In this document: positions 1-64,000 of the stretch, piece after piece | Layout of the letters: each line of letters begins with the position of its first letter | Numbering within the stretch: position 1 is the stretch's first letter | Assembly (NCBI GenBank): GCA_913056125.1 | Contig: CAJXNC010000002.1 | Span: forward strand, 186,001-250,000 | DNA from: an uncultured Altererythrobacter sp. | GTDB taxonomy: Bacteria; Pseudomonadota; Alphaproteobacteria; Sphingomonadales; Sphingomonadaceae | DNA: 64,000 bases | Direction: 5' to 3' | Notes under the pieces: generated by a model | The model's database searches: none | Told to the model about the DNA's origin: nothing | What the model saw: the letters and a program-made list of their open reading frames with translations, nothing else | Program-made: the position numbers and the translations under genes

Positions 1-1864
<1,864 letters not shown>

Positions 1865-1948
1865 GAGTGCGCCCTTAGCGAGCAAGGATGAGAGTCGCCA
1901 GCCCCACCATGCTTGACCACGCGCTCTGTCCCCGCCAAACCGTCGCCC

Positions 1949-2197
1949 ATGTCGGACAATAGTGCGAAAATCGCCGAATTGAGCTTTGAAGATGCGCTTA
2001 AGGCGCTTGAGGACGTGGTGCGCAGGCTCGAAGGCGGGGAAGTGCCGCTCGACGAATCGATTGCGCTCTACGAACGCGGGGAGAAGCTGCGCCAGCATTG
2101 CCAGGCGCGGCTCGATGCGGCGCAGGCACGGATCGAGAAGATCGTCGCCGGTCCCGACGGCAAGCCTTCCTCCACCGTTCCGTTCGATACAGAGTAG
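1949..2197 (+). CDS. xseB: Exodeoxyribonuclease VII small subunit
   Basis: This is the small subunit of exonuclease VII, which with XseA degrades single-stranded DNA to oligonucleotides. The 82-residue product has the family core: [20 protein letters not shown], then [20 protein letters not shown] and a helical tail ending ARIEKIVAG. Length matches the family (about 80 residues). An in-frame TTG lies upstream at 1913, but the ATG at 1949 gives the normal N-terminus ([17 protein letters not shown]). I see no strong ribosome binding site. The stop codon abuts the GTG of ispA, the usual alphaproteobacterial xseB-ispA arrangement. Confidence 0.93.
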
Positions 2198-3112
2198 GTG
2201 GGGAACGTGGGGCTCGTACTCGCCGATGACCTGTTGGGCCGCGGCCTGCAGCGTATCCAGCGCGAGGTCGATGCCGCCTTCGATTCCATCCTTGCCGTTC
2301 CCGATGACAGCCGCGCCCGGCTGGTGGAGGCGATGCGCTATGCCGCCATCGGCGGCGGCAAGAGGGTCCGCCCGCTTCTGCTGGTCACGGTGGCGGAAAT
2401 GTATGGCGGTTCGCGCCAGGCAGCCATCCGGGCCGGATGCGCGATCGAGGCGATACACGTCTATTCGCTGATCCATGACGACCTGCCCTGCATGGATGAC
2501 GATGCCATGCGCCACGGCAAGCCGACCGTTCATATCGCCTTCGACGAGGCGATTGCCGTGCTGGCGGGAGATTCGCTCCATGCTTTGGCGTTCGAACTGC
2601 TCGCCAGTCGAGAGGTCAGCCCCGATCCCTTCATCCGTGCCGAACTGGTTGGCGCGCTCGCTTCGGCCAGCGGCCATAACGGCATGGCCGGCGGGCAAGT
2701 GATGGACATGGTCGCCGATGAGGAGGAATTCGACCTCCACACGGTCACGCGGCTCCAGCAATTGAAGACCGGCGCCCTGCTGGCCGCCGCAGTCGAGATG
2801 GGCGCGATCCTCGGCAAGGTGCCCGAGGAGGCGCGCGGCCATTTGCGCAATTACGCGCGCGATATCGGGCTCGCTTTCCAGATCGCCGACGATTTGCTCG
2901 ACGAGGAAGGCGACGAGGAAAAGGCCGGCAAGGCGCTGCGCAAGGATGCCGAGCAGGGCAAGGCGACCTTCGTTTCGCTGATGGGTGTGGACAAGGCGCG
3001 CGAACAGGCCAAGGCACTGTCCGAACAGGCTATCGGCCATTTGGTCCAGCACGGCAAGGAAGCCGACCTGCTGCGCGCGCTCGCCAGCTTCATCGTGGAG
3101 CGGGACCGGTAG
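2198..3112 (+). CDS. ispA: Farnesyl diphosphate synthase (polyprenyl synthetase)
   Basis: This enzyme condenses DMAPP/GPP with IPP to make C15 farnesyl diphosphate for quinones, undecaprenol and carotenoids. The 304-residue protein has GGGKRVRP at 52-59, the first Asp-rich motif DDLPCMDDD at 94-102 and the second DDLLD at 231-235. The aromatic residue five positions before the first motif (Tyr89) fits short-chain bacterial FPP synthases, as in E. coli IspA. The start is a GTG directly after the xseB stop; another GTG three codons downstream is possible. The stop codon overlaps the coaD start by one base, so xseB-ispA-coaD is one transcription unit. Confidence 0.94.
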
Positions 3113-3624
3113 TGGCCAATCGCATCGGCCTTTATCCCGGGACCTTCGATCCATTTACGCTCGGCCATGCCGATATCATGCGGCGCGGGGCCAAGCTGGT
3201 CGACACGCTGATCATCGGCGTCACTACCAATCCGAGCAAGAACCCCATGTTCACGCCCGAAGAGCGGATGGAAATGGTCGCCTCGGAAGTCGCGCGCCTC
3301 GGCATCGACAATGTCGAGATCAAGGGATTCGATGCCCTGCTGATGGACTATGCCGCAAAGCAGGGGGCAAGCCTCGTCATTCGCGGGCTGCGCGCCGTGG
3401 CGGATTTCGAATACGAATACCAGATGGCTGGCATGAACCAGCAGCTCAATCCCAATATCGAGACGGTTTTCCTCATGGCCGACATCTCGCTCCAGCCCAT
3501 CGCTTCCAAGCTGGTCAAGGAAATCGCTCTCTATGGCGGCGAGATTTCCCGCTTCGTCAGCCCCGAGATCGAGGCACGGGTGATGGACAGGGTCGAGCAA
3601 CTCGGGCTCAAGGGCGACCGATGA
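3112..3624 (+). CDS. coaD: Pantetheine-phosphate adenylyltransferase
   Basis: CoaD transfers AMP to 4'-phosphopantetheine, the penultimate step of coenzyme A synthesis. The 170-residue protein starts with the nucleotidyltransferase signature [10 protein letters not shown] (TLGH at 16-19), and has [15 protein letters not shown] and the [15 protein letters not shown] segment typical of bacterial CoaD. Length matches the family (about 160-170). The GTG start shares its first base with the ispA stop. It is followed by a 107-base gap before the cyclophilin gene. Confidence 0.95.
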
Positions 3625-3666
3625 GCATGCGCGCGATGGGGTCGGGGATGGTTGCTGCCATGTTCA

Positions 3667-3693
3667 TTGAACTGTCAGCGCGCAGCCTATAGG
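3667..3693 (+). promoter_or_regulatory. Candidate promoter of the cyclophilin gene
   Basis: In the gap between coaD and the cyclophilin gene, TTGAAC (3667-3672) and TATAGG (3688-3693) are separated by 15 bases. The spacer is short, so this is a weak prediction. Confidence 0.3.
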
Positions 3694-3731
3694 GCCTCCT
3701 CCAAGCAAATTTTCAGGACACATCCAAGACG

Positions 3732-4469
3732 ATGACCAAGAAGTTTCTCGCCCTTTTCCTTGCCATGTGTGCAGGCGTATTCACCGCTCATCCCGCGCTG
3801 GCGCAGGATGATGTCGCGGCCGCGCAGGATGAAGCAACAAGTGCGGAATTCGTGGAAGAAGAGGCCGGCGTATCCGAGGGAGCCAATGGTCGCATTCCCC
3901 TGCGCGCCGATCCCCGGCTAGATTTCGACCTAGAGAATATCCTCTACCTCGACCTGTCGAACGGCACTCGTGTTGCCATTCGCCTGGTCCCCGAATGGGC
4001 GCCGAGCCATGTCGCCCGGATCAAGACGCTTGCGCGCGACGGTTTCTATGACGGTGTTATCTTCCACCGCGTGATCGATGGCTTCATGGCGCAGACGGGT
4101 GACCCGACGGGAACCGGCCGCGGCGGATCGACGCTTCCCGACCTGCAGGAAGAGTTCAACAGCTTCCCGCATGTGCGCGGTTCGGTCTCGATGGCCCGCG
4201 CCGATGATGAGGACAGTGCGAACAGCCAGTTCTTCATCGTCTTCTATCCGCGTTTCGCGCTGGACCGGAACTACACCAATTTCGGGCGCGTAATCGGCGG
4301 CATGGACGGTGTTGATGCGATTTCTCGTGGCGAGCCGCCGGCAAATCCGACGCGTATCCTGCAGGCGAGCATCGCTTCGGACGGCAAGCCGCAGCGCATG
4401 CCGATCGACCAGCCGCAGGAACAGCAGACCTTCACCGCCGACATGCTGAGCAATTCGACCAGCGACTGA
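3732..4469 (+). CDS. ppiA: Exported cyclophilin-type peptidyl-prolyl cis-trans isomerase
   Basis: This is a cyclophilin that accelerates X-Pro isomerisation in the periplasm. The 245-residue protein has a signal peptide with likely cleavage after ALA at residue 24, then an acidic linker of about 35 residues. The cyclophilin domain contains FHRVIDGFMAQTGDPTGTG at 111-129 (Arg113 is the expected catalytic arginine) and SQFFI at 165-169. The C-terminal extension after the domain is about 40 residues, with no recognised motif. It is preceded by a possible promoter in the coaD intergenic gap and followed by queA with its own promoter. Confidence 0.9.
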   Translation: MTKKFLALFLAMCAGVFTAHPALAQDDVAAAQDEATSAEFVEEEAGVSEGANGRIPLRADPRLDFDLENILYLDLSNGTRVAIRLVPEWAPSHVARIKTLARDGFYDGVIFHRVIDGFMAQTGDPTGTGRGGSTLPDLQEEFNSFPHVRGSVSMARADDEDSANSQFFIVFYPRFALDRNYTNFGRVIGGMDGVDAISRGEPPANPTRILQASIASDGKPQRMPIDQPQEQQTFTADMLSNSTSD

Positions 4470-4479
4470 GACTGTTGCT

Positions 4480-4507
4480 TTGCGCTCCCTCGCCGAGAGG
4501 CTAGGGC
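4480..4507 (+). promoter_or_regulatory. Predicted leaderless promoter of queA
   Basis: TTGCGC (4480-4485) is followed, 15-16 bases later, by CTAGGGC (4501-4507). The queA ATG at 4515 lies only 7-8 bases downstream, where transcription would be expected to begin, and no Shine-Dalgarno sequence precedes it. Confidence 0.45.
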
Positions 4508-4514
4508 CTTACCG

Positions 4515-5549
4515 ATGCGCGTAGACCTGTTCGATTTCGACCTTCCGCAAGAGCGGATAGCGCTGCGTCCCGTGCGCCCGCGCGATGCTGCGCGCATGCT
4601 GGTCGTGCGCGCGGAGGGGGAGTTCGAGGATCGCGGCGTGCGCGATCTGCGCAGCCTGCTTCGGGCAGGAGACGTGCTGGTTTTCAACGATACACGGGTC
4701 ATTCCGGCGCAATTGGAGGGTCGCAGGGGAGAGGCGCGGATCGGCGCGACATTGCACAAGCGTATCGATCTCAGGCGCTGGCAGGCATTCATTCGCAATG
4801 CCAAACGCGTGCGTCGCCACGATGTCCTGGAGTTTCCGGCAGGGGTGACCGCTGTGGCGCAGGAGCGGCATGATGATGGCAGCTGGACACTCGAATTCCA
4901 GGGGGACGAGCCGGTCGAAGTGCTGCTGGAGCGGGCAGGGCGGATGCCGCTACCACCCTATATCGCCGGCAAGCGCGATACGGACGAGGCCGACCGGGCC
5001 GATTACCAGACGATCTTTGCACGCGAGGATGGCGCCGTGGCAGCGCCCACCGCCTCGCTCCATTTTACGCCCGAATTACTACAAACGATCGACGAGGCGG
5101 GGGTGATCCGAAAGACGCTGACGCTCCATGTCGGGGCGGGGACATTCCTTCCGGTCAAGGCTGAGGACACGGACGATCACCGCATGCATGCCGAATTCGG
5201 CCGCATCGATGCCGCAACCGCGGATGCGCTGAACGAAGCGCGTGCCGCAGGCGGGCGGATCATCGCCGCGGGCACCACCGCGCTGCGGTTGCTTGAAAGC
5301 GCGGCGGACGAAGACGGTATCATCCACCCTTTCGAGGGCGACACCGCGATCTTCATCACGCCGGGCTACAAGTTCCGCGCGGTCGACGGGCTGATGACCA
5401 ATTTCCACCTGCCCAAATCGACGCTGTTCATGCTGGTCAGCGCGCTGATGGGCACCGAACGCATGCAGGCCGCCTATGCCCATGCGATCGAGCATGAATA
5501 CCGCTTCTATTCCTACGGCGATTCCAGCCTGCTCTTGCCCGAAGGCTGA
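4515..5549 (+). CDS. queA: S-adenosylmethionine:tRNA ribosyltransferase-isomerase
   Basis: QueA transfers and isomerises the ribosyl group of SAM onto preQ1 in tRNA, forming epoxyqueuosine at wobble position 34. The 344-residue protein begins [20 protein letters not shown] and contains [39 protein letters not shown] and the C-terminal [20 protein letters not shown], all diagnostic of the family. The ATG is only 8 bases from a CTAGGG element, suggesting a leaderless transcript. tgt, the previous step of the same pathway, lies 3.2 kb downstream on the same strand, separated by unrelated genes. Confidence 0.96.
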
Positions 5550-5552
5550 GCG

Positions 5553-5948
5553 CTATTCGGTCGTCTTTCCGTCGAAATGCTCATGCGCTGCGCTGGCCTC
5601 GGCGCAGGTTGTGTGGATCGTGCCGTCAATATGTTCGGGCGGGCCGTAGATCGTGTAGAGCTTGAGCGGCTCATCGCCCGTGCACTTGACGTTGTGCATC
5701 GCTCCCTGCGGCACGATTACCGCGTCGTCAGCCTTCACCGCATAGACATTGTCGTCCACCGTCACTTCGCCTTCGCCTGCTTCGAAGCGGAAAAACTGGT
5801 CGCGGTCGTCATGGACCTCGGCTCCGATCTCCTCGCCAGGCTGGATGGTCATGAGGACGAGCTGCAGATTGTGGCCGGTATAGAGCACCTTGCGGAACAG
5901 CTCGTTCTGTTCGGTTGCCGCTTCGATATCGTCGAAATAGCCCTTCAT
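5553..5948 (-). CDS. Single-domain cupin protein
   Basis: This 131-residue protein is a small cupin, a single beta-barrel that usually binds a metal and may be an enzyme or sugar-binding protein; the substrate is unknown. The barrel motifs are GAEVHDDRDQFFRFEAGEGEV near residues 40-60 and VPQGAMHNV near 95, giving the usual His and Glu ligand positions. The chosen start (MKGYFDDIEAATEQN) has a good ribosome binding site (AGGAG about 6 bases upstream); the frame stays open a further 40 codons upstream, but that part is not family-like. It is convergent with queA, with three bases between the stops. Confidence 0.8.
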   Translation of the reverse strand: MKGYFDDIEAATEQNELFRKVLYTGHNLQLVLMTIQPGEEIGAEVHDDRDQFFRFEAGEGEVTVDDNVYAVKADDAVIVPQGAMHNVKCTGDEPLKLYTIYGPPEHIDGTIHTTCAEASAAHEHFDGKTTE

Positions 5949-6130
5949 CGTTTCACTCCTGCTCAAGAATTCGTTCGGATTGTACCGGTGGAATATGGGT
6001 GCTCCACCTTGGTCGGGACAAGGGTGAATATGGCCAAGAGACGAGAAACCCGCCTTGCCCGGGGTCAAAGAAAGGTTCTCTTGTAAAACCGATCCCGGAA
6101 CGCGATGTCTGCGTCGGAGGAGCCTGACGC

Positions 6131-7081
6131 GTGAACGATCCGATTCTCGAAATTCGTAATCTTCAGAAGACCTACAAGAACGGTCCGACCGCGCTTGGCG
6201 GGGTCGATTTGCAGATCAGGAAGGGTGAGATCTTTGCCCTGCTTGGTCCCAATGGTGCGGGCAAGACCACGCTGATCGGCGCGGTTTGCGGCCTGGTGAA
6301 CCCGACTGGCGGCAGTATCCAAGCGTTCGGGCTCGACGTGAATCGGCATTGGCGCGAGGTCCGCTGCCGGATCGGGCTGGTCCCGCAGGAACTCAGCTTC
6401 GACATGTTCGACAAGGTGATCCGCCAGGTGCGCTATTCGCGCGGTATGTTCGGCTGTGCGCCGGATGAGGGGCGGATCGAGGAAGTGCTCAAATCGCTTT
6501 CGCTGTGGGACAAGCGCGACGAGCCGATCCGCAAGCTTTCGGGCGGGATGAAGCGCCGCGTGATGATCGCCAAGGCGCTGGCGCATGATCCCGAGCTGCT
6601 CTTCCTCGATGAGCCGACGGCGGGCGTCGATGTCGAGCTGCGCCGCGACATGTGGAAGCAGATCGAGGCTTTGCGCGAGCGCGGCACCACGATCATCCTG
6701 ACCACGCATTATATCGAAGAAGCCGAGGAAATGGCCGACCGGGTGGGCGTGATCAATAAGGGCCAGATCCTGCTGACCGATGACAAGGATGCGATCATGT
6801 CGCAGCTTGGCCGGACCGAGGCGCATTTCGTGCTGGCTGACCCCCTGACCGAAATCCCCGCCGCGCTGGCGCATTATCCCGTCACGCTCGAGCAGGAAGG
6901 CACGCATCTTGTCTATCGCGGCGGAGACGGGACCGGGAAGGGCAAGCGCGAAGTCGCCGAACTGGCGCAGGACCTGACACGCAACAACATCGCCTATACC
7001 GAACTCGATACGCGTGAATCGACGCTGGAGGATATCTTCGTCGGCCTTGTCGCGGAGCGCGAGCAGGAGAAGGCGGCATGA
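6131..7081 (+). CDS. ABC-2 type exporter, ATP-binding subunit (YadG-like)
   Basis: This is the ATPase of an ABC-2 type exporter. The 316-residue protein has Walker [10 protein letters not shown] at 39-47, the signature LSGGMKRR at 136-143, Walker B LLFLDEP at 156-162 and the H-loop histidine near 193 ([12 protein letters not shown]). The sequence around [12 protein letters not shown] and [15 protein letters not shown] strongly resembles E. coli YadG. The GTG start has GGAGG about 10 bases upstream. The next gene, the permease, overlaps by four bases (ATGA), so the two are translated together. The substrate is not known for this family. Confidence 0.93.
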
Positions 7082-7845
7082 ACATTCGCGGCGCCTTTGC
7101 CATTTTCAAGAACGAGCTCCAGCGCTTCTTCCGCACGGTCTTCGGCTCGATCCTCTCGCCCGTTCTGACCACATCGCTCTATATCGTGGTCTTCGGCGCG
7201 GCGATCGGCAGCCGCATGGATCCATCCATGTTCGGCGGCGCATCTTATGGCGCATTCATCGTGCCGGGCCTGATCATGCTGACCCTGCTGAGCGAAAGCA
7301 CCAGCAATGCCAGTTTCGGCATTTACATGCCCAAGTTCACCGGGGCGATCTATGAGCTGCTTTCGGCTCCTGTCGGCGTGGCCGAGACGATTGTCGGCTT
7401 TGTCGGCGCGGCGGCGATGAAGGCATTGATCATAGCGGGTATTATCCTGCTTACCGCGCGGATATTCGTCGATTATTCGATCGCCCATCCATTCCTGGCA
7501 GCGGGCTACATCGTGCTGGTCGCGGCTGCCTTTGCCCTGTTTGGCTTCATCCTTGGCCTGTGGGCCGACGGTTTCGAGAAGCTGCAGATCGTGCCCATGC
7601 TGATCCTGATGCCGCTGACATTCCTGGGCGGGACCTTCTATTCGGTGCAGATGCTGGCCGAACCCTGGGCGACTGTCGCGCAATTCAATCCGATCTTTTA
7701 CCTGATCAATGGGCTTCGCTGGACCTTCACCGGATCTTCCGACGTGCCCATCGGGATCGCCTTCGGATTTACGCTGGGATTCCTCATCCTGTGTGTCGGC
7801 GTCATCGCCTACATCTTTAAGACGGGGTGGCGATTGCGCGAATGA
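7078..7845 (+). CDS. ABC-2 type exporter, permease subunit (YadH-like)
   Basis: This is the integral-membrane partner of the preceding ATPase. The 255-residue protein has about six hydrophobic segments and ABC-2 family features: FGSILSPVLTTSLYIVVFG near the N-terminus, FIVPGLIMLTLLSESTSNAS, then LTFLGGTFYSVQMLAEPW and FNPIFYLINGLRW. The organisation matches E. coli YadH. Translation starts within the stop of the ATPase gene. It is followed after 18 bases by a DUF481 outer-membrane protein; whether these share a transcript is unclear. Confidence 0.92.
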   Translation: MNIRGAFAIFKNELQRFFRTVFGSILSPVLTTSLYIVVFGAAIGSRMDPSMFGGASYGAFIVPGLIMLTLLSESTSNASFGIYMPKFTGAIYELLSAPVGVAETIVGFVGAAAMKALIIAGIILLTARIFVDYSIAHPFLAAGYIVLVAAAFALFGFILGLWADGFEKLQIVPMLILMPLTFLGGTFYSVQMLAEPWATVAQFNPIFYLINGLRWTFTGSSDVPIGIAFGFTLGFLILCVGVIAYIFKTGWRLRE

Positions 7846-7863
7846 CCCGCTAGCGGGGCGGGC

Positions 7864-10656
<2,793 letters not shown>

Positions 10657-10699
10657 CCTTCCGCGCGGCCAGCCTAGATAGATTTCTTACGAAACCAGC

Positions 10700-10727
10700 T
10701 TGCTGCCTCGTGGCAGATTGCTAGGCT
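10700..10727 (+). promoter_or_regulatory. Predicted promoter of the S9 peptidase gene
   Basis: TTGCTG (10700-10705) and CTAGGCT (10721-10727) are separated by 15-16 bases, the same layout as the queA promoter. Here about 25 bases of leader with a purine-rich ribosome binding site (AGGGGG) precede the ATG at 10758. Confidence 0.4.
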
Positions 10728-10757
10728 TGCCCCGGATCGAAATTTCAGGGGGTCGCA

Positions 10758-12731
10758 ATGGGTTACCGTATGTATTTGCTGGCAGGGTGCGCCTGCCTCG
10801 CGCCGCTGCAAATCCAGGCACAGGAGAGCCTGGAAGAAACGGCGGTTGCATTCGGCACGAGGCCCAGCGTCCTTAGCATCAGCCTTTCACCATCGGGCGA
10901 GAAGATCGCCTATATCAGCCCGATTGCCGCTTCGACCGAAGGCGTGTTCGTGGTCGACCTTGCCAATGGCGACGGGACGCCTGAGCTTATCGAATATTAC
11001 GACGATATCGGTTCGGAGCTGAACTACTGCAATTTCGCCACCGAGGATCGGCTCGTCTGCCAGATCTATGGCGTGACACGGCCCGACAATGTGCTGCTCT
11101 ACTTCACGCGCATGTTTTCGCTCTCAACGGACGGGGAGGAGTTCGAGGTCCTCACGGCCGATGATTCCTACCGCCAGTACGGGGTGCAGCAATCGGGCGG
11201 TAGCGTGCTTGCGCTCGATGTGGAGGGCGAGGAAGATCGCATCGTAATGACGCGGCAATTCGTGCCGCAACGTTCCACCGGGTCGCGCGCCGTGCGAAAT
11301 GCCAATGAACGCGGCCTCGGCGTTGAAATGGTCGATATCACCAATGCAAGGCGCCGCACGATCGAGGATCCCCTGCCAGAAAACGGGTCCTTCGTGGCTG
11401 ACGAGCACGGTCAGGTCCGCCTCAAGGTCATGTATGAGACGCTACGCGGTCAGATGACCGGGGAGACCAAGTATTACTATCGTCCGCTGGATTCCAATGG
11501 CTGGGTCGAGATGTCGCGCAGCTTTCCCGAATTCGTGCCGGTGGCAGTCGATAGCGCGCTCAACGTCGCCTACGGCTTCGAGGAGGTCGACGGGTACGAG
11601 GCGCTGTTTGCGTTGATGCTGGACGGCTCGGATGAGCGCCAGCTGATCCTTTCGCGCGACGATGTCGATGTCGACAGCTTGGTGCGGATCGGTCGCCAGC
11701 GCCGCGTGGTCGGTGCCAGCTATGCGACAGAAAAGCGCATGGTCGCCTATCTCGATCCAGAGCTCGATGCGCTGGCCGACCAGTTGCGGTCCGCCCTGCC
11801 GGGCAATCTGTCGATTGGCTTTGCCGGGGCTTCGGCGGATGAGAGCAAGCTGCTGGTCATCGCTTCGAGCGATGTCGATCCCGGCATGGTCTATTTGTTC
11901 GATCGCAGTGCCGGGCAAATTTCCGAGGTCCTGCCGCTACGCGACATCCTCGAGGGGCGCGAGATGTCGCCAATGGAGCCGGTCACGTTCCCGGCGGCAG
12001 ATGGTACGCAGATCCCGGGCTATCTGACCAAGCCGATCGGTGCGGAAGGGCCGATGCCGGCGATCGTCCTGCCACATGGCGGTCCGGGTGCGCGTGACGA
12101 ATGGGGCTTCGACTGGCTGGTGCAGTTCTTCACCGCACGAGGTTACGCTGTGTTGCAGCCCAATTTCCGCGGTTCGGCGGGCTATGGCAGCGACTGGTTC
12201 GGTCGCAACGGCTTCCAGGCCTGGGAAACCGCCATTGGCGATGTGAACGATGCCGGGCGCTGGCTCATCGAGCAGGGGATCGCCGATCCCGAACATATGG
12301 GCATCGTTGGCTGGTCCTATGGAGGCTATGCCGCGCTGCAATCGCAAGTGCTCGACCCTGAACTCTACAAGGCGGTTGTCGCAATTGCCCCGGTCACCGA
12401 TCTCGACGACCTGGTTCAGCAATCGCGCTTCTATTCGAACTTCAACATCGTCGAGGAATTCGTGGGTGAGGGCGAGCATGTCCGAGCAGGCAGTCCGGCG
12501 CAGAATGCCGAGCGCTTCCAGTCACCCGTCCTGCTGTTCCACGGCACGCATGACCTCAACGTCAATGTGCGCCAGTCGCAATTGATGGAGCGGCGCCTGC
12601 AGGACGCGGGCAAGAGCGTGCAATATGTCGAATACGAACAGCGCGACCACCAGATCGACGAGACCTGGGCGCGCAGCAACATGCTGATGACGATCGGCAC
12701 CTTCCTCGAGGAAAACCTACTCGACCGATAG
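10758..12731 (+). CDS. Secreted prolyl oligopeptidase (S9 family)
   Basis: This 657-residue serine peptidase is probably an exported acyl-aminoacyl or dipeptidyl peptidase. It has a signal peptide ending at about residue 22 (LQIQAQ), an N-terminal beta-propeller of about 380 residues, and a C-terminal alpha/beta hydrolase domain. The catalytic triad is visible as Ser520 in GWSYGGYAALQS, Asp599 in HGTHDLNVNVRQS and His631 in RDHQIDE. The oxyanion region HGGPGARDEWGFDWLVQFF is typical of S9 peptidases. It is convergent with rpsD and shares a bidirectional terminator with it. Confidence 0.9.
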   Translation: MGYRMYLLAGCACLAPLQIQAQESLEETAVAFGTRPSVLSISLSPSGEKIAYISPIAASTEGVFVVDLANGDGTPELIEYYDDIGSELNYCNFATEDRLVCQIYGVTRPDNVLLYFTRMFSLSTDGEEFEVLTADDSYRQYGVQQSGGSVLALDVEGEEDRIVMTRQFVPQRSTGSRAVRNANERGLGVEMVDITNARRRTIEDPLPENGSFVADEHGQVRLKVMYETLRGQMTGETKYYYRPLDSNGWVEMSRSFPEFVPVAVDSALNVAYGFEEVDGYEALFALMLDGSDERQLILSRDDVDVDSLVRIGRQRRVVGASYATEKRMVAYLDPELDALADQLRSALPGNLSIGFAGASADESKLLVIASSDVDPGMVYLFDRSAGQISEVLPLRDILEGREMSPMEPVTFPAADGTQIPGYLTKPIGAEGPMPAIVLPHGGPGARDEWGFDWLVQFFTARGYAVLQPNFRGSAGYGSDWFGRNGFQAWETAIGDVNDAGRWLIEQGIADPEHMGIVGWSYGGYAALQSQVLDPELYKAVVAIAPVTDLDDLVQQSRFYSNFNIVEEFVGEGEHVRAGSPAQNAERFQSPVLLFHGTHDLNVNVRQSQLMERRLQDAGKSVQYVEYEQRDHQIDETWARSNMLMTIGTFLEENLLDR

Positions 12732-12732
12732 C

Positions 12733-12766
12733 AAAAGGGCGGCCCCGCAGGACCGCCCTCTTGTTT
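12733..12766. terminator. Bidirectional rho-independent terminator between S9 peptidase and rpsD
   Basis: The stem GGGCGG (12737-12742) pairs with CCGCCC (12753-12758) around a 10-base loop. It is flanked by AAAA on the left and TCTTGTTT on the right, so each strand has a T-rich tail. It ends both convergent transcripts. Confidence 0.75.
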
Positions 12767-12784
12767 GCGTATCCGCAAGACCGA

Positions 12785-13399
12785 TTAGCGCGAGTAGAAC
12801 TCGACGACCAGGTTCGGTTCCATCGTCACCGGATAGGGCACTTCGTCCAGCGTCGGGACGCGGTTGAAGGTCACCTTGTCCGTGCCGTCGGGAACGACAT
12901 AGTCGGGAATGTCGCGCTCGGGCAGGCTCTGCGCCTCGATGACCAGCGCCATTTCCTTGGCCTTGTCACCCAGCGAGATTACGTCACCCACGTCGCAACG
13001 ACGGCTTGCTACATTGCACTTCACGCCGTTGACGCGAATGTGGCCGTGCGAAACGATCTGGCGCGCAGCGAAGATGGTCGGTGCGAACTTTGCGCGATAG
13101 ACGATCATGTCGAGGCGGCGCTCGAGCAGGCCGATCAGGTTCTGGCCGGTATCGCCCTTCATGCTGGCGGCGGTCTTGTAGGTGGCGCGGAACTGCTTCT
13201 CGGTCACATCGCCATAATAGCCCTTGAGCTTCTGCTTGGCGCGCAGCTGCAGGCCGAAGTCGGACATCTTGCCCTTGCGGCGCTGGCCGTGCTGGCCGGG
13301 GCCATAGGAACGCTTGTTGACCGGGGAATTCGGACGACCCCAGATGTTTTCGCCCATCCGGCGGTCGAGTTTGTGCTTGGCGCTCGTGCGCTTGGTCAT
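12785..13399 (-). CDS. rpsD: 30S ribosomal protein S4
   Basis: S4 nucleates assembly of the 30S body by binding 16S rRNA, and in several bacteria represses translation of its own mRNA. The 204-residue protein starts [21 protein letters not shown] and contains the S4 RNA-binding domain around [20 protein letters not shown] and [20 protein letters not shown], and ends LVVEFYSR. The ATG at 13399 has AAGGA about 8 bases upstream; an open frame extends 24 codons further but into the leader. The leader (13400-13528) is about 130 bases and strongly structured, suggesting autoregulation. Confidence 0.97.
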
Positions 13400-13431
13400 G
13401 AGACCATTCCTTTCAATTTGCGGACCACCCC

Positions 13432-13500
13432 AGCGGTGGCCATCCAACCCGGCATCGCACCGCCTGACCATCTGTCAGGCGCGGCCACCGCTTCACCGGG
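13432..13500 (-). promoter_or_regulatory. Structured 5' leader of rpsD, candidate S4 autoregulatory element
   Basis: In the rpsD leader, AGCGGTGGCC (RNA sense, 13492-13483) can pair with GGCCACCGCU (13441-13432), a perfect 10-bp stem. It encloses a second perfect 8-bp hairpin, CGCCUGAC (13481-13474) with GUCAGGCG (13468-13461) and a 5-base loop. In addition CCCGG (13500-13496), just upstream of the outer stem, is complementary to CCGGG (13452-13448) inside its loop, so an H-type pseudoknot is possible. Pairings are read from the sequence; S4 binding is inferred from known S4 translational repression sites, which are pseudoknots. Confidence 0.5.
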
Positions 13501-13528
13501 ATGCGGAGCCAATTTCAGCGAAGGCGCG

Positions 13529-13556
13529 CATTTAGCCGCGCGCCCGGTAATGTCAA
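13529..13556 (-). promoter_or_regulatory. Predicted sigma-70 promoter of rpsD
   Basis: On the minus strand a perfect TTGACA (13556-13551) is followed after 16 bases by TAAATG (13534-13529). It is the best -35 box seen in the window, as expected for a ribosomal protein gene, and gives a leader of about 120 bases. Confidence 0.6.
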
Positions 13557-13596
13557 GCCGAGCCTTCAATGGTGGTCAAGCGGCAATGCATCGAAA

Positions 13597-13959
13597 TCAC
13601 GGATTGTTCGGCATGTTGCCGACGCAGCCGCGTCCGGCGCCTGCTGGATCCCAGGTTGCACAAGCCATATTGAGGTTCGCATTCCGTGACATCCTGTCAG
13701 CGCCACGGCGGGTTTCCTCGTGGAGGCGGTTCCATTCGGCCCTCGTCATGCAGACCCGATTTACGCGCGTTCGTGAGCCAAGCACGTTTTCGGTGCGGCA
13801 CGTGACTTCCTGCAACCGGGAGTCTTCCTCGCTCAACACCTCATCCTCTGCGGAAGCGGCCTGTTGCGCCAGATCTTCATCCTCTGTTCTGTCTTGCGCC
13901 TGGGCAACAAGGCTAAGGCCCGAAGTTGCAATGAATGCTGCTAGAACAAGCTTTTTCAT
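13597..13959 (-). CDS. Small secreted protein with CRTE...CMTRxEWN motif, copy 1
   Basis: This 120-residue protein has a signal peptide (MKKLVLAAFIATSGLSLVAQAQ) and an acidic region of about 25 residues. A conserved module follows: EVTCRTENVLGSRTRVNRVC, MTRAEWNRLHEETRRG and DRMSRNA. Two Cys in the module could form a disulfide. The C-terminal tail adds CATWDPAGAGRGC with two more Cys. The next gene upstream encodes a paralog with the same module, so this is a local duplication. I do not recognise a characterised family; similar small proteins occur, from memory, across Sphingomonadales. A GGGAGTGAGAGG sequence precedes the ATG. Confidence 0.8.
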   Translation of the reverse strand: MKKLVLAAFIATSGLSLVAQAQDRTEDEDLAQQAASAEDEVLSEEDSRLQEVTCRTENVLGSRTRVNRVCMTRAEWNRLHEETRRGADRMSRNANLNMACATWDPAGAGRGCVGNMPNNP

Positions 13960-14053
13960 CCTCTCACTCCCATAAGTGAAAGGTGACTATAACACATTCA
14001 AATAATTTTCGTACGCTTTTCCCTAGCCGGTTCCCGGCCGCCCAAGACTCAAG

Positions 14054-14362
14054 CTATTCGGTGCGTATTGTTCCGGCATTACGGCTGATATTGTCGACTT
14101 CACGGCGAGCACGCTCACGCGTGTAGTTCCACTCCTGGCGGGTCATGCAGGTGCGCGTTACGCGCGTACGTGATCCGAGGATAGGCTCGGTCCGGCATAC
14201 AACTTCCTGCATGGGATCGAGTTCTTCTTCTTCCGCGTCGTCCTCATTCTGGGACTGGGTTTCGGCAGCGCGCTGTTCATCGTCATCGCGATCGTTCTGC
14301 GCGAAAGCAGTTGTGCTCAGGCCGAGAACGGCAGCGGCGGCAATAATCGAATATTTCTTCAA
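14054..14362 (-). CDS. Small secreted protein with CRTE...CMTRxEWN motif, copy 2
   Basis: This 102-residue protein is the tandem paralog of the gene at 13597-13959. It has a signal peptide (MKKYSIIAAAAVLGLSTTAFA), a longer and strongly acidic linker rich in Asp, Glu and Gln, then EVVCRTEPILGSRTRVTRTC, MTRQEWNYTRERARRE and DNISRNA. Unlike copy 1 it lacks the second Cys pair at the C-terminus. The module is periplasmic or secreted and basic, whereas the linker is acidic. The function is unknown. GGGAGAG about 5 bases upstream supports the ATG at 14362. Confidence 0.8.
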   Translation of the reverse strand: MKKYSIIAAAAVLGLSTTAFAQNDRDDDEQRAAETQSQNEDDAEEEELDPMQEVVCRTEPILGSRTRVTRTCMTRQEWNYTRERARREVDNISRNAGTIRTE

Positions 14363-14499
14363 TGAATCTCTCCCGGATTACGGATCGGCTGTACCACGCG
14401 GATACTGACAGCGTCTGTCGCCAATTGTCGCGACTGCTTTCTATTCGGTGCCTCTGGTGGTGGTTTATCTTGGCAGGATCGGCTGAACGGAGCCTGTCC

Positions 14500-15222
14500 C
14501 TACCTGTCCTCGCGTTCCAGGCTGGAGAGGATGCCGCGCAAGGTACGCACTTCAAGGTGGTTCCAGCCTGGCTTGGTCAGCACGTTGCGCATCGTCCGGC
14601 GCGATGCCTCGGCGCGGCTTTCCGGCAGGAAATAGCCCTTGGGCTCGAGCATGCGGTCGAGATGCGCGATCAGCCCGTCGAGCTCCTCCTGTGGCGCAGG
14701 CGGCAGGAGATCCTCCTGCGGTGGCATCACCAGGTTGCGATGCTTCGACCATTCATAGGCGGCGAGGATCACCGCTTGGGCGAGGTTGAGCGATCCGAAC
14801 TCGGGATTGATCGGCACGGTCAGTATGGCGCGAGCCAGGGCTACGTCCTCGGTCTCTAGTCCCGAACGCTCGGCGCCGAACATGATCGCGCTGCGGCCTT
14901 CCTGCGTGGCGATCTCATTCGCAGCCTGTTCGGGCGTGAGTACGGGCTTGGTAACGCCGCGCTTCCTCACCGTGGTGGCATAGATATGCGCGCAATCGGC
15001 CACCGCCTCGGCGGTGGTGGAAAAAACCTGCGCCTTGTCGAGAACCTCGTCCGCTCCGGCCGCAGCGGGGCCGGCAGAGGGGTTGGGCCAGCCATCGCGC
15101 GGAGCAACCATGCGCAGTTCGGTCAGCCCGAAATTGAGCATGGCCCGCGCCGCCTTGCCGATATTCTCGCCCAGCTGCGGGCGAACGAGGACGATGACCG
15201 GCGCGTTATTCTCCGCCGACAT
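14500..15222 (-). CDS. trmJ: tRNA (cytidine/uridine-2'-O-) methyltransferase, TrmJ type
   Basis: This SPOUT-class methyltransferase probably 2'-O-methylates position 32 of the tRNA anticodon loop. From the ATG at 15222 it has 240 residues: [25 protein letters not shown] near the N-terminus, [26 protein letters not shown] and [15 protein letters not shown], which are the knotted SAM-binding motifs of the SpoU/TrmH superfamily. RNA-binding C-terminal helices follow. An upstream in-frame start at 15282 is less likely. Its start overlaps the nrdR end by 17 bases, so it is the last gene of rpiB-glyA-(small)-nrdR-trmJ. Confidence 0.86.
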
Positions 15223-15667
15223 CGCGGACCTGGCTGGCAAATTCCTCGAAATCGCGCGCTTCGTTGAAATCGCGATAGACACTGGCGAAGCGGATATAGG
15301 CGACGCTGTCGAGCTGCCTGAGGCCGTCCATCACCATCTCGCCGATCCGTTCGGAGGGCACTTCGCTTTCCCCGGACGTTTCGACCTGGCGCTGGATTCC
15401 CGAAACGAGCTGGTCGATCCGTTCCTGCTCGACTTCGCGCTTGCGGCAGGCGAGGCCGACCGACTTTTGGATCTTCTCGCGATCGAAGGCTTCGCGTTTG
15501 CCGTCCGCCTTGATGACGAAGACGTCGCGTAGTTGCACCCGTTCAAAGGTGGTGAAGCGCGCGCCACATGAATTGCACTGGCGTCGGCGGCGGATCGAGG
15601 CATTGTCCTCGGTCGGCCGGGAATCCTTCACCTGGCTGTCGTCATGGGCGCAGAAGGGACAGCGCAT
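15206..15667 (-). CDS. nrdR: Transcriptional repressor of ribonucleotide reductase genes
   Basis: NrdR senses ATP/dATP through an ATP-cone domain and represses nrd operons. The 153-residue protein opens [10 protein letters not shown] with zinc-ribbon cysteines at about 3, 6, 31 and 34 (CPFC and CNSC). It is followed by [19 protein letters not shown] and the ATP-cone with [16 protein letters not shown]. Length matches the family. It sits downstream of glyA, as in many proteobacteria, linking one-carbon and deoxynucleotide metabolism, and its 3' end overlaps trmJ. Confidence 0.96.
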
Positions 15668-15673
15668 GATGGG

Positions 15674-15895
15674 TTACGGTCGAACGCGCTTGTAGAGCAT
15701 GAAGGCAGCACCGGCAGCGAGGCCGATGGGCCAAGTGACCACGGGCAGGACACCGCCGGCAACCGCTCCAAGAGCTGCACCAGCCAATACGGGCCGTGTA
15801 GAAGGGTGCTTCATCCCCTCGCGGCCCATGGCCTTGGCCTCTTCGACGGCATCCACCAGGATCTTGTTGTCGATGGGCTTGTTGGGATCGGTCAT
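15674..15895 (-). CDS. Small membrane protein between glyA and nrdR
   Basis: From the ATG at 15895 (MTDPNKPIDNKILVDAVEE) this gene encodes 73 residues: a polar helical N-terminus of about 30 residues and one long or two short hydrophobic segments (PVLAGAALGAVAGGVLPVVTWPIGLAAGAAFMLY) ending in KRVRP. The Shine-Dalgarno GGGAGG lies in the last codons of glyA, and the start is 4 bases past the glyA stop, so translation is coupled. No family recognised; it is probably an inner-membrane protein. Confidence 0.75.
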   Translation of the reverse strand: MTDPNKPIDNKILVDAVEEAKAMGREGMKHPSTRPVLAGAALGAVAGGVLPVVTWPIGLAAGAAFMLYKRVRP

Positions 15896-15899
15896 CTGC

Positions 15900-17213
15900 T
15901 TACCTCCCGGGATAGACGGGGAACGCCTCACACAATTCGCTGACCTGGCGGCGCACGCGTTCCTCGATCTGCGCATCGCCTTCTTCACCGTTGCGGCTCA
16001 TGCCATCCACCACTTCGGCGATCAGCGAACCGATCTTGCGGAATTCGGCGGGGCCGAAGCCGCGCGTCGTGCCGGCCGGCGTGCCAAGGCGCACGCCCGA
16101 AGTCACAAAAGGTGACTTGGTGTCGAAGGGAATGCCGTTCTTGTTGCAGGTCAGGAAGGCGCGATCGAGGCCCTTTTCGGCAGCCTTGCCGGTCACGTCC
16201 TTGGGGCTGAGATCGACCAGCATGAGGTGGTTGTCCGTTCCGCCCGAAACGACGCGCAGGCCCGATTCCTCGAGGCTGGCGGCAAGCGCCTTGGCATTCT
16301 CGACGATCGAGGCGGCATAGGTCTTGAATTCGGGGCGCAGCGCCTCGCCGAAAGCGACCGCCTTGGCCGAGATGATGTGTACCAGCGGACCGCCCTGCAT
16401 GCCGGGGAAGACTGCCATGTTGAGCGGCTTGGTCAATTCCTCGTCATTCCACAGGATGATGCCCGAACGCGGACCGCGCAGGCTCTTATGCGTCGTGCTG
16501 GTGACGATATGCGCATGCGGGAAAGGATTCGGATGCGCGCCGCCAGCCACCAGGCCGCTGAAATGCGACATGTCGGCGAGCAGGTAAGCGCCAACTTCGT
16601 CGGCAATCTCGCGGAAGGCCTTGAAGTCCCACAGGCGCGGATATGCGGTCGCGCCCGAAATGATCAGCTTGGGCTTGTGCTTGCGGGCCAGGTCACGGAC
16701 CTGGTCCATGTCGAGCCGCTCGTCTTCCTTGCGCACGCCATAGGGCACGGCGTTGAACCACTTGCCGCTCATATTGACCGGCGAGCCATGGGTCAGATGA
16801 CCGCCCGAGGCGAGGTCGAGGCCCATGAATGTGTCGCCCGGATTGAGCAGGGCCAGGAACACCGCCTGGTTCATCTGGCTGCCGCTATTGGGCTGCACAT
16901 TGGCATAGTTGCAACCGAACAGCTTCTTTGCGCGTTCGATGGCGAGGTTTTCGACCTCGTCGGCAAAGTCGCAGCCGCCGTAATAGCGCTTGCCCGGATA
17001 GCCTTCGGCATATTTGTTGGTGAACACGCTGCCGGTCGCTTCGAGCACGGCCGGGCTGGCAATATTCTCGCTGGCGATCAGCTCGATACGGTCCCGCTGC
17101 CGACCCAGCTCGCGACCGATCATGGCGGCAACTTCGGGATCGGCTTCCTCGAGGCTGTCATGCCAGAAGCGGTTCAGCGCATCATTCTGGGCGGGGTTGG
17201 CAACGGTAGTCAT
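15900..17213 (-). CDS. glyA: Serine hydroxymethyltransferase
   Basis: GlyA interconverts serine and glycine with tetrahydrofolate, the main source of one-carbon units. The 437-residue protein has the PLP-lysine in [15 protein letters not shown] (Lys243), and [34 protein letters not shown] and [13 protein letters not shown] motifs. The ATG at 17213 overlaps the rpiB stop (ATGA); an open frame 34 codons further upstream runs into rpiB and is not the start. Second gene of the rpiB operon. Confidence 0.97.
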
Positions 17214-17668
17214 CAGGCGTCTTCCTGCGTGGAGATGTTCGGTTCGGTGAGCTTGGCAACGCGGTCTGCGTGCCTCCCGCCCTGGAATTCGGCGACCAGG
17301 AAGGTCTGGAGGCATGTGCGGGCCATGTCCGGACCTGTCAGGCGAGCACCCATGGCGATGACATTGGCATCGTTATGCTCGCGGGCGAGGGCGGCCGAAT
17401 AGGGCTCGCTGACCAGTGCACAGCGCGCCGCGGGATGGCGATTGACGGCCATGGAAATACCGATACCCGAACCGCATAGCGCCACACCGTATTCGGCATC
17501 GCCGCAGGCAATGGCTTCGGCCAGCTTGTAGCCGTAATCGGGATAATCGACGCGATCGGCGCTGTCCGGGCCAAGGTCGAGAACCTCGTGGCCCCAGTCG
17601 CGCAGGTTCTGCGCCAGCTCGCTTTTCAGGTCGAAAGCGGCATGGTCGGAGGCAATGGCGATCTTCAT
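17213..17668 (-). CDS. rpiB: Ribose-5-phosphate isomerase B
   Basis: RpiB interconverts ribose 5-phosphate and ribulose 5-phosphate in the pentose phosphate pathway. The 151-residue protein begins [15 protein letters not shown] and has the catalytic Cys65 in [13 protein letters not shown] and the [13 protein letters not shown] segment. The chosen ATG at 17668 matches the family N-terminus; an alternative lies four codons upstream. It is the first gene of the operon continuing into glyA, the small membrane protein, nrdR and trmJ. Confidence 0.94.
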
Positions 17669-17777
17669 GCAGCGCCACATAGTGATTACAGGCCAGCCAT
17701 GCCACTCTAAAACGGCCGCAATGGGCGGCTTGTCCCCGTCGAATTGGTTTCAGCCGTTAAATCGCAGCCATATCGCC

Positions 17778-19667
17778 TCAGTCCACGCCATAGACGAGCA
17801 GCATGTTGCCGGAGATCTTGCCGAGGAATGCATAGCCCGAACTGATGAGCAGCATGCCATCCTGGAGGATTGGCGCGGCGTGGCCGCTCATCGATCCGCC
17901 ATGGCCGAGTGTTCCGTTGACGCTCTCATAGGCGCGGTCGGTATCGACGTCCCATAGCACCTCTCCGGTTGCTGCACTGAGGATGCGGAAATGTGCATCG
18001 GTATTGCCGGCCAAGACCAGTTCGGGCGTGACCGTGATGGCCGAGGAATAGCCGGGCTGGCACAGATCCTTGCCCTCGCAGACATCCTCGGCGGCATGGC
18101 TCCACAGCAGATCGCCCGTTGCGACGTCCAGCGCATAAATTCCGGGCTTCCCGGGTTCGCCGTAATCGGCTCCGTTCTCTGCATCATTGACGGGAATGTA
18201 GGCGCGGCCACCCTCGGCTGCGATGCCGAAATGCACGCCGCCCAGCTCACCGCCGCGGCCGACCTGCGTCTGCCAAAGGAGTTCGCCGCTATCGGGATGG
18301 AAACCGTAGGCAATGCCCGATTTCTGCCCGGCGAGGAGGTAGGTCTTCCCATCATTGCCAGTCGCCAGCACCGGTCCGGCGCCGAAATCGTAGTCCGGCC
18401 CGGCATCGTTGGGGCAATTGGGGCCGTCCGCGCCGCCCCAGCAGGCGACGTTCCAGACATCGTCTTGCGTCACCTGCGTCGCCCAACGGATCGCGCCGGT
18501 CTGCATGTCGAGCGCCACGATGGCTCCGGACAAAGGCGAGGAGGGATGCGAATAGTTGTTGCCTGTGGCGACATAGACCAGTCCGCGCTCGGTATCGGCC
18601 AACGGGGCAGACCAGATAGGCACGCCCGAGGGGCCGCGTTGCAATGTGCCGCTCTCGTTTTCGCCCACGGGCTGCGGTTCGTCGACCATATAGGTTCGCC
18701 ACAACTCCCCGCCAGTATGGGCATCGAGCGCAAGCAGCGAGCCGCGGAAGGTGCAGCATTCATATCCGGGGATAGCGGCGCTGCCTTCCTCGCCCGAGGA
18801 AATGGGTACGAAGAGCGTGTCACCCGAAAGCGTGGCCGGGCCGGTCAGCGTGGTGGCGGGGTGGGCGTCGACATGGCGGGCCCAGGCCTCTTCGCCCGTC
18901 ACGGCATCGACCGCATAAGTGTTGCCGACGTTGTCGCCGAAATAGAGCAGCGGGCGGGCTTCGGCGTTACCTGCATCCCAGGGGGAGATGGTCACACCAG
19001 AGCGGATGCCCGATTGCGCTTCATACTCCCAGCGCGCGCAGCCGGTCTCCATGTCGAGCGCATAGAGCTTCCCATTGGTTCCGCCGACAAAGATGGCGCC
19101 AGCCGCAATGGCCGGTTGTGCGCGCGTTTCGAGCGCTCCTGGAATGGCGAAGGCCCAGCGCAGGGTGAGGTTTGGGAGGTCTTCTGCGCTCAGCCCGGCG
19201 AGGTCGGACGACACGGAGTGGCTGTTCGCGGCATCGAGGCCCCAACCACTGAAGGCAGGTGGACGAGAGAAGTCGAACGGCGACGTGCCCGGCTCGCACA
19301 TCAGCACCGGGGTTGGCGGCGGTGCAGCGCCAAAGCGCAAGCCGGTAATTGCCTGCGCTACGGCGGCCCGCTCTTCTTCGCTGAGGCTGGCAGCCTCGTT
19401 CTTCATGCGCCCGTCGGTCAATGCGCGCAGCACCACTTCGGGCGTCAGCGTGGAGATGGCCTGGCGTCCGGGAGCATGCGATCCGGCATTCTCGTGGCAG
19501 GCAGCGCAATTGGCGCGGTAAATCCCATTGCCCTGCTCGATCGTCGCTTCGTCGAGCGGGCCGATAGAGGGCATGCCAGGGCCGGGTTGGGCATGGGCCG
19601 CTCCTGCGCCGAGCAGTAGCCCTGCAATTGCCACCACTATCGAGCCGAAAACCTTGCGCATCCCCAT
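17778..19667 (-). CDS. Cytochrome c-PQQ quinohemoprotein dehydrogenase, polyvinyl alcohol dehydrogenase type
   Basis: This 629-residue exported protein is a quinohemoprotein. After a signal peptide (cleavage near AHA at 26) comes a c-type cytochrome domain with the heme motif CAACH (54-58) and a likely axial Met88. A PQQ beta-propeller follows, with repeats such as GKLYALDMETGCARWEYEA. It has the vicinal cysteines Cys304-Cys305 (YECCTF), which form the disulfide over PQQ in quinoprotein alcohol dehydrogenases, and a DYDFG segment. N-terminal heme followed by the propeller is the order in polyvinyl alcohol dehydrogenase of sphingomonads. Actual substrate unknown; periplasmic electron transfer to the respiratory chain is expected. 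Confidence 0.85.
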   Translation of the reverse strand: MGMRKVFGSIVVAIAGLLLGAGAAHAQPGPGMPSIGPLDEATIEQGNGIYRANCAACHENAGSHAPGRQAISTLTPEVVLRALTDGRMKNEAASLSEEERAAVAQAITGLRFGAAPPPTPVLMCEPGTSPFDFSRPPAFSGWGLDAANSHSVSSDLAGLSAEDLPNLTLRWAFAIPGALETRAQPAIAAGAIFVGGTNGKLYALDMETGCARWEYEAQSGIRSGVTISPWDAGNAEARPLLYFGDNVGNTYAVDAVTGEEAWARHVDAHPATTLTGPATLSGDTLFVPISSGEEGSAAIPGYECCTFRGSLLALDAHTGGELWRTYMVDEPQPVGENESGTLQRGPSGVPIWSAPLADTERGLVYVATGNNYSHPSSPLSGAIVALDMQTGAIRWATQVTQDDVWNVACWGGADGPNCPNDAGPDYDFGAGPVLATGNDGKTYLLAGQKSGIAYGFHPDSGELLWQTQVGRGGELGGVHFGIAAEGGRAYIPVNDAENGADYGEPGKPGIYALDVATGDLLWSHAAEDVCEGKDLCQPGYSSAITVTPELVLAGNTDAHFRILSAATGEVLWDVDTDRAYESVNGTLGHGGSMSGHAAPILQDGMLLISSGYAFLGKISGNMLLVYGVD

Positions 19668-19709
19668 TCCCTTATCTGCCGCGTTGCACGGTCTTGCTGC
19701 GAATTCATA

Positions 19710-19737
19710 TTGTGTCGAGCGGGCCGGGCATTAGCCT
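19710..19737 (+). promoter_or_regulatory. Predicted leaderless promoter of the SnoaL-like gene
   Basis: TTGTGT (19710-19715) is followed after 16 bases by TAGCCT (19732-19737), and the ATG at 19745 lies 7 bases further. No Shine-Dalgarno sequence precedes it. Confidence 0.35.
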
Positions 19738-19744
19738 CACCGCC

Positions 19745-20164
19745 ATGACCGATGACGACTATCACCGCTATATCGCTGCCTTCAATGCCCGCGACTACGA
19801 TACACTCGAGACATTTTTTGCCGATGACTTCGTGCTCGAGAATGCGGGCTTTGCCGTGCGTGGCAAACAGGCCTTTCGCGACTTCTACGCCTTCTTCCAC
19901 GAGTTCTGCCGCGAAGAGGTGATCTTCAGGGAGTTCTTCCCGGGAAGGCAGGGCTTCGTCTCCAACGTGGTGATCCGCTTTACCGGGCTGAAGGAGCTGT
20001 CCCCCGAGGTTCTTGAAGAAAGAGGCTATCCCGGCATGACGCCGGTGCCGGTAGGCGTGAGCGTGGATGTCGAATTCTACATCCATTACCTGCTCAATGA
20101 GCAGGGCCTGATCCGCTATATCAAGGGAGCGGTATGGGTGCCGGAGGCTCCCTTCCAAGCATAA
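19745..20164 (+). CDS. SnoaL/NTF2-like domain protein
   Basis: This 139-residue protein opens YHRYIAAFNARDYDTLETFFADDFVLENAGFAVRG, the classic NTF2-like pattern of a helix followed by a FxADDF strand and a glycine before the KQAFRDFY helix. Proteins of this fold are small enzymes or binding proteins for hydrophobic substrates; no catalytic residues can be assigned. The frame is open 39 codons further upstream, but MTDDDYHRY is the family-like N-terminus and lies next to a -10-like TAGCCT. Its 3' end overlaps the convergent GMC oxidoreductase gene by 44 bases, so an antisense transcript is possible. Confidence 0.82.
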   Translation: MTDDDYHRYIAAFNARDYDTLETFFADDFVLENAGFAVRGKQAFRDFYAFFHEFCREEVIFREFFPGRQGFVSNVVIRFTGLKELSPEVLEERGYPGMTPVPVGVSVDVEFYIHYLLNEQGLIRYIKGAVWVPEAPFQA

Positions 20165-21749
20165 GGTCGGCGGCCTTTTCGCCGATCATCATGCAGGGCA
20201 GGTTGGGATTGCCACGCGGCAGGGCAGGCATGATGGAGGCATCGACCACGCGCAGTCCCTCGATCCCGCGAACACGCAATTGTGCATCGGTGACCGCGCC
20301 TTCATCCGTTCCCATGCGGCAGGAGCAACCCGGATGCGCGCGGTGGGTGGCGTTTGCGCGAACGAATTCCTCCAGCTGCGCATCGCTCTTCACCGCCTCA
20401 CCGGGCAGGACTTCGTGTGAAATCAGCTCTGCCAGCGGGCTCTGCTGGTAGATATTGCGCGTGATGTGGATCGAGCGGACCATGCCCTCCATGTCTCCGG
20501 GCGCGGAGAACATGTTGAGGAAGATGCGCGGCGCATCGCGCGGATCGGTGGAACGCAGCTTGACCCAGCCACGCGATTTGAGCGGCAGATAGCCGGTGCG
20601 CACGGATATGCGCGGCGGGGAGCGGCGCTGCAGCCCGGGTACCCACATGCGCGCATCGCCCGAAAGCGGCAGGCACATCATCTGCATGTCGGGACGATCG
20701 ATCCCCTCGGTCGAGCGCAGGAAGATATTGGCCGAAGTGCCGGTATAGGCGAAGGGTCCCTTGCCACCCGTGAACCATTGCGCAGCGGCCTTTGCGGCGC
20801 GGTCGAAGCGCAAATGGCGTGTCAGGCCGCGATCCTGTTTGAGCTCCCATTCATTGATGACGACGGGGTGGTCGGCCAGGTCGCGCCCGACGCCGGGCAG
20901 CTCATGCACCGGCTCGATATCCAGCGCGGAGAGCTCGTCCGGATCGCCAATGCCTGACAGCATAAGGATTTGCGGCGAGCCGTATGCCCCTGCGCAGAGC
21001 ACGATCTCGCTGGAAGCACGGGCGCTTTGCGACTGCCCGCCTCGCTCATATTGGACAGCGGTGGCGCGGTCGTTCTCGACCGCGATGCGCGTTACCAGTG
21101 CACCGGTTTCGACGGTCAAATTGGGGCGCTTCATTGCCGGATGGAGATAGGCGCGCGCCGAGCTTGTCCGGCGACCCTTGGCGACGGTCGACTCCATGCG
21201 CGAAATGCCGTCTTGCTCGGCACCATTGGGATCTTCGCAATAGGGAATGCCGGTAGCTTCGGCTGCGGCAAGCAACGGCTCCCACAAGAGGTCTGCTCCC
21301 TCCATGCGCGAAATGCCCACCGGGCCATTGCCACCATGCCAGGAGGTCTCGCCGCGCCAATGGCTTTCCAGCCGTTTGAAATAGGTCAGGACTTCGGAAA
21401 AGCTCCATCCGGCCAGGCCCTGCGCCGCCCAATCGTCGAAATCGCGCCTGTTGCCCCGCACCGCGATCATGGCGTTGATCGAAGATGTTCCGCCCAGCGT
21501 CTTGCCGCGCGGAATGCCGAGCGTGCGTCCGTTGAGTGCAGGCTCGGGTTCGGAGAGGAATTGCCATGTGCCCACATTGCCCAGCGCCACGCGCGGGAAG
21601 GCAAGCGGCATCAATTGCAGCGGATGGCGGTCGCTGCCACCCGCTTCGAGCAGTAGGACCGAGATCGCCGGATCCTCGCTCAGACGTGCGGCAAGCACGG
21701 CTCCCGATGAGCCTGCGCCCACAATGATGAAATCGAATGTCCTCTCCAT
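20121..21749 (-). CDS. GMC-family FAD-dependent oxidoreductase (choline dehydrogenase-like)
   Basis: This 542-residue flavoprotein oxidises an alcohol; the substrate is unknown. The FAD-binding motif is FIIVGAGSSGAVLAARL (GxGxxG at 11-16). GGTSSINAMIAVRGNRRDFDDWA is the second GMC signature region, and the C-terminal active-site region is HRAHPGCSCRMG followed by RGNPNLPCMMIGEKAADL. No signal peptide. It lies 62 bases downstream of two paralogous secreted NTF2-like genes on the same strand and may be cotranscribed with them. Confidence 0.9.
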   Translation of the reverse strand: MERTFDFIIVGAGSSGAVLAARLSEDPAISVLLLEAGGSDRHPLQLMPLAFPRVALGNVGTWQFLSEPEPALNGRTLGIPRGKTLGGTSSINAMIAVRGNRRDFDDWAAQGLAGWSFSEVLTYFKRLESHWRGETSWHGGNGPVGISRMEGADLLWEPLLAAAEATGIPYCEDPNGAEQDGISRMESTVAKGRRTSSARAYLHPAMKRPNLTVETGALVTRIAVENDRATAVQYERGGQSQSARASSEIVLCAGAYGSPQILMLSGIGDPDELSALDIEPVHELPGVGRDLADHPVVINEWELKQDRGLTRHLRFDRAAKAAAQWFTGGKGPFAYTGTSANIFLRSTEGIDRPDMQMMCLPLSGDARMWVPGLQRRSPPRISVRTGYLPLKSRGWVKLRSTDPRDAPRIFLNMFSAPGDMEGMVRSIHITRNIYQQSPLAELISHEVLPGEAVKSDAQLEEFVRANATHRAHPGCSCRMGTDEGAVTDAQLRVRGIEGLRVVDASIMPALPRGNPNLPCMMIGEKAADLMLGREPPAPIPLP

Positions 21750-21811
21750 TGCGCCCTTAATGGCGCAGCGGTGATGCGGCGTCTATCGATTTGCGGCCCG
21801 TGCTGCGCGGC

Positions 21812-22684
21812 CTATTCGGCGGAATTCCAGTAGCGCGGGGTGCGGCTCGGCAGCATGCGGAAGAAGGCGTTGATCGCATGAATCTCGCCGCCCCAGACCT
21901 TGAAGCCCTCAAAGGTCACCAGCGCATCGCCGGGGCCATAGGCGCCATTGTCGCCGAAGTTCATCCATAGCAGGACAGTCGAGTTCTCCTCGTCCACCGC
22001 GATCACGCTGGCGACGATCTGCTGGTGCAGGATCACGCGCTGGTCATACATGCCGCAGATGCTGCCGAAGCAGCCTTCGCCTGCAGTGATGACGCCGTTT
22101 TCGACGCGGTATGCCTCATCGGCAAAGGGCGTGCCGCCATCGGTGAAATTGCCGATGCGCAGGCCTTCGGTATAGGTCAGTGCGGTTGCCGCCAGGTCGG
22201 CGCGCGACATGCGTCTGCCAGCAGGAACAACTGCGTTCATGCCGCGGATCGGGCGGCCAAGCTCGGTTGGCTGGAAGCGGGATTCGGCATCGACCCGCTG
22301 CACCAGCGTTTCGATCCCGGCGATGCGGCTGTCCTCGACATGCAAGGCCAGCGAGAGGAGAACGGTCTCATCGCCATGCTGGAGTGAGACATGCGAGGCG
22401 GCGACCTGCGCCTGCGTATCGAGATAATCCTGCCGGAACGTGCTGGCTTCCAACTCTTCCTCGAACAGGCCTTCGCCGAGTTCGATGGCGGTTGAATCCT
22501 GCGTCACCTTTACGGTGTCAGCTAATGGCAAGCCCGAGGGATCGCCCGCGACCAGCGCATCGACATAACTCGTCACCATGCCTTCGAGGCAGCTCCGGTC
22601 GCAATCCTGTGCGGCAAGAGGCAAGGGCAGGGCGAGCGCGACTCCCGCGATGGCGATGGTGCGAATGGTGCTGGCAAATCTCAT
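21812..22684 (-). CDS. Secreted DUF8021/NTF2-like protein, copy 1
   Basis: This 290-residue protein has a signal peptide (cleavage near PLAAQ) followed at once by DCDRSCLEGMVTSYVDALVAGDPSGLPLAD, an NTF2-like start with a Cys pair. A middle region carries VSLQHGDETVLLSLALHVEDSRI, and VENGVITAGEGCFGSICGMY holds another Cys pair, suggesting two disulfides. From memory the pattern resembles DUF8021 proteins, common in fungi, of unknown function; I could not check this. It is a close paralog of the next upstream gene. The protein ends with FEGFKVWGGEIHAINAFFRMLP. Exported, perhaps ligand-binding. Confidence 0.75.
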   Translation of the reverse strand: MRFASTIRTIAIAGVALALPLPLAAQDCDRSCLEGMVTSYVDALVAGDPSGLPLADTVKVTQDSTAIELGEGLFEEELEASTFRQDYLDTQAQVAASHVSLQHGDETVLLSLALHVEDSRIAGIETLVQRVDAESRFQPTELGRPIRGMNAVVPAGRRMSRADLAATALTYTEGLRIGNFTDGGTPFADEAYRVENGVITAGEGCFGSICGMYDQRVILHQQIVASVIAVDEENSTVLLWMNFGDNGAYGPGDALVTFEGFKVWGGEIHAINAFFRMLPSRTPRYWNSAE

Positions 22685-22838
22685 CTGGCAAAATCCTCTC
22701 TCGAATGCGGATTTTGATTAGCTTACTAATCAAATTCCAGCAATGAAGATTGCCGCAAACGGCGGCCAGATCGCGCAATTGCGGCGCGGGGGACGCATTG
22801 GCGGCCCACCTGCAGGCAGGCCGCCAATTTCGGTCAGG

Positions 22839-23735
22839 TCAGTAGATCCGCGGAACGCGTTCTTCCGACGGCCAGCCGCGCGAGCGGCCGATCGGCAAAA
22901 AGTCGAAGAAGGCGTTGATCGCGTGGATGCTGCCACCCCAGATCTTGAATGCTTCGAAGGTCACCAGCACGTTTCCGGGCCCATAGGAGTCGGTGTAACC
23001 GAAATTCATCCATAGCAGCACGGTGCCGTTTTCCTCGTCCACCGCGACCACGCTGGGGATGAGGCCCGGATGGACCATAATACGCTGCTCGTAGAGACCG
23101 CACACCGCGCCGAAGCAGCCCTGGCCGGCAGTGATCACGCCATTCTCGACGCGATAGACTTCGGGCGAAAAGGGCGTGCCTGCATCAAGGAAGCTGCCCA
23201 CACGAAGGCCCTCGGCATAGCTCAGGGCGATTTCGACCATGCGCTCGCGCGACATGCGCGTACCTTCGGGAACCGGGCTATCCATTCCGCGCACCGGTTC
23301 ACCCAGGACAGCGGGCTGGAAAGGCGAATCCGGCGTGATGCGAGCAACGATGGTCTCGATATCGGCAATCTTGCCGTCTTCGACATGCAGCGCGACCGAC
23401 ATGAGCAGGGGGATATCCCCTTCGCGGAACTCGATATGCGACGCAGCAACCTGCGCGGTGGTGTCGAGATAATCGTGCCGGAAGGTGGCTCTGCCAGTCA
23501 CGGTCTGCCAGGCGCCTTCGCCCATTTCGACGGCGCGTCCACCCTCCGTGTATTCCGCGCCTTCAGCCAAGGGCAGACCTGACGGATCGTTTGCAAGCAT
23601 CGCATCGATATAGGCCGTGACCAATCCTTCCAGGCAGCCACGATCGCAATCCTGTGCGTTCGCCTGCATGGGCAGCGCGAGAGCAAGGGCAAATCCCGCC
23701 AAGGCAATCCTGCGCACGAATTTCGAGATACTCAT
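22839..23735 (-). CDS. Secreted DUF8021/NTF2-like protein, copy 2
   Basis: This 298-residue paralog of the gene at 21812 has the same layout: signal peptide (ending QANAQ), DCDRGCLEGLVTAYIDAML, a matching beta region (LLMSVALHVEDGKI), VENGVITAGQGCFGAVCGLY and FEAFKIWGGSIHAINAFF, then a slightly longer C-terminus (GWPSEERVPRIY). The ATG at 23735 has a very strong ribosome binding site (GGGGAGGAAT); a frame open a further 81 codons upstream is not real. The gap to copy 1 is 154 bases, and the GMC oxidoreductase lies beyond. The next gene upstream is divergent, 153 bases away. Confidence 0.76.
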   Translation of the reverse strand: MSISKFVRRIALAGFALALALPMQANAQDCDRGCLEGLVTAYIDAMLANDPSGLPLAEGAEYTEGGRAVEMGEGAWQTVTGRATFRHDYLDTTAQVAASHIEFREGDIPLLMSVALHVEDGKIADIETIVARITPDSPFQPAVLGEPVRGMDSPVPEGTRMSRERMVEIALSYAEGLRVGSFLDAGTPFSPEVYRVENGVITAGQGCFGAVCGLYEQRIMVHPGLIPSVVAVDEENGTVLLWMNFGYTDSYGPGNVLVTFEAFKIWGGSIHAINAFFDFLPIGRSRGWPSEERVPRIY

Positions 23736-23888
23736 AATTCCTCCCCTTTTCCCATTAAGCGTTGGGTAGTCACCTATCCAAGTCGCGGCAATGGCGATTG
23801 TCGCAACGGGCGACGAGAGCGTACAAATTCGGACATGTCGGGCACAATCCTGCGACATGGAGAGAGCAATCGGAAGGAAGGGGCAACC

Positions 23889-24734
23889 ATGATGGAGATC
23901 GATGCCATGAAGATGCCTTATCTTGTCACCCTTCCGTTCCTGCTCGCAATTTGCCCCGCAAATGCTGCCACCGGGCAAGACAATTCCGCAGGCGACCTAA
24001 CCCTGTTCGAAGGCATGTGGCAGGTGTCGCCGCGCGGAGCAGGTCCGGGCGCTGGCCCTCCTCCCGACGCGGGGCAGGGCAATCGCTTCGGTCCTTCGCC
24101 GGGTGCACTGCGGCGGGATGGGCGCCGCGGCCCGCCTGCAGCAGGACCGGAGGGAGATGCATCCGACCTGCCTGGGCCGGATATCGAAGGGCTCGATCGC
24201 GGCGACAGGATGACCTGGTCGATCATGACGCCGGCGGGCAAGGCGGCCTTCGAGAGTATGAACCCGCGTGATTTGCCGTCAAACAACTGCAGGTCCAACG
24301 GACTGCCTTCGCTGGTTGGAATTCCCGACCTGCAGGAATGGAACGTGACGGGAAATGTGCTGACGGTCCATTATGCCGACTTCAACACGGTCCGTACGAT
24401 CTATCTCGACGGCCGCGCGGATACGGACGGCCCCAGCCATCTCGGCCACTCCACCGGAGAATGGCAGGGTAGCGACTTCGTCGTGACCACGACCGGTCTT
24501 GTGGCTACGCCGGGTGGGTTGGGGCGCAATGCTCCGGGCAGCGCGTCGCGCTCCTATATCGAGCGCTATCACCTCAATGCAGACGGCAGCGTGGGCGGGA
24601 CGGTGACCATCACCGACCCCGATTACCTTTCGCGGGAGCTGACGATCCCGATTGCCCTCACGCGCGCCGAAGCCGGTGCGGAGATACCCGATGTCGGCTG
24701 CAGCGTGGAAGCCTCACAGCGCTATCTCGACTAG
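23889..24734 (+). CDS. Secreted protein of unknown function with Gly/Pro-rich linker
   Basis: This 281-residue protein starts MMEIDAMKMPYLVTLPFLLAICPANA, a signal peptide with cleavage near residue 26. A Gly/Pro/Arg-rich linker follows (SPRGAGPGAGPPPDAGQGN and RRDGRRGPPAAGPEGD). The folded part has LPSNNCRSNGLPSLVGIPD, VRTIYLDGRADTDGPSHLGHSTGEWQGSDFVVTTTGL and a C-terminal CSVEASQRYLD. The pattern YLDGR...GHSxGxWxGxxxVVxTxG recurs, from memory, in many uncharacterised secreted proteins of sphingomonads. AAGGAAGG 7-14 bases upstream supports the ATG at 23889 over an earlier in-frame start. Its stop is 1 base from the convergent parA-like gene. Confidence 0.72.
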   Translation: MMEIDAMKMPYLVTLPFLLAICPANAATGQDNSAGDLTLFEGMWQVSPRGAGPGAGPPPDAGQGNRFGPSPGALRRDGRRGPPAAGPEGDASDLPGPDIEGLDRGDRMTWSIMTPAGKAAFESMNPRDLPSNNCRSNGLPSLVGIPDLQEWNVTGNVLTVHYADFNTVRTIYLDGRADTDGPSHLGHSTGEWQGSDFVVTTTGLVATPGGLGRNAPGSASRSYIERYHLNADGSVGGTVTITDPDYLSRELTIPIALTRAEAGAEIPDVGCSVEASQRYLD

Positions 24735-24735
24735 G

Positions 24736-25371
24736 TCAGGGCAGGGCCTTCTTGACCCACTTCCACAGGGCCTCGACTTCTTTCGCGGCCTTGCCGCCCG
24801 GTTTGATTTCGCCGGCGACTTCGCCCTTTGCGGAAGACCGATGAAACGCTGCCCGGTCGCCAAACGTGATCGGGCAGGTGTCGAGACCGAGATTCCTGGC
24901 GGCGGCTTTCGCGTCTTCCACCATGCGGGTGGCACCCGCGGGCACGCCGTTCAGCACGACCGAGGCCGGCGTGCCGGTGTAATTCACGAGATCGACGATC
25001 CCTTCCAGTGCATGCAGGTCGAAGGCGCGCGGGCGCGTGGGGATCAGCACGAGGTTTGCCACCTTGATGGCCTCGCGCATCGCGGCTTCGGCATGGGGCG
25101 GAGTATCGATCACCACCAGCTCCATCCCTTGTTTGGCGGCATTATCGATCGTGCGGGCAAGTCGGGCTGGCGGGCTGGTGACCACTGCAGGGAGGAAATC
25201 GCCGCGCCAGTCTCCCCAGGCGGCGGCGGTCGCCTGCGGATCGGTATCGATCACGCAGGTCTGCTGCTTGGCATAGGCAGCGCAAGTGGCGAGGTGCAGG
25301 GCGAGCGTGGTCTTGCCCGAGCCGCCCTTCTGGCTGACGACTGCGATGATCTTGGGGCTTGAAGCAGGCAC
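24736..25371 (-). CDS. Orphan ParA/MinD-type ATPase
   Basis: This 211-residue protein is a Walker-type ATPase of the ParA family, whose members position DNA or protein complexes. The deviant Walker A motif KGGSGKTT lies at 15-22 (with the signature Lys15), CVIDTDPQATAAAWGDW is switch I, VVIDTPPHAEAAM is Walker B, and LVLIPTRPRAFDLHALEGI follows. It is short (chromosomal ParA is about 260 residues) and has no N-terminal helix-turn-helix. No ParB-like partner is adjacent; an MFS gene lies on one side and an unrelated secreted-protein gene on the other. Confidence 0.88.
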   Translation of the reverse strand: MPASSPKIIAVVSQKGGSGKTTLALHLATCAAYAKQQTCVIDTDPQATAAAWGDWRGDFLPAVVTSPPARLARTIDNAAKQGMELVVIDTPPHAEAAMREAIKVANLVLIPTRPRAFDLHALEGIVDLVNYTGTPASVVLNGVPAGATRMVEDAKAAARNLGLDTCPITFGDRAAFHRSSAKGEVAGEIKPGGKAAKEVEALWKWVKKALP

Positions 25372-25454
25372 GAAGAGAATTCCCTCAAAACTGGGTCAAT
25401 CCTCTCCTGGAACGAATTTATGCCATCCTCATGGAACTCTGTCCAATGCTCGTC

Positions 25455-26702
25455 TCAAGCCGTTGCCACGTCACCGGCCACGAGCTTGGGTGCCGTTTCC
25501 CGGAGGCCCAGTGTCACCACGCATAGAAGGGCAGCGGAGGCGATCAGGATCGTGGGCAGCACCTGCATGCCGAACTCGTCCGCGATCATGCCGATCACCA
25601 CGGGCATGGCGCCCGCGCCCAGGATCTCACCTATGGCGGCGTTAAACCCCATGGCAGTTGCGCGCAAATGGTCTGGCGCGGATTCGCCGGGAATGACGAC
25701 CATGATCAATATACCCGACCCCATGCCTCCCGCGCCTGTCAGCATGGCGCCGGCAAATACGAGCGGAAGGGCGCCATTGCTTATCGCCAACAGGATCACA
25801 CCCAGTATCGACACGGAGTAAGCCGAGATGATCGCCAATTTCCTGCCCATGCGGTCCGAGAGCATTGGGAAAAAGAAGCCGAAGAATATGCCTGCAGCTG
25901 AGGCGGCCGTGAGGACCACACCCATCATTTCATTGCTGAGGCCGAGCACGTTGACGAGGTAGAGTGGCATGAAGCTGAGAAAGCCGATGAAGAAGGTCAT
26001 GTTCAACGTGGCCAGAACGATGCTGAAGCGAATGTTGCGCAGCCTGAGTAGCGGAGCGATTGCACCTTTGGGCCTCTCTTCCCTGATCTCGTGCTTCGGG
26101 TTGCGTACGAAAAGCCAGATCAATGCGGCCATGATCAATCCGGGCACGCCGGCAATCCAGAACGCCTCCCGCCAGCCATAGAGGGTGCCAATCCCGACAA
26201 TCACGATAGGCCCGAGCATGGGTATGGCATTCATGCCGATGGTCGAGAGCATGCCGATGGCAAGTCCGCGCCGTTCGGGCGCCACTTCGCTGGTCACGAT
26301 ATGCGTACTGAGCGGCGGCAGTCCGCCTTCCGCGAGGCCCATCAGGGCACGCGCAGCGAGCAAGGTAAGCAGGCCAATCGCGAAACCGGAACTGATCGAT
26401 GCCGCGGAGAATATCAATGTCGCTGCGATCAGCAGTCCCTTGCTCTTGCCGGTAATGTCTGCCGCCCGGTTGATGCCGAAGCTCGACAACGCCCAGGTGA
26501 GGGCGAGGACGCCCGTAACCATGCCAACCTGCGTATTGGTTAGCCCGAATTCGGGCTGGATCATCGGTGCGAGCAGGCCGAAGGCGTTCCGGTCGAGGAA
26601 CACGATGCCCATATTTACGCCGAGCAGGCCAACCAGCAATGTCTGGTAGCGCGGTGTCGACTGTCCTCCATTCGGCACAATTGTCGAATCTACACTAGCC
26701 AT
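25455..26702 (-). CDS. Major facilitator superfamily transporter
   Basis: This 415-residue protein has about 12 membrane segments and MFS signatures. The first helix region has NMGIVFLDRNAFGLLAPMI and NTQVGMVTGVLALTW, and SDRMGRKLAIISAYS is a motif A-like loop between the halves. The sequence resembles the anion:cation symporter (ACS/ExuT) branch, which carries organic acids, but the substrate is not identifiable. The ATG at 26702 (MASVDSTIVPNGG) is preferred over an in-frame TTG at 26723, because GGGGGAGG lies 11 bases upstream of it. Confidence 0.88.
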   Translation of the reverse strand: MASVDSTIVPNGGQSTPRYQTLLVGLLGVNMGIVFLDRNAFGLLAPMIQPEFGLTNTQVGMVTGVLALTWALSSFGINRAADITGKSKGLLIAATLIFSAASISSGFAIGLLTLLAARALMGLAEGGLPPLSTHIVTSEVAPERRGLAIGMLSTIGMNAIPMLGPIVIVGIGTLYGWREAFWIAGVPGLIMAALIWLFVRNPKHEIREERPKGAIAPLLRLRNIRFSIVLATLNMTFFIGFLSFMPLYLVNVLGLSNEMMGVVLTAASAAGIFFGFFFPMLSDRMGRKLAIISAYSVSILGVILLAISNGALPLVFAGAMLTGAGGMGSGILIMVVIPGESAPDHLRATAMGFNAAIGEILGAGAMPVVIGMIADEFGMQVLPTILIASAALLCVVTLGLRETAPKLVAGDVATA

Positions 26703-26811
26703 GAATGCCGCAGCCTCCCCCAAGACCTCGTCGCGCGACCTGGGCGATACTTGCAGCAGAATGCGGTGATTAGCGAATCAATTTCGCTGGGTCACCGGTG
26801 TGACATTGAGA

Positions 26812-27384
26812 TCAGGAGCTTCCCGGCTCATCTTCGCGACTGGACAGAATTTGCGTCAGTTCATCGCGCAATTCGCCCTGAAGCTGTGGAAGCTGCGCCA
26901 CGTACTCGTTGATATAGGCCTGGTTGGCATCGGCGAATGCCGGGTGAGCGGTTGCGGCGGATGATTTGGCGAGAAAGCCATAACCCTCCGGAGAAGTGAT
27001 GAAAGCGTGGAAGGCCGTCAATTCGTCTAATGTGTAGATATCGGCATAAGCCAGCGCGAGGCCTTCCATCATTGCATCCATATGGCCTTCCAATGTCGCC
27101 ATGCCGAGGTCGATGGCGCGTTGCTGGTAGCGTAGGACCAATTCCTGGATTTCCGGGTCCTGGGCAAGCTGTGGCTGTGCCACATTCATCTGCGATACCA
27201 GCTGCTGCATGACGCCGCTGAACAGGTCCATGCGCATCTCTTCAGGGAAGCCGTTATCGACAATTTCGCGGGCGAGCTGCGTGGTCTCGCTGAAGCTGGC
27301 CGAGCCATCATCCTGCGCCAATGCGGGCGCAGTTGCCGACAGTAGCAGGAGTGGCGCGGCGAGGGCGCAGGCAATTGACTTCAT
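26812..27384 (-). CDS. DUF2059 periplasmic protein
   Basis: This 190-residue protein has a signal peptide (MKSIACALAAPLLLLSATAPALA) and an all-helical body. The C-terminal half matches DUF2059: ALAYADIYTLDELTAFHAFITSPEGYGFLAKS, a pattern of a short helix, Y/F-T-x-x-E-L, then F-x-x-S-P-x-G. DUF2059 proteins are periplasmic and of unknown function. It is monocistronic or follows the helicase gene by 102 bases on the same strand. Confidence 0.83.
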   Translation of the reverse strand: MKSIACALAAPLLLLSATAPALAQDDGSASFSETTQLAREIVDNGFPEEMRMDLFSGVMQQLVSQMNVAQPQLAQDPEIQELVLRYQQRAIDLGMATLEGHMDAMMEGLALAYADIYTLDELTAFHAFITSPEGYGFLAKSSAATAHPAFADANQAYINEYVAQLPQLQGELRDELTQILSSREDEPGSS

Positions 27385-27486
27385 TGGAAATCTCTCCCGG
27401 GAAACGCGTTGGACTCAAGGAGTCTCGCAGCCTTTTCCGAGACAGGCAAGGGGTGATGGGCGTTGCAGAAGGCGGACTTGTCGCGA

Positions 27487-29283
27487 TCAGTCGCGCGGCC
27501 GCTTGGGGCGAGGTTTGGTCTTGAACCGGGGCTTTGGCTTGAACCGTGTGTTTCCGGCGAGCTTGCCGCGGAATTTGCCCTTGCGGTGCGGCTTGGACTG
27601 TTCTTCGACCGTACTGCGTGACCCGTCATTGCGATTTGTCCGCCGGTTCTGGCGCGCCACTTCGCGCGGACCGGAATCCGACCGGCGGATTGCGATGCTG
27701 TCTTCTCCTGCCATGATCTCGGCTGCGGCCGTGCGTTCCACGGCGTCGGCAAACCTGTCCGCAATCTTGCGCGGGATTTGCGCATAGGTCTCTTCCGGGC
27801 CGATGCGGATGGCGCCGATTTCATTGCGGGTGATGTGGCCGCGGCGGCACAGCAGCGGCAGGATCCAGCGTGCCTCGGCATTCTGTTTGCGACCGATTTC
27901 CATGCGGAACCAGACCACATCCTCGAAACCGGGACGATGCCTTTCCTTGCGAGCAGCCTCGCGTGCCTCGGGCGTATTCTCCATCAACTCTTCGGGCTGT
28001 GGCAGTTTGGCGCGGAAGGCATTGACCAGTGCGGCGGCGATATCCTCCGGGCTGCGCTCTTCCATCAGCCGCTTGGCCAGCTCGCGATCCTCTTCCTCGA
28101 ACTCCACCGGCTTGAGCAGTTCCGCCAGAAGCCGCTCGTGATCTTGCGTGCGGATCATCTTCGCCGTCGGCGGCTCGATCCATTCGGCTTCGACCTTTGC
28201 GGCACGCAGCAGGCTTTCGACACGTCTACGGCGCGGATAGGGCACGATGATTGCCGCCGTGCCCTTCTTGCCTGCACGCCCGGTCCGCCCGGAACGATGC
28301 TGCAGGATTTCGGGATCGCGCGGAATCTCGACATGGACGACAAGGCTGAGGCTCGGCAGGTCGATGCCGCGACTGGCGACATCGGTGGCAACGCAAACGC
28401 GCGCCCGGCGATCGCGCAGGGCCTGCATCGCCTGGTTGCGCTCCGACTGGGAGTGTTCGCCGGATAGCGCGACAACGGCAAAGCCGCGCTCCTGCAATGT
28501 CGCATGCAAATGGCGGACGTTGTCGCGCGTGGCGCAGAAAAGCATCGCGGTATCGGCTTCATGGTAGCGCAGCAGGTTCACCACCGCATTTTCGATTTCC
28601 GATGGCGAGACCGTCACTGCCTGATAGGCGATGTCGCCATGCCCGCGATCGGTGCCAACGGTCGAAATGCGCAAGGCATCGTCCTGGTAGCGCTTGGCGA
28701 GATTGACGATCTGGCGCGGCAGCGTGGCGGAAAAGAGCAGCGTGCGGCGATTATCCGGCGTTCCGTCGAGGATTTCCTCGAGTTCCTCGCGAAAGCCCAT
28801 GTCGAGCATCTCGTCCGCCTCGTCGAGGACGACGATTCTGAGCTCGGCAAGGTTGAGCGCGCCGCGTTCGAGGTGGTCGCGCAGACGGCCCGGCGTGCCG
28901 ACCACGATCTGGGCGCCACGGGCGAGGTTTCGCCGTTCCTTGGAGGCGTCCATCCCGCCAACACAGGTGGCGATCCGGGCTCCCGCAGAGGAATAGAGCC
29001 ATGCCAGCTCGCGGCTGACCTGCAGCGCAAGCTCGCGCGTCGGCGCGATGATCAGGGCCAGCGGGCCGCTTGCCGGTTCGACAAATCCACTTTCGCCCAG
29101 CATCTGGTCCGCCATGGCGAGGCCGAATGCTACGGTCTTGCCCGAGCCGGTCTGTGCCGAGACGATCAGGTCGCGCCCTTCGGTCCCCGGTTCGAGGACG
29201 GCGGCCTGGACTGGGGTGAGGCTGTCATAGCCGCGCGCCTCAATGGCCTGGGCAAGGAGGGGAGGAAGGCTGGAAATCTGCAT
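27487..29283 (-). CDS. DEAD-box RNA helicase (DeaD/CsdA-like)
   Basis: This 598-residue ATP-dependent RNA helicase has the full set of motifs: Q-motif region SLTPVQAAVL, AQTGSGKT (43-50), PTRELA (81-86), VVLDEADEML with DEAD at 154-157, SAT (185-187) and HRSGRTGRAGKKG. After the two RecA domains there is a DbpA-type RNA-binding domain (RRGHITRNEIGAIRIGPEETYAQIP) and a Lys/Arg-rich tail of about 70 residues. This domain order fits DeaD, which acts in ribosome assembly and cold response. It precedes the DUF2059 gene on the same strand. Confidence 0.93.
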   Translation of the reverse strand: MQISSLPPLLAQAIEARGYDSLTPVQAAVLEPGTEGRDLIVSAQTGSGKTVAFGLAMADQMLGESGFVEPASGPLALIIAPTRELALQVSRELAWLYSSAGARIATCVGGMDASKERRNLARGAQIVVGTPGRLRDHLERGALNLAELRIVVLDEADEMLDMGFREELEEILDGTPDNRRTLLFSATLPRQIVNLAKRYQDDALRISTVGTDRGHGDIAYQAVTVSPSEIENAVVNLLRYHEADTAMLFCATRDNVRHLHATLQERGFAVVALSGEHSQSERNQAMQALRDRRARVCVATDVASRGIDLPSLSLVVHVEIPRDPEILQHRSGRTGRAGKKGTAAIIVPYPRRRRVESLLRAAKVEAEWIEPPTAKMIRTQDHERLLAELLKPVEFEEEDRELAKRLMEERSPEDIAAALVNAFRAKLPQPEELMENTPEAREAARKERHRPGFEDVVWFRMEIGRKQNAEARWILPLLCRRGHITRNEIGAIRIGPEETYAQIPRKIADRFADAVERTAAAEIMAGEDSIAIRRSDSGPREVARQNRRTNRNDGSRSTVEEQSKPHRKGKFRGKLAGNTRFKPKPRFKTKPRPKRPRD

Positions 29284-29340
29284 GGGTCGAAATGTACCTA
29301 TTGCCGCATGCGATAGGGGGAATGCGGTGAGGAAGTGAAA

Positions 29341-29378
29341 AAGGCGAAAAGGCAGGACGAGTTGCCTCGCCTGCCTTT
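29341..29378 (-). terminator. Rho-independent terminator of rpoD
   Basis: On the rpoD strand a 9-bp stem (AAAGGCAGG, 29378-29370, with CCTGCCTTT, 29356-29348) continues, after one bulged base, into a 4-bp inner stem around a 4-base loop. A T-rich run reading TTTTCGCCTTTTT follows. It lies 75 bases past the rpoD stop. Confidence 0.75.
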
Positions 29379-29452
29379 AAATGGGTCCCGCCTGCTGACG
29401 GTGAATGGGTTTCTGCTGGCAAGGCCCCGCCTGATCGGGGGCATTCCCGGCC

Positions 29453-31486
29453 TTACTGGTCGAGGAAGCTGCGCATCTTGCGCGAGCGCGACGGATGCTT
29501 GAGCTTGCGCAGCGCCTTGGCCTCGATCTGACGGATACGTTCGCGCGTCACGGAGAATTGCTGGCCGACTTCTTCCAGCGTGTGATCGGTGTTCATGCCG
29601 ATGCCGAAGCGCATGCGCAGCACGCGTTCCTCACGCGGGGTGAGCGAGGCGAGCACGCGGGTGACGGTTTCCTTGAGGTTTGCCTGGATCGCCGCATCGA
29701 CCGGGATCACCGCGTTCTTGTCCTCGATGAAATCGCCTAGGTGCGAATCTTCCTCGTCGCCGATTGGCGTTTCGAGGGAGATCGGCTCCTTGGCGATCTT
29801 CATCACCTTGCGCACCTTCTCAAGCGGCATGGAGAGGCGTTCTGCCATTTCCTCCGGTGTCGGCTCGCGGCCCTGCTCGTGCAGGAACTGGCGCGAAGTG
29901 CGGACCAGCTTGTTGATCGTCTCGATCATGTGGACCGGGATACGGATCGTGCGAGCCTGGTCGGCGATCGAGCGGGTGATCGCCTGCCGGATCCACCAGG
30001 TGGCATAGGTGCTGAACTTGTAGCCGCGGCGGTACTCGAACTTGTCGACCGCCTTCATCAGGCCGATATTGCCTTCCTGGATCAGGTCGAGGAATTGCAG
30101 GCCGCGATTGGTGTATTTCTTGGCGATGGAAATCACCAGGCGAAGGTTCGCTTCGACCATTTCCTTCTTGGCGATACGCGCCTCGCGCTCGCCCTTCTGC
30201 ACCATGTTCACGATGCGGCGGAATTCGGACAGGCTCATGCCTGTCTGTGAAGCGATGTCGGCGATCTCGGCACGGATGCGTTCGACCGCGTCGGCTTCCT
30301 TCTCGTAGAAGGCGGCCCACTTCTTGTCCTTCTTCGCATTGGCCTTGAGCCAGCTATCGTCGAGCTCGTTGCCGACATAGGCATCGAGGAAGTCCTTGCG
30401 CTTCACCTTGTGCCGTTCGGCCAGACGCAGCATCTGCCCGCCAAGCGCGGTCAGGCGGCGATTGAAGGCGTAGAGATTGTCGACCAGATATTCGATCTTG
30501 GTCGCGTGAAACTGCACGCTCTCGACCTCTGCGGTGAGGTCTTCGCGAAGCTTCTCGTAACGGTTTTCCTTCGCCTTGGGGAATTCGTCGCCTGCGCCAA
30601 GCACGTCGACGCGTTCGGCCTGCAGCTTCTCGAACTTCTTGAACAGGTCCGTGATGCGGGCGAAGCGCTCCAGGGCGTCGGGCTTGAGGGCCGCTTCCAT
30701 TTGCGCGAGGGACATCGTGTTGTCTTCCTCGTCGTCTTCCTCGCGGCGGCGCGAAGAACCTTCCTCGCCGTCCTCGTCTTCGCCGTCGGCGTCTTCCTCG
30801 TCTTCGTCCTCATCGTCGTCGCGGATCGAAGGGCCGGCGGTTTCTTCCGAGATTTCGCCGTCATCGTCGTCCTCGGCACCTTCCTCCATCTTGTCGACGG
30901 GCGGCTCCTTGGACAGCATGGCGTCGAGATCGAGGATCTCGCGCAGCTGCATTTCCTCATTGTTGAGGGCTTCGGACCACATAATGATGGCATGGAAGGT
31001 GATCGGGCTTTCGCACAGGCCCATGATCATCGTGTCACGGCCGGCCTCGATGCGCTTGGCAATGGCGATTTCGCCTTCGCGGCTGAGCAGTTCGACCGCG
31101 CCCATTTCGCGCAGATACATGCGCACCGGGTCATCGGTACGTTCGACGGTCGTGGTGGATTTCTTCTTTTCGGGGACGTTCTTGTTGCCGTCGCTGCCGT
31201 CGGAATCGGAATCCGATGCGGAGATTTCCTCCGGCCCGTCACCGTCATTATCCTCTTCCTGCGCGTCCTCGTCATTCTCGACGATCTGCACGCCCATCTC
31301 GGAAATGGCGGTCTGGATATCCTCGATCTGGTCGCTGCCGAGATCGTTGGGGAGAGCTTCGTTGAGCTCGTCATAGGTGATGTAGCCGCGACGCTTGGCC
31401 TTTGCGATCAGCTTCTTGATCGAAGCTTCGTTGAGGTCGATCAGCGGTGCATCTTCGTTCTGTTTTGTCTTGGCTTCCGACGCCAT
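29453..31486 (-). CDS. rpoD: RNA polymerase sigma factor RpoD (sigma-70)
   Basis: This is the housekeeping sigma factor. The 677-residue protein has an N-terminal region 1.1 ([20 protein letters not shown]), then [23 protein letters not shown] of region 1.2 and a long non-conserved insert that is extremely acidic (runs of Asp and Glu around residues 210-250). Regions 2 to 4 follow: [52 protein letters not shown], and [20 protein letters not shown] (the -35 recognition helix). Start ATG lies 6 bases past the dnaG stop. It ends the yqeY-dnaG-rpoD operon and is followed by a strong terminator. Confidence 0.97.
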
Positions 31487-31492
31487 TGAATA

Positions 31493-33379
31493 TCAGTCCG
31501 TTTCCAGTTCGTCGGGAGCGCCATCCTCACCCCCGCCTGAATTGCTTTCCAGCGCCGAAGAAGCGGCGCGTTTGCGTGCCATTTGCCCGAGTCGCGATTC
31601 GATTTCCAGCTTTCGTTTGCGCAAGCGTTGCTGCTCGGCAAAGGCGGCTTCCGGATCGGAATCAAAACGAGCTGTAGCCGCGACAATTGCTGCCTCGAGT
31701 TCCGGTCTCTCGACCAGCAGGGCAAGTGCCTCGGCCAAATCCTCCCTCGCGTCGTCCGGATCGGAACCTTCCATCAGGAAGGAGAAACGGGTGTTATCCG
31801 GCGGCGGCGGCAGGATGCCTTCCGCGAATATGGGCGAATTCTCGCCATCTTCAAGCGTTTCGGCGTGATTGATGAGATAATCCACACTTGCGGCCAGCTC
31901 CGGCACCGCAGCCGAAAGCCGCAGCAGGCGTTCGGCATGCTCGTCGATCTGGTCTGGGTGGCGGGCAAATCCGGCCATCACAGATTGCGTCAGCATGTCG
32001 CGAAAGGCGCCGCTTGCCGCGCGTTTCAACCGCGCGGTCATTTGTGGTGAGGTCGGGGCAGGGCGGTTTCCCGAGCTGTAACCAGCGCGCGGGGTGAAGC
32101 TGCGCTGTTCGCGCGGCGGGTAGGCGAAAGCGGAAAAGCGGTCGAGCAGCTCACGGCGGTAGAGCGAGCGGATATCATTGTCCGCAATTTCTTCCGTATG
32201 CTGGATCAGGCGCTGCTTGAGCCCGGCCTTGTCTTCGGGCGAGGCAAGCGGCCCGGCATCGCGCTCATGCTCCCAGATCAGGTCGAGCATGGGCTTGGGC
32301 TCGGCGAGCAGCTTCTCCACCGCCTGCGATCCGTCCTGCTTGATGAGGTCGTCGGGGTCGAGCCCTGCAGGCATGGTCACTATCTGCAGGGACTTGCCCG
32401 GGCGCAGCAAGGGCAGGGCACGGGACACCGCCTTCATCGCAGCGCGCCTGCCGGCGGCATCGCCATCGAAACACAGGACGGGCTTGTCGACCATGCGCCA
32501 GAGCAGTTCGATCTGGTTTTCCGTCAAGGCCGTACCCATGGGTGCGACCGCATCCTCGATCCCGGCAGCGGCGAGGGCGATCACATCCATATAGCCTTCG
32601 ACCGCGATCATGCGGTTGGACTTGCGGCTGACAGGCCCGGCACGGTGAATATTGTAGAGCGTGCGGCCCTTGTCGAAGAGCGGCGTGTCCGGGCTGTTGA
32701 GGTATTTGGCCAGCCCGTCGCGGCTTTCGAGTATGCGCCCGCCAAACGCGATCACCCGCTCGCGCGCATCCTGGATCGGCAGCATGACTCGTCCGCGAAA
32801 GCGATCATAAGGCTGGCGGTCCTCGACGCTGATCAGCAGGCCCGCCTCGACCAGCATGCTCTCGTCGAAGCGGGAGAGCGCGGTCTTGAGCGCGGTGCGA
32901 TCATCCGGAGCCCAGCCAAAGCCGAAGCGGTCTATCGTGTAATCGTTGAAGCCGCGCCGCTTGAGATAGTCGCGCGCCTGCGCACCACCGGGACCGCGCA
33001 GATTTGCGACGAAGAATTCCTGCGCTGCCAGCATGACGTCATGAAGTCCCGCCCGTTGCTGTGCCTGTGCGGCTGCGCGCGGATCGGGGGCAGGCACTTC
33101 CATCCCCGCTTCTGCGGCAAGCTCCTTCACTGCATCCATGAAGGACAGGCCGCGCTGGTCGGTCATCCAGGAGATGACATCGCCATGCGCCTGGCAGCCG
33201 AAGCAGTGGTAGAAGCCCTTCTGGTCGTTGACCGTGAAGCTGGGCGTATTCTCATTGTGGAACGGGCAGCAGGCCTTCCACTCGCGCCCGGCGCGGGTGA
33301 GCTTGGTCGTGCGCATGATCACGCTGGAGAGCGTGACGCGAGACCTCAGTTCATCGAGCCATTGCGGTGAGAGCGCCAT
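31493..33379 (-). CDS. dnaG: DNA primase
   Basis: DnaG makes RNA primers for replication. The 628-residue protein has a CHC2 zinc-binding domain (CPFHNENTPSFTVN near 38-51, then CFGC at 59-62). The RNA polymerase core has YLNSPDTPLFDKGRTLYNI, and the Toprim centre is AVEGYMDVIALAAAG with FDGDAAGRRAAMKA. A C-terminal helicase-interaction region of about 200 residues completes it. The gene sits between yqeY and rpoD, the macromolecular-synthesis arrangement. Confidence 0.97.
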   Translation of the reverse strand: MALSPQWLDELRSRVTLSSVIMRTTKLTRAGREWKACCPFHNENTPSFTVNDQKGFYHCFGCQAHGDVISWMTDQRGLSFMDAVKELAAEAGMEVPAPDPRAAAQAQQRAGLHDVMLAAQEFFVANLRGPGGAQARDYLKRRGFNDYTIDRFGFGWAPDDRTALKTALSRFDESMLVEAGLLISVEDRQPYDRFRGRVMLPIQDARERVIAFGGRILESRDGLAKYLNSPDTPLFDKGRTLYNIHRAGPVSRKSNRMIAVEGYMDVIALAAAGIEDAVAPMGTALTENQIELLWRMVDKPVLCFDGDAAGRRAAMKAVSRALPLLRPGKSLQIVTMPAGLDPDDLIKQDGSQAVEKLLAEPKPMLDLIWEHERDAGPLASPEDKAGLKQRLIQHTEEIADNDIRSLYRRELLDRFSAFAYPPREQRSFTPRAGYSSGNRPAPTSPQMTARLKRAASGAFRDMLTQSVMAGFARHPDQIDEHAERLLRLSAAVPELAASVDYLINHAETLEDGENSPIFAEGILPPPPDNTRFSFLMEGSDPDDAREDLAEALALLVERPELEAAIVAATARFDSDPEAAFAEQQRLRKRKLEIESRLGQMARKRAASSALESNSGGGEDGAPDELETD

Positions 33380-33447
33380 AAGCGCGCCAGACTACACAGG
33401 CAGGCGATTCGCGGCGAGGGCGAGCTGCCGAGAAGTCTGTGGGTGAA

Positions 33448-33900
33448 TTAGCTAAGTGCAGCTTTCACCAGTCCGCTGGCCTTGGACATGTCGAGCTCGC
33501 TGCCATGGCGCGCTTTCAGCTCACCCATCACGCGGCCCATATCCTTCATGCCCTCCGCGCCCAGCTCGGCCTTGATCGCCTCGATCGCGGCCTTGGTGTC
33601 CTCTTCCGACATCTGCGCGGGGAGGAATTCCTCGATCACCGCCAGCTCGCCCTTTTCCTGTTCTGCCAGCTCGGTGCGGCCGCCCGTCTCGTACATCTCG
33701 ATCGATTCGCGGCGCTGCTTGCCCATCTTCTGCAGCACCTCGATCACCATGGCATCATCGTCGACCTCCTTGGACGAGGTGCGCAGCTCGATATCGCGAT
33801 CCTTGATCTTGGCACCGATCAGGCGCAGCGCGGCGGTGCGCGGCTTGTCGCCAGCCTTCATCGCGGCAATGGTCTCGGTCTTGATGGTATCGCGGAGCAT
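33448..33900 (-). CDS. yqeY: GatB/YqeY-family protein
   Basis: This 150-residue cytosolic protein matches the YqeY family, related to the C-terminal tRNA-binding part of GatB. It has LRDTIKTETIAAMKAGDKPR at the N-terminus, RLIGAKIKDRDIELR, ELAVIEEFLPAQMSEEDTK in the middle and GMKDMGRVMGELKARHGSELD at the C-terminus. It probably binds tRNA or amidotransferase complexes, but the function is not settled. First gene of the yqeY-dnaG-rpoD operon, divergent from carA. Confidence 0.9.
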   Translation of the reverse strand: MLRDTIKTETIAAMKAGDKPRTAALRLIGAKIKDRDIELRTSSKEVDDDAMVIEVLQKMGKQRRESIEMYETGGRTELAEQEKGELAVIEEFLPAQMSEEDTKAAIEAIKAELGAEGMKDMGRVMGELKARHGSELDMSKASGLVKAALS

Positions 33901-33945
33901 GTAAGGGGCCTTTCCGTATTACTGGCCTGTGGATGACTTGCGGCT

Positions 33946-33973
33946 GCGATAGGGAAACCCGCCATTTAGTCAA
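33946..33973 (-). promoter_or_regulatory. Predicted promoter of yqeY-dnaG-rpoD
   Basis: On the minus strand TTGACT (33973-33968) and TATCGC (33951-33946) are spaced by 16 bases, giving a start near 33940 and a leader of about 40 bases before the yqeY ATG at 33900. Confidence 0.5.
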
Positions 33974-33977
33974 ATAT

Positions 33978-33990
33978 TGTGCACTGCACA
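33978..33990. promoter_or_regulatory. Palindrome between divergent carA and yqeY promoters, candidate operator
   Basis: TGTGCACTGCACA is a perfect 6-1-6 palindrome. It lies 4 bases from the predicted yqeY -35 box (33968-33973) and 2 bases from the predicted carA -35 box (33993-33998). A dimeric regulator bound here would touch both promoters. Function is inferred from position only. Confidence 0.4.
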
Positions 33991-33992
33991 CC

Positions 33993-34021
33993 TTGACCAA
34001 TGGGTGAGCCGCCTCTAGCGC
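33993..34021 (+). promoter_or_regulatory. Predicted promoter of carA
   Basis: TTGACC (33993-33998) is followed after 16-17 bases by CTAGCGC (34015-34021). Transcription would start near 34028, about 40 bases before the carA ATG at 34070. Confidence 0.4.
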
Positions 34022-34069
34022 GTGGGCCTTAGCACACATCGCCGGTAATCTTATTCACGGGAGCCCATT

Positions 34070-35251
34070 ATGGCCTTTTCCGCCCCTTCGTCTGCGCAAC
34101 CCAAGGGAGCGACAGGCGTTCTCGTTCTGGCGGATGGTACAATTGTCTGGGGCAGGGGGTTCGGAGCCACCGGAGAAGCGGTGGGCGAAGTCTGCTTCAA
34201 CACCTCGATGACGGGCTATCAGGAGGTGATGACCGACCCCTCCTATGCCGGCCAGATCGTGACCTTCACCTTCCCGCATATCGGCAATGTCGGCACCAAT
34301 GCCGAGGACGTCGAAAGCGCCGTCGAAAGCGCCGTGGGCTGCGTGGTACGCGAGGATGTGACGCTCGCTTCCAATTTCCGCGCGCAGGAAGAATTCACCG
34401 AATGGATGCGCGAGCATGGCAAGATCGGCCTGTCCGGCGTCGACACGCGTGCGCTGACCCGCCGCATCCGCCTGTCCGGCGCGCCCAATGCGGTGATCGC
34501 CCATGCGTCCGACGGCAAGTTCGACATCGACGCCCTGCTGCAAAAGGCGCAGGAATGGCCGGGGCTGGAAGGCATGGACCTGGCCCAGCACGTCACTCGC
34601 AAAGGCCGTGAGGACTGGGAAGGTTCCTACTGGCAGCTAGGCCATGGCTACGGAAAGGGCGAGGGCGACAATCGCCCGCATGTCGTCGCGATCGACTATG
34701 GCGCGAAGGACAATATCTTCCGCAATCTCGTGCGCGCCGGGGCCAAGGTGACGGTGGTTCCTGCCGAGACCCCGCTGGAGGAAATCCTCGCGCTGAAGCC
34801 CGATGGCGTGTTCCTGTCTAACGGACCGGGCGATCCGGCAGCGACGGGCGAATACGCCGTGCCGGTGATCAAGGCGCTGCTCGACAAGGATGTGCCGCTG
34901 TTCGGGATCTGCCTCGGCCACCAGATGCTCGCGCTCGCCGCCGGCGCCAAGACGATGAAGATGTTCCAGGGCCATCGCGGCGCCAACCACCCGGTCCAGC
35001 GAATGGGCGGCGATTGGGGCGAAAGCGAGGGCCTGGTCGAGATTACCAGCATGAACCACGGCTTCGCGGTCGATACGTCGACGCTTCCCGAAGGTGTGGT
35101 GGAGACGCACAAATCGCTCTTCGACGGGAGCAATTGCGGCATCGCGATCAGCGGCAAGAAGGCTTTCGGCGTGCAATACCACCCCGAAGCCTCGCCCGGC
35201 CCGCAGGACAGCTTCTACCTGTTCGAGAAATTCGTGGGGATGCTGGGGTGA
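34070..35251 (+). CDS. carA: Carbamoyl-phosphate synthase small subunit
   Basis: CarA is the glutaminase that feeds ammonia to CarB for carbamoyl phosphate, the precursor of arginine and pyrimidines. The 393-residue protein has GEVCFNTSMTGYQEVMTDPSY in the N-terminal domain, and a class I amidotransferase domain with LSNGPGDP, the catalytic Cys281 in FGICLGHQML and a C-terminal YHPEASPGP with the His-Glu pair. The stop overlaps the next start by two bases. Two small genes separate it from carB, which is unusual. Confidence 0.97.
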   Translation: MAFSAPSSAQPKGATGVLVLADGTIVWGRGFGATGEAVGEVCFNTSMTGYQEVMTDPSYAGQIVTFTFPHIGNVGTNAEDVESAVESAVGCVVREDVTLASNFRAQEEFTEWMREHGKIGLSGVDTRALTRRIRLSGAPNAVIAHASDGKFDIDALLQKAQEWPGLEGMDLAQHVTRKGREDWEGSYWQLGHGYGKGEGDNRPHVVAIDYGAKDNIFRNLVRAGAKVTVVPAETPLEEILALKPDGVFLSNGPGDPAATGEYAVPVIKALLDKDVPLFGICLGHQMLALAAGAKTMKMFQGHRGANHPVQRMGGDWGESEGLVEITSMNHGFAVDTSTLPEGVVETHKSLFDGSNCGIAISGKKAFGVQYHPEASPGPQDSFYLFEKFVGMLG

Positions 35252-35607
35252 GTTTGGAAACCGCCACGTCTGAGAGGCTGGTGTTTGCCAGGCGTTGGGA
35301 GGTTGTCGCCCGCTACGCGATGTTTGGCGCCATGGCTTGCATACTGCTTGCGGGAATATTGCAGCAGTTCTGGCTCGCGCTTGTGGCAGTGATCGTGGGC
35401 ATGCCTTTTGCTTGGATAATCAATCTGCAATGCCCGGTTTGCTCGTGGCCTGTCTACAGGGCTTATGGGACGGCGAAGGCCAAACACGCGAAGGACAAGT
35501 TTTTCGCACCGCTATATTCGAAAATTCTCTATAAGCAGCCCGAGAACTGTACCAAGTGCCAAAGGGCATTTTGGGCGAAGGCGGACCCAATCGGAGCAGA
35601 TGGGTGA
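35248..35607 (+). CDS. Small membrane protein with C-terminal zinc ribbon
   Basis: Read from the GTG at 35248 that overlaps the carA stop (GTGA), this gene encodes 119 residues. An N-terminal region of about 20 residues leads into a hydrophobic hairpin (MFGAMACILLAGILQQFWLALVAVIVGMPFAWIINL), then QCPVCSWPVY and, after about 35 basic residues, NCTKCQRAFW. Four cysteines in two CxxC pairs suggest a cytoplasmic zinc ribbon on a two-helix membrane anchor. No named family recognised. Its stop overlaps the next gene (TGATG), so carA, this gene and the next look translationally coupled. Confidence 0.75.
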   Translation: MSLETATSERLVFARRWEVVARYAMFGAMACILLAGILQQFWLALVAVIVGMPFAWIINLQCPVCSWPVYRAYGTAKAKHAKDKFFAPLYSKILYKQPENCTKCQRAFWAKADPIGADG

Positions 35608-36209
35608 TGGGGTTCGCCTCGCATATCGCCGGGACAATCTCGGTTTCGTTCTGCTTGTTGGCGGCCACCCCCGCCATAGCGCAGGACGCCATACAAGTGC
35701 CGCTGTTCGACGGCGTGCTGGTGCTGCGCGGCGAGGTGGGCTTGCAGGACTATGTTCCCGATCCCGAGGGCACGATTGCGACCTTCTGGCGCCCGGTCCT
35801 GTTCGGTACCTCCGAGCGTCCGATTGGCGGGCGCATGGATTGCCGCCTCGGCGGTGTGCGGCAGGAGGATTCGGACGAACTCTTCGATGTCCGCGCACGT
35901 TATGAAGAAAACCGCAGCCGCCGCCTCAATGCCGGCCTGCTCGACGAGGACGACCCGCTCTATGAGGGCAATGATGAAATTGCCCGGCTCGAGGTTACCG
36001 GCCGCGCCAACGATCCGCACCGCCACTACGTGCTGACTTATCTCGCCATGCGCGCGCCGCCATACCTCTATGACATTCGCCTCAATTGCGAATTCAAGCA
36101 CCTCAACGATCCCGGCGATGTCGATTACGCCGCGATCATGCACCAGTTTGTCGATATCGCCGTGCCGCTTGCCGCGCCGCCGTCCACGAATTTCCAGCCA
36201 AACGGATAA
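35607..36209 (+). CDS. Secreted protein of unknown function between carA and carB
   Basis: This 200-residue protein has a signal peptide (MGFASHIAGTISVSFCLLAATPAIA) and a mature part with VLVLRGEVGLQDYVPDPEG, WRPVLFGTSERPIGGRMDCRLGG, an Arg/Glu-rich helix (YEENRSRRLNAGLLDEDD), and RAPPYLYDIRLNCEF. Two Cys in the mature part may pair. The start chosen is the ATG in the TGATG overlap with the previous gene; an earlier in-frame start at 35556 would bury the signal peptide. It ends 3 bases before carB. No family recognised. Confidence 0.72.
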   Translation: MGFASHIAGTISVSFCLLAATPAIAQDAIQVPLFDGVLVLRGEVGLQDYVPDPEGTIATFWRPVLFGTSERPIGGRMDCRLGGVRQEDSDELFDVRARYEENRSRRLNAGLLDEDDPLYEGNDEIARLEVTGRANDPHRHYVLTYLAMRAPPYLYDIRLNCEFKHLNDPGDVDYAAIMHQFVDIAVPLAAPPSTNFQPNG

Positions 36210-36212
36210 AGA

Positions 36213-39536
<3,324 letters not shown>

Positions 39537-39635
39537 ACTTTAGACGCACCCTCCCGACATTCAGGAACTGCGGCGTCGCCCCTTGGGGCGGGCAGGGACT
39601 TGTTGACGGGGGCGCAGGAGTAGACAGGGAATATA

Positions 39636-40103
39636 ATGGAAAAAGTGCCGATGCTGGCGGAAGGCTATGAGAAGCTGACTGCCGATCTCAAGGCTCTGCG
39701 CCTGGAGCGCCCCAAGATCGTGGACGCGATCGAGGAAGCGCGCGCCCATGGCGATCTGTCCGAAAATGCGGAATACCACGCGGCGAAGGAACGGCAGGGC
39801 CAGGTCGAGGCGCAGATCGCCGAGATCGAAGACAAAGTGACCCGCGCGCAGATCATCGATCCGACCACGCTTTCGGGCGACCGTGTCGTCTTTGGCGCCA
39901 CCGTTACCGTGCTCGACGAGGACGACAAGCCGCAGCGCTACCAGATTGTCGGCCAGACGGAGAGCGATGCCAAGAAGGGCCGCATCTCCTACGATTCCCC
40001 GCTCGGCCGCGCGCTGATCGGCAAGAATGTTGGCGAGGAAGTGGAAGTCACCGTTCCCTCTGGCGACAAGTTCTACCTGATCGAGAAGGTCGAGTTCATC
40101 TGA
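39636..40103 (+). CDS. greA: Transcription elongation factor GreA
   Basis: GreA stimulates RNA polymerase to cleave backtracked transcripts. The 155-residue protein begins [19 protein letters not shown], the alphaproteobacterial form, and has the coiled-coil N-domain with the acidic tip region [19 protein letters not shown]. The C-terminal FKBP-like domain reads [34 protein letters not shown] 6 bases upstream supports the start. A strong terminator follows. Confidence 0.97.
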
Positions 40104-40127
40104 TCGACTGACCGATTGCAGGTAAAG

Positions 40128-40153
40128 AAAACCCCCGCTTCGGCGGGGGTTTT
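40128..40153. terminator. Bidirectional rho-independent terminator after greA
   Basis: AAAACCCCCGC (40128-40138) pairs with GCGGGGGTTTT (40143-40153) around a TTCG tetraloop, a perfect 11-bp stem with A/T flanks on both strands. It can terminate greA from the left and the DUF4170 gene from the right. Confidence 0.9.
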
Positions 40154-40164
40154 CATTTGTTCGT

Positions 40165-40392
40165 TCAATCGCCGGGAAGATCGGGCTCGAGCAGCTTGTG
40201 CAGATGGACAATCACGTATTTCATCTCGGCATCGTCCACCGTTCGCTGGGCCCAGCCACGCCAAGCTTCTTCGGCCTCGGCGTAGTTGGGATAGAAGCCG
40301 ACCACATGGATATCCTTCAGGTCCTGGAATTCGACCGATTGCGGATCGATGACCTTGCCACCAATGACGAGGTGAAGGAGCTGCTTTTCCAT
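40165..40392 (-). CDS. DUF4170 family protein
   Basis: This 75-residue protein matches DUF4170: MEKQLLHLVIGGKV, then FQDLKDIHVVGFYPNYAEAEEAWRG, AQRTVDDAEMKYVIVHLHKLLEP. Typical members are about 70-80 residues with the conserved GG-V and AWR-KAQ features; function unknown. It is cytosolic and monocistronic, convergent with greA across a shared terminator. Confidence 0.88.
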   Translation of the reverse strand: MEKQLLHLVIGGKVIDPQSVEFQDLKDIHVVGFYPNYAEAEEAWRGWAQRTVDDAEMKYVIVHLHKLLEPDLPGD

Positions 40393-40484
40393 GCGTGAAG
40401 CCTTTCGCGACTGAATTTGTCTTGTGTCGCCTTACTCGCGCAAAGCGGACATTGCTGCAAGTGCGAAGGTGTGAAAGCGGCTTA

Positions 40485-40994
40485 TCAGTGCTTGCGGAAT
40501 GACCTCGCAATGGTCTTGCCGACATCGCGCGCGACAATGCGAGCTGTGTCCGATGCATTATCCGCCCGATAGGACGCTTCGCGCTTCAGGCTGCGGGCGC
40601 TGTCGCCTACGCTGTCCGCCAGGTCTTCCAGTTTCTCTCCGCCGGCGCGCTTGGCATCCTGCGCCGTATCCATCGCCTCCTTGGCAAAGGCGACTGCCAT
40701 TTCGCTGCCGATGGCGGCGAGGCCTGCAGCCTTGCTGCCGGCTGCCACCGCCGCCTTTCCGGCGACACGGCGCGGTCCGCTGAACATACTGGCGACAAGC
40801 AGGCCGAGCACCACGCCGCCCGCGACGGTCGCTGCGGGATGCTTTTTGGCGAAATCGACGAAACCATCCTTTGCGGCCATCGCCTTTTCGCTCACCGTAT
40901 CGGCAAGGCTGGGTTCGTTACGCTCGGCATTGCGCGCCTGGGCTGCTGCAATGCGTTCCTTGATCTCGTCGCGCTTGGCATCCTTGGTGGTCAT
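40485..40994 (-). CDS. Membrane-anchored helical protein, last gene of yqjDE-like operon
   Basis: This 169-residue protein has a basic helical N-terminus (KDAKRDEIKERIAAAQARNAERNE), one hydrophobic segment (HPAATVAGGVVLGLLVASMFSG) at about 54-75 and a long amphipathic helix rich in Ala, Lys, Asp and Ser to the end. It has no recognised domain. The ATG overlaps the stop of the upstream 133-residue protein by 4 bases. All four genes of the operon encode proteins with a membrane segment flanked by Ala/Lys/Glu-rich helices, a pattern of general stress membrane proteins. Confidence 0.72.
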   Translation of the reverse strand: MTTKDAKRDEIKERIAAAQARNAERNEPSLADTVSEKAMAAKDGFVDFAKKHPAATVAGGVVLGLLVASMFSGPRRVAGKAAVAAGSKAAGLAAIGSEMAVAFAKEAMDTAQDAKRAGGEKLEDLADSVGDSARSLKREASYRADNASDTARIVARDVGKTIARSFRKH

Positions 40995-41392
40995 GGCACA
41001 TCTCCGTCGTGCATATTCTCATCTGATTCTGAAACCTGCCGAAGGGCTTCGGGTTCCGCCATGGAGTCCGCCTCTTCCGGTTCAACCTCGCCGAGCAGGT
41101 CGGCCACAAGCCCGTCGACCAGATCCATGATCGGTTTGCGGTAGATCCATGCGGCGATCCCGGCGAGAGCGAAGGCTGCACCGGCAGTGACCGAACCCTT
41201 GTTCTCCTCGGCCAGGTCGAGCGCCCCTGCAGCCATCGTTTTCGTACGATCCTTGGCCGTTTCGGTTATGCGGGAGGCGATACCCTGCCGTTCGACATCG
41301 GCCTTGATGAAATCGAGGTCAGCGCCGATCACCGACTTGGCGGCATCGCGCATGGCGCGGTCTTCCAGCAGTTTCCGCTTGAGTGCATTCAC
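40991..41392 (-). CDS. Small membrane protein, third gene of yqjDE-like operon
   Basis: This 133-residue protein has helical N- and C-terminal parts and one central hydrophobic segment (GSVTAGAAFALAGIAAWIY at about 66-84) followed by the basic RKP. The N-terminus (MNALKRKLLEDRAMRDAAKSVIGADLDFIKADVE) contains an amphipathic helix. The C-terminus is acidic. Overlaps both neighbours by ATGA, so all are translated together. By position it could correspond to E. coli YqjK, but I see no convincing sequence match. Confidence 0.72.
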   Translation of the reverse strand: MNALKRKLLEDRAMRDAAKSVIGADLDFIKADVERQGIASRITETAKDRTKTMAAGALDLAEENKGSVTAGAAFALAGIAAWIYRKPIMDLVDGLVADLLGEVEPEEADSMAEPEALRQVSESDENMHDGDVP

Positions 41393-41856
41393 TGACCGGG
41401 CTCTCCTTGCTCTGGCACCGTTTCCTCTGCTTCCGCTGGAGGCTCGCGGCCTTCATTGACGGCTTCCATCATGTCCTTCCACGCCTTTCCGGCCATCCAC
41501 AGCAACAGGACGACGATCAGCAACAGCGCGCCAACAACGACAGCAGTTGCACCCCATGCCGTGAGGTGAGGGGTCAGGGCGATGATCAGCCCGATCACCA
41601 GCCCGCCGAAGGCGAAGAGAGCCAGGACGAGTGCCGCTACGCCGAGGCCGAGCATGCGCTTGACACAAGCGCCGACAAAGCTGGCGCGCGTCTTCTGGTA
41701 GCTTAGCTCGGCATCGAAATAGGTCTTCGCATCGAAGACCAGATCCTCGATGTCGTCGACCAGTGAGCGTGTATTGTCATCGGTGTCCGGAGCCAATGGC
41801 CCCGGTTCACCGCCTTCAGGCTGGCTTGCGGGCCCCTCTTCCCGCGGCGCAGTCAA
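41389..41856 (-). CDS. YqjE-like putative holin-superfamily membrane protein
   Basis: This 155-residue protein has an acidic N-terminus, DDIEDLVFDAKTYFDAELSYQKTRASFVGACVKR (amphipathic), then two hydrophobic segments (LGLGVAALVLALFAFGGLVIGLIIALTPHL and GATAVVVGALLLIVVLLLWMAGKAW). The two-helix arrangement with a preceding coiled coil is the Phage_holin_3_6 pattern to which E. coli YqjE belongs, though no phage genes are near. It follows the YqjD/DUF883-like gene by 6 bases, as yqjE follows yqjD in E. coli. Confidence 0.78.
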   Translation of the reverse strand: MTAPREEGPASQPEGGEPGPLAPDTDDNTRSLVDDIEDLVFDAKTYFDAELSYQKTRASFVGACVKRMLGLGVAALVLALFAFGGLVIGLIIALTPHLTAWGATAVVVGALLLIVVLLLWMAGKAWKDMMEAVNEGREPPAEAEETVPEQGEPGQ

Positions 41857-41862
41857 TGCGCC

Positions 41863-42378
41863 TTACCTGCGGAACATGCGGGCGAGCAGGAATCCGGCCA
41901 GCGCGGCGAGGCCAACTGCCTTGCCCGGGCTCTTGCGAACCCATTCGCGCGCGTCTTCGCCCAGTTCCTCGACACTCTTGCTGTCGAGAGAATCGGCTGT
42001 GCTCTGGATCGAACGCGAAGCACTGCGGGCATAATCGCCATATTTCTCGCCCAGCTTCTCGTCGATTGCGGGGGCGTTTTCGTCCACCACGCGCGACAAG
42101 CCGCTAAGGGCTTCGCTTGCCTTGGACTTGCCCTCGGTCGCGAGTTCGCCGGCCTTGACCTTCGCCTCGCCGACCCAGTCTTCGCCCTTGGCCCGGGCTT
42201 CGCCGGCAGCTGTGGTGGCACGCGTGCGAGCTTCGTCCTTCAGGGCAACGGCGCCAGCCTTGGCTTCGTCAAGCGCGGCATTGAAGCGCGACTTTGCCTC
42301 GGATGTGGTGGCTTCGGCGACTTCCGGCTCGGTTGCCGGTACGGCTTTGTCGGTGGGTTTGGCAGTCTTTCCGGCCAT
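41863..42378 (-). CDS. DUF883/YqjD-like membrane-anchored protein
   Basis: This 171-residue protein starts MAGKTAKPTDKA and is mostly Ala/Lys/Glu-rich amphipathic helix (KSRFNAALDEAKAGAVALKDEARTRA...). It ends WVRKSPGKAVGLAALAGFLLARMFRR. That C-terminus, with a Trp-Val-Arg, Pro-Gly, a single membrane segment and a basic tail, is the DUF883 signature; E. coli YqjD/ElaB are stationary-phase inner-membrane proteins that bind ribosomes. Alternative ATGs lie 2 and 6 codons upstream. First gene of the four-gene operon. Confidence 0.8.
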   Translation of the reverse strand: MAGKTAKPTDKAVPATEPEVAEATTSEAKSRFNAALDEAKAGAVALKDEARTRATTAAGEARAKGEDWVGEAKVKAGELATEGKSKASEALSGLSRVVDENAPAIDEKLGEKYGDYARSASRSIQSTADSLDSKSVEELGEDAREWVRKSPGKAVGLAALAGFLLARMFRR

Positions 42379-42472
42379 ATGCATTACCCTTTCCATTGCT
42401 GTGGAGGCTTGCTGCCCCCCTGATTTCGGGCGAGACTCTACGCTTCCCACCCTTACCAAGAATCAACACGTC

Positions 42473-42500
42473 TTGCACCGGTTAGTTCCCCGGCATAGGA
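42473..42500 (+). promoter_or_regulatory. Predicted promoter of eno
   Basis: TTGCAC (42473-42478) and CATAGGA (42494-42500) are spaced by 15-16 bases. This matches the TTGC-N15-CTAGG form seen before queA and the S9 peptidase gene. The leader would be about 65 bases. Confidence 0.4.
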
Positions 42501-42521
42501 CGCCTTATTCTCTCGATATGA

Positions 42522-43853
<1,332 letters not shown>

Positions 43854-43895
43854 TTTGTTTCAGCGCAAGGATCGCGATTACCTTCCTGCCTAAGG

Positions 43896-43927
43896 CTCTC
43901 CGGCATAGTCTGTTCAATGCCGGAGAG
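43896..43927 (+). promoter_or_regulatory. 11-bp inverted repeat overlapping the ribosome binding site of the PQQ dehydrogenase gene
   Basis: CTCTCCGGCAT (43896-43906) and ATGCCGGAGAG (43917-43927) form a perfect 11-bp inverted repeat with a 10-base loop. The right arm contains the GGAGAG Shine-Dalgarno sequence of the gene starting at 43933. No T-run follows, so it does not look like an eno terminator. It could hide the ribosome binding site in RNA, or be an operator if transcription starts within it (CATAGT at 43904 could be a -10 box). Confidence 0.5.
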
Positions 43928-43932
43928 GTTCC

Positions 43933-45897
43933 ATGGCAAATTTGATCTTCCGCTTCCCTCGTAAGCGTGCGCTGCTGGTCGCCAGCGCGGCCACGGCCCT
44001 GTGCCTGTCTGCCGGGCTGAGTGCGCAAGAGAGCGCCTCCACCGCCAACACGATCGATCACGTCACCTGGGATGGCTATCTCGGCGGCGTCGACAGCTCG
44101 CAATTCTCCGGTCTCGAGCAGATCACCAAAGACAATGTCGGCGAGCTCGAGCTGGCCTGGGAGTTCGACGTGGGCGCGCTGCGCGGCAACCATTACGGGT
44201 TCCGCTACAGCCCCACCATCGTCGACGGGGTGATGTATGTGATCGCGCCAAATGCACCCGATGCCCTGATCGCGCTCAATGGCGCCACGGGTGAGGAAAT
44301 CTGGCGCACCCAGTTCGAAGGGCGCATCGGCAATCGTGGCATTACCTATTGGGAAAGCGATGATCGCTCGGACCGGCGGCTCTTCGTCCTCAATGACGGC
44401 ATGCTGCGCGCCATCAATGCCGAGGACGGCTCGATCATCGAGGGCTTTGGCCCCGAAGGCGGCATCGACCTGCGCGACCAGCTCACGCGTGAGGACCGTT
44501 ACGACAAGCGTCCCCTGCAGCATGACAATCCGGGCCGCGTCTATGGCGATTCGATCATCATTTCGCTGCCGGCGTCGGATTATGCCTATGACTCGGCACC
44601 TGCCGACATCCATTCCTACAATGTGCTGACCGGGGAGCTGAACTGGGTCTTCCATGTGATCCCGGAACGCGGCGAATTCGGTTTCGAAACCTGGCCCGAT
44701 GTCGAGGACCGCTGGCGCTTTGGCGGGGCGCATAACTGGTCGAGCTTCACCGTCGATCCCGAACTGGGCATGATCTACGTGCCGACCGGCGCGCCGCGTT
44801 TCGACTGGTATGGCGGCAATCGCGAGGGCGATAATCTGTTCGCCACCTCGCTCATCGCCATCAATGCCAATACCGGTGAGCGCGTCTGGCACTTCCAGGC
44901 GGTGCATCACGATCTGTGGGACTATGACCTCCCGACATCGCCCAAGCTGCTGACGATCAACCGCAATGGCGTGGAAATCCCGGTCGTGATCCAGGCCACC
45001 AAGATGGGCTGGCTGCTGGTGTTCGATCGCCGCACGGGTGAGCCGATCTGGCCGATCCCCGAAGTCGAGGTTCCGCTGCCGACCACGCCGGGCGAAAAGG
45101 CCTCTCCCACGCAGCCGATCCCTTCTTGGCCGCCGCACTATGCGCGCCGCAGCTTTACCGAGGACGATATCAATCCCTTCCTCTCGGAAGAGGATCAGGC
45201 CAACGTTCGCGAAATCCTGCGCACCGCGCGCAATGACGGGCCCTTCACACCGGTCAGCACGCAGGGCACGATCCTGATGCCGAGCGAGAATGGCGGTTCG
45301 AATTTCGGCATGGTTTCGGTCGACCCGGTCCGCAACCGCCTGTTTATCGTGGTGCGCAATTACCCCTCGCTCGTCCGGCATATCCCCAATGATACGCCCG
45401 AGGCGCGCGCGGCGATGCCCAACTCGGAAATCCCCAACGTGATGCCCTATGAGGCGCCGTTCAACTTCATGATCCAGTCCAAGGGCATGGTGCCGGTCAG
45501 CCCGCCCTGGTCGACCATCACTGCCTACGACATGAATTCGGGCAATATGCTCTACCAGATACCCAATGGGGACGAGATGCAGGTGGTCGAGCAGTTCGGC
45601 GTCAGCGGCACCGGCACGCAGGCAACGCGTGGCGGCCCGACTTCCACGGCGACGGACCTCCTGTTCGTCCCGACCGCAGGCGATCGCAAGCTGCGCGCGC
45701 GCGATGCCTCGACCGGCCAGGTGCTGTGGGAATACGACCTTCCCGCAGCCGGCGAAGGAACGCCCGCGATCTACGAGGCGGATGGCCGCGAATTCGTGGT
45801 CATCCCGGTGGGCTGGGAAGGGCAGTTCCACCAGGGCATGGATACGCCGCCCGTTCCGGAAACGGTCCGCTACATGGCCTTCGCGCTGCCGGAGTGA
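43933..45897 (+). CDS. Soluble PQQ-dependent glucose dehydrogenase-like quinoprotein
   Basis: This 654-residue exported protein (signal peptide to about residue 31, ending GLSAQ) is a PQQ beta-propeller dehydrogenase. It resembles the periplasmic domain of membrane glucose dehydrogenase but lacks its N-terminal membrane helices. Visible features: QFSGLEQITKDNVGELELAW, DVEDRWRFGGAHNWSSFTVDPELGMIYVPTG, and HHDLWDYDLPTSPKLL with the typical WDxDxP motif. The tryptophan-docking repeats RTGEPIWPIPE and DASTGQVLWEYDLP and the C-terminal GGPTSTATDLLFV follow. It is likely a periplasmic sugar or alcohol dehydrogenase; substrate unknown. Its ribosome binding site is inside an inverted repeat. Confidence 0.9.
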   Translation: MANLIFRFPRKRALLVASAATALCLSAGLSAQESASTANTIDHVTWDGYLGGVDSSQFSGLEQITKDNVGELELAWEFDVGALRGNHYGFRYSPTIVDGVMYVIAPNAPDALIALNGATGEEIWRTQFEGRIGNRGITYWESDDRSDRRLFVLNDGMLRAINAEDGSIIEGFGPEGGIDLRDQLTREDRYDKRPLQHDNPGRVYGDSIIISLPASDYAYDSAPADIHSYNVLTGELNWVFHVIPERGEFGFETWPDVEDRWRFGGAHNWSSFTVDPELGMIYVPTGAPRFDWYGGNREGDNLFATSLIAINANTGERVWHFQAVHHDLWDYDLPTSPKLLTINRNGVEIPVVIQATKMGWLLVFDRRTGEPIWPIPEVEVPLPTTPGEKASPTQPIPSWPPHYARRSFTEDDINPFLSEEDQANVREILRTARNDGPFTPVSTQGTILMPSENGGSNFGMVSVDPVRNRLFIVVRNYPSLVRHIPNDTPEARAAMPNSEIPNVMPYEAPFNFMIQSKGMVPVSPPWSTITAYDMNSGNMLYQIPNGDEMQVVEQFGVSGTGTQATRGGPTSTATDLLFVPTAGDRKLRARDASTGQVLWEYDLPAAGEGTPAIYEADGREFVVIPVGWEGQFHQGMDTPPVPETVRYMAFALPE

Positions 45898-46032
45898 TGG
45901 GGCGGAGGTCGCAAGTCATCTCCACGCAGCCAGATACTGATCTGCAAGCGGGGCCGGTTGCCGCCTGTCCCGGCAAAAGGGTTTGGAACAAGATGCTGCC
46001 GCGATCGGTTGCGAGGTGAGGAGGACGCGAGA

Positions 46033-46269
46033 ATGAAACTGAACCTGATCGGCATCGGAGCCTTGGGACTGTTCGCCTACGGGCTGATCAAGCGGCAGAA
46101 TGCGCGCAGGAATGCCGCCTATGCCGAAGGCCAGCCCCACGACCATCACACGGATGTTCGCGATGCCGGACCCGATGCCATGCGCGATCCCTGCCAGCGC
46201 GAATGGACCGAGACCGACGAGGACGGGGACGAGAGCTTCCCGGCAAGCGATCCGCCTGGCGGCTATTGA
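46033..46269 (+). CDS. Small membrane-anchored protein with DESFPASDPP tail
   Basis: This 78-residue protein has one N-terminal membrane segment (LNLIGIGALGLFAYGLI), a basic region (KRQNARRNA), a His/Asp-rich linker and the C-terminal DGDESFPASDPPGGY. The xxSFPASDPP motif recurs at the ends of many small bacterial proteins of unknown function. AGGAGG 9 bases before the ATG supports the start. It could be cotranscribed with the upstream quinoprotein; its stop is 70 bases from the convergent aldo/keto reductase stop. Confidence 0.75.
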   Translation: MKLNLIGIGALGLFAYGLIKRQNARRNAAYAEGQPHDHHTDVRDAGPDAMRDPCQREWTETDEDGDESFPASDPPGGY

Positions 46270-46338
46270 TGGGCTGCGTGGCGCTTCGATGGCGCCGAGT
46301 ACCCCTTGAGCACCTTTTAGGCTCCGCTCAGCCCCGTT

Positions 46339-47301
46339 TCAGCTGCTCGATGCAGATAGTGCGGCAAGTTGCTCCTCGCTCAGTTCCAGTTTGGTGAACT
46401 CGAGCAGTTGCTCGAGCTGTTCGACCGTGCGGGCGCTGGCGATTGGGGCAGGAATACCGGGCTGCTTCACCAGCCATGCGAGCGCGATGGCGGGCAGGCT
46501 GGCGCCGGTCTCTTCCGCGACCTTGTCCATGGCCGCGAGGACGGGCGGGCCTATTTCCGCATAGTCCTTCACACGGTGCGTGCGGTTGCCCTGCTCGAAA
46601 TCTTTGGCCTCTCGGTACTTGCCAGTCAGGTAGCCCGAGGCGAGACCGAAGAAGGGCAGCATGGCGATGCCGCGCGAGGTGCAGAGCTGCTGCAAGTCCG
46701 GTGCATAGGCCTTGCGCGAGACGAGGTTGTATTCGTTCTGCAGCGCCCGGAACGGCTCCAGTCCGGCAGCATCGGCAGCTTCCAGCGCGGCGGAGAGACG
46801 CTCGGCAGAGAAGTTGGAGGCACCCAGCGAGTGGACTTTGCCCGACTTTACCGTGCCATCGAAAGCCGCGACAATATCGCCGATTGCGAGCTGTTCGTAA
46901 TCGCGATGCGCGTAATAGAGATCGAGATAATCGGTCTGCAGACGCTCGAGCGAGGCGTCGAGCGAGATCATCACTTCCGCAGGCTCGTAAAGCGTCGGAT
47001 CGCCATCTGCGCCGAAGCCCTGATGCCCGCCCTTGCGCGGCAACATGCCGGTCTTGGTGTGGATCCGCATCTCGCTTCGCACCCCGCGCGCTGCCAGCCA
47101 TTCTCCGATCACCGTCTCGGACTCGCCGCCCACATGGCCGGGGATCCAGGCCGAATAGACGTCTGCCGTATCGATCATCCGTCCGCCTGCCTCGTAAAAG
47201 GCGTCGAGGACGGCAAAGGCCTCGTCGCCCTTGGCGGTCCAGCCGAAGACATTGCCGCCAAGGACCAGCGGTATACCGGCAATTGCGGGATGATCCGTCA
47301 T
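46339..47301 (-). CDS. Aldo/keto reductase
   Basis: This 320-residue NADPH-dependent oxidoreductase has the TIM-barrel active-site tetrad Asp44, Tyr49 ([10 protein letters not shown]), Lys83 (IHTKTG) and His132 (LYYAHRD). The C-terminal cofactor loop reads [17 protein letters not shown]. It resembles the general-stress aldo/keto reductase branch (YhdN/YajO); substrate unknown. The start overlaps the ribH stop by 4 bases, so it is the last gene of ribBX-ribH-reductase, an unusual position for an aldo/keto reductase. Confidence 0.9.
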
Positions 47302-47717
47302 GCGAACTTCTCCTGGATATCGAGCAACGCCATAGCCGCTTCGGCAGCACCCGCGCCCTTGTTTCCCTGTGCCGGATCGGCGCGGTAGATCGCCTGCGCC
47401 TCGTTCTCCGTGGTGAGGATGCCATTGCCGATGGGAATACCATCCATGCTCAGCGCCATGATGCCGCGCGCGCTTTCGCCTGCGACGATTTCGAAGTGGT
47501 AGGTCTCGCCGCGGATCACCACGCCGAGCGCAACGAAGCCCTCATAGCGGCCGCTTTCCGCAGCCGTGGCGATGGCGCCGGGTAGCTCGAGCGCTCCCGG
47601 CACGGTGAGCACCTCCACCTCATGCCCTGCTGCTTCGAGCGCGCCCTTCGCGCCCGCAATCAACATGTCATTGAGGTGCCCGTAGAAGCGGGCTTCGACG
47701 ATAAGAAACTTGGCCAT
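47298..47717 (-). CDS. ribH: 6,7-dimethyl-8-ribityllumazine synthase
   Basis: RibH condenses the pyrimidine intermediate with dihydroxybutanone phosphate to lumazine, the penultimate step of riboflavin synthesis. The 139-residue protein has [54 protein letters not shown] with the catalytic His74, and [16 protein letters not shown]. Eleven bases follow the ribBX stop, so these are cotranscribed. Confidence 0.95.
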
Positions 47718-47728
47718 GATTGCGGTCC

Positions 47729-49027
47729 TTAAAGGGTAATCGGGCGTTCGCCCACAATGGAGAGGCCATAGCCTTCAAGGCCGACCAGCGAATGGCGCGT
47801 ATTGGTAAGCAGAACCATGTCGCGTACGCCCAGCTCGGCCAGGATCTGCGCGCCCACACCATAATCGCGTTGTTCGGGCGGCATGTCGTCCGCCGGCTCG
47901 GGGGGAGGGGGCGCGCCTTTCAAATCGCGGATGGCGCGGGTGGCATAGTCGGGCAGGGGACGATTGATCAGTACGACTACGCCGGTACCCTCTTCGCCGA
48001 TAATCCGCATCGCCCCGGCCAGCAGGCCCTGTCGATCCGTATTTCGGGCAAAGACGTCCTCGAAAATCGACAGGGCGTGCATGCGCACCAGAGTTGGCTT
48101 GCTGCTGTCGATATGGCCCTTGACCAGCGCCATGGTCTCGCCCTTGGTCGCCTTGTTCCAGAAGCTTATCGCGCGCCAGTCTCCACCCCATTCACTGCTG
48201 AAGCGTTCTTCCTCGCGCTTTTCGACGAGATGGTCGTGCTGGCGGCGATAGGCGATCAGGTCGCGGATCGTGCCGATCTTGAGATTGTGCTTGCGCCCGA
48301 AGCGGATCAGATCGTCGAAGCGAGCCATGGACCCGTCCTCGTTCATGATTTCGCAGATCACGCCTGCAGGGTTGAGGCCGGCAAGTCGGGAAATGTCCAC
48401 CGCGGCCTCGGTGTGACCAGCACGGACCAGCACCCCGCCTTCGCGGGCGACCAGCGGAAAAACATGGCCGGGGGAGACGATGTCGTCCGCACCCTTGGAG
48501 GCGTCGATGGCAACCGAGATGGTGCGGGCTCGGTCTGCGGCGGAGATGCCGGTGGTCACGCCCTCGCGCGCCTCGATCGCCACGGTGAATGCGGTGCGGT
48601 GGCTTGCACGATTCTTCTGCGTCATCAGGTGCAGGCCGAGCTGTTCGGTGCGCTGCTTGGTCATGGCAAGGCAGATCAGGCCGCGGCCATGCGTTGCCAT
48701 GAAATTGATCGCATCGGGGGTGGCCATTTGCGCCGGGATGATGAGGTCGCCTTCATTCTCGCGGTCTTCGTCATCGACCAGGATAAACATGCGGCCATTA
48801 CGCGCTTCGTCGATGATCTCCTCGATTCCGACAAGCACGGGGGTGTCGTCATTCTCGGTCAGGAAGCGCTCGATCTTTCCGATCGTTTCTGCCGTGGGAT
48901 TCCAGCCGGGCTCAAGGCAGTCGCGCAGCGTGTTTACGTGGAGTCCGGCGGCGCGCGCCAGGCCTGCGCGCGTCATCTTGCCGTCGCCGATGACCTCGCG
49001 AATGCGATCGATTGTTGTTTCATCCAT
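47729..49027 (-). CDS. ribB: RibBX: 3,4-dihydroxy-2-butanone-4-phosphate synthase with N-terminal helix-turn-helix and degenerate GTP cyclohydrolase II domain
   Basis: The 432-residue protein has three parts. Residues 1-60 form an XRE-like helix-turn-helix ([21 protein letters not shown], then [14 protein letters not shown]), unusual for this enzyme. Residues about 61-265 are an intact RibB domain ([47 protein letters not shown]). Residues about 275-432 resemble GTP cyclohydrolase II but lack its three zinc cysteines: [20 protein letters not shown] stands where the SQC and RCDCG motifs belong, so this part is probably not catalytic. RibB with a degenerate RibA domain is known as RibBX in Proteobacteria. 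The promoter holds a 16-bp palindrome and the mRNA appears leaderless, so autoregulation is likely. Confidence 0.92.
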
Positions 49028-49034
49028 GAAACTT

Positions 49035-49062
49035 ACAATATCACATTTAAATGTGACGGCAA
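49035..49062 (-). promoter_or_regulatory. Predicted leaderless promoter of ribBX
   Basis: On the minus strand TTGCCG (49062-49057) and TATTGT (49040-49035) are spaced by exactly 16 bases, which is the palindrome at 49041-49056. The ATG at 49027 lies 7 bases past the -10 box, so the transcript would be leaderless. Confidence 0.55.
49041..49056. promoter_or_regulatory. Palindromic operator in the ribBX promoter
   Basis: TCACATTTAAATGTGA is a perfect 16-bp palindrome. It occupies the whole spacer between the predicted -35 and -10 boxes, where a bound dimer would block RNA polymerase. The N-terminal helix-turn-helix of RibBX is the obvious candidate to bind it, but this is inference. Confidence 0.6.
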
Positions 49063-49070
49063 GGCCACCT

Positions 49071-49081
49071 TATCACATTTA
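49071..49081. promoter_or_regulatory. Second half-site for the ribBX operator
   Basis: TATCACATTTA repeats, in the same orientation, the 11 bases at 49039-49049 in and beside the palindrome, 32 bases (about three helical turns) away. It lies between the ribBX promoter and the divergent flavin reductase gene. Confidence 0.5.
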
Positions 49082-49149
49082 CGCTTGCGCGTGCTTCCTG
49101 CTTGCGCTGCCCACACTATGTCCTCATGTAGGAAAGGGATGGAGGATCA

Positions 49150-49668
49150 GTGACCGATTCCGTGCAGGACAGGGCCGAATTACTCTCGGCGTTTCGCGAT
49201 GCCATGCGGCATGTCGCGGCGACGGTCTATGCCGTAACGACCATGCATGAGGGCCAGCGCTACGGCATATTGGCAACTGCAGTGAACTCGCTCAGCTTCG
49301 ATCCGCCGAGCTTGCTGGTCTGTATCAACCGCAATGCCTCGGTCCACGATCCGCTCTTCGCGGCGCAGACTTTTGCGGTGAACGTTCTGGGGCTGGGCAA
49401 TCGCGATGTTGCAGAGCATTTCATGCTGCCCGATGCGGAAAGTCGCTTTTCGGTTGGCGAGTGGGAAGAACAGGCGGGCGTGCCGGTATTGGCCAATGCC
49501 CAGTCGAGCTTTGTGTGCCGCATGGCCAATTGCCATGAATTTGGAACGCACAGCGTTTTCATCGGGGAATTGCTGGCGGCCAAACACAGGCAGGACGCTA
49601 CCCCGCTGACCTATTTCGACCGGCACTATATCGATATCAGCGAAGCGCCGGGGCGCAGCGAAGTCTAA
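49150..49668 (+). CDS. Flavin reductase family protein
   Basis: This 172-residue protein belongs to the NADH:flavin reductase-like FMN-binding split-barrel family (HpaC/DIM6 group), which supplies reduced flavin to monooxygenases. Visible motifs: FRDAMRHVAATVYAVTT near the N-terminus, ATAVNSLSFDPPSLLVCINRNASVHDPL, FAVNVLGLGNRDVAEHF and LTYFDRHY at the C-terminus. The GTG start at 49150 has GGAGG about 8 bases upstream. It is divergent from ribBX, with the palindromic operator between them, so it may share control with riboflavin synthesis. Confidence 0.88.
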   Translation: MTDSVQDRAELLSAFRDAMRHVAATVYAVTTMHEGQRYGILATAVNSLSFDPPSLLVCINRNASVHDPLFAAQTFAVNVLGLGNRDVAEHFMLPDAESRFSVGEWEEQAGVPVLANAQSSFVCRMANCHEFGTHSVFIGELLAAKHRQDATPLTYFDRHYIDISEAPGRSEV

Positions 49669-50636
49669 TCTTCGAAGGGCACGTCGCGCTGGCTAAGAAG
49701 GTGCCCGGGCAGGAAGGGCGGCTCGGTGGCCTCCTGGTCGAGAATGTCCACCTCTTCCTGTGTAATCTCCGCTCGCCTGTTCCGCGACGGATAGAGGCGG
49801 CTGCGAAAGATCCCGCCACCGGCAAAGGAACTGGCATCGGACCGCCAGAAGGCAGGGGCACTCTCCGGATCGTATCCGGCATTGTAGAGCAGGGTGACCG
49901 CCATGCGGTCCGCTTCGATCTCGACCTCGCGGCCGATCCGGCGATTGCGGCCAAATTCCCCGAAGAAGCCCTTGCTTACCCCGGCAGCTTCAAGCCGGCG
50001 CCGGTGGAGCAAGACGGAATGGCCAAGCTCATGCGCGAAAACGACTGCAAGGTTCTCGTCACTGAGCCTGCTCGCCACTCCGTAGCTTATCTGGATGACG
50101 CGACCGTCGGACCGGGCCTCGTCTCCCTGATTGGCAAGCACTTCGACCAGCGAACTGCATCCAAGTGGAGCGTCGAAAACAATTTCGCGCTCTTCACCAT
50201 CGCGGACAATGGCCAGCTGCAATTCGCCCTGCTGCCCGGCGATGGTCCAGAACACATCGTCGCGCAGCGGTTGCTCGCCTTCCATGGGCAATTCGCCGAC
50301 GGGAGTGCCCTGGACAGCGGAGAGTCCGTCTCCGGCCATGATCCCCGCCTTGTAGGCAGGAGAGCCCGGCACGATTCCGAGCACTTCGACCTGGCCATTG
50401 GCGAACCACCCTTCGGGCGGTGAACCATATTGGTCGGCGCTGTGCAGGATCATGCCGGTGAGCGGCATGGTCTCGACGCACAGATCTACATTCGCACCCT
50501 GCATCTGCTCAGCCAATGAAGCGAGCCGCAGATCCTGCTCGCGCAGCGCCTCGTAGGTCATGGCCTGTTGCGCCTGTGCTGATCCTGCAAAGGCGATGAA
50601 GCACCAAGCTGCAATGGCGAGGCGTGTCAGCTTCAT
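49665..50636 (-). CDS. Secreted M48 metalloprotease with PDZ domain
   Basis: This 323-residue protein has a signal peptide (MKLTRLAIAAWCFIAFAGSAQA). A PDZ-like domain at about 80-150 (GWFANGQVEVLGIVPGSPAYKAGIMAGDGL) follows. The M48 peptidase core has HELGH (202-206) and the third zinc ligand in EIEADRMA (Glu241). It has no transmembrane anchor beyond the signal. M48 proteases with PDZ domains act in periplasmic quality control. The gene overlaps the FMN-dependent oxidase gene upstream by 4 bases and is convergent with the flavin reductase gene (4 bases). Confidence 0.87.
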   Translation of the reverse strand: MKLTRLAIAAWCFIAFAGSAQAQQAMTYEALREQDLRLASLAEQMQGANVDLCVETMPLTGMILHSADQYGSPPEGWFANGQVEVLGIVPGSPAYKAGIMAGDGLSAVQGTPVGELPMEGEQPLRDDVFWTIAGQQGELQLAIVRDGEEREIVFDAPLGCSSLVEVLANQGDEARSDGRVIQISYGVASRLSDENLAVVFAHELGHSVLLHRRRLEAAGVSKGFFGEFGRNRRIGREVEIEADRMAVTLLYNAGYDPESAPAFWRSDASSFAGGGIFRSRLYPSRNRRAEITQEEVDILDQEATEPPFLPGHLLSQRDVPFED

Positions 50637-51784
50637 TGGTGGAGCAGGTCGCTCGTGATCTGATCCGTATGCGTGACCCCGAGCATTCCCATGACGCGCC
50701 TGATTTCTTCCTGCAGCAGCGCCATGGCGCGCACGGCCCCGGCTTCTCCGCCTGCAGCCAGGCCATAGAGCGTGGCGCGCCCTACCAGCACACCGTCGGC
50801 TCCCAAAGCGAGCGCTTTCACCACATCGCTGCCCCGGCGCACGCCGCTATCGAAGAGGATGGTGGTCTTGCCGCCAACACGTTCGGCAATGGCGGGCAGG
50901 GCGTGGATCGAGGCGAGCGAATGGTCGAGCGAGCGTGCACCGTGATTGGAGACGACAATCGCATCGGCGCCGATCGCGACCGCTTGCTCCGCATCGTCGG
51001 GATGGAGGATGCCCTTGAGTACGAATGTGCCCTGCCATTTGTCGCGGAAGGCCTTGAGCGCATCCCAGTCGAGATTGTCATGCTTGAATCGCGTGCCGGG
51101 CTTGGCGCCTTTGACCATGCTGGCCTTCAGGTGCTCGGGCAGGTTCCCCTGCGTCGGCAGCGAACCACCCAGAGCATAGCGGCCCATCACGCCGGCCAGC
51201 CAGCGCGGATGTGTCAGCAGGTCGAGCGCATTGCGGCTGTTTAGGGTCAGCGGCAGGCCATAGCCGCTACGAAAGAGATATTCTCGATTGGGCATGACGG
51301 GCAGGTCGAGCGTGAGGAACAGCGTATCGCATCCTGCCGCGCTGACCCGCTCCATCGTGGCGTGGCAAAGCTCGCGATCTTCCCACAGGTAAAGCTGGAA
51401 CCATTGCCTGCCGCCCGCCGCGACGATGTCCTCGACATCCATCGTGCTCGCGCCGGAAATGGTGAAGGGGATGCCCGCCTGTGCTGCCGCGAGGGCAAGG
51501 TGCTCGTCCCCATTATGCCACAACATTCCCGCCGCACCTGTTGGGCCGATAGCGAAGGGCACCGAGCTTTGCGCGTCAAGAATCGTGTGGCTCGTATCGA
51601 TCTGCTCGACCTTGTTGCCCACGCGTGGAACGAAGGTGATTGCATCGAATGCCGCGCGATTGCGGTCCATGCCCGTCTCGTCCTCGACGCCGCGCTCGAG
51701 ATATTCCCACACGCCCTTGGGCAGGCGCCTGCGCGCCCGCTGGCGCAGGTCCTCGATATTGTAGCAGCCAAGATCGGCGGTCAT
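50633..51784 (-). CDS. FMN-dependent alpha-hydroxy acid dehydrogenase (LldD-like)
   Basis: This 383-residue TIM-barrel flavoprotein belongs to the lactate/glycolate/mandelate oxidase family. FMN-binding features: FAIGPTGAAGMLWHNGDEHLA near 80-100, TLFLTLDLPVMPNRE, VLKGILHPDDAEQAV, and the catalytic-histidine segment SNHGARSLDH, where the usual second glycine (SNHGGR) is an alanine. DSGVRRGSDVVKALALGADGVLVGR completes the flavin phosphate site. Substrate uncertain. Last gene but one of SDR-oxidase-M48. Confidence 0.9.
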   Translation of the reverse strand: MTADLGCYNIEDLRQRARRRLPKGVWEYLERGVEDETGMDRNRAAFDAITFVPRVGNKVEQIDTSHTILDAQSSVPFAIGPTGAAGMLWHNGDEHLALAAAQAGIPFTISGASTMDVEDIVAAGGRQWFQLYLWEDRELCHATMERVSAAGCDTLFLTLDLPVMPNREYLFRSGYGLPLTLNSRNALDLLTHPRWLAGVMGRYALGGSLPTQGNLPEHLKASMVKGAKPGTRFKHDNLDWDALKAFRDKWQGTFVLKGILHPDDAEQAVAIGADAIVVSNHGARSLDHSLASIHALPAIAERVGGKTTILFDSGVRRGSDVVKALALGADGVLVGRATLYGLAAGGEAGAVRAMALLQEEIRRVMGMLGVTHTDQITSDLLHQ

Positions 51785-51800
51785 GCCGAAAGCTAACCTG

Positions 51801-52529
51801 TCAGCCGCGGCCCAGGAAGGGCAGCTTGTTCTGGACCATCAATGCCTCGTAGAAATTGATGTAGTCGGGCATGTCGCACATGTGGATGATGATGCCGGCG
51901 GCTTCTTCGGGCGTGGCCGCGAAGTCATCGGGCAGCTTGACCGAACCGGGCATGATCTCGGTGGCGACGATGCCGGGATGGAAGATCGACACGGCGATGT
52001 GGTCGTCGCGCCCGTCCAGCGCCAGCGCGTGCGTCAGGCCCTGCAGACCAAACTTGCTGGCGGTGTAGCTGGGACAGTGATCGCGCGGCACCTTGGCCGA
52101 GATCGAGCCGACATTGACGATGCGCCCATGGCCGCCCTTGAGGAAGATCGGCCAGGCATGCTTGCAGCACAGGAAGGCGCTGGTGAGATTGGTGGCGATC
52201 ACCTTGTTCCAGTGGTCGAGCGTAGCCTCATGCGCAGGGGTGTTCTCGGCAATACCGGCATTGTTGATCAGCACATCGACCGTGCCGAACTTTGCCACGG
52301 CCTCGGCAAACAGGTTGGCGACGGCGTCTTCATCGGTCACGTCGGTGGCGACGGCCAGCGCTTCGCCTCCCATGCCTTCGATCTTTTCGACCAGCGAGGT
52401 CAGTCGTTCCGCGCGGCGCGCGGCGAGGACGACTTTCGCGCCCTTTTCGACAAAGCCGATTGCGCAGGCCTCGCCAATGCCCGAGCTGGCTCCGGTCACC
52501 ACCGCCACGCGGCCTTCAAGAATGCTCAC
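51801..52529 (-). CDS. Short-chain dehydrogenase/reductase
   Basis: This 242-residue SDR has the NAD(P) motif TGASSGIG (12-19), the NNAG motif (90s), and the Ser/Tyr/Lys catalytic triad in VGSISAKVPRDHCPSYTASKFG. An acidic residue after the second strand is absent and AARR follows, so NADP is favoured. The C-terminal region HMCDMPDYINFYEAL is typical of clan members close to YdfG (3-hydroxy acid dehydrogenase). The stop lies 16 bases before the oxidase start, suggesting an operon. Confidence 0.88.
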   Translation of the reverse strand: MSILEGRVAVVTGASSGIGEACAIGFVEKGAKVVLAARRAERLTSLVEKIEGMGGEALAVATDVTDEDAVANLFAEAVAKFGTVDVLINNAGIAENTPAHEATLDHWNKVIATNLTSAFLCCKHAWPIFLKGGHGRIVNVGSISAKVPRDHCPSYTASKFGLQGLTHALALDGRDDHIAVSIFHPGIVATEIMPGSVKLPDDFAATPEEAAGIIIHMCDMPDYINFYEALMVQNKLPFLGRG

Positions 52530-52620
52530 TTCAGTTCCCCTACGGATTGTCTTTGCTCACGGGCTTAGCCGCGCAGGCGCGCAAGCGGAACCGCGAAATG
52601 CAATGTCGGAGGAGAAGGAG

Positions 52621-52696
<76 letters not shown>

Positions 52697-52784
52697 ATTC
52701 CGGCGATTATCGCTGGGCCGAAGACTCGCTCGCGAATCATCGGGAGGCGCCCATATACAGAATGTTTCGCGCGTGAAAAGGGGC

Positions 52785-53903
52785 TCACAAAGAAGAAGTG
52801 CCCGCCTGCCTGTTCCAGCGGTCCACCATCATCAATCCGCCAATGCAGATCATGTTGGTCATCATGGATGATCCGCCATGGCTCATGAAGGGCAGGGGAA
52901 TGCCGACAACGGGGGCCAGCCCCATCACCATCATCAAATTGATCGCTACGTAAAAGAAGATCGTCGCCGTCAACCCGCCTGCCATCAGGCGCGAGAAGCG
53001 ATCCTTGCCCGCACGCGAGACATTGAGGCCCCAGCGCAGGATGATGCCGAAGACCAGCAGCACGAACAGCCCGCCGATCAGGCCCCATTCCTCCGCCATG
53101 GTAGCGAAGACGAAGTCGGTATGCGGCTCGGGCAAATAATCGAGCTGGCTCTGCGATCCCTCGCCAAACCCCTTACCGGTTATCCCGCCCGATCCGATGG
53201 CGATTTTCGACTGGGTGATGTGATAACCCGTGCCCAGCGGATCGCTTTCCGGATCGAGGAAGGTGAAGACGCGCTGGCGCTGATAATCCTGAAGGCCGAA
53301 GATGAAAGCGAGCGGCCCGGCAATCATGGCGGCGACAGCGCCACCGGCAAACCACTTGGTTGGCAGTCCGGCGAGGAACAGTACCACCGCGCCACCAAAG
53401 GCGATGGCCAGCGTGGTGCCAAGATCGGGTTGCATCAGGACCAGTCCCATGGGGAGGGCCATCAGGATGGACGGCGGGACGATTGCCCGCCATGTCCCGA
53501 TAAGGGCGATGGGCAGCGTGTGGTAGAAGCTCGCCAGCACCAACACGATGGTTGGCTTCATCAATTCCGAAGGCTGGATGCGCAGGAAGCCGAATTCGAG
53601 CCATCTCTGGCTGCCGCCACCGACCTGACCGATGATCTCGACCCCGAGCAGCATCAGCAGCACTGCGCCGTAGGCGGGATAGGCTCCCCAGAACACGAGG
53701 TCGCGAGGGATCCGCCACATGATCAGCGCCATGACGAGGAACACGCCGAAACGCAGCAGGTGCGAATTGGCATAAGGATCCATCGATCCGCCTGCCGCCG
53801 AATCGAGTACCGCTGCGCCGAACCCGACGATCATGAATAGCGGGATCAATACGCCCCAGGGAATCTCGGCCAGCGGGGCGGGGAGGGTGACGGCTTTCTT
53901 CAC
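52785..53903 (-). CDS. rodA: Rod-shape-determining glycosyltransferase RodA
   Basis: RodA is the SEDS-family peptidoglycan glycosyltransferase that polymerises lipid II during elongation with PBP2. The 372-residue membrane protein has about ten segments; key motifs are GGGSQRWLEFGFLRIQPSELMKP, LVLMQPDLGTTLAI, and the long periplasmic loop IAIGSGGITGKGFGEGSQSQLDYLPEPHTDFVFA, then PFMSHGGSSMM. The Asp in LMQPDLG is the expected catalytic residue. The start overlaps the mrdA stop by 4 bases. Confidence 0.95.
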   Translation of the reverse strand: MKKAVTLPAPLAEIPWGVLIPLFMIVGFGAAVLDSAAGGSMDPYANSHLLRFGVFLVMALIMWRIPRDLVFWGAYPAYGAVLLMLLGVEIIGQVGGGSQRWLEFGFLRIQPSELMKPTIVLVLASFYHTLPIALIGTWRAIVPPSILMALPMGLVLMQPDLGTTLAIAFGGAVVLFLAGLPTKWFAGGAVAAMIAGPLAFIFGLQDYQRQRVFTFLDPESDPLGTGYHITQSKIAIGSGGITGKGFGEGSQSQLDYLPEPHTDFVFATMAEEWGLIGGLFVLLVFGIILRWGLNVSRAGKDRFSRLMAGGLTATIFFYVAINLMMVMGLAPVVGIPLPFMSHGGSSMMTNMICIGGLMMVDRWNRQAGTSSL

Positions 53904-55921
53904 GTTGAAATACCATCCCCGCCCGGCTGCCCTTCGGCGCGCGGCGCTATGGCATCGGTGATCACACTTTCGGGTTCAAGCGAAGCGGCCCGCGCCTCGG
54001 CATCGACCTGGGCGGCAAGCTGCACTGCGTCGGGCGGAGGCGGAAGGTCTACGCCTGCGGCGGCGGCATATTGGGCATAGCGCGCAGCAAGACGCTGCTG
54101 GGCCGTTCCGCCCCATTGTTCCTCCAGCCGGTGCAATGCATCCAGGCCTTTCATCGGATCGAACAGGAAAGTCATTACGTCGCGTGCGACCGGGTAGGCC
54201 GACCCGGAGCCTCCGCCGTGTTCGATCACCACCGCTCCGGCATAGCGTGGCCGGTCGACGGGGGCGAAGAAGATGAAAAGACCGTGATCGCGATATTTCC
54301 ACGGGCCGGAGCGGCCATCGGAAACGCTCAGCGAGACGACCTGCGCGGTGCCGGTCTTGCCTGCCATCTGGATACCCTCGAGAGGCAGGCGTGCACGCCC
54401 GGCCGTACCGGGGCCGTTGACGACATCGCTCATGGCCTGCCGGATATAGGCGATCCGCTCCGGTTCGAAATTCATCGATGCGAATGGGGGATGGCCGGTT
54501 TGCTTGATCAGCCGTGGCTGCACGATCGTGCCGGTCGCCATACGCGCCGACATGACCGCCAATTGCAGCGGGCTCGCGAGATAGTAGCCCTGTCCGATCG
54601 ACGCGTTGACCGTGTCGTAATTCTGCCATTCGCGTCCGTACTTGGCGAGTTTCCAGGCAGGGTCGGGTACCGTGCCGAAGAACTGGCTGGTCACGGGAAG
54701 GTCGAACTCCTCGCCCATTCCAACGGTGTGTGCGAAGTCGGCCACGACATCGAAGCCGACCTGCTGGGCGAAGTGATAGAAATAGGTGTCGCAACTCTGG
54801 TAGATCGCCTTGGCCATGTCGGTGCGGCCATGTGTCGAGTGACAGCGGAAGAAGCGATTGCCGACCCTGAGGCCGCCATTGCACACGACCGATTCATCAG
54901 GTTGGATGCCGGCTTTCAGGAAGGCCATGGCGTGCATGGGCTTTACCGTCGAACCTGGCGGATAAAGCCCCTTCAGGACCTTGTTGCGTAGCGGTACGCG
55001 CTCGTCATCACGCAACATCGCATATTCGACGCGGCCAATACCCGAGGAGAAACTGTTGGGATCGAAGCTGGGCATGCTCGCCATGCAAAGCAGGTCACCC
55101 GATTCGCAATCCATCACCACGACCGAGCCGGATTCAAGGCCGATACGACGTGCGGCATAGTCCTGTAGCGGACCATCGATGGTCAGGTTTATGGCATTGC
55201 CCTGAATGTCTTCGCGCGTCTCGAGGTCGCGAACGATACGGCCCGACGCCGTGACTTCGGTACGCCGAGCTCCGGGCTCTCCCCGCAATTCCTGCTCGAA
55301 CTGCTTCTCGAGCCCGTCCTTGCCAAGCTTGAAGCCGGGCGTAAGCAGTAGGGGCTGCGGCTCGAGATCGTATTCCTCGCGGCTCGGCGCGCCGACATAC
55401 CCGATCAGGTGCCCTACCGAAGGGCCGGTGGGGTAGTGCCGCGAATAGCCGCGCTGCGGGATGACGCCGGGCATTTCCGGCAGCCTCACGCTGACTGCGG
55501 CGAACTTCTCGAAAGCAAGCCCGCTCGCAACGGGCACGACCTGGAAGCCCGCACTGTCCGTAATCTTGTCGCGTAAGTCCTGCTTCTCGGCCGCATCGAA
55601 ATCGAGCAGGTTGGAAAGCATCTCCACCGTCCCATCGACATCGTTCAACCGTTCGGGAACGATATCGACGCGGAAATCCGCGCGGTTTGAGGCAAGTGGC
55701 GATCCATCGCGGTCGAGAATCCAGCCGCGCCGCGGTGGGATCAGCGTCAGGTTGACGCGATTGCTTTCCGCCTCGACCCGGTACTTCTCGTTCTCGGCAA
55801 CGGCGATGTAACCCATGCGTGCAGCCAGCAGCAGGCCGATTCCGCCCTGGACCGCGCCGACAACGAAAGTGCGTCGGTCGAAGGTCTGGCGCATCGCGCT
55901 GGAGGTGACATGTTTATCCAT
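53900..55921 (-). CDS. mrdA: Penicillin-binding protein 2
   Basis: PBP2 is the transpeptidase of the elongasome. The 673-residue protein has one N-terminal membrane segment, a pedestal domain with RVNLTLIPPRRGWILDRDGSPLASNRADF, and a transpeptidase domain with Ser324-x-x-Lys327 (PPGSTVKPM), SCD in YQSCDTYFYHF and KTG at 522-524 (AGKTGTAQV). A basic/acidic tail of about 60 residues follows. It starts 3 bases after mreD and overlaps rodA by 4 bases. Confidence 0.95.
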   Translation of the reverse strand: MDKHVTSSAMRQTFDRRTFVVGAVQGGIGLLLAARMGYIAVAENEKYRVEAESNRVNLTLIPPRRGWILDRDGSPLASNRADFRVDIVPERLNDVDGTVEMLSNLLDFDAAEKQDLRDKITDSAGFQVVPVASGLAFEKFAAVSVRLPEMPGVIPQRGYSRHYPTGPSVGHLIGYVGAPSREEYDLEPQPLLLTPGFKLGKDGLEKQFEQELRGEPGARRTEVTASGRIVRDLETREDIQGNAINLTIDGPLQDYAARRIGLESGSVVVMDCESGDLLCMASMPSFDPNSFSSGIGRVEYAMLRDDERVPLRNKVLKGLYPPGSTVKPMHAMAFLKAGIQPDESVVCNGGLRVGNRFFRCHSTHGRTDMAKAIYQSCDTYFYHFAQQVGFDVVADFAHTVGMGEEFDLPVTSQFFGTVPDPAWKLAKYGREWQNYDTVNASIGQGYYLASPLQLAVMSARMATGTIVQPRLIKQTGHPPFASMNFEPERIAYIRQAMSDVVNGPGTAGRARLPLEGIQMAGKTGTAQVVSLSVSDGRSGPWKYRDHGLFIFFAPVDRPRYAGAVVIEHGGGSGSAYPVARDVMTFLFDPMKGLDALHRLEEQWGGTAQQRLAARYAQYAAAAGVDLPPPPDAVQLAAQVDAEARAASLEPESVITDAIAPRAEGQPGGDGIST

Positions 55922-55924
55922 GTC

Positions 55925-56482
55925 TCACCCCAGCCTGCGGACGCGTAACAGGCGAAGCCGGTCGAGCAGGGCAACCATGCGCGTGAAAATGGGGAAGAGC
56001 GCGATGGAGAGCAAGAGCTGCGGCAGGATTACGCTGGCATGCAGGAGCCCGACTGGAGTGCCCGAGAGCAATGCTGCGGCGACAAGGTAGATTGCGATGA
56101 TCAGGGCCGACGTCAGCCAGTCCTGCCAAAAGACGCGCCACGGAAACCGCAGATCGATGAGCTCGAGCGCAATCAGGGTCAACGAAAAAAGCAGAATGGC
56201 GCTGCCGAAGGGCTGGCCCGAGAAGAGATCGTCGAACAGGCCGAGCGGGAAGCCGGCCCATAGCGGCAGCAGGCCAGGCCGCAACACGCGCCAGGCGAGC
56301 ATGATCATCAGTGCGAAGGGCGGAACGACCGGTGCCGGGGCGATGATCGGCAGGAGCGGTGTCATCGAACCTAGCAGGATGGAAAGCCAGGGCACGCCAT
56401 AGACCAGGACGGGAGAATGGTCCCGGTTGATCTTGCTGCCATAAGCATCACGTCGGGATTGCGGGTTGAGGCGCTCCATCAA
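55925..56482 (-). CDS. mreD: Rod-shape-determining protein MreD
   Basis: This 185-residue membrane protein has about five hydrophobic segments and MreD features: FALMIMLAWRVLRPGLLPLWAGFPLGLFDDLFSGQPFGSAILLFSL near the middle, with the conserved G-x-x-x-D-x-x-x-G-x-x-G pattern. It connects MreC and the RodA-PBP2 machine. The N-terminus contains NPQSRRDAYGSKINRDHSP. Its start overlaps mreC by 4 bases. Confidence 0.9.
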   Translation of the reverse strand: MMERLNPQSRRDAYGSKINRDHSPVLVYGVPWLSILLGSMTPLLPIIAPAPVVPPFALMIMLAWRVLRPGLLPLWAGFPLGLFDDLFSGQPFGSAILLFSLTLIALELIDLRFPWRVFWQDWLTSALIIAIYLVAAALLSGTPVGLLHASVILPQLLLSIALFPIFTRMVALLDRLRLLRVRRLG

Positions 56483-57369
56483 TCGGCCGAGGGGTCGGCC
56501 AGCACCGGTTCCTGCATCGCCTGGAGCACGCGCTCCTGCCAGATCGGCTCAACGATCACGATGTCGGTGGCTGCCGGATTGCTAAGCAGTTGGGCGATGC
56601 CACCATCCTCCGTGATCTCGGTCACCACGGCCACCGCGATGCCGGGGCGGAACAGGCCGCCTGCTCCGGAAGTGACAAAGACGTCGCCTTCCTCAAGTGG
56701 ATTGATGCCGAGGTTGATCAACCGCAGGCGCAGAGAACCGTCGGCTCGGCCCTCGGCAAAGGCGATTACGTCGTCGCTCGCCCGGCGCACCGGGACCATG
56801 CTTTCCTGATCGGTCAACAGCAGGACACGCGAGGAACTGGCGCCCGTTTCGAGTACGCGACCGACAAGTCCCATGGGGGAGGTCACAGGCATACCGACCT
56901 TCACTCCCTCGGCGCTACCGGCCGAAAGATAGGCGAAGCGCCTGGTGCTGGACGATGTCGATCCGATCAGCCTTGCAGTGGTAACGGTTTCCGCGTCTCC
57001 CGACGCGAGTTCGAGGACTGCCTTGAGCCGCTCGTTCTCTTGTTCGAGCGCTTCTGCTTCCGCGAGCCGGACGCGGGCCACGGCGATCTCTCGTTCAAGC
57101 TCGGCATTGCGGCTGCCGGCATCGTAATAGCCGGCAATGGCCTCGAAAATGCTGCGGGATTCGACCCTGCCGGCAGCGCCCGCCTGTCCCGCCGGGGCGG
57201 TCAGGTCGCTTGCCATGCTGCGCAGGCCCTGGAAGGTTTCCGGGCGCCACAGGGAAATCATCAGCAGGGCGGCTCCGATCAGCGCTCCGGTCCCGGCGAT
57301 CACGTAGCCGGCGAACAGCCCCAGCTGCGCCCGCTTGTTGGAACCCGATCTATGCGCTGGCGGTGCCAT
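56479..57369 (-). CDS. mreC: Rod-shape-determining protein MreC
   Basis: MreC is the bitopic periplasmic scaffold linking MreB with PBP2. The 296-residue protein has a membrane segment at about 14-36 (LGLFAGYVIAGTGALIGAALLMI), a coiled coil at about 85-115 (RNAELEREIAVARVRLAEAEALEQENERLKAVLE) and the two-barrel MreC domain with LIGSTSSSTRRFAYLSAGSAEGVKVGMPVTSPMGLVGRV and VPVRRASDDVIAFAEG. It starts 31 bases downstream of the mreB stop. Confidence 0.93.
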   Translation of the reverse strand: MAPPAHRSGSNKRAQLGLFAGYVIAGTGALIGAALLMISLWRPETFQGLRSMASDLTAPAGQAGAAGRVESRSIFEAIAGYYDAGSRNAELEREIAVARVRLAEAEALEQENERLKAVLELASGDAETVTTARLIGSTSSSTRRFAYLSAGSAEGVKVGMPVTSPMGLVGRVLETGASSSRVLLLTDQESMVPVRRASDDVIAFAEGRADGSLRLRLINLGINPLEEGDVFVTSGAGGLFRPGIAVAVVTEITEDGGIAQLLSNPAATDIVIVEPIWQERVLQAMQEPVLADPSAD

Positions 57370-57400
57370 AACCGCCCTGTCCTCCCTGCTTGTCCGGAAA

Positions 57401-58462
<1,062 letters not shown>

Positions 58463-58629
58463 TTACCGCGCATAGGTCATTCCAGATCAACCTTAAGGCG
58501 GCGCTAATGCGGTGGAAGAGCCGCTCTCTAGCGCGACCAGCGCCGAAAGGCCAAAATTTTGTGTCGAAAAGGCACGTGTTTTTCACCGCTCGGCTCGAAT
58601 TTTGCATTGCCCGGCGCTAGGCTCGCAAA

Positions 58630-60471
58630 ATGCCGCAAATCCGCCGCCTTCCTGAAAACCTGGTTAACCGTATTGCCGCTGGCGAAGTCGTCGAACGTCC
58701 CGCCTCTGCGTTGAAGGAGCTGGTGGAGAACGCCATCGATTCCGGTGCGACGCGGATTGCCGTTTCACTTGTCGAAGGCGGGCTTTCGCGGATCGAAGTG
58801 ACCGACGATGGTTGCGGTATGGATCCGGCAGAAATGGCGCTCGCGCTCGAGCGTCACGCAACGTCCAAACTGCCCGACGAGGCAATCGAGAAAGTGGCGA
58901 CGCTTGGCTTTCGTGGAGAGGCTTTGCCGAGCATTGCCAGCGTGGCCCGCCTTTCGCTCGAAAGCAGGCCGCGAGATGCGGAGCAGGGCTGGTGGCGTGT
59001 TGTCGATCATGGTCAGATCGTCGAAGAAGGGCCAGCTGCGCTGCCGCCCGGAACGCGCGTGCGGATGGAAGGCCTCTTCGCCAAGGTGCCCGCCAGGCGG
59101 AAATTCCTGCGCACGCCGCGCAGTGAGTATGCTGCCTGCCTCGAAGTAGTACGGCGGCTCGCCATGGCACGGCCCGATATCGGCTTCACGCTCGATCATG
59201 GCGAGCGGCGAATATTCGCGCTGCAGCCGGGCCAGGAACTCGAGGCGCGCGTTGCGCAGATTGTGGCGCGCGAACTCAAGGACAATGGGGTCTCCATTGA
59301 TCTGGAGCGTCCTATCGATGGCGGCTCGATGCGGCTGACGGGCCTCGCTGGCCTGCCGACCTACAATCGCGGCGTTGCCGATCACCAATATCTTTTCGTC
59401 AATGGCCGCCCGGTGAAGGACCGCCTGCTGACAGGTGCTGTGCGCGGAGCCTATGCCGACATGCTCGCGCGCGACAGACATGCAGTGCTGGCCCTGTTCC
59501 TCGAGATTCCGCACGAAGATGTCGATGTGAACGTCCATCCGGCCAAGACCGAGGTGCGCTTTCGCGACGCTGCGGGCGTGCGCGGTTTCATCGTTTCGGG
59601 TCTGCGAAAGGCGTTATCGACCGGCGACAGGCGCAGCGCGCAAATGCCCGATGCCGGCGCCATGTCGCGCTGGCAGGCAGAGCCACGTGCTCCTGCGCAG
59701 CAGGGCGAGGAGGCAGGCGCGGTGATGCGCTCGATCTTCCAGGGACGCGACTGGACTATGCCTTCGCCGGGGTCCCTATCGAGTGTGAGCGAACCGGCGC
59801 AGCCATGGCAGGGAGGGGAGACAAAGGTTCTGGCCCCATTGCAGGGCCGCGCGGAAGTGGCGGAAGACCTGCCCGACAATGCGGAGGAATTCCCGCTTGG
59901 GATCGCGCGCGGGCAGATCGCCAACACTTACATCGTGGCAGAAGCGTCAGACGGCCTCGTCATCGTGGACCAGCATGCCGCGCATGAGCGTTTGACGCTG
60001 GAACGGCTTCGGGCGGCGGGGGCTGGGGACAAGGTAGCCGCAAGCCAGGCCTTGCTCATGCCCGAAGTGGTGGAGCTGGACGAACCGTCATGCGACCGGC
60101 TCGAACAGCAGGCCGAGCGCTTCGCCGAGCTGGGCCTCATGATCGAACGTTTCGGCCCGGCTGCCATGCTCGTGCGCGCCATGCCCGCATCCCTCAAGAA
60201 GGCCGACCCCAAAGCGCTGCTGACCGATCTTGCCGATGACATCGCAAAGCATGGCGAGAGCCTGCTGCTGGGCGAGAAGATCGAATATGTGCTGGCAACC
60301 ATGGCCTGTCACGGATCGGTAAGGGCCGGGCGTACACTCAATGTGACCGAGATGAATGCCCTGCTGCGCGACATGGAGAACACGCCGCGCTCCGGCCAAT
60401 GCAATCATGGCCGTCCGACCTGGGTGAAGCTGTCCATGGAAGATGTCGAAAAGCTTTTCGGGAGGCATTGA
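58630..60471 (+). CDS. mutL: DNA mismatch repair protein MutL
   Basis: MutL couples MutS mismatch recognition to downstream excision. The 613-residue protein has a GHKL ATPase domain (LVNRIAAGEVVERPASALKELVENAIDSGATRI, DDGCGM, ATSKL, GFRGEALPSIASV), a Pro/Gln-rich linker around 335-400 and a C-terminal dimerisation domain with DQHAAHERLTLERL. DQHAAHERL resembles the endonuclease motif DQHAxxExxxxE seen in MutL of organisms without MutH. The ATG follows CTAGGC by 7 bases, so the transcript may be leaderless. Its stop overlaps the next start (TGATG). Confidence 0.96.
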   Translation: MPQIRRLPENLVNRIAAGEVVERPASALKELVENAIDSGATRIAVSLVEGGLSRIEVTDDGCGMDPAEMALALERHATSKLPDEAIEKVATLGFRGEALPSIASVARLSLESRPRDAEQGWWRVVDHGQIVEEGPAALPPGTRVRMEGLFAKVPARRKFLRTPRSEYAACLEVVRRLAMARPDIGFTLDHGERRIFALQPGQELEARVAQIVARELKDNGVSIDLERPIDGGSMRLTGLAGLPTYNRGVADHQYLFVNGRPVKDRLLTGAVRGAYADMLARDRHAVLALFLEIPHEDVDVNVHPAKTEVRFRDAAGVRGFIVSGLRKALSTGDRRSAQMPDAGAMSRWQAEPRAPAQQGEEAGAVMRSIFQGRDWTMPSPGSLSSVSEPAQPWQGGETKVLAPLQGRAEVAEDLPDNAEEFPLGIARGQIANTYIVAEASDGLVIVDQHAAHERLTLERLRAAGAGDKVAASQALLMPEVVELDEPSCDRLEQQAERFAELGLMIERFGPAAMLVRAMPASLKKADPKALLTDLADDIAKHGESLLLGEKIEYVLATMACHGSVRAGRTLNVTEMNALLRDMENTPRSGQCNHGRPTWVKLSMEDVEKLFGRH

Positions 60472-60968
60472 TGCGTTTTGCGGTGGCACTGTTGGCACTA
60501 GCCTGCACCGCTTGCGGGCAGCAGGTCGATGAAGGTGAGCAGGAGATGATCGAGGAGCAGGCCATTGCCGATGTAGAGGCGGTCAATGGCTCCGAACCTC
60601 CGCTGCGCGAAGTGGTACCTGAACCGATCCTGTTTCCCGATATCGAGAAGCACGACATGTTCGGCGCTTCCTGTGCCTATGCGCCCGGAACCAGCCTGGG
60701 TGCGCGCGTTATCGCGCGGCAAGCCGATGCCTTCATGAAGGTGGATGGCGAGGTGATCCGCTTCGCCGCCGATCCCGGCGCGCGCGAACTGCCCTACGGT
60801 ACGCGCTCGCTTTACAATGGCACCGAATACTCGCTGCGCCTCGAAGTTGCCGGCGATGGTGAGCAGTCAGGCATGGAAACGATGGACTACGAGGGTTCCA
60901 TCAGCCTGCGCGACCGTTGGGACCGCGTGGTCTACGATGGGGTGGGTACCGCGCAATGCGGCGTGTAA
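60471..60968 (+). CDS. Small lipoprotein downstream of mutL
   Basis: This 165-residue protein has a short lipoprotein signal (MRFAVALLALACTACGQQ) with the lipid-modified cysteine at 15 (TAC) or 12. An acidic helical stretch follows, then EKHDMFGASCAYAPGTSLGARVIARQADAFMKVDGEVIRFAADPG, a beta-rich part with ELPYGTRSLYNGTEYSLRLEV and a C-terminal Cys (TAQCGV) that may pair with the Cys in SCAYAP. The start overlaps the mutL stop, with GGAGG inside the mutL end, so translation is coupled. No family recognised. Confidence 0.78.
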   Translation: MRFAVALLALACTACGQQVDEGEQEMIEEQAIADVEAVNGSEPPLREVVPEPILFPDIEKHDMFGASCAYAPGTSLGARVIARQADAFMKVDGEVIRFAADPGARELPYGTRSLYNGTEYSLRLEVAGDGEQSGMETMDYEGSISLRDRWDRVVYDGVGTAQCGV

Positions 60969-60982
60969 TCAGCTCTTGGTGA

Positions 60983-61696
60983 TCAGCGAAGGCGCTTGAC
61001 GTAAAGCTGCTTGTCGTCGCGCCGTTCCATCAGGAAATGGTCGCTTGCCGCACGCATCAGGTCGGACAGGCGCTTGAAGCCGTAATTGCGGACATCGAAG
61101 CTTGAACGATTGCCGGCGATCTGGCCGACCTCGTGTAGCCGCGCAAAGCCTTCGTCGTCGCGGCTCGATGCTTTCCACGCTGCTCCCAGCAGGTCGATCA
61201 GTTCGGGGTCAAGCGGGCTGCCGCTCTGCGCCCTGGTATCGTCGGCGGCATGGGTGCGGATCAGCTGTTCGACATCGATGAAACGGGTGCAGGCGGTCTT
61301 GAAGGCCTCGGGCGCCTTGGCCATGCCGAAGCCGTAGACGATCAGTCCGTCCTGCCGCAGCCGCGTGACCAGCGGGGTGAAATCGCTGTCCGAACTCATG
61401 ATCCCGAAGCCGTCCACCTTGCCATCGTAAAGCAGGTCGATGGCGTCGATGGTCATCGCCATGTCGGTGGCGTTCTTGCCCTTGGTGAGGTCGAATTGCT
61501 GCATGGGCTGCAGGCCGAAGCGGTGGGTGATCTTGTTCCAGTTGCTGAGCGCGGGCTTGGCCCAATTGCCGTAAGCGCGGCGGATATTCACTTGCCCCAG
61601 CTCTGCCAGCACTGTCAGTACCGGGTCGATCCCGGCATGGCTGGCATTGTCGGCATCGATCAGCAGGGCGATATTCTTGAGAACTTGTTCCGGCAT
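60983..61696 (-). CDS. NYN-domain (LabA-like) RNase protein with C-terminal LOTUS/OST-HTH domain
   Basis: This 237-residue protein has a NYN/PIN-like nuclease domain: NIALLIDADNASHAGID (Asp14, Asp16), NATDMAMTIDAIDLLY (Asp78) and GIMSSDSDFTPLVTRLR (Asp103, Asp105), the expected acidic metal-binding centre. The C-terminal 70 residues (DDEGFARLHEVGQIAGN to GFKRLSDLMRAASDHFLMERR) look like an OST-HTH/LOTUS RNA-binding domain, which has also been found with LabA-like proteins. It probably binds and cuts RNA; partners unknown. It is convergent with the lipoprotein gene. Confidence 0.87.
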   Translation of the reverse strand: MPEQVLKNIALLIDADNASHAGIDPVLTVLAELGQVNIRRAYGNWAKPALSNWNKITHRFGLQPMQQFDLTKGKNATDMAMTIDAIDLLYDGKVDGFGIMSSDSDFTPLVTRLRQDGLIVYGFGMAKAPEAFKTACTRFIDVEQLIRTHAADDTRAQSGSPLDPELIDLLGAAWKASSRDDEGFARLHEVGQIAGNRSSFDVRNYGFKRLSDLMRAASDHFLMERRDDKQLYVKRLR

Positions 61697-61736
61697 GGCA
61701 AGCTACATGGCCCTGCCGCGGCAAAGTCGCAAGCGC

Positions 61737-62384
61737 TCAAGCGGGCGCGAACTTCCCGGTCTTTTCGTCAAGCAGGTGCAGGACGCCATCGGAAATGGCG
61801 AAGAAGGCCCCGCGCAGGGTGAGGGCGCCCCTGGCTTCCTTCGCCTGGACGCAGGGGAAAGTCCGCAGGTTTTCCAGGCTGACCTTCACGCCGGCCATTT
61901 CCATCGCACGTTCCGCTTTGCGCCCTTCGGTGCCGTGTTGGGCGGCGACTTCATCCCGCGCCTTGTCGAGAAGTGAAATCCAGTCATGCACGAAGCCACC
62001 CCGGCCGGGTTCGGCACCTTCCATGCTCTTGGTTAGTGCGGCCTGGCAGCCACCGCACAGGCCGTGGCCCATGACCATGATCTCGCGAACCTTGAGAACC
62101 TGAACAGCAAATTCGAGCGCTGCCGAGACTCCATGATGGCCCGGTGTGGTCTCGAAAGGCGGGACCAGCGCGGCGACATTTCGGACGACGAAAAGTTCGC
62201 CCGGATTAACGTCGAATATCTGCGAGGGATCGACCCGGCTGTCCGAACAGGAAATCACCATGACCCGCGGTTGCTGGCCTTCCTTGAGCGTCGCCCAGCG
62301 TTCGCGCTCAGGTTTCCAGCCTACCTCACGAAAGCGGTGATAGCCGGAAAGGAGTTCGGAAAGTTCGGGAGTAGGCTCGATCAT
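61737..62384 (-). CDS. Beta-class carbonic anhydrase
   Basis: This 215-residue enzyme interconverts CO2 and bicarbonate. The zinc site of beta-class enzymes is visible: Cys46, Asp48 and Arg50 in [14 protein letters not shown], and His107 and Cys110 in [14 protein letters not shown]. Length matches the family. Preceded upstream by the divergent lipA gene. Confidence 0.93.
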
Positions 62385-62491
62385 GTGGGTTCATCTGCCG
62401 CGTGTCACAAGTTGAGGCAAGCCTGTTCCTTGGTCCATGCCGAGGGTCAGGGCCATTGCCACTGGCATGGGTGTTCACTAAGTGGGCCAGC

Positions 62492-63430
62492 ATGAACGAC
62501 CTATCCTCCGCTCCGGAAACGTCCAAGCCGGAAGGCCGCCTGCGCAAGCCCGACTGGATCAGGGTGAAGGCGCCCGTCAGCAAGGGCTACCAGTCCACGC
62601 GCCAGCTAATGCGTGATCTGGGTCTCAACACGGTGTGCGAGGAAGCAGCCTGTCCCAATATCGGGGAGTGCTGGACCAAGAAACACGCCACCGTGATGAT
62701 CCTGGGCGATGTGTGTACGCGCGCCTGTGCCTTCTGCAACGTCAAGACCGGCATGCCGCGCATTGTCGATCCGCTCGAGCCCGAGCATGTGGCGACTGCG
62801 GCTGCCAAGTTGGGGCTGGAGCATATCGTCATCACTTCGGTCGACCGTGACGACCTTCCCGATGGCGGGGCGGGGCAGTTCGTCAAGGTGATCGAGGCTT
62901 TGCGTCGCACCACGCCCGACACCACGATCGAGATCCTGACGCCCGATTTTCGCGGCAAAATGCGCGAAGCGGTTGAAGCCATCTGCATAGCGGGCCCGGA
63001 CGTTTACAATCACAATCTCGAAACGGTTCCGCGGCTTTACCCGACCATCCGCCCTGGCGCGCGCTATTACGCGTCGCTGCGCCTGCTTGAAGAGGTCAAG
63101 CGCCACGACCCGCTGATTTTCACCAAGTCGGGCATCATGCTTGGCCTTGGTGAGCAGCGGCTGGAAGTCCACCAGGTGATGGACGACATGCGCAGCGCCG
63201 AAGTCGATTTCCTGACCATGGGGCAATATCTCCAGCCCACGCCAAAGCATGCGAAAGTGGAAGACTTCGTAACCCCGCAGGTCTTCGATGCCTATGGCGC
63301 GGTGGCGCGGGCCAAGGGTTTCCTGCAGGTCGCCTCCAGCCCACTGACCCGATCGAGCTACCATGCGGGTGAGGACTTTGCGGAGATGAAGGCTGCTCGG
63401 GAGGAGCGTATCAGGAAACAGCAAGCCTGA
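62492..63430 (+). CDS. lipA: Lipoyl synthase
   Basis: LipA is a radical-SAM enzyme that inserts two sulfurs into octanoyl groups on lipoyl-dependent enzymes. The 312-residue protein from the ATG at 62492 carries the auxiliary cluster cysteines in [12 protein letters not shown] (Cys49, 54, 60), the radical-[11 protein letters not shown] (Cys75, 79, 82) and the C-terminal RSSYHAGE, where the first Ser of SSYH is the known ligand of the auxiliary cluster. The frame is open 30 codons upstream, but [15 protein letters not shown] is more family-like. Its stop overlaps the next start (TGATG). Confidence 0.96.
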
Positions 63431-63891
63431 TGCCCTCCATTCGCGAGACAAGGACGCTTCCCTATTCGGCGGAGCAGTTGTTCGACATCGTCGCCGATGT
63501 CGGCAAGTACCCGGAATTCCTGCCCTGGGTGGTGGCGACGCGCGTACGTGACAATACCGAAACAGGCCTGACCGCGGACATGCTGGTCGGCTTCAAGGCT
63601 CTGCGCGAGAAGTTCACCTCAAAAGTGGAAAAGGAACGGCCGAACATGGTGCGAGTGCACTATATCGACGGGCCGCTGCGCGATCTGGACAATCTGTGGA
63701 CCTTCACGCCGACCGAAGATGGCGGCTGCGAGCTGTTCTTCAGCGTCGATTTCAGCTTCAAGAACATGATGTTCGAGGCCTTGGCCGGGCAATATATCGA
63801 CCGCGCATTCCGCAAGATGGTCGCCGCGTTCGAAACGCGGGCTGAAGAGCTTTACGGCAGCAGCAATTCCAGCGCGCAAAGCGTCGCCTGA
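63430..63891 (+). CDS. RatA/COQ10-type START domain protein
   Basis: This 153-residue protein belongs to the polyketide-cyclase/START family that includes ubiquinone-binding COQ10 and E. coli RatA. It starts [39 protein letters not shown], and has KALREKFTSKVEKERPNMVRVHYIDGPLRDLDNLWTF and FFSVDFSFKNMMFEALAG. In alphaproteobacteria it often follows lipA and is thought to carry ubiquinone rather than act as a toxin. It overlaps lipA (TGATG) and the convergent cinA-like gene by 40 bases. Confidence 0.9.
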   Translation: MPSIRETRTLPYSAEQLFDIVADVGKYPEFLPWVVATRVRDNTETGLTADMLVGFKALREKFTSKVEKERPNMVRVHYIDGPLRDLDNLWTFTPTEDGGCELFFSVDFSFKNMMFEALAGQYIDRAFRKMVAAFETRAEELYGSSNSSAQSVA

Positions 63892-64000
63892 AGCCGCACA
63901 TCGCCGCGTTCGCGCGCATCGAAGAGCTGGTTTTCCGCTTCGGGCTTTTCCTTCCCGCGCTCAAGCCGGGCAAAGACCACCGTGCCGACAGGTTTTTCCT
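63852..64000 (-). CDS. CinA-family protein, C-terminal end (gene runs off the window)
   Basis: Reading the minus strand from the window edge gives EKPVGTVVFARLERGKEKP and, further on, RLQATLCALELLLP with a stop at 63854-63852. EKPVGTVxFA followed by R-x-x-A-xxxALxLL is the C-terminal end of CinA/PncC nicotinamide-nucleotide amidohydrolase proteins. Only about 48 residues are in the window, so the call rests on that motif. The 3' end overlaps the RatA-like gene by 40 bases. Confidence 0.6.
   Translation of the reverse strand, partial: EKPVGTVVFARLERGKEKPEAENQLFDARERGDVRLQATLCALELLLP

Follow-up and report, generated by a model that had tools for sequence, protein, structure and literature searches.

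A helix-turn-helix-like domain fused to RibBX and the palindrome that fills its promoter: a riboflavin enzyme that may repress its own gene

Why should an enzyme of riboflavin biosynthesis begin with what looks like a DNA-binding domain, and why should a palindrome fill the promoter of its gene? Both questions are raised by a gene of 432 codons on the minus strand (47729..49027) of the window, the 64,000-nucleotide stretch of DNA analysed here. Its product, which we call HTH-RibBX, joins an N-terminal domain that looks like a helix-turn-helix (HTH) to a DHBP synthase (RibB) domain and a degenerate GTP cyclohydrolase II-like (RibX) domain.

The enzymatic part of the protein is readily recognized. 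Residues 69-260 (48248..48823, minus strand) match PF00926 with an E-value of 1.1e-84 and score above the cut-off of TIGR00506, and this gene is the sole PF00926 match in the 3.01-Mb host genome. R89, E90, D94, H205 and E226, which we take to be the catalytic positions, are invariant in all 29 aligned sequences, and with these residues kept the RibB domain looks functional. The RibX domain, residues 272-428 (47744..48214, minus strand), matches PF00925 (E 3.3e-33) and reaches 52 bits against TIGR00505, whose cut-off is 205.85. A separate ribA elsewhere in the genome scores 195 bits with the GTP cyclohydrolase II profile, compared with 115 for the RibX domain, and an alignment of the two places the cysteines of the SECLTGD and KCDCG stretches, presumably the zinc cysteines of GTP cyclohydrolase II, in ribA and not in RibX. 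Because its fused GTP cyclohydrolase II-like domain is without these cysteines, the window protein is classed here as a RibBX with about 60 additional HTH-like residues in front. The first-pass annotation had set these residues apart from the usual RibB enzyme.

The N-terminal domain itself (residues 1-60; 48848..49027, minus strand) gives weak matches to Cro/C1-type profiles. Searched alone, it matches HTH_26 at E 0.006 and HTH_3 at E 0.03, both below the Pfam gathering thresholds; among 26 family members, the commonest matches at E ≤ 0.01 are HTH_26 (in seven), HTH_3 (in six) and HTH_31 (in six). Comparison of a predicted model with Foldseek returned mostly Cro/C1-type domains, again weakly (best E 0.17, the top row being the MuB N-terminal domain); controller proteins, namely C.BclI, C.AhdI and C.Esp1396I, also appear among the matches. 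The best match of the HTH profile to PDB sequences has an E-value of only 0.19, and residues 30-37, the expected recognition helix, are scored as helical by neither of two predicted models. Across 80 aligned members, G28, L29, H30, N32, L34, R35, W42, N43, P44, T45 and T48 are invariant. The N-terminal residues thus resemble, if weakly, a Cro/C1-type (XRE) HTH.

Upstream of the start codon, the minus strand carries a -35-like TTGCCG (49057..49062) and a -10-like TATTGT (49035..49040). The 16 bp between them are the palindrome TCACATTTAAATGTGA (49041..49056), presumed to be an operator. An 11-base second half-site, TATCACATTTA, occurs on the plus strand at 49039 and 49071, so that the outer copy (49071..49081) is offset by 32 bp from the corresponding half of the palindrome. 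The spacing filled by the palindrome, the half-site copy and the 7 nucleotides that separate TATTGT from the ATG at 49027 had all been described in the first-pass annotation, and each was recovered here. Since the window contains two perfect 16-bp dyads, such a dyad is by itself unremarkable; what is remarkable is that this one is conserved. It is the only match with three or fewer mismatches in the window, where 0.03 would be expected, and elsewhere in the 3.01-Mb genome there is only one further match, with three mismatches.

Whether HTH-RibB proteins and the palindrome occur together had been set beforehand as a test, and across genomes they do. A search of 296 genomes of the host order with the N-terminal 69 residues gave 185 matches, once each in the rows listed. 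Three matches outside the family (G013, G034 and G085) were ruled out as RibB fusions by frame position and length, which leaves, by subtraction, 182 fusion genomes, all of one family and from 42 genera. We scored each by its best TCACAT-N4-ATGTGA in the 250 bp before the start, counting mismatches over 12 positions. All 182 fusions have a site at three or fewer mismatches and 180 at two or fewer (none in 104, one in 61, two in 15 and three in 2), whereas 20 letter shuffles of each of 149 fusion upstreams gave zero or one mismatch in 0%, two in 0.7% and three in 6.1%. None of 50 RibB or RibBX genes without the HTH, taken one per genome from the 74 matching among 78 genomes searched, has a site at two or fewer mismatches; their best scores are three in 2 genes, four in 13, five in 24 and six in 11. 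The observation is far beyond chance.

A set of 80 named fusion loci, which overlaps the 296-genome sample, includes the genera Aurantiacibacter, Croceibacterium, Altererythrobacter, Novosphingobium, Qipengyuania, Porphyrobacter, Blastomonas and Croceicoccus. Among the 79 that could be evaluated, 50 sites are exact, 23 have one mismatch, five have two and one has three, so that 78 of the 79 carry a site at two or fewer mismatches, with or without a divergent flavin reductase gene. In the sample of 182, the two weak rows, at three mismatches, are L072 and L116; in L072 the chosen site overlaps the gene start, and inspection by eye shows a dyad of equal score farther upstream. G157 and G243, two genomes of the family given as 100% complete, have no RibB match at E 1e-30 and are possible riboflavin auxotrophs.

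Shared ancestry could in principle preserve any upstream sequence. Yet over the 182 fusions the CACA/TGTG core columns hold about 2 bits, a value inflated by choosing the best match in each upstream region, whereas most flanking columns hold less than 0.1, so kinship alone does not explain the conserved palindrome. The same pattern bears on the idea that the palindrome is kept merely as a promoter feature, with the HTH left over as a relic or serving in assembly. RibBX proteins without the HTH that are at least 70% alike to those of the fusions exist in relatives, so the enzyme has no need of it. However, the HTH core residues are invariant in the 80 members, no DNA upstream of the fusion gene is more conserved than the palindrome core, and promoters need no CACA/TGTG dyad between their boxes; we therefore consider this idea very improbable.

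The comparison with HTH-less genes is confounded in one respect, because an absent site may simply mean an absent promoter: in all 30 HTH-less ribBX genes with enough flank, 27 of them from the window's family, ribE lies directly upstream. At the fusion loci the arrangement is different, with ribE missing from the flanks (up to 4 kb, shorter at contig ends) of all 80 named loci. In the window, the next gene of the unit is ribH, for lumazine synthase (47298..47717, minus strand), and 75 of the 80 loci have a ribH homologue on the downstream side of the fusion. The window's ribH is overlapped by an aldo-keto-reductase-like gene (46339..47301, minus strand), named by eye, that has a homologue in 38 of the 80. 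The HTH thus accompanies a ribBX-ribH unit which stands apart from ribE and needs control of its own, an arrangement that is biologically sensible. Across the intergenic region shared with ribBX (49028-49149), a flavin reductase gene (family match to PF01613; 49150..49668, plus strand) is transcribed divergently, as is its homologue at 33 of the 80 loci. The half-site in this region is about 70 bp before the flavin reductase start, and the flavin reductase may be co-controlled.

Might the palindrome belong to a different trans-acting regulator, CRP/FNR-like or stress-related, while the HTH of RibBX contacts other DNA or none? The low scores of the HTH would be in keeping with this, as would the TGTGA/TCACA halves, which resemble CRP-type sites, but CRP sites have the order TGTGA-N6-TCACA, the reverse of the palindrome, and fusion and site are found together in 182 of 182 cases. 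A general regulator, moreover, should have many sites. Exact copies of TCACATNNNNATGTGA number 25, spread over 22 of 51 relatives, and the reversed pattern has none; 21 of the 25 are directly before HTH-RibBX, three are at the far end of the ribBX region and one is elsewhere. Nine of the 31 genomes of the window's genus are without the exact TCACATNNNNATGTGA; some of these are incomplete, and at least one (G164) has a mismatched site. With one mismatch allowed, the full palindrome is found in 26 of the 296 genomes, just upstream of the fusion gene in 23, at a distance in G025 and in two genomes without a fusion (G032 and G063), and the reversed control matches four genomes. By these counts the palindrome appears nearly private to the HTH-RibBX gene. 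Its distribution, both genome-wide and in the 51 relatives, rules out the site of a global regulator, and we regard a different regulator of any kind as quite unlikely.

In G025, G312 and G313 the far-end palindrome, at the distal end of the ribBX-ribH region, is 1.9-2.8 kb away from the site in the ribBX promoter (G025 C1:2869929; G312 C1:463758 and 466538; G313 C133:64777 and 66689; loci L039, L273, L274, L375 and L376). Such a distal palindrome is possibly a looping operator or part of another promoter. In G100 (C12:158004, L264) an exact site is followed, about 40 bp on, by an unrelated ORF of 227 aa that has, by eye, a lipoprotein-like start; this is possibly an extra target or a chance occurrence.

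Parts of the promoter layout seen in the window recur throughout the fusions. In 124 of 182 a TTG begins 5-9 bases ahead of the palindrome, against an expectation of 13.7 from shuffling. The 16-bp spacer is not universal: a TTG six bases ahead of the palindrome is as frequent as one seven bases ahead, each being seen in 51 of the 182. The ATG follows the palindrome by 9-15 nt in 137 of the 182, most sites ending 12-14 nt before it, whereas the other 45 have no in-frame ATG at a distance of 9-15 nt after the best site. Within the group of 137, the two bases after the palindrome are TA in 100, and this leading TA is the only conserved part of the -10-like box. Shine-Dalgarno-like motifs are rare in that group (13 of 137) and commoner where the ATG is at least 20 nt away (15 of 28), so the short-distance group fits leaderless mRNAs. 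Within 60 bp upstream, 115 of the 182 carry an extra half-site, ATGTGA or TCACAT, where 4.4 would be expected; it is found mostly at -20 to -23, and its offset from the corresponding half of the main site is mostly 30-33 bp. The offset of three helical turns that had been pointed out at this one locus is therefore a feature of the family.

The reading that we favor, with a probability of roughly 0.78, is that HTH-RibBX is both an enzyme and a repressor acting on the ribBX-ribH unit that encodes it, a unit that is probably leaderless. The first-pass annotation had proposed the same double role, and it remains the best reading because the palindrome co-occurs with HTH fusions and not with HTH-less genes; from this co-occurrence we infer binding and repression. 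The RibB part would make DHBP for riboflavin. RibB enzymes are homodimers, so the two N-terminal HTH domains of a RibBX dimer could read both halves of TCACAT-N4-ATGTGA. The dimer would occupy the -35/-10 spacer of its own promoter and block RNA polymerase, with more protein probably held some three helical turns upstream, at the half-site. Transcription of ribBX-ribH would fall as RibBX accumulates. The transcript appears to begin with the ATG or right beside it, which would leave no leader for an RNA switch. An operator that fills the -35/-10 spacer is usually repressive, and the position of the palindrome suggests repression, though it does not prove it.

It is also conceivable that HTH-RibBX activates, or that it operates a two-state switch, in the manner of restriction-modification controller proteins, in which protein on the upstream half-site activates and occupancy of the spacer palindrome represses, which would partly overlap with autorepression. 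The fixed upstream offset of the second half-site in 115 fusions points in this direction, as do the controller proteins among the Foldseek rows. Against this, 67 of the 182 fusions have no detectable upstream half-site, and the site that is universal is the one in the usually repressive position between the boxes; we think activation unlikely.

An enzyme that represses its own unit invites comparison with the FMN riboswitch, which controls ribB in many Gram-negative bacteria (PMC13028884). The view that no such riboswitch exists at this locus is borne out: RF00050 is not found at gathering score in the window or, under stricter filters that can lose weak matches, in the host genome, which rules out an FMN riboswitch in the ribBX leader. 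With the same stricter filters, RF00050 is present in 16 of the 296 genomes of the host order and in 0 of the 182 fusion genomes. The first-pass annotation went on to say that HTH-RibBX replaces the riboswitch. The zero among fusion genomes agrees with this, but RF00050 is also absent, under those filters, from every sampled HTH-less member of the window's family, so the phrase is too strong and only loosely supported. The riboswitch is in any case an RNA element, whereas the candidate regulator of the fusion genomes is a protein.

Autorepression by HTH-RibBX might also be extended to a ligand-gated trigger enzyme, in which the affinity for DNA changes when the RibB or RibX pocket holds FMN, riboflavin or ribulose 5-phosphate. 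Such gating would suit genomes that have no RF00050. However, the HTH-less members of the family manage equally without the riboswitch, RibX occurs also without the HTH, and nothing ties the HTH to flavin sensing; we offer this addition tentatively, as possible but not favored.

Where the fusion came from is a separate matter. Of 385 genomes of the host class, seven match the HTH profile at E 1e-6 and four of these are fusions, all in the window's family; the matches in G595, G675 and G686 are not RibB, which excludes a wider spread of the fusion in this class sample. In a tree of 63 fusions and 30 HTH-less sequences, drawn from the 79 of 182 fusions with a complete coding sequence after 16 were dropped because the cutting motif missed them, the HTH label needs five changes, at least four of them forced by supported branches, and the tree does not settle gain versus loss of the HTH. 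One HTH-less genome (G214) has two RibBX copies (C12:99055 and C18:40335), so duplication occurs and may have preceded the separation from ribE.

Stand-alone relatives of the HTH provide a further clue. When the 60 bp before the start of six such genes was scored for a dyad, shuffles matched the score in 0, 6, 18, 85, 89 and 201 of 300, and only two of the six clearly exceed shuffles. Three others were excluded from this test, L365 and L369 because their matches start inside longer frames and L371 because it looks like an ordinary XRE protein. The relatives in G595 and G013 share, by eye, copies of CGCAT-N4-ATGCG, and the one in G371 has the dyad TTTGCGCTATAGCGCAAA, whose half-site differs from that of the ribBX palindrome. 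L279, L253, L372, L373 and L374 are short HTH genes that stand alone and carry a dyad ahead of the start codon; in some this dyad follows directly, by eye, on a TTGA-type -35. The stand-alone genes are possibly a family of self-regulated mini-repressors; viral contigs gave 59 pattern matches and no HTH relatives. The dyads ahead of these genes are a weak hint that ribBX acquired an autorepressor along with its promoter and operator.

A bolder scenario, which we regard as doubtful, would combine these elements: an autorepressor with an operator-filled leaderless promoter, captured by sphingomonads and fused in frame to ribBX, would have become a metabolite-set flavin thermostat doing the work of a riboswitch, while its stand-alone relatives keep similar self-regulated promoters with other half-sites. 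If true, a metabolite at the RibB or RibX pocket would set the DNA affinity of the sole DHBP synthase of the cell.

Our findings touch on how bacteria control vitamin B2, a subject discussed mostly in terms of the FMN riboswitch. In one lineage, with Novosphingobium, Aurantiacibacter and Qipengyuania among its members, control seems to lie with the enzyme itself; this would be a conserved and directly testable case of self-regulation by a biosynthetic enzyme. This reading also offers a possible role for the RibX domain, so far unexplained, and it bears on the engineering of riboflavin output in fusion-carrying bacteria.

Among the matches listed in the open literature there is no report of an HTH-fused RibB. 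Protein regulators of a riboflavin gene are described in Wolbachia, where wBmxR1 and wBmxR2 bind the promoter of ribA, the gene of a bifunctional riboflavin enzyme, and are reported to act positively on a ribA reporter; they are separate proteins and, unlike HTH-RibBX, are not fused to an enzyme (PMC3518464). As an enzyme, the window protein is most like RibBX of A. baumannii (6mnz), the best PDB fold match at 42% identity, which has the same RibB and degenerate GTP cyclohydrolase II-like domains, although its chain of 336 residues would be too short for an extra HTH. The ribBX genes of Shewanella and Aeromonas encode the same two-domain kind of DHBP synthase. In Aeromonas, ribBX is in an operon with ribD, ribE and ribH (PMC10012899). 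The ribBX of the window, by comparison, is detached from ribE and has a site of its own. The archaeal riboflavin kinase-regulator RbkR is likewise a riboflavin-pathway enzyme fused to a DNA-binding domain; it differs in both enzyme and organism group from HTH-RibBX. For the architecture proposed here there are two further parallels, the first being the DNA methyltransferase M.SsoII, whose regulatory N-terminal region we take to be an HTH. Its residues 1-71 are reported to regulate transcription, and it binds a regulatory site in its own promoter region, competing with RNA polymerase (PMC3978073). M.SsoII serves restriction-modification and not vitamin biosynthesis, and HTH-RibBX is not a member of its family. 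The second is PutA, a trifunctional proline utilisation enzyme described as an autogenous repressor with a fused N-terminal DNA-binding domain (PMC5293562). PutA differs in its ribbon-helix-helix domain, its catabolic pathway and its substrate-driven switch, and HTH-RibBX does not belong to that family either. By analogy, HTH-RibBX would most likely work like M.SsoII and PutA, as a variant of the already known self-regulating enzymes.
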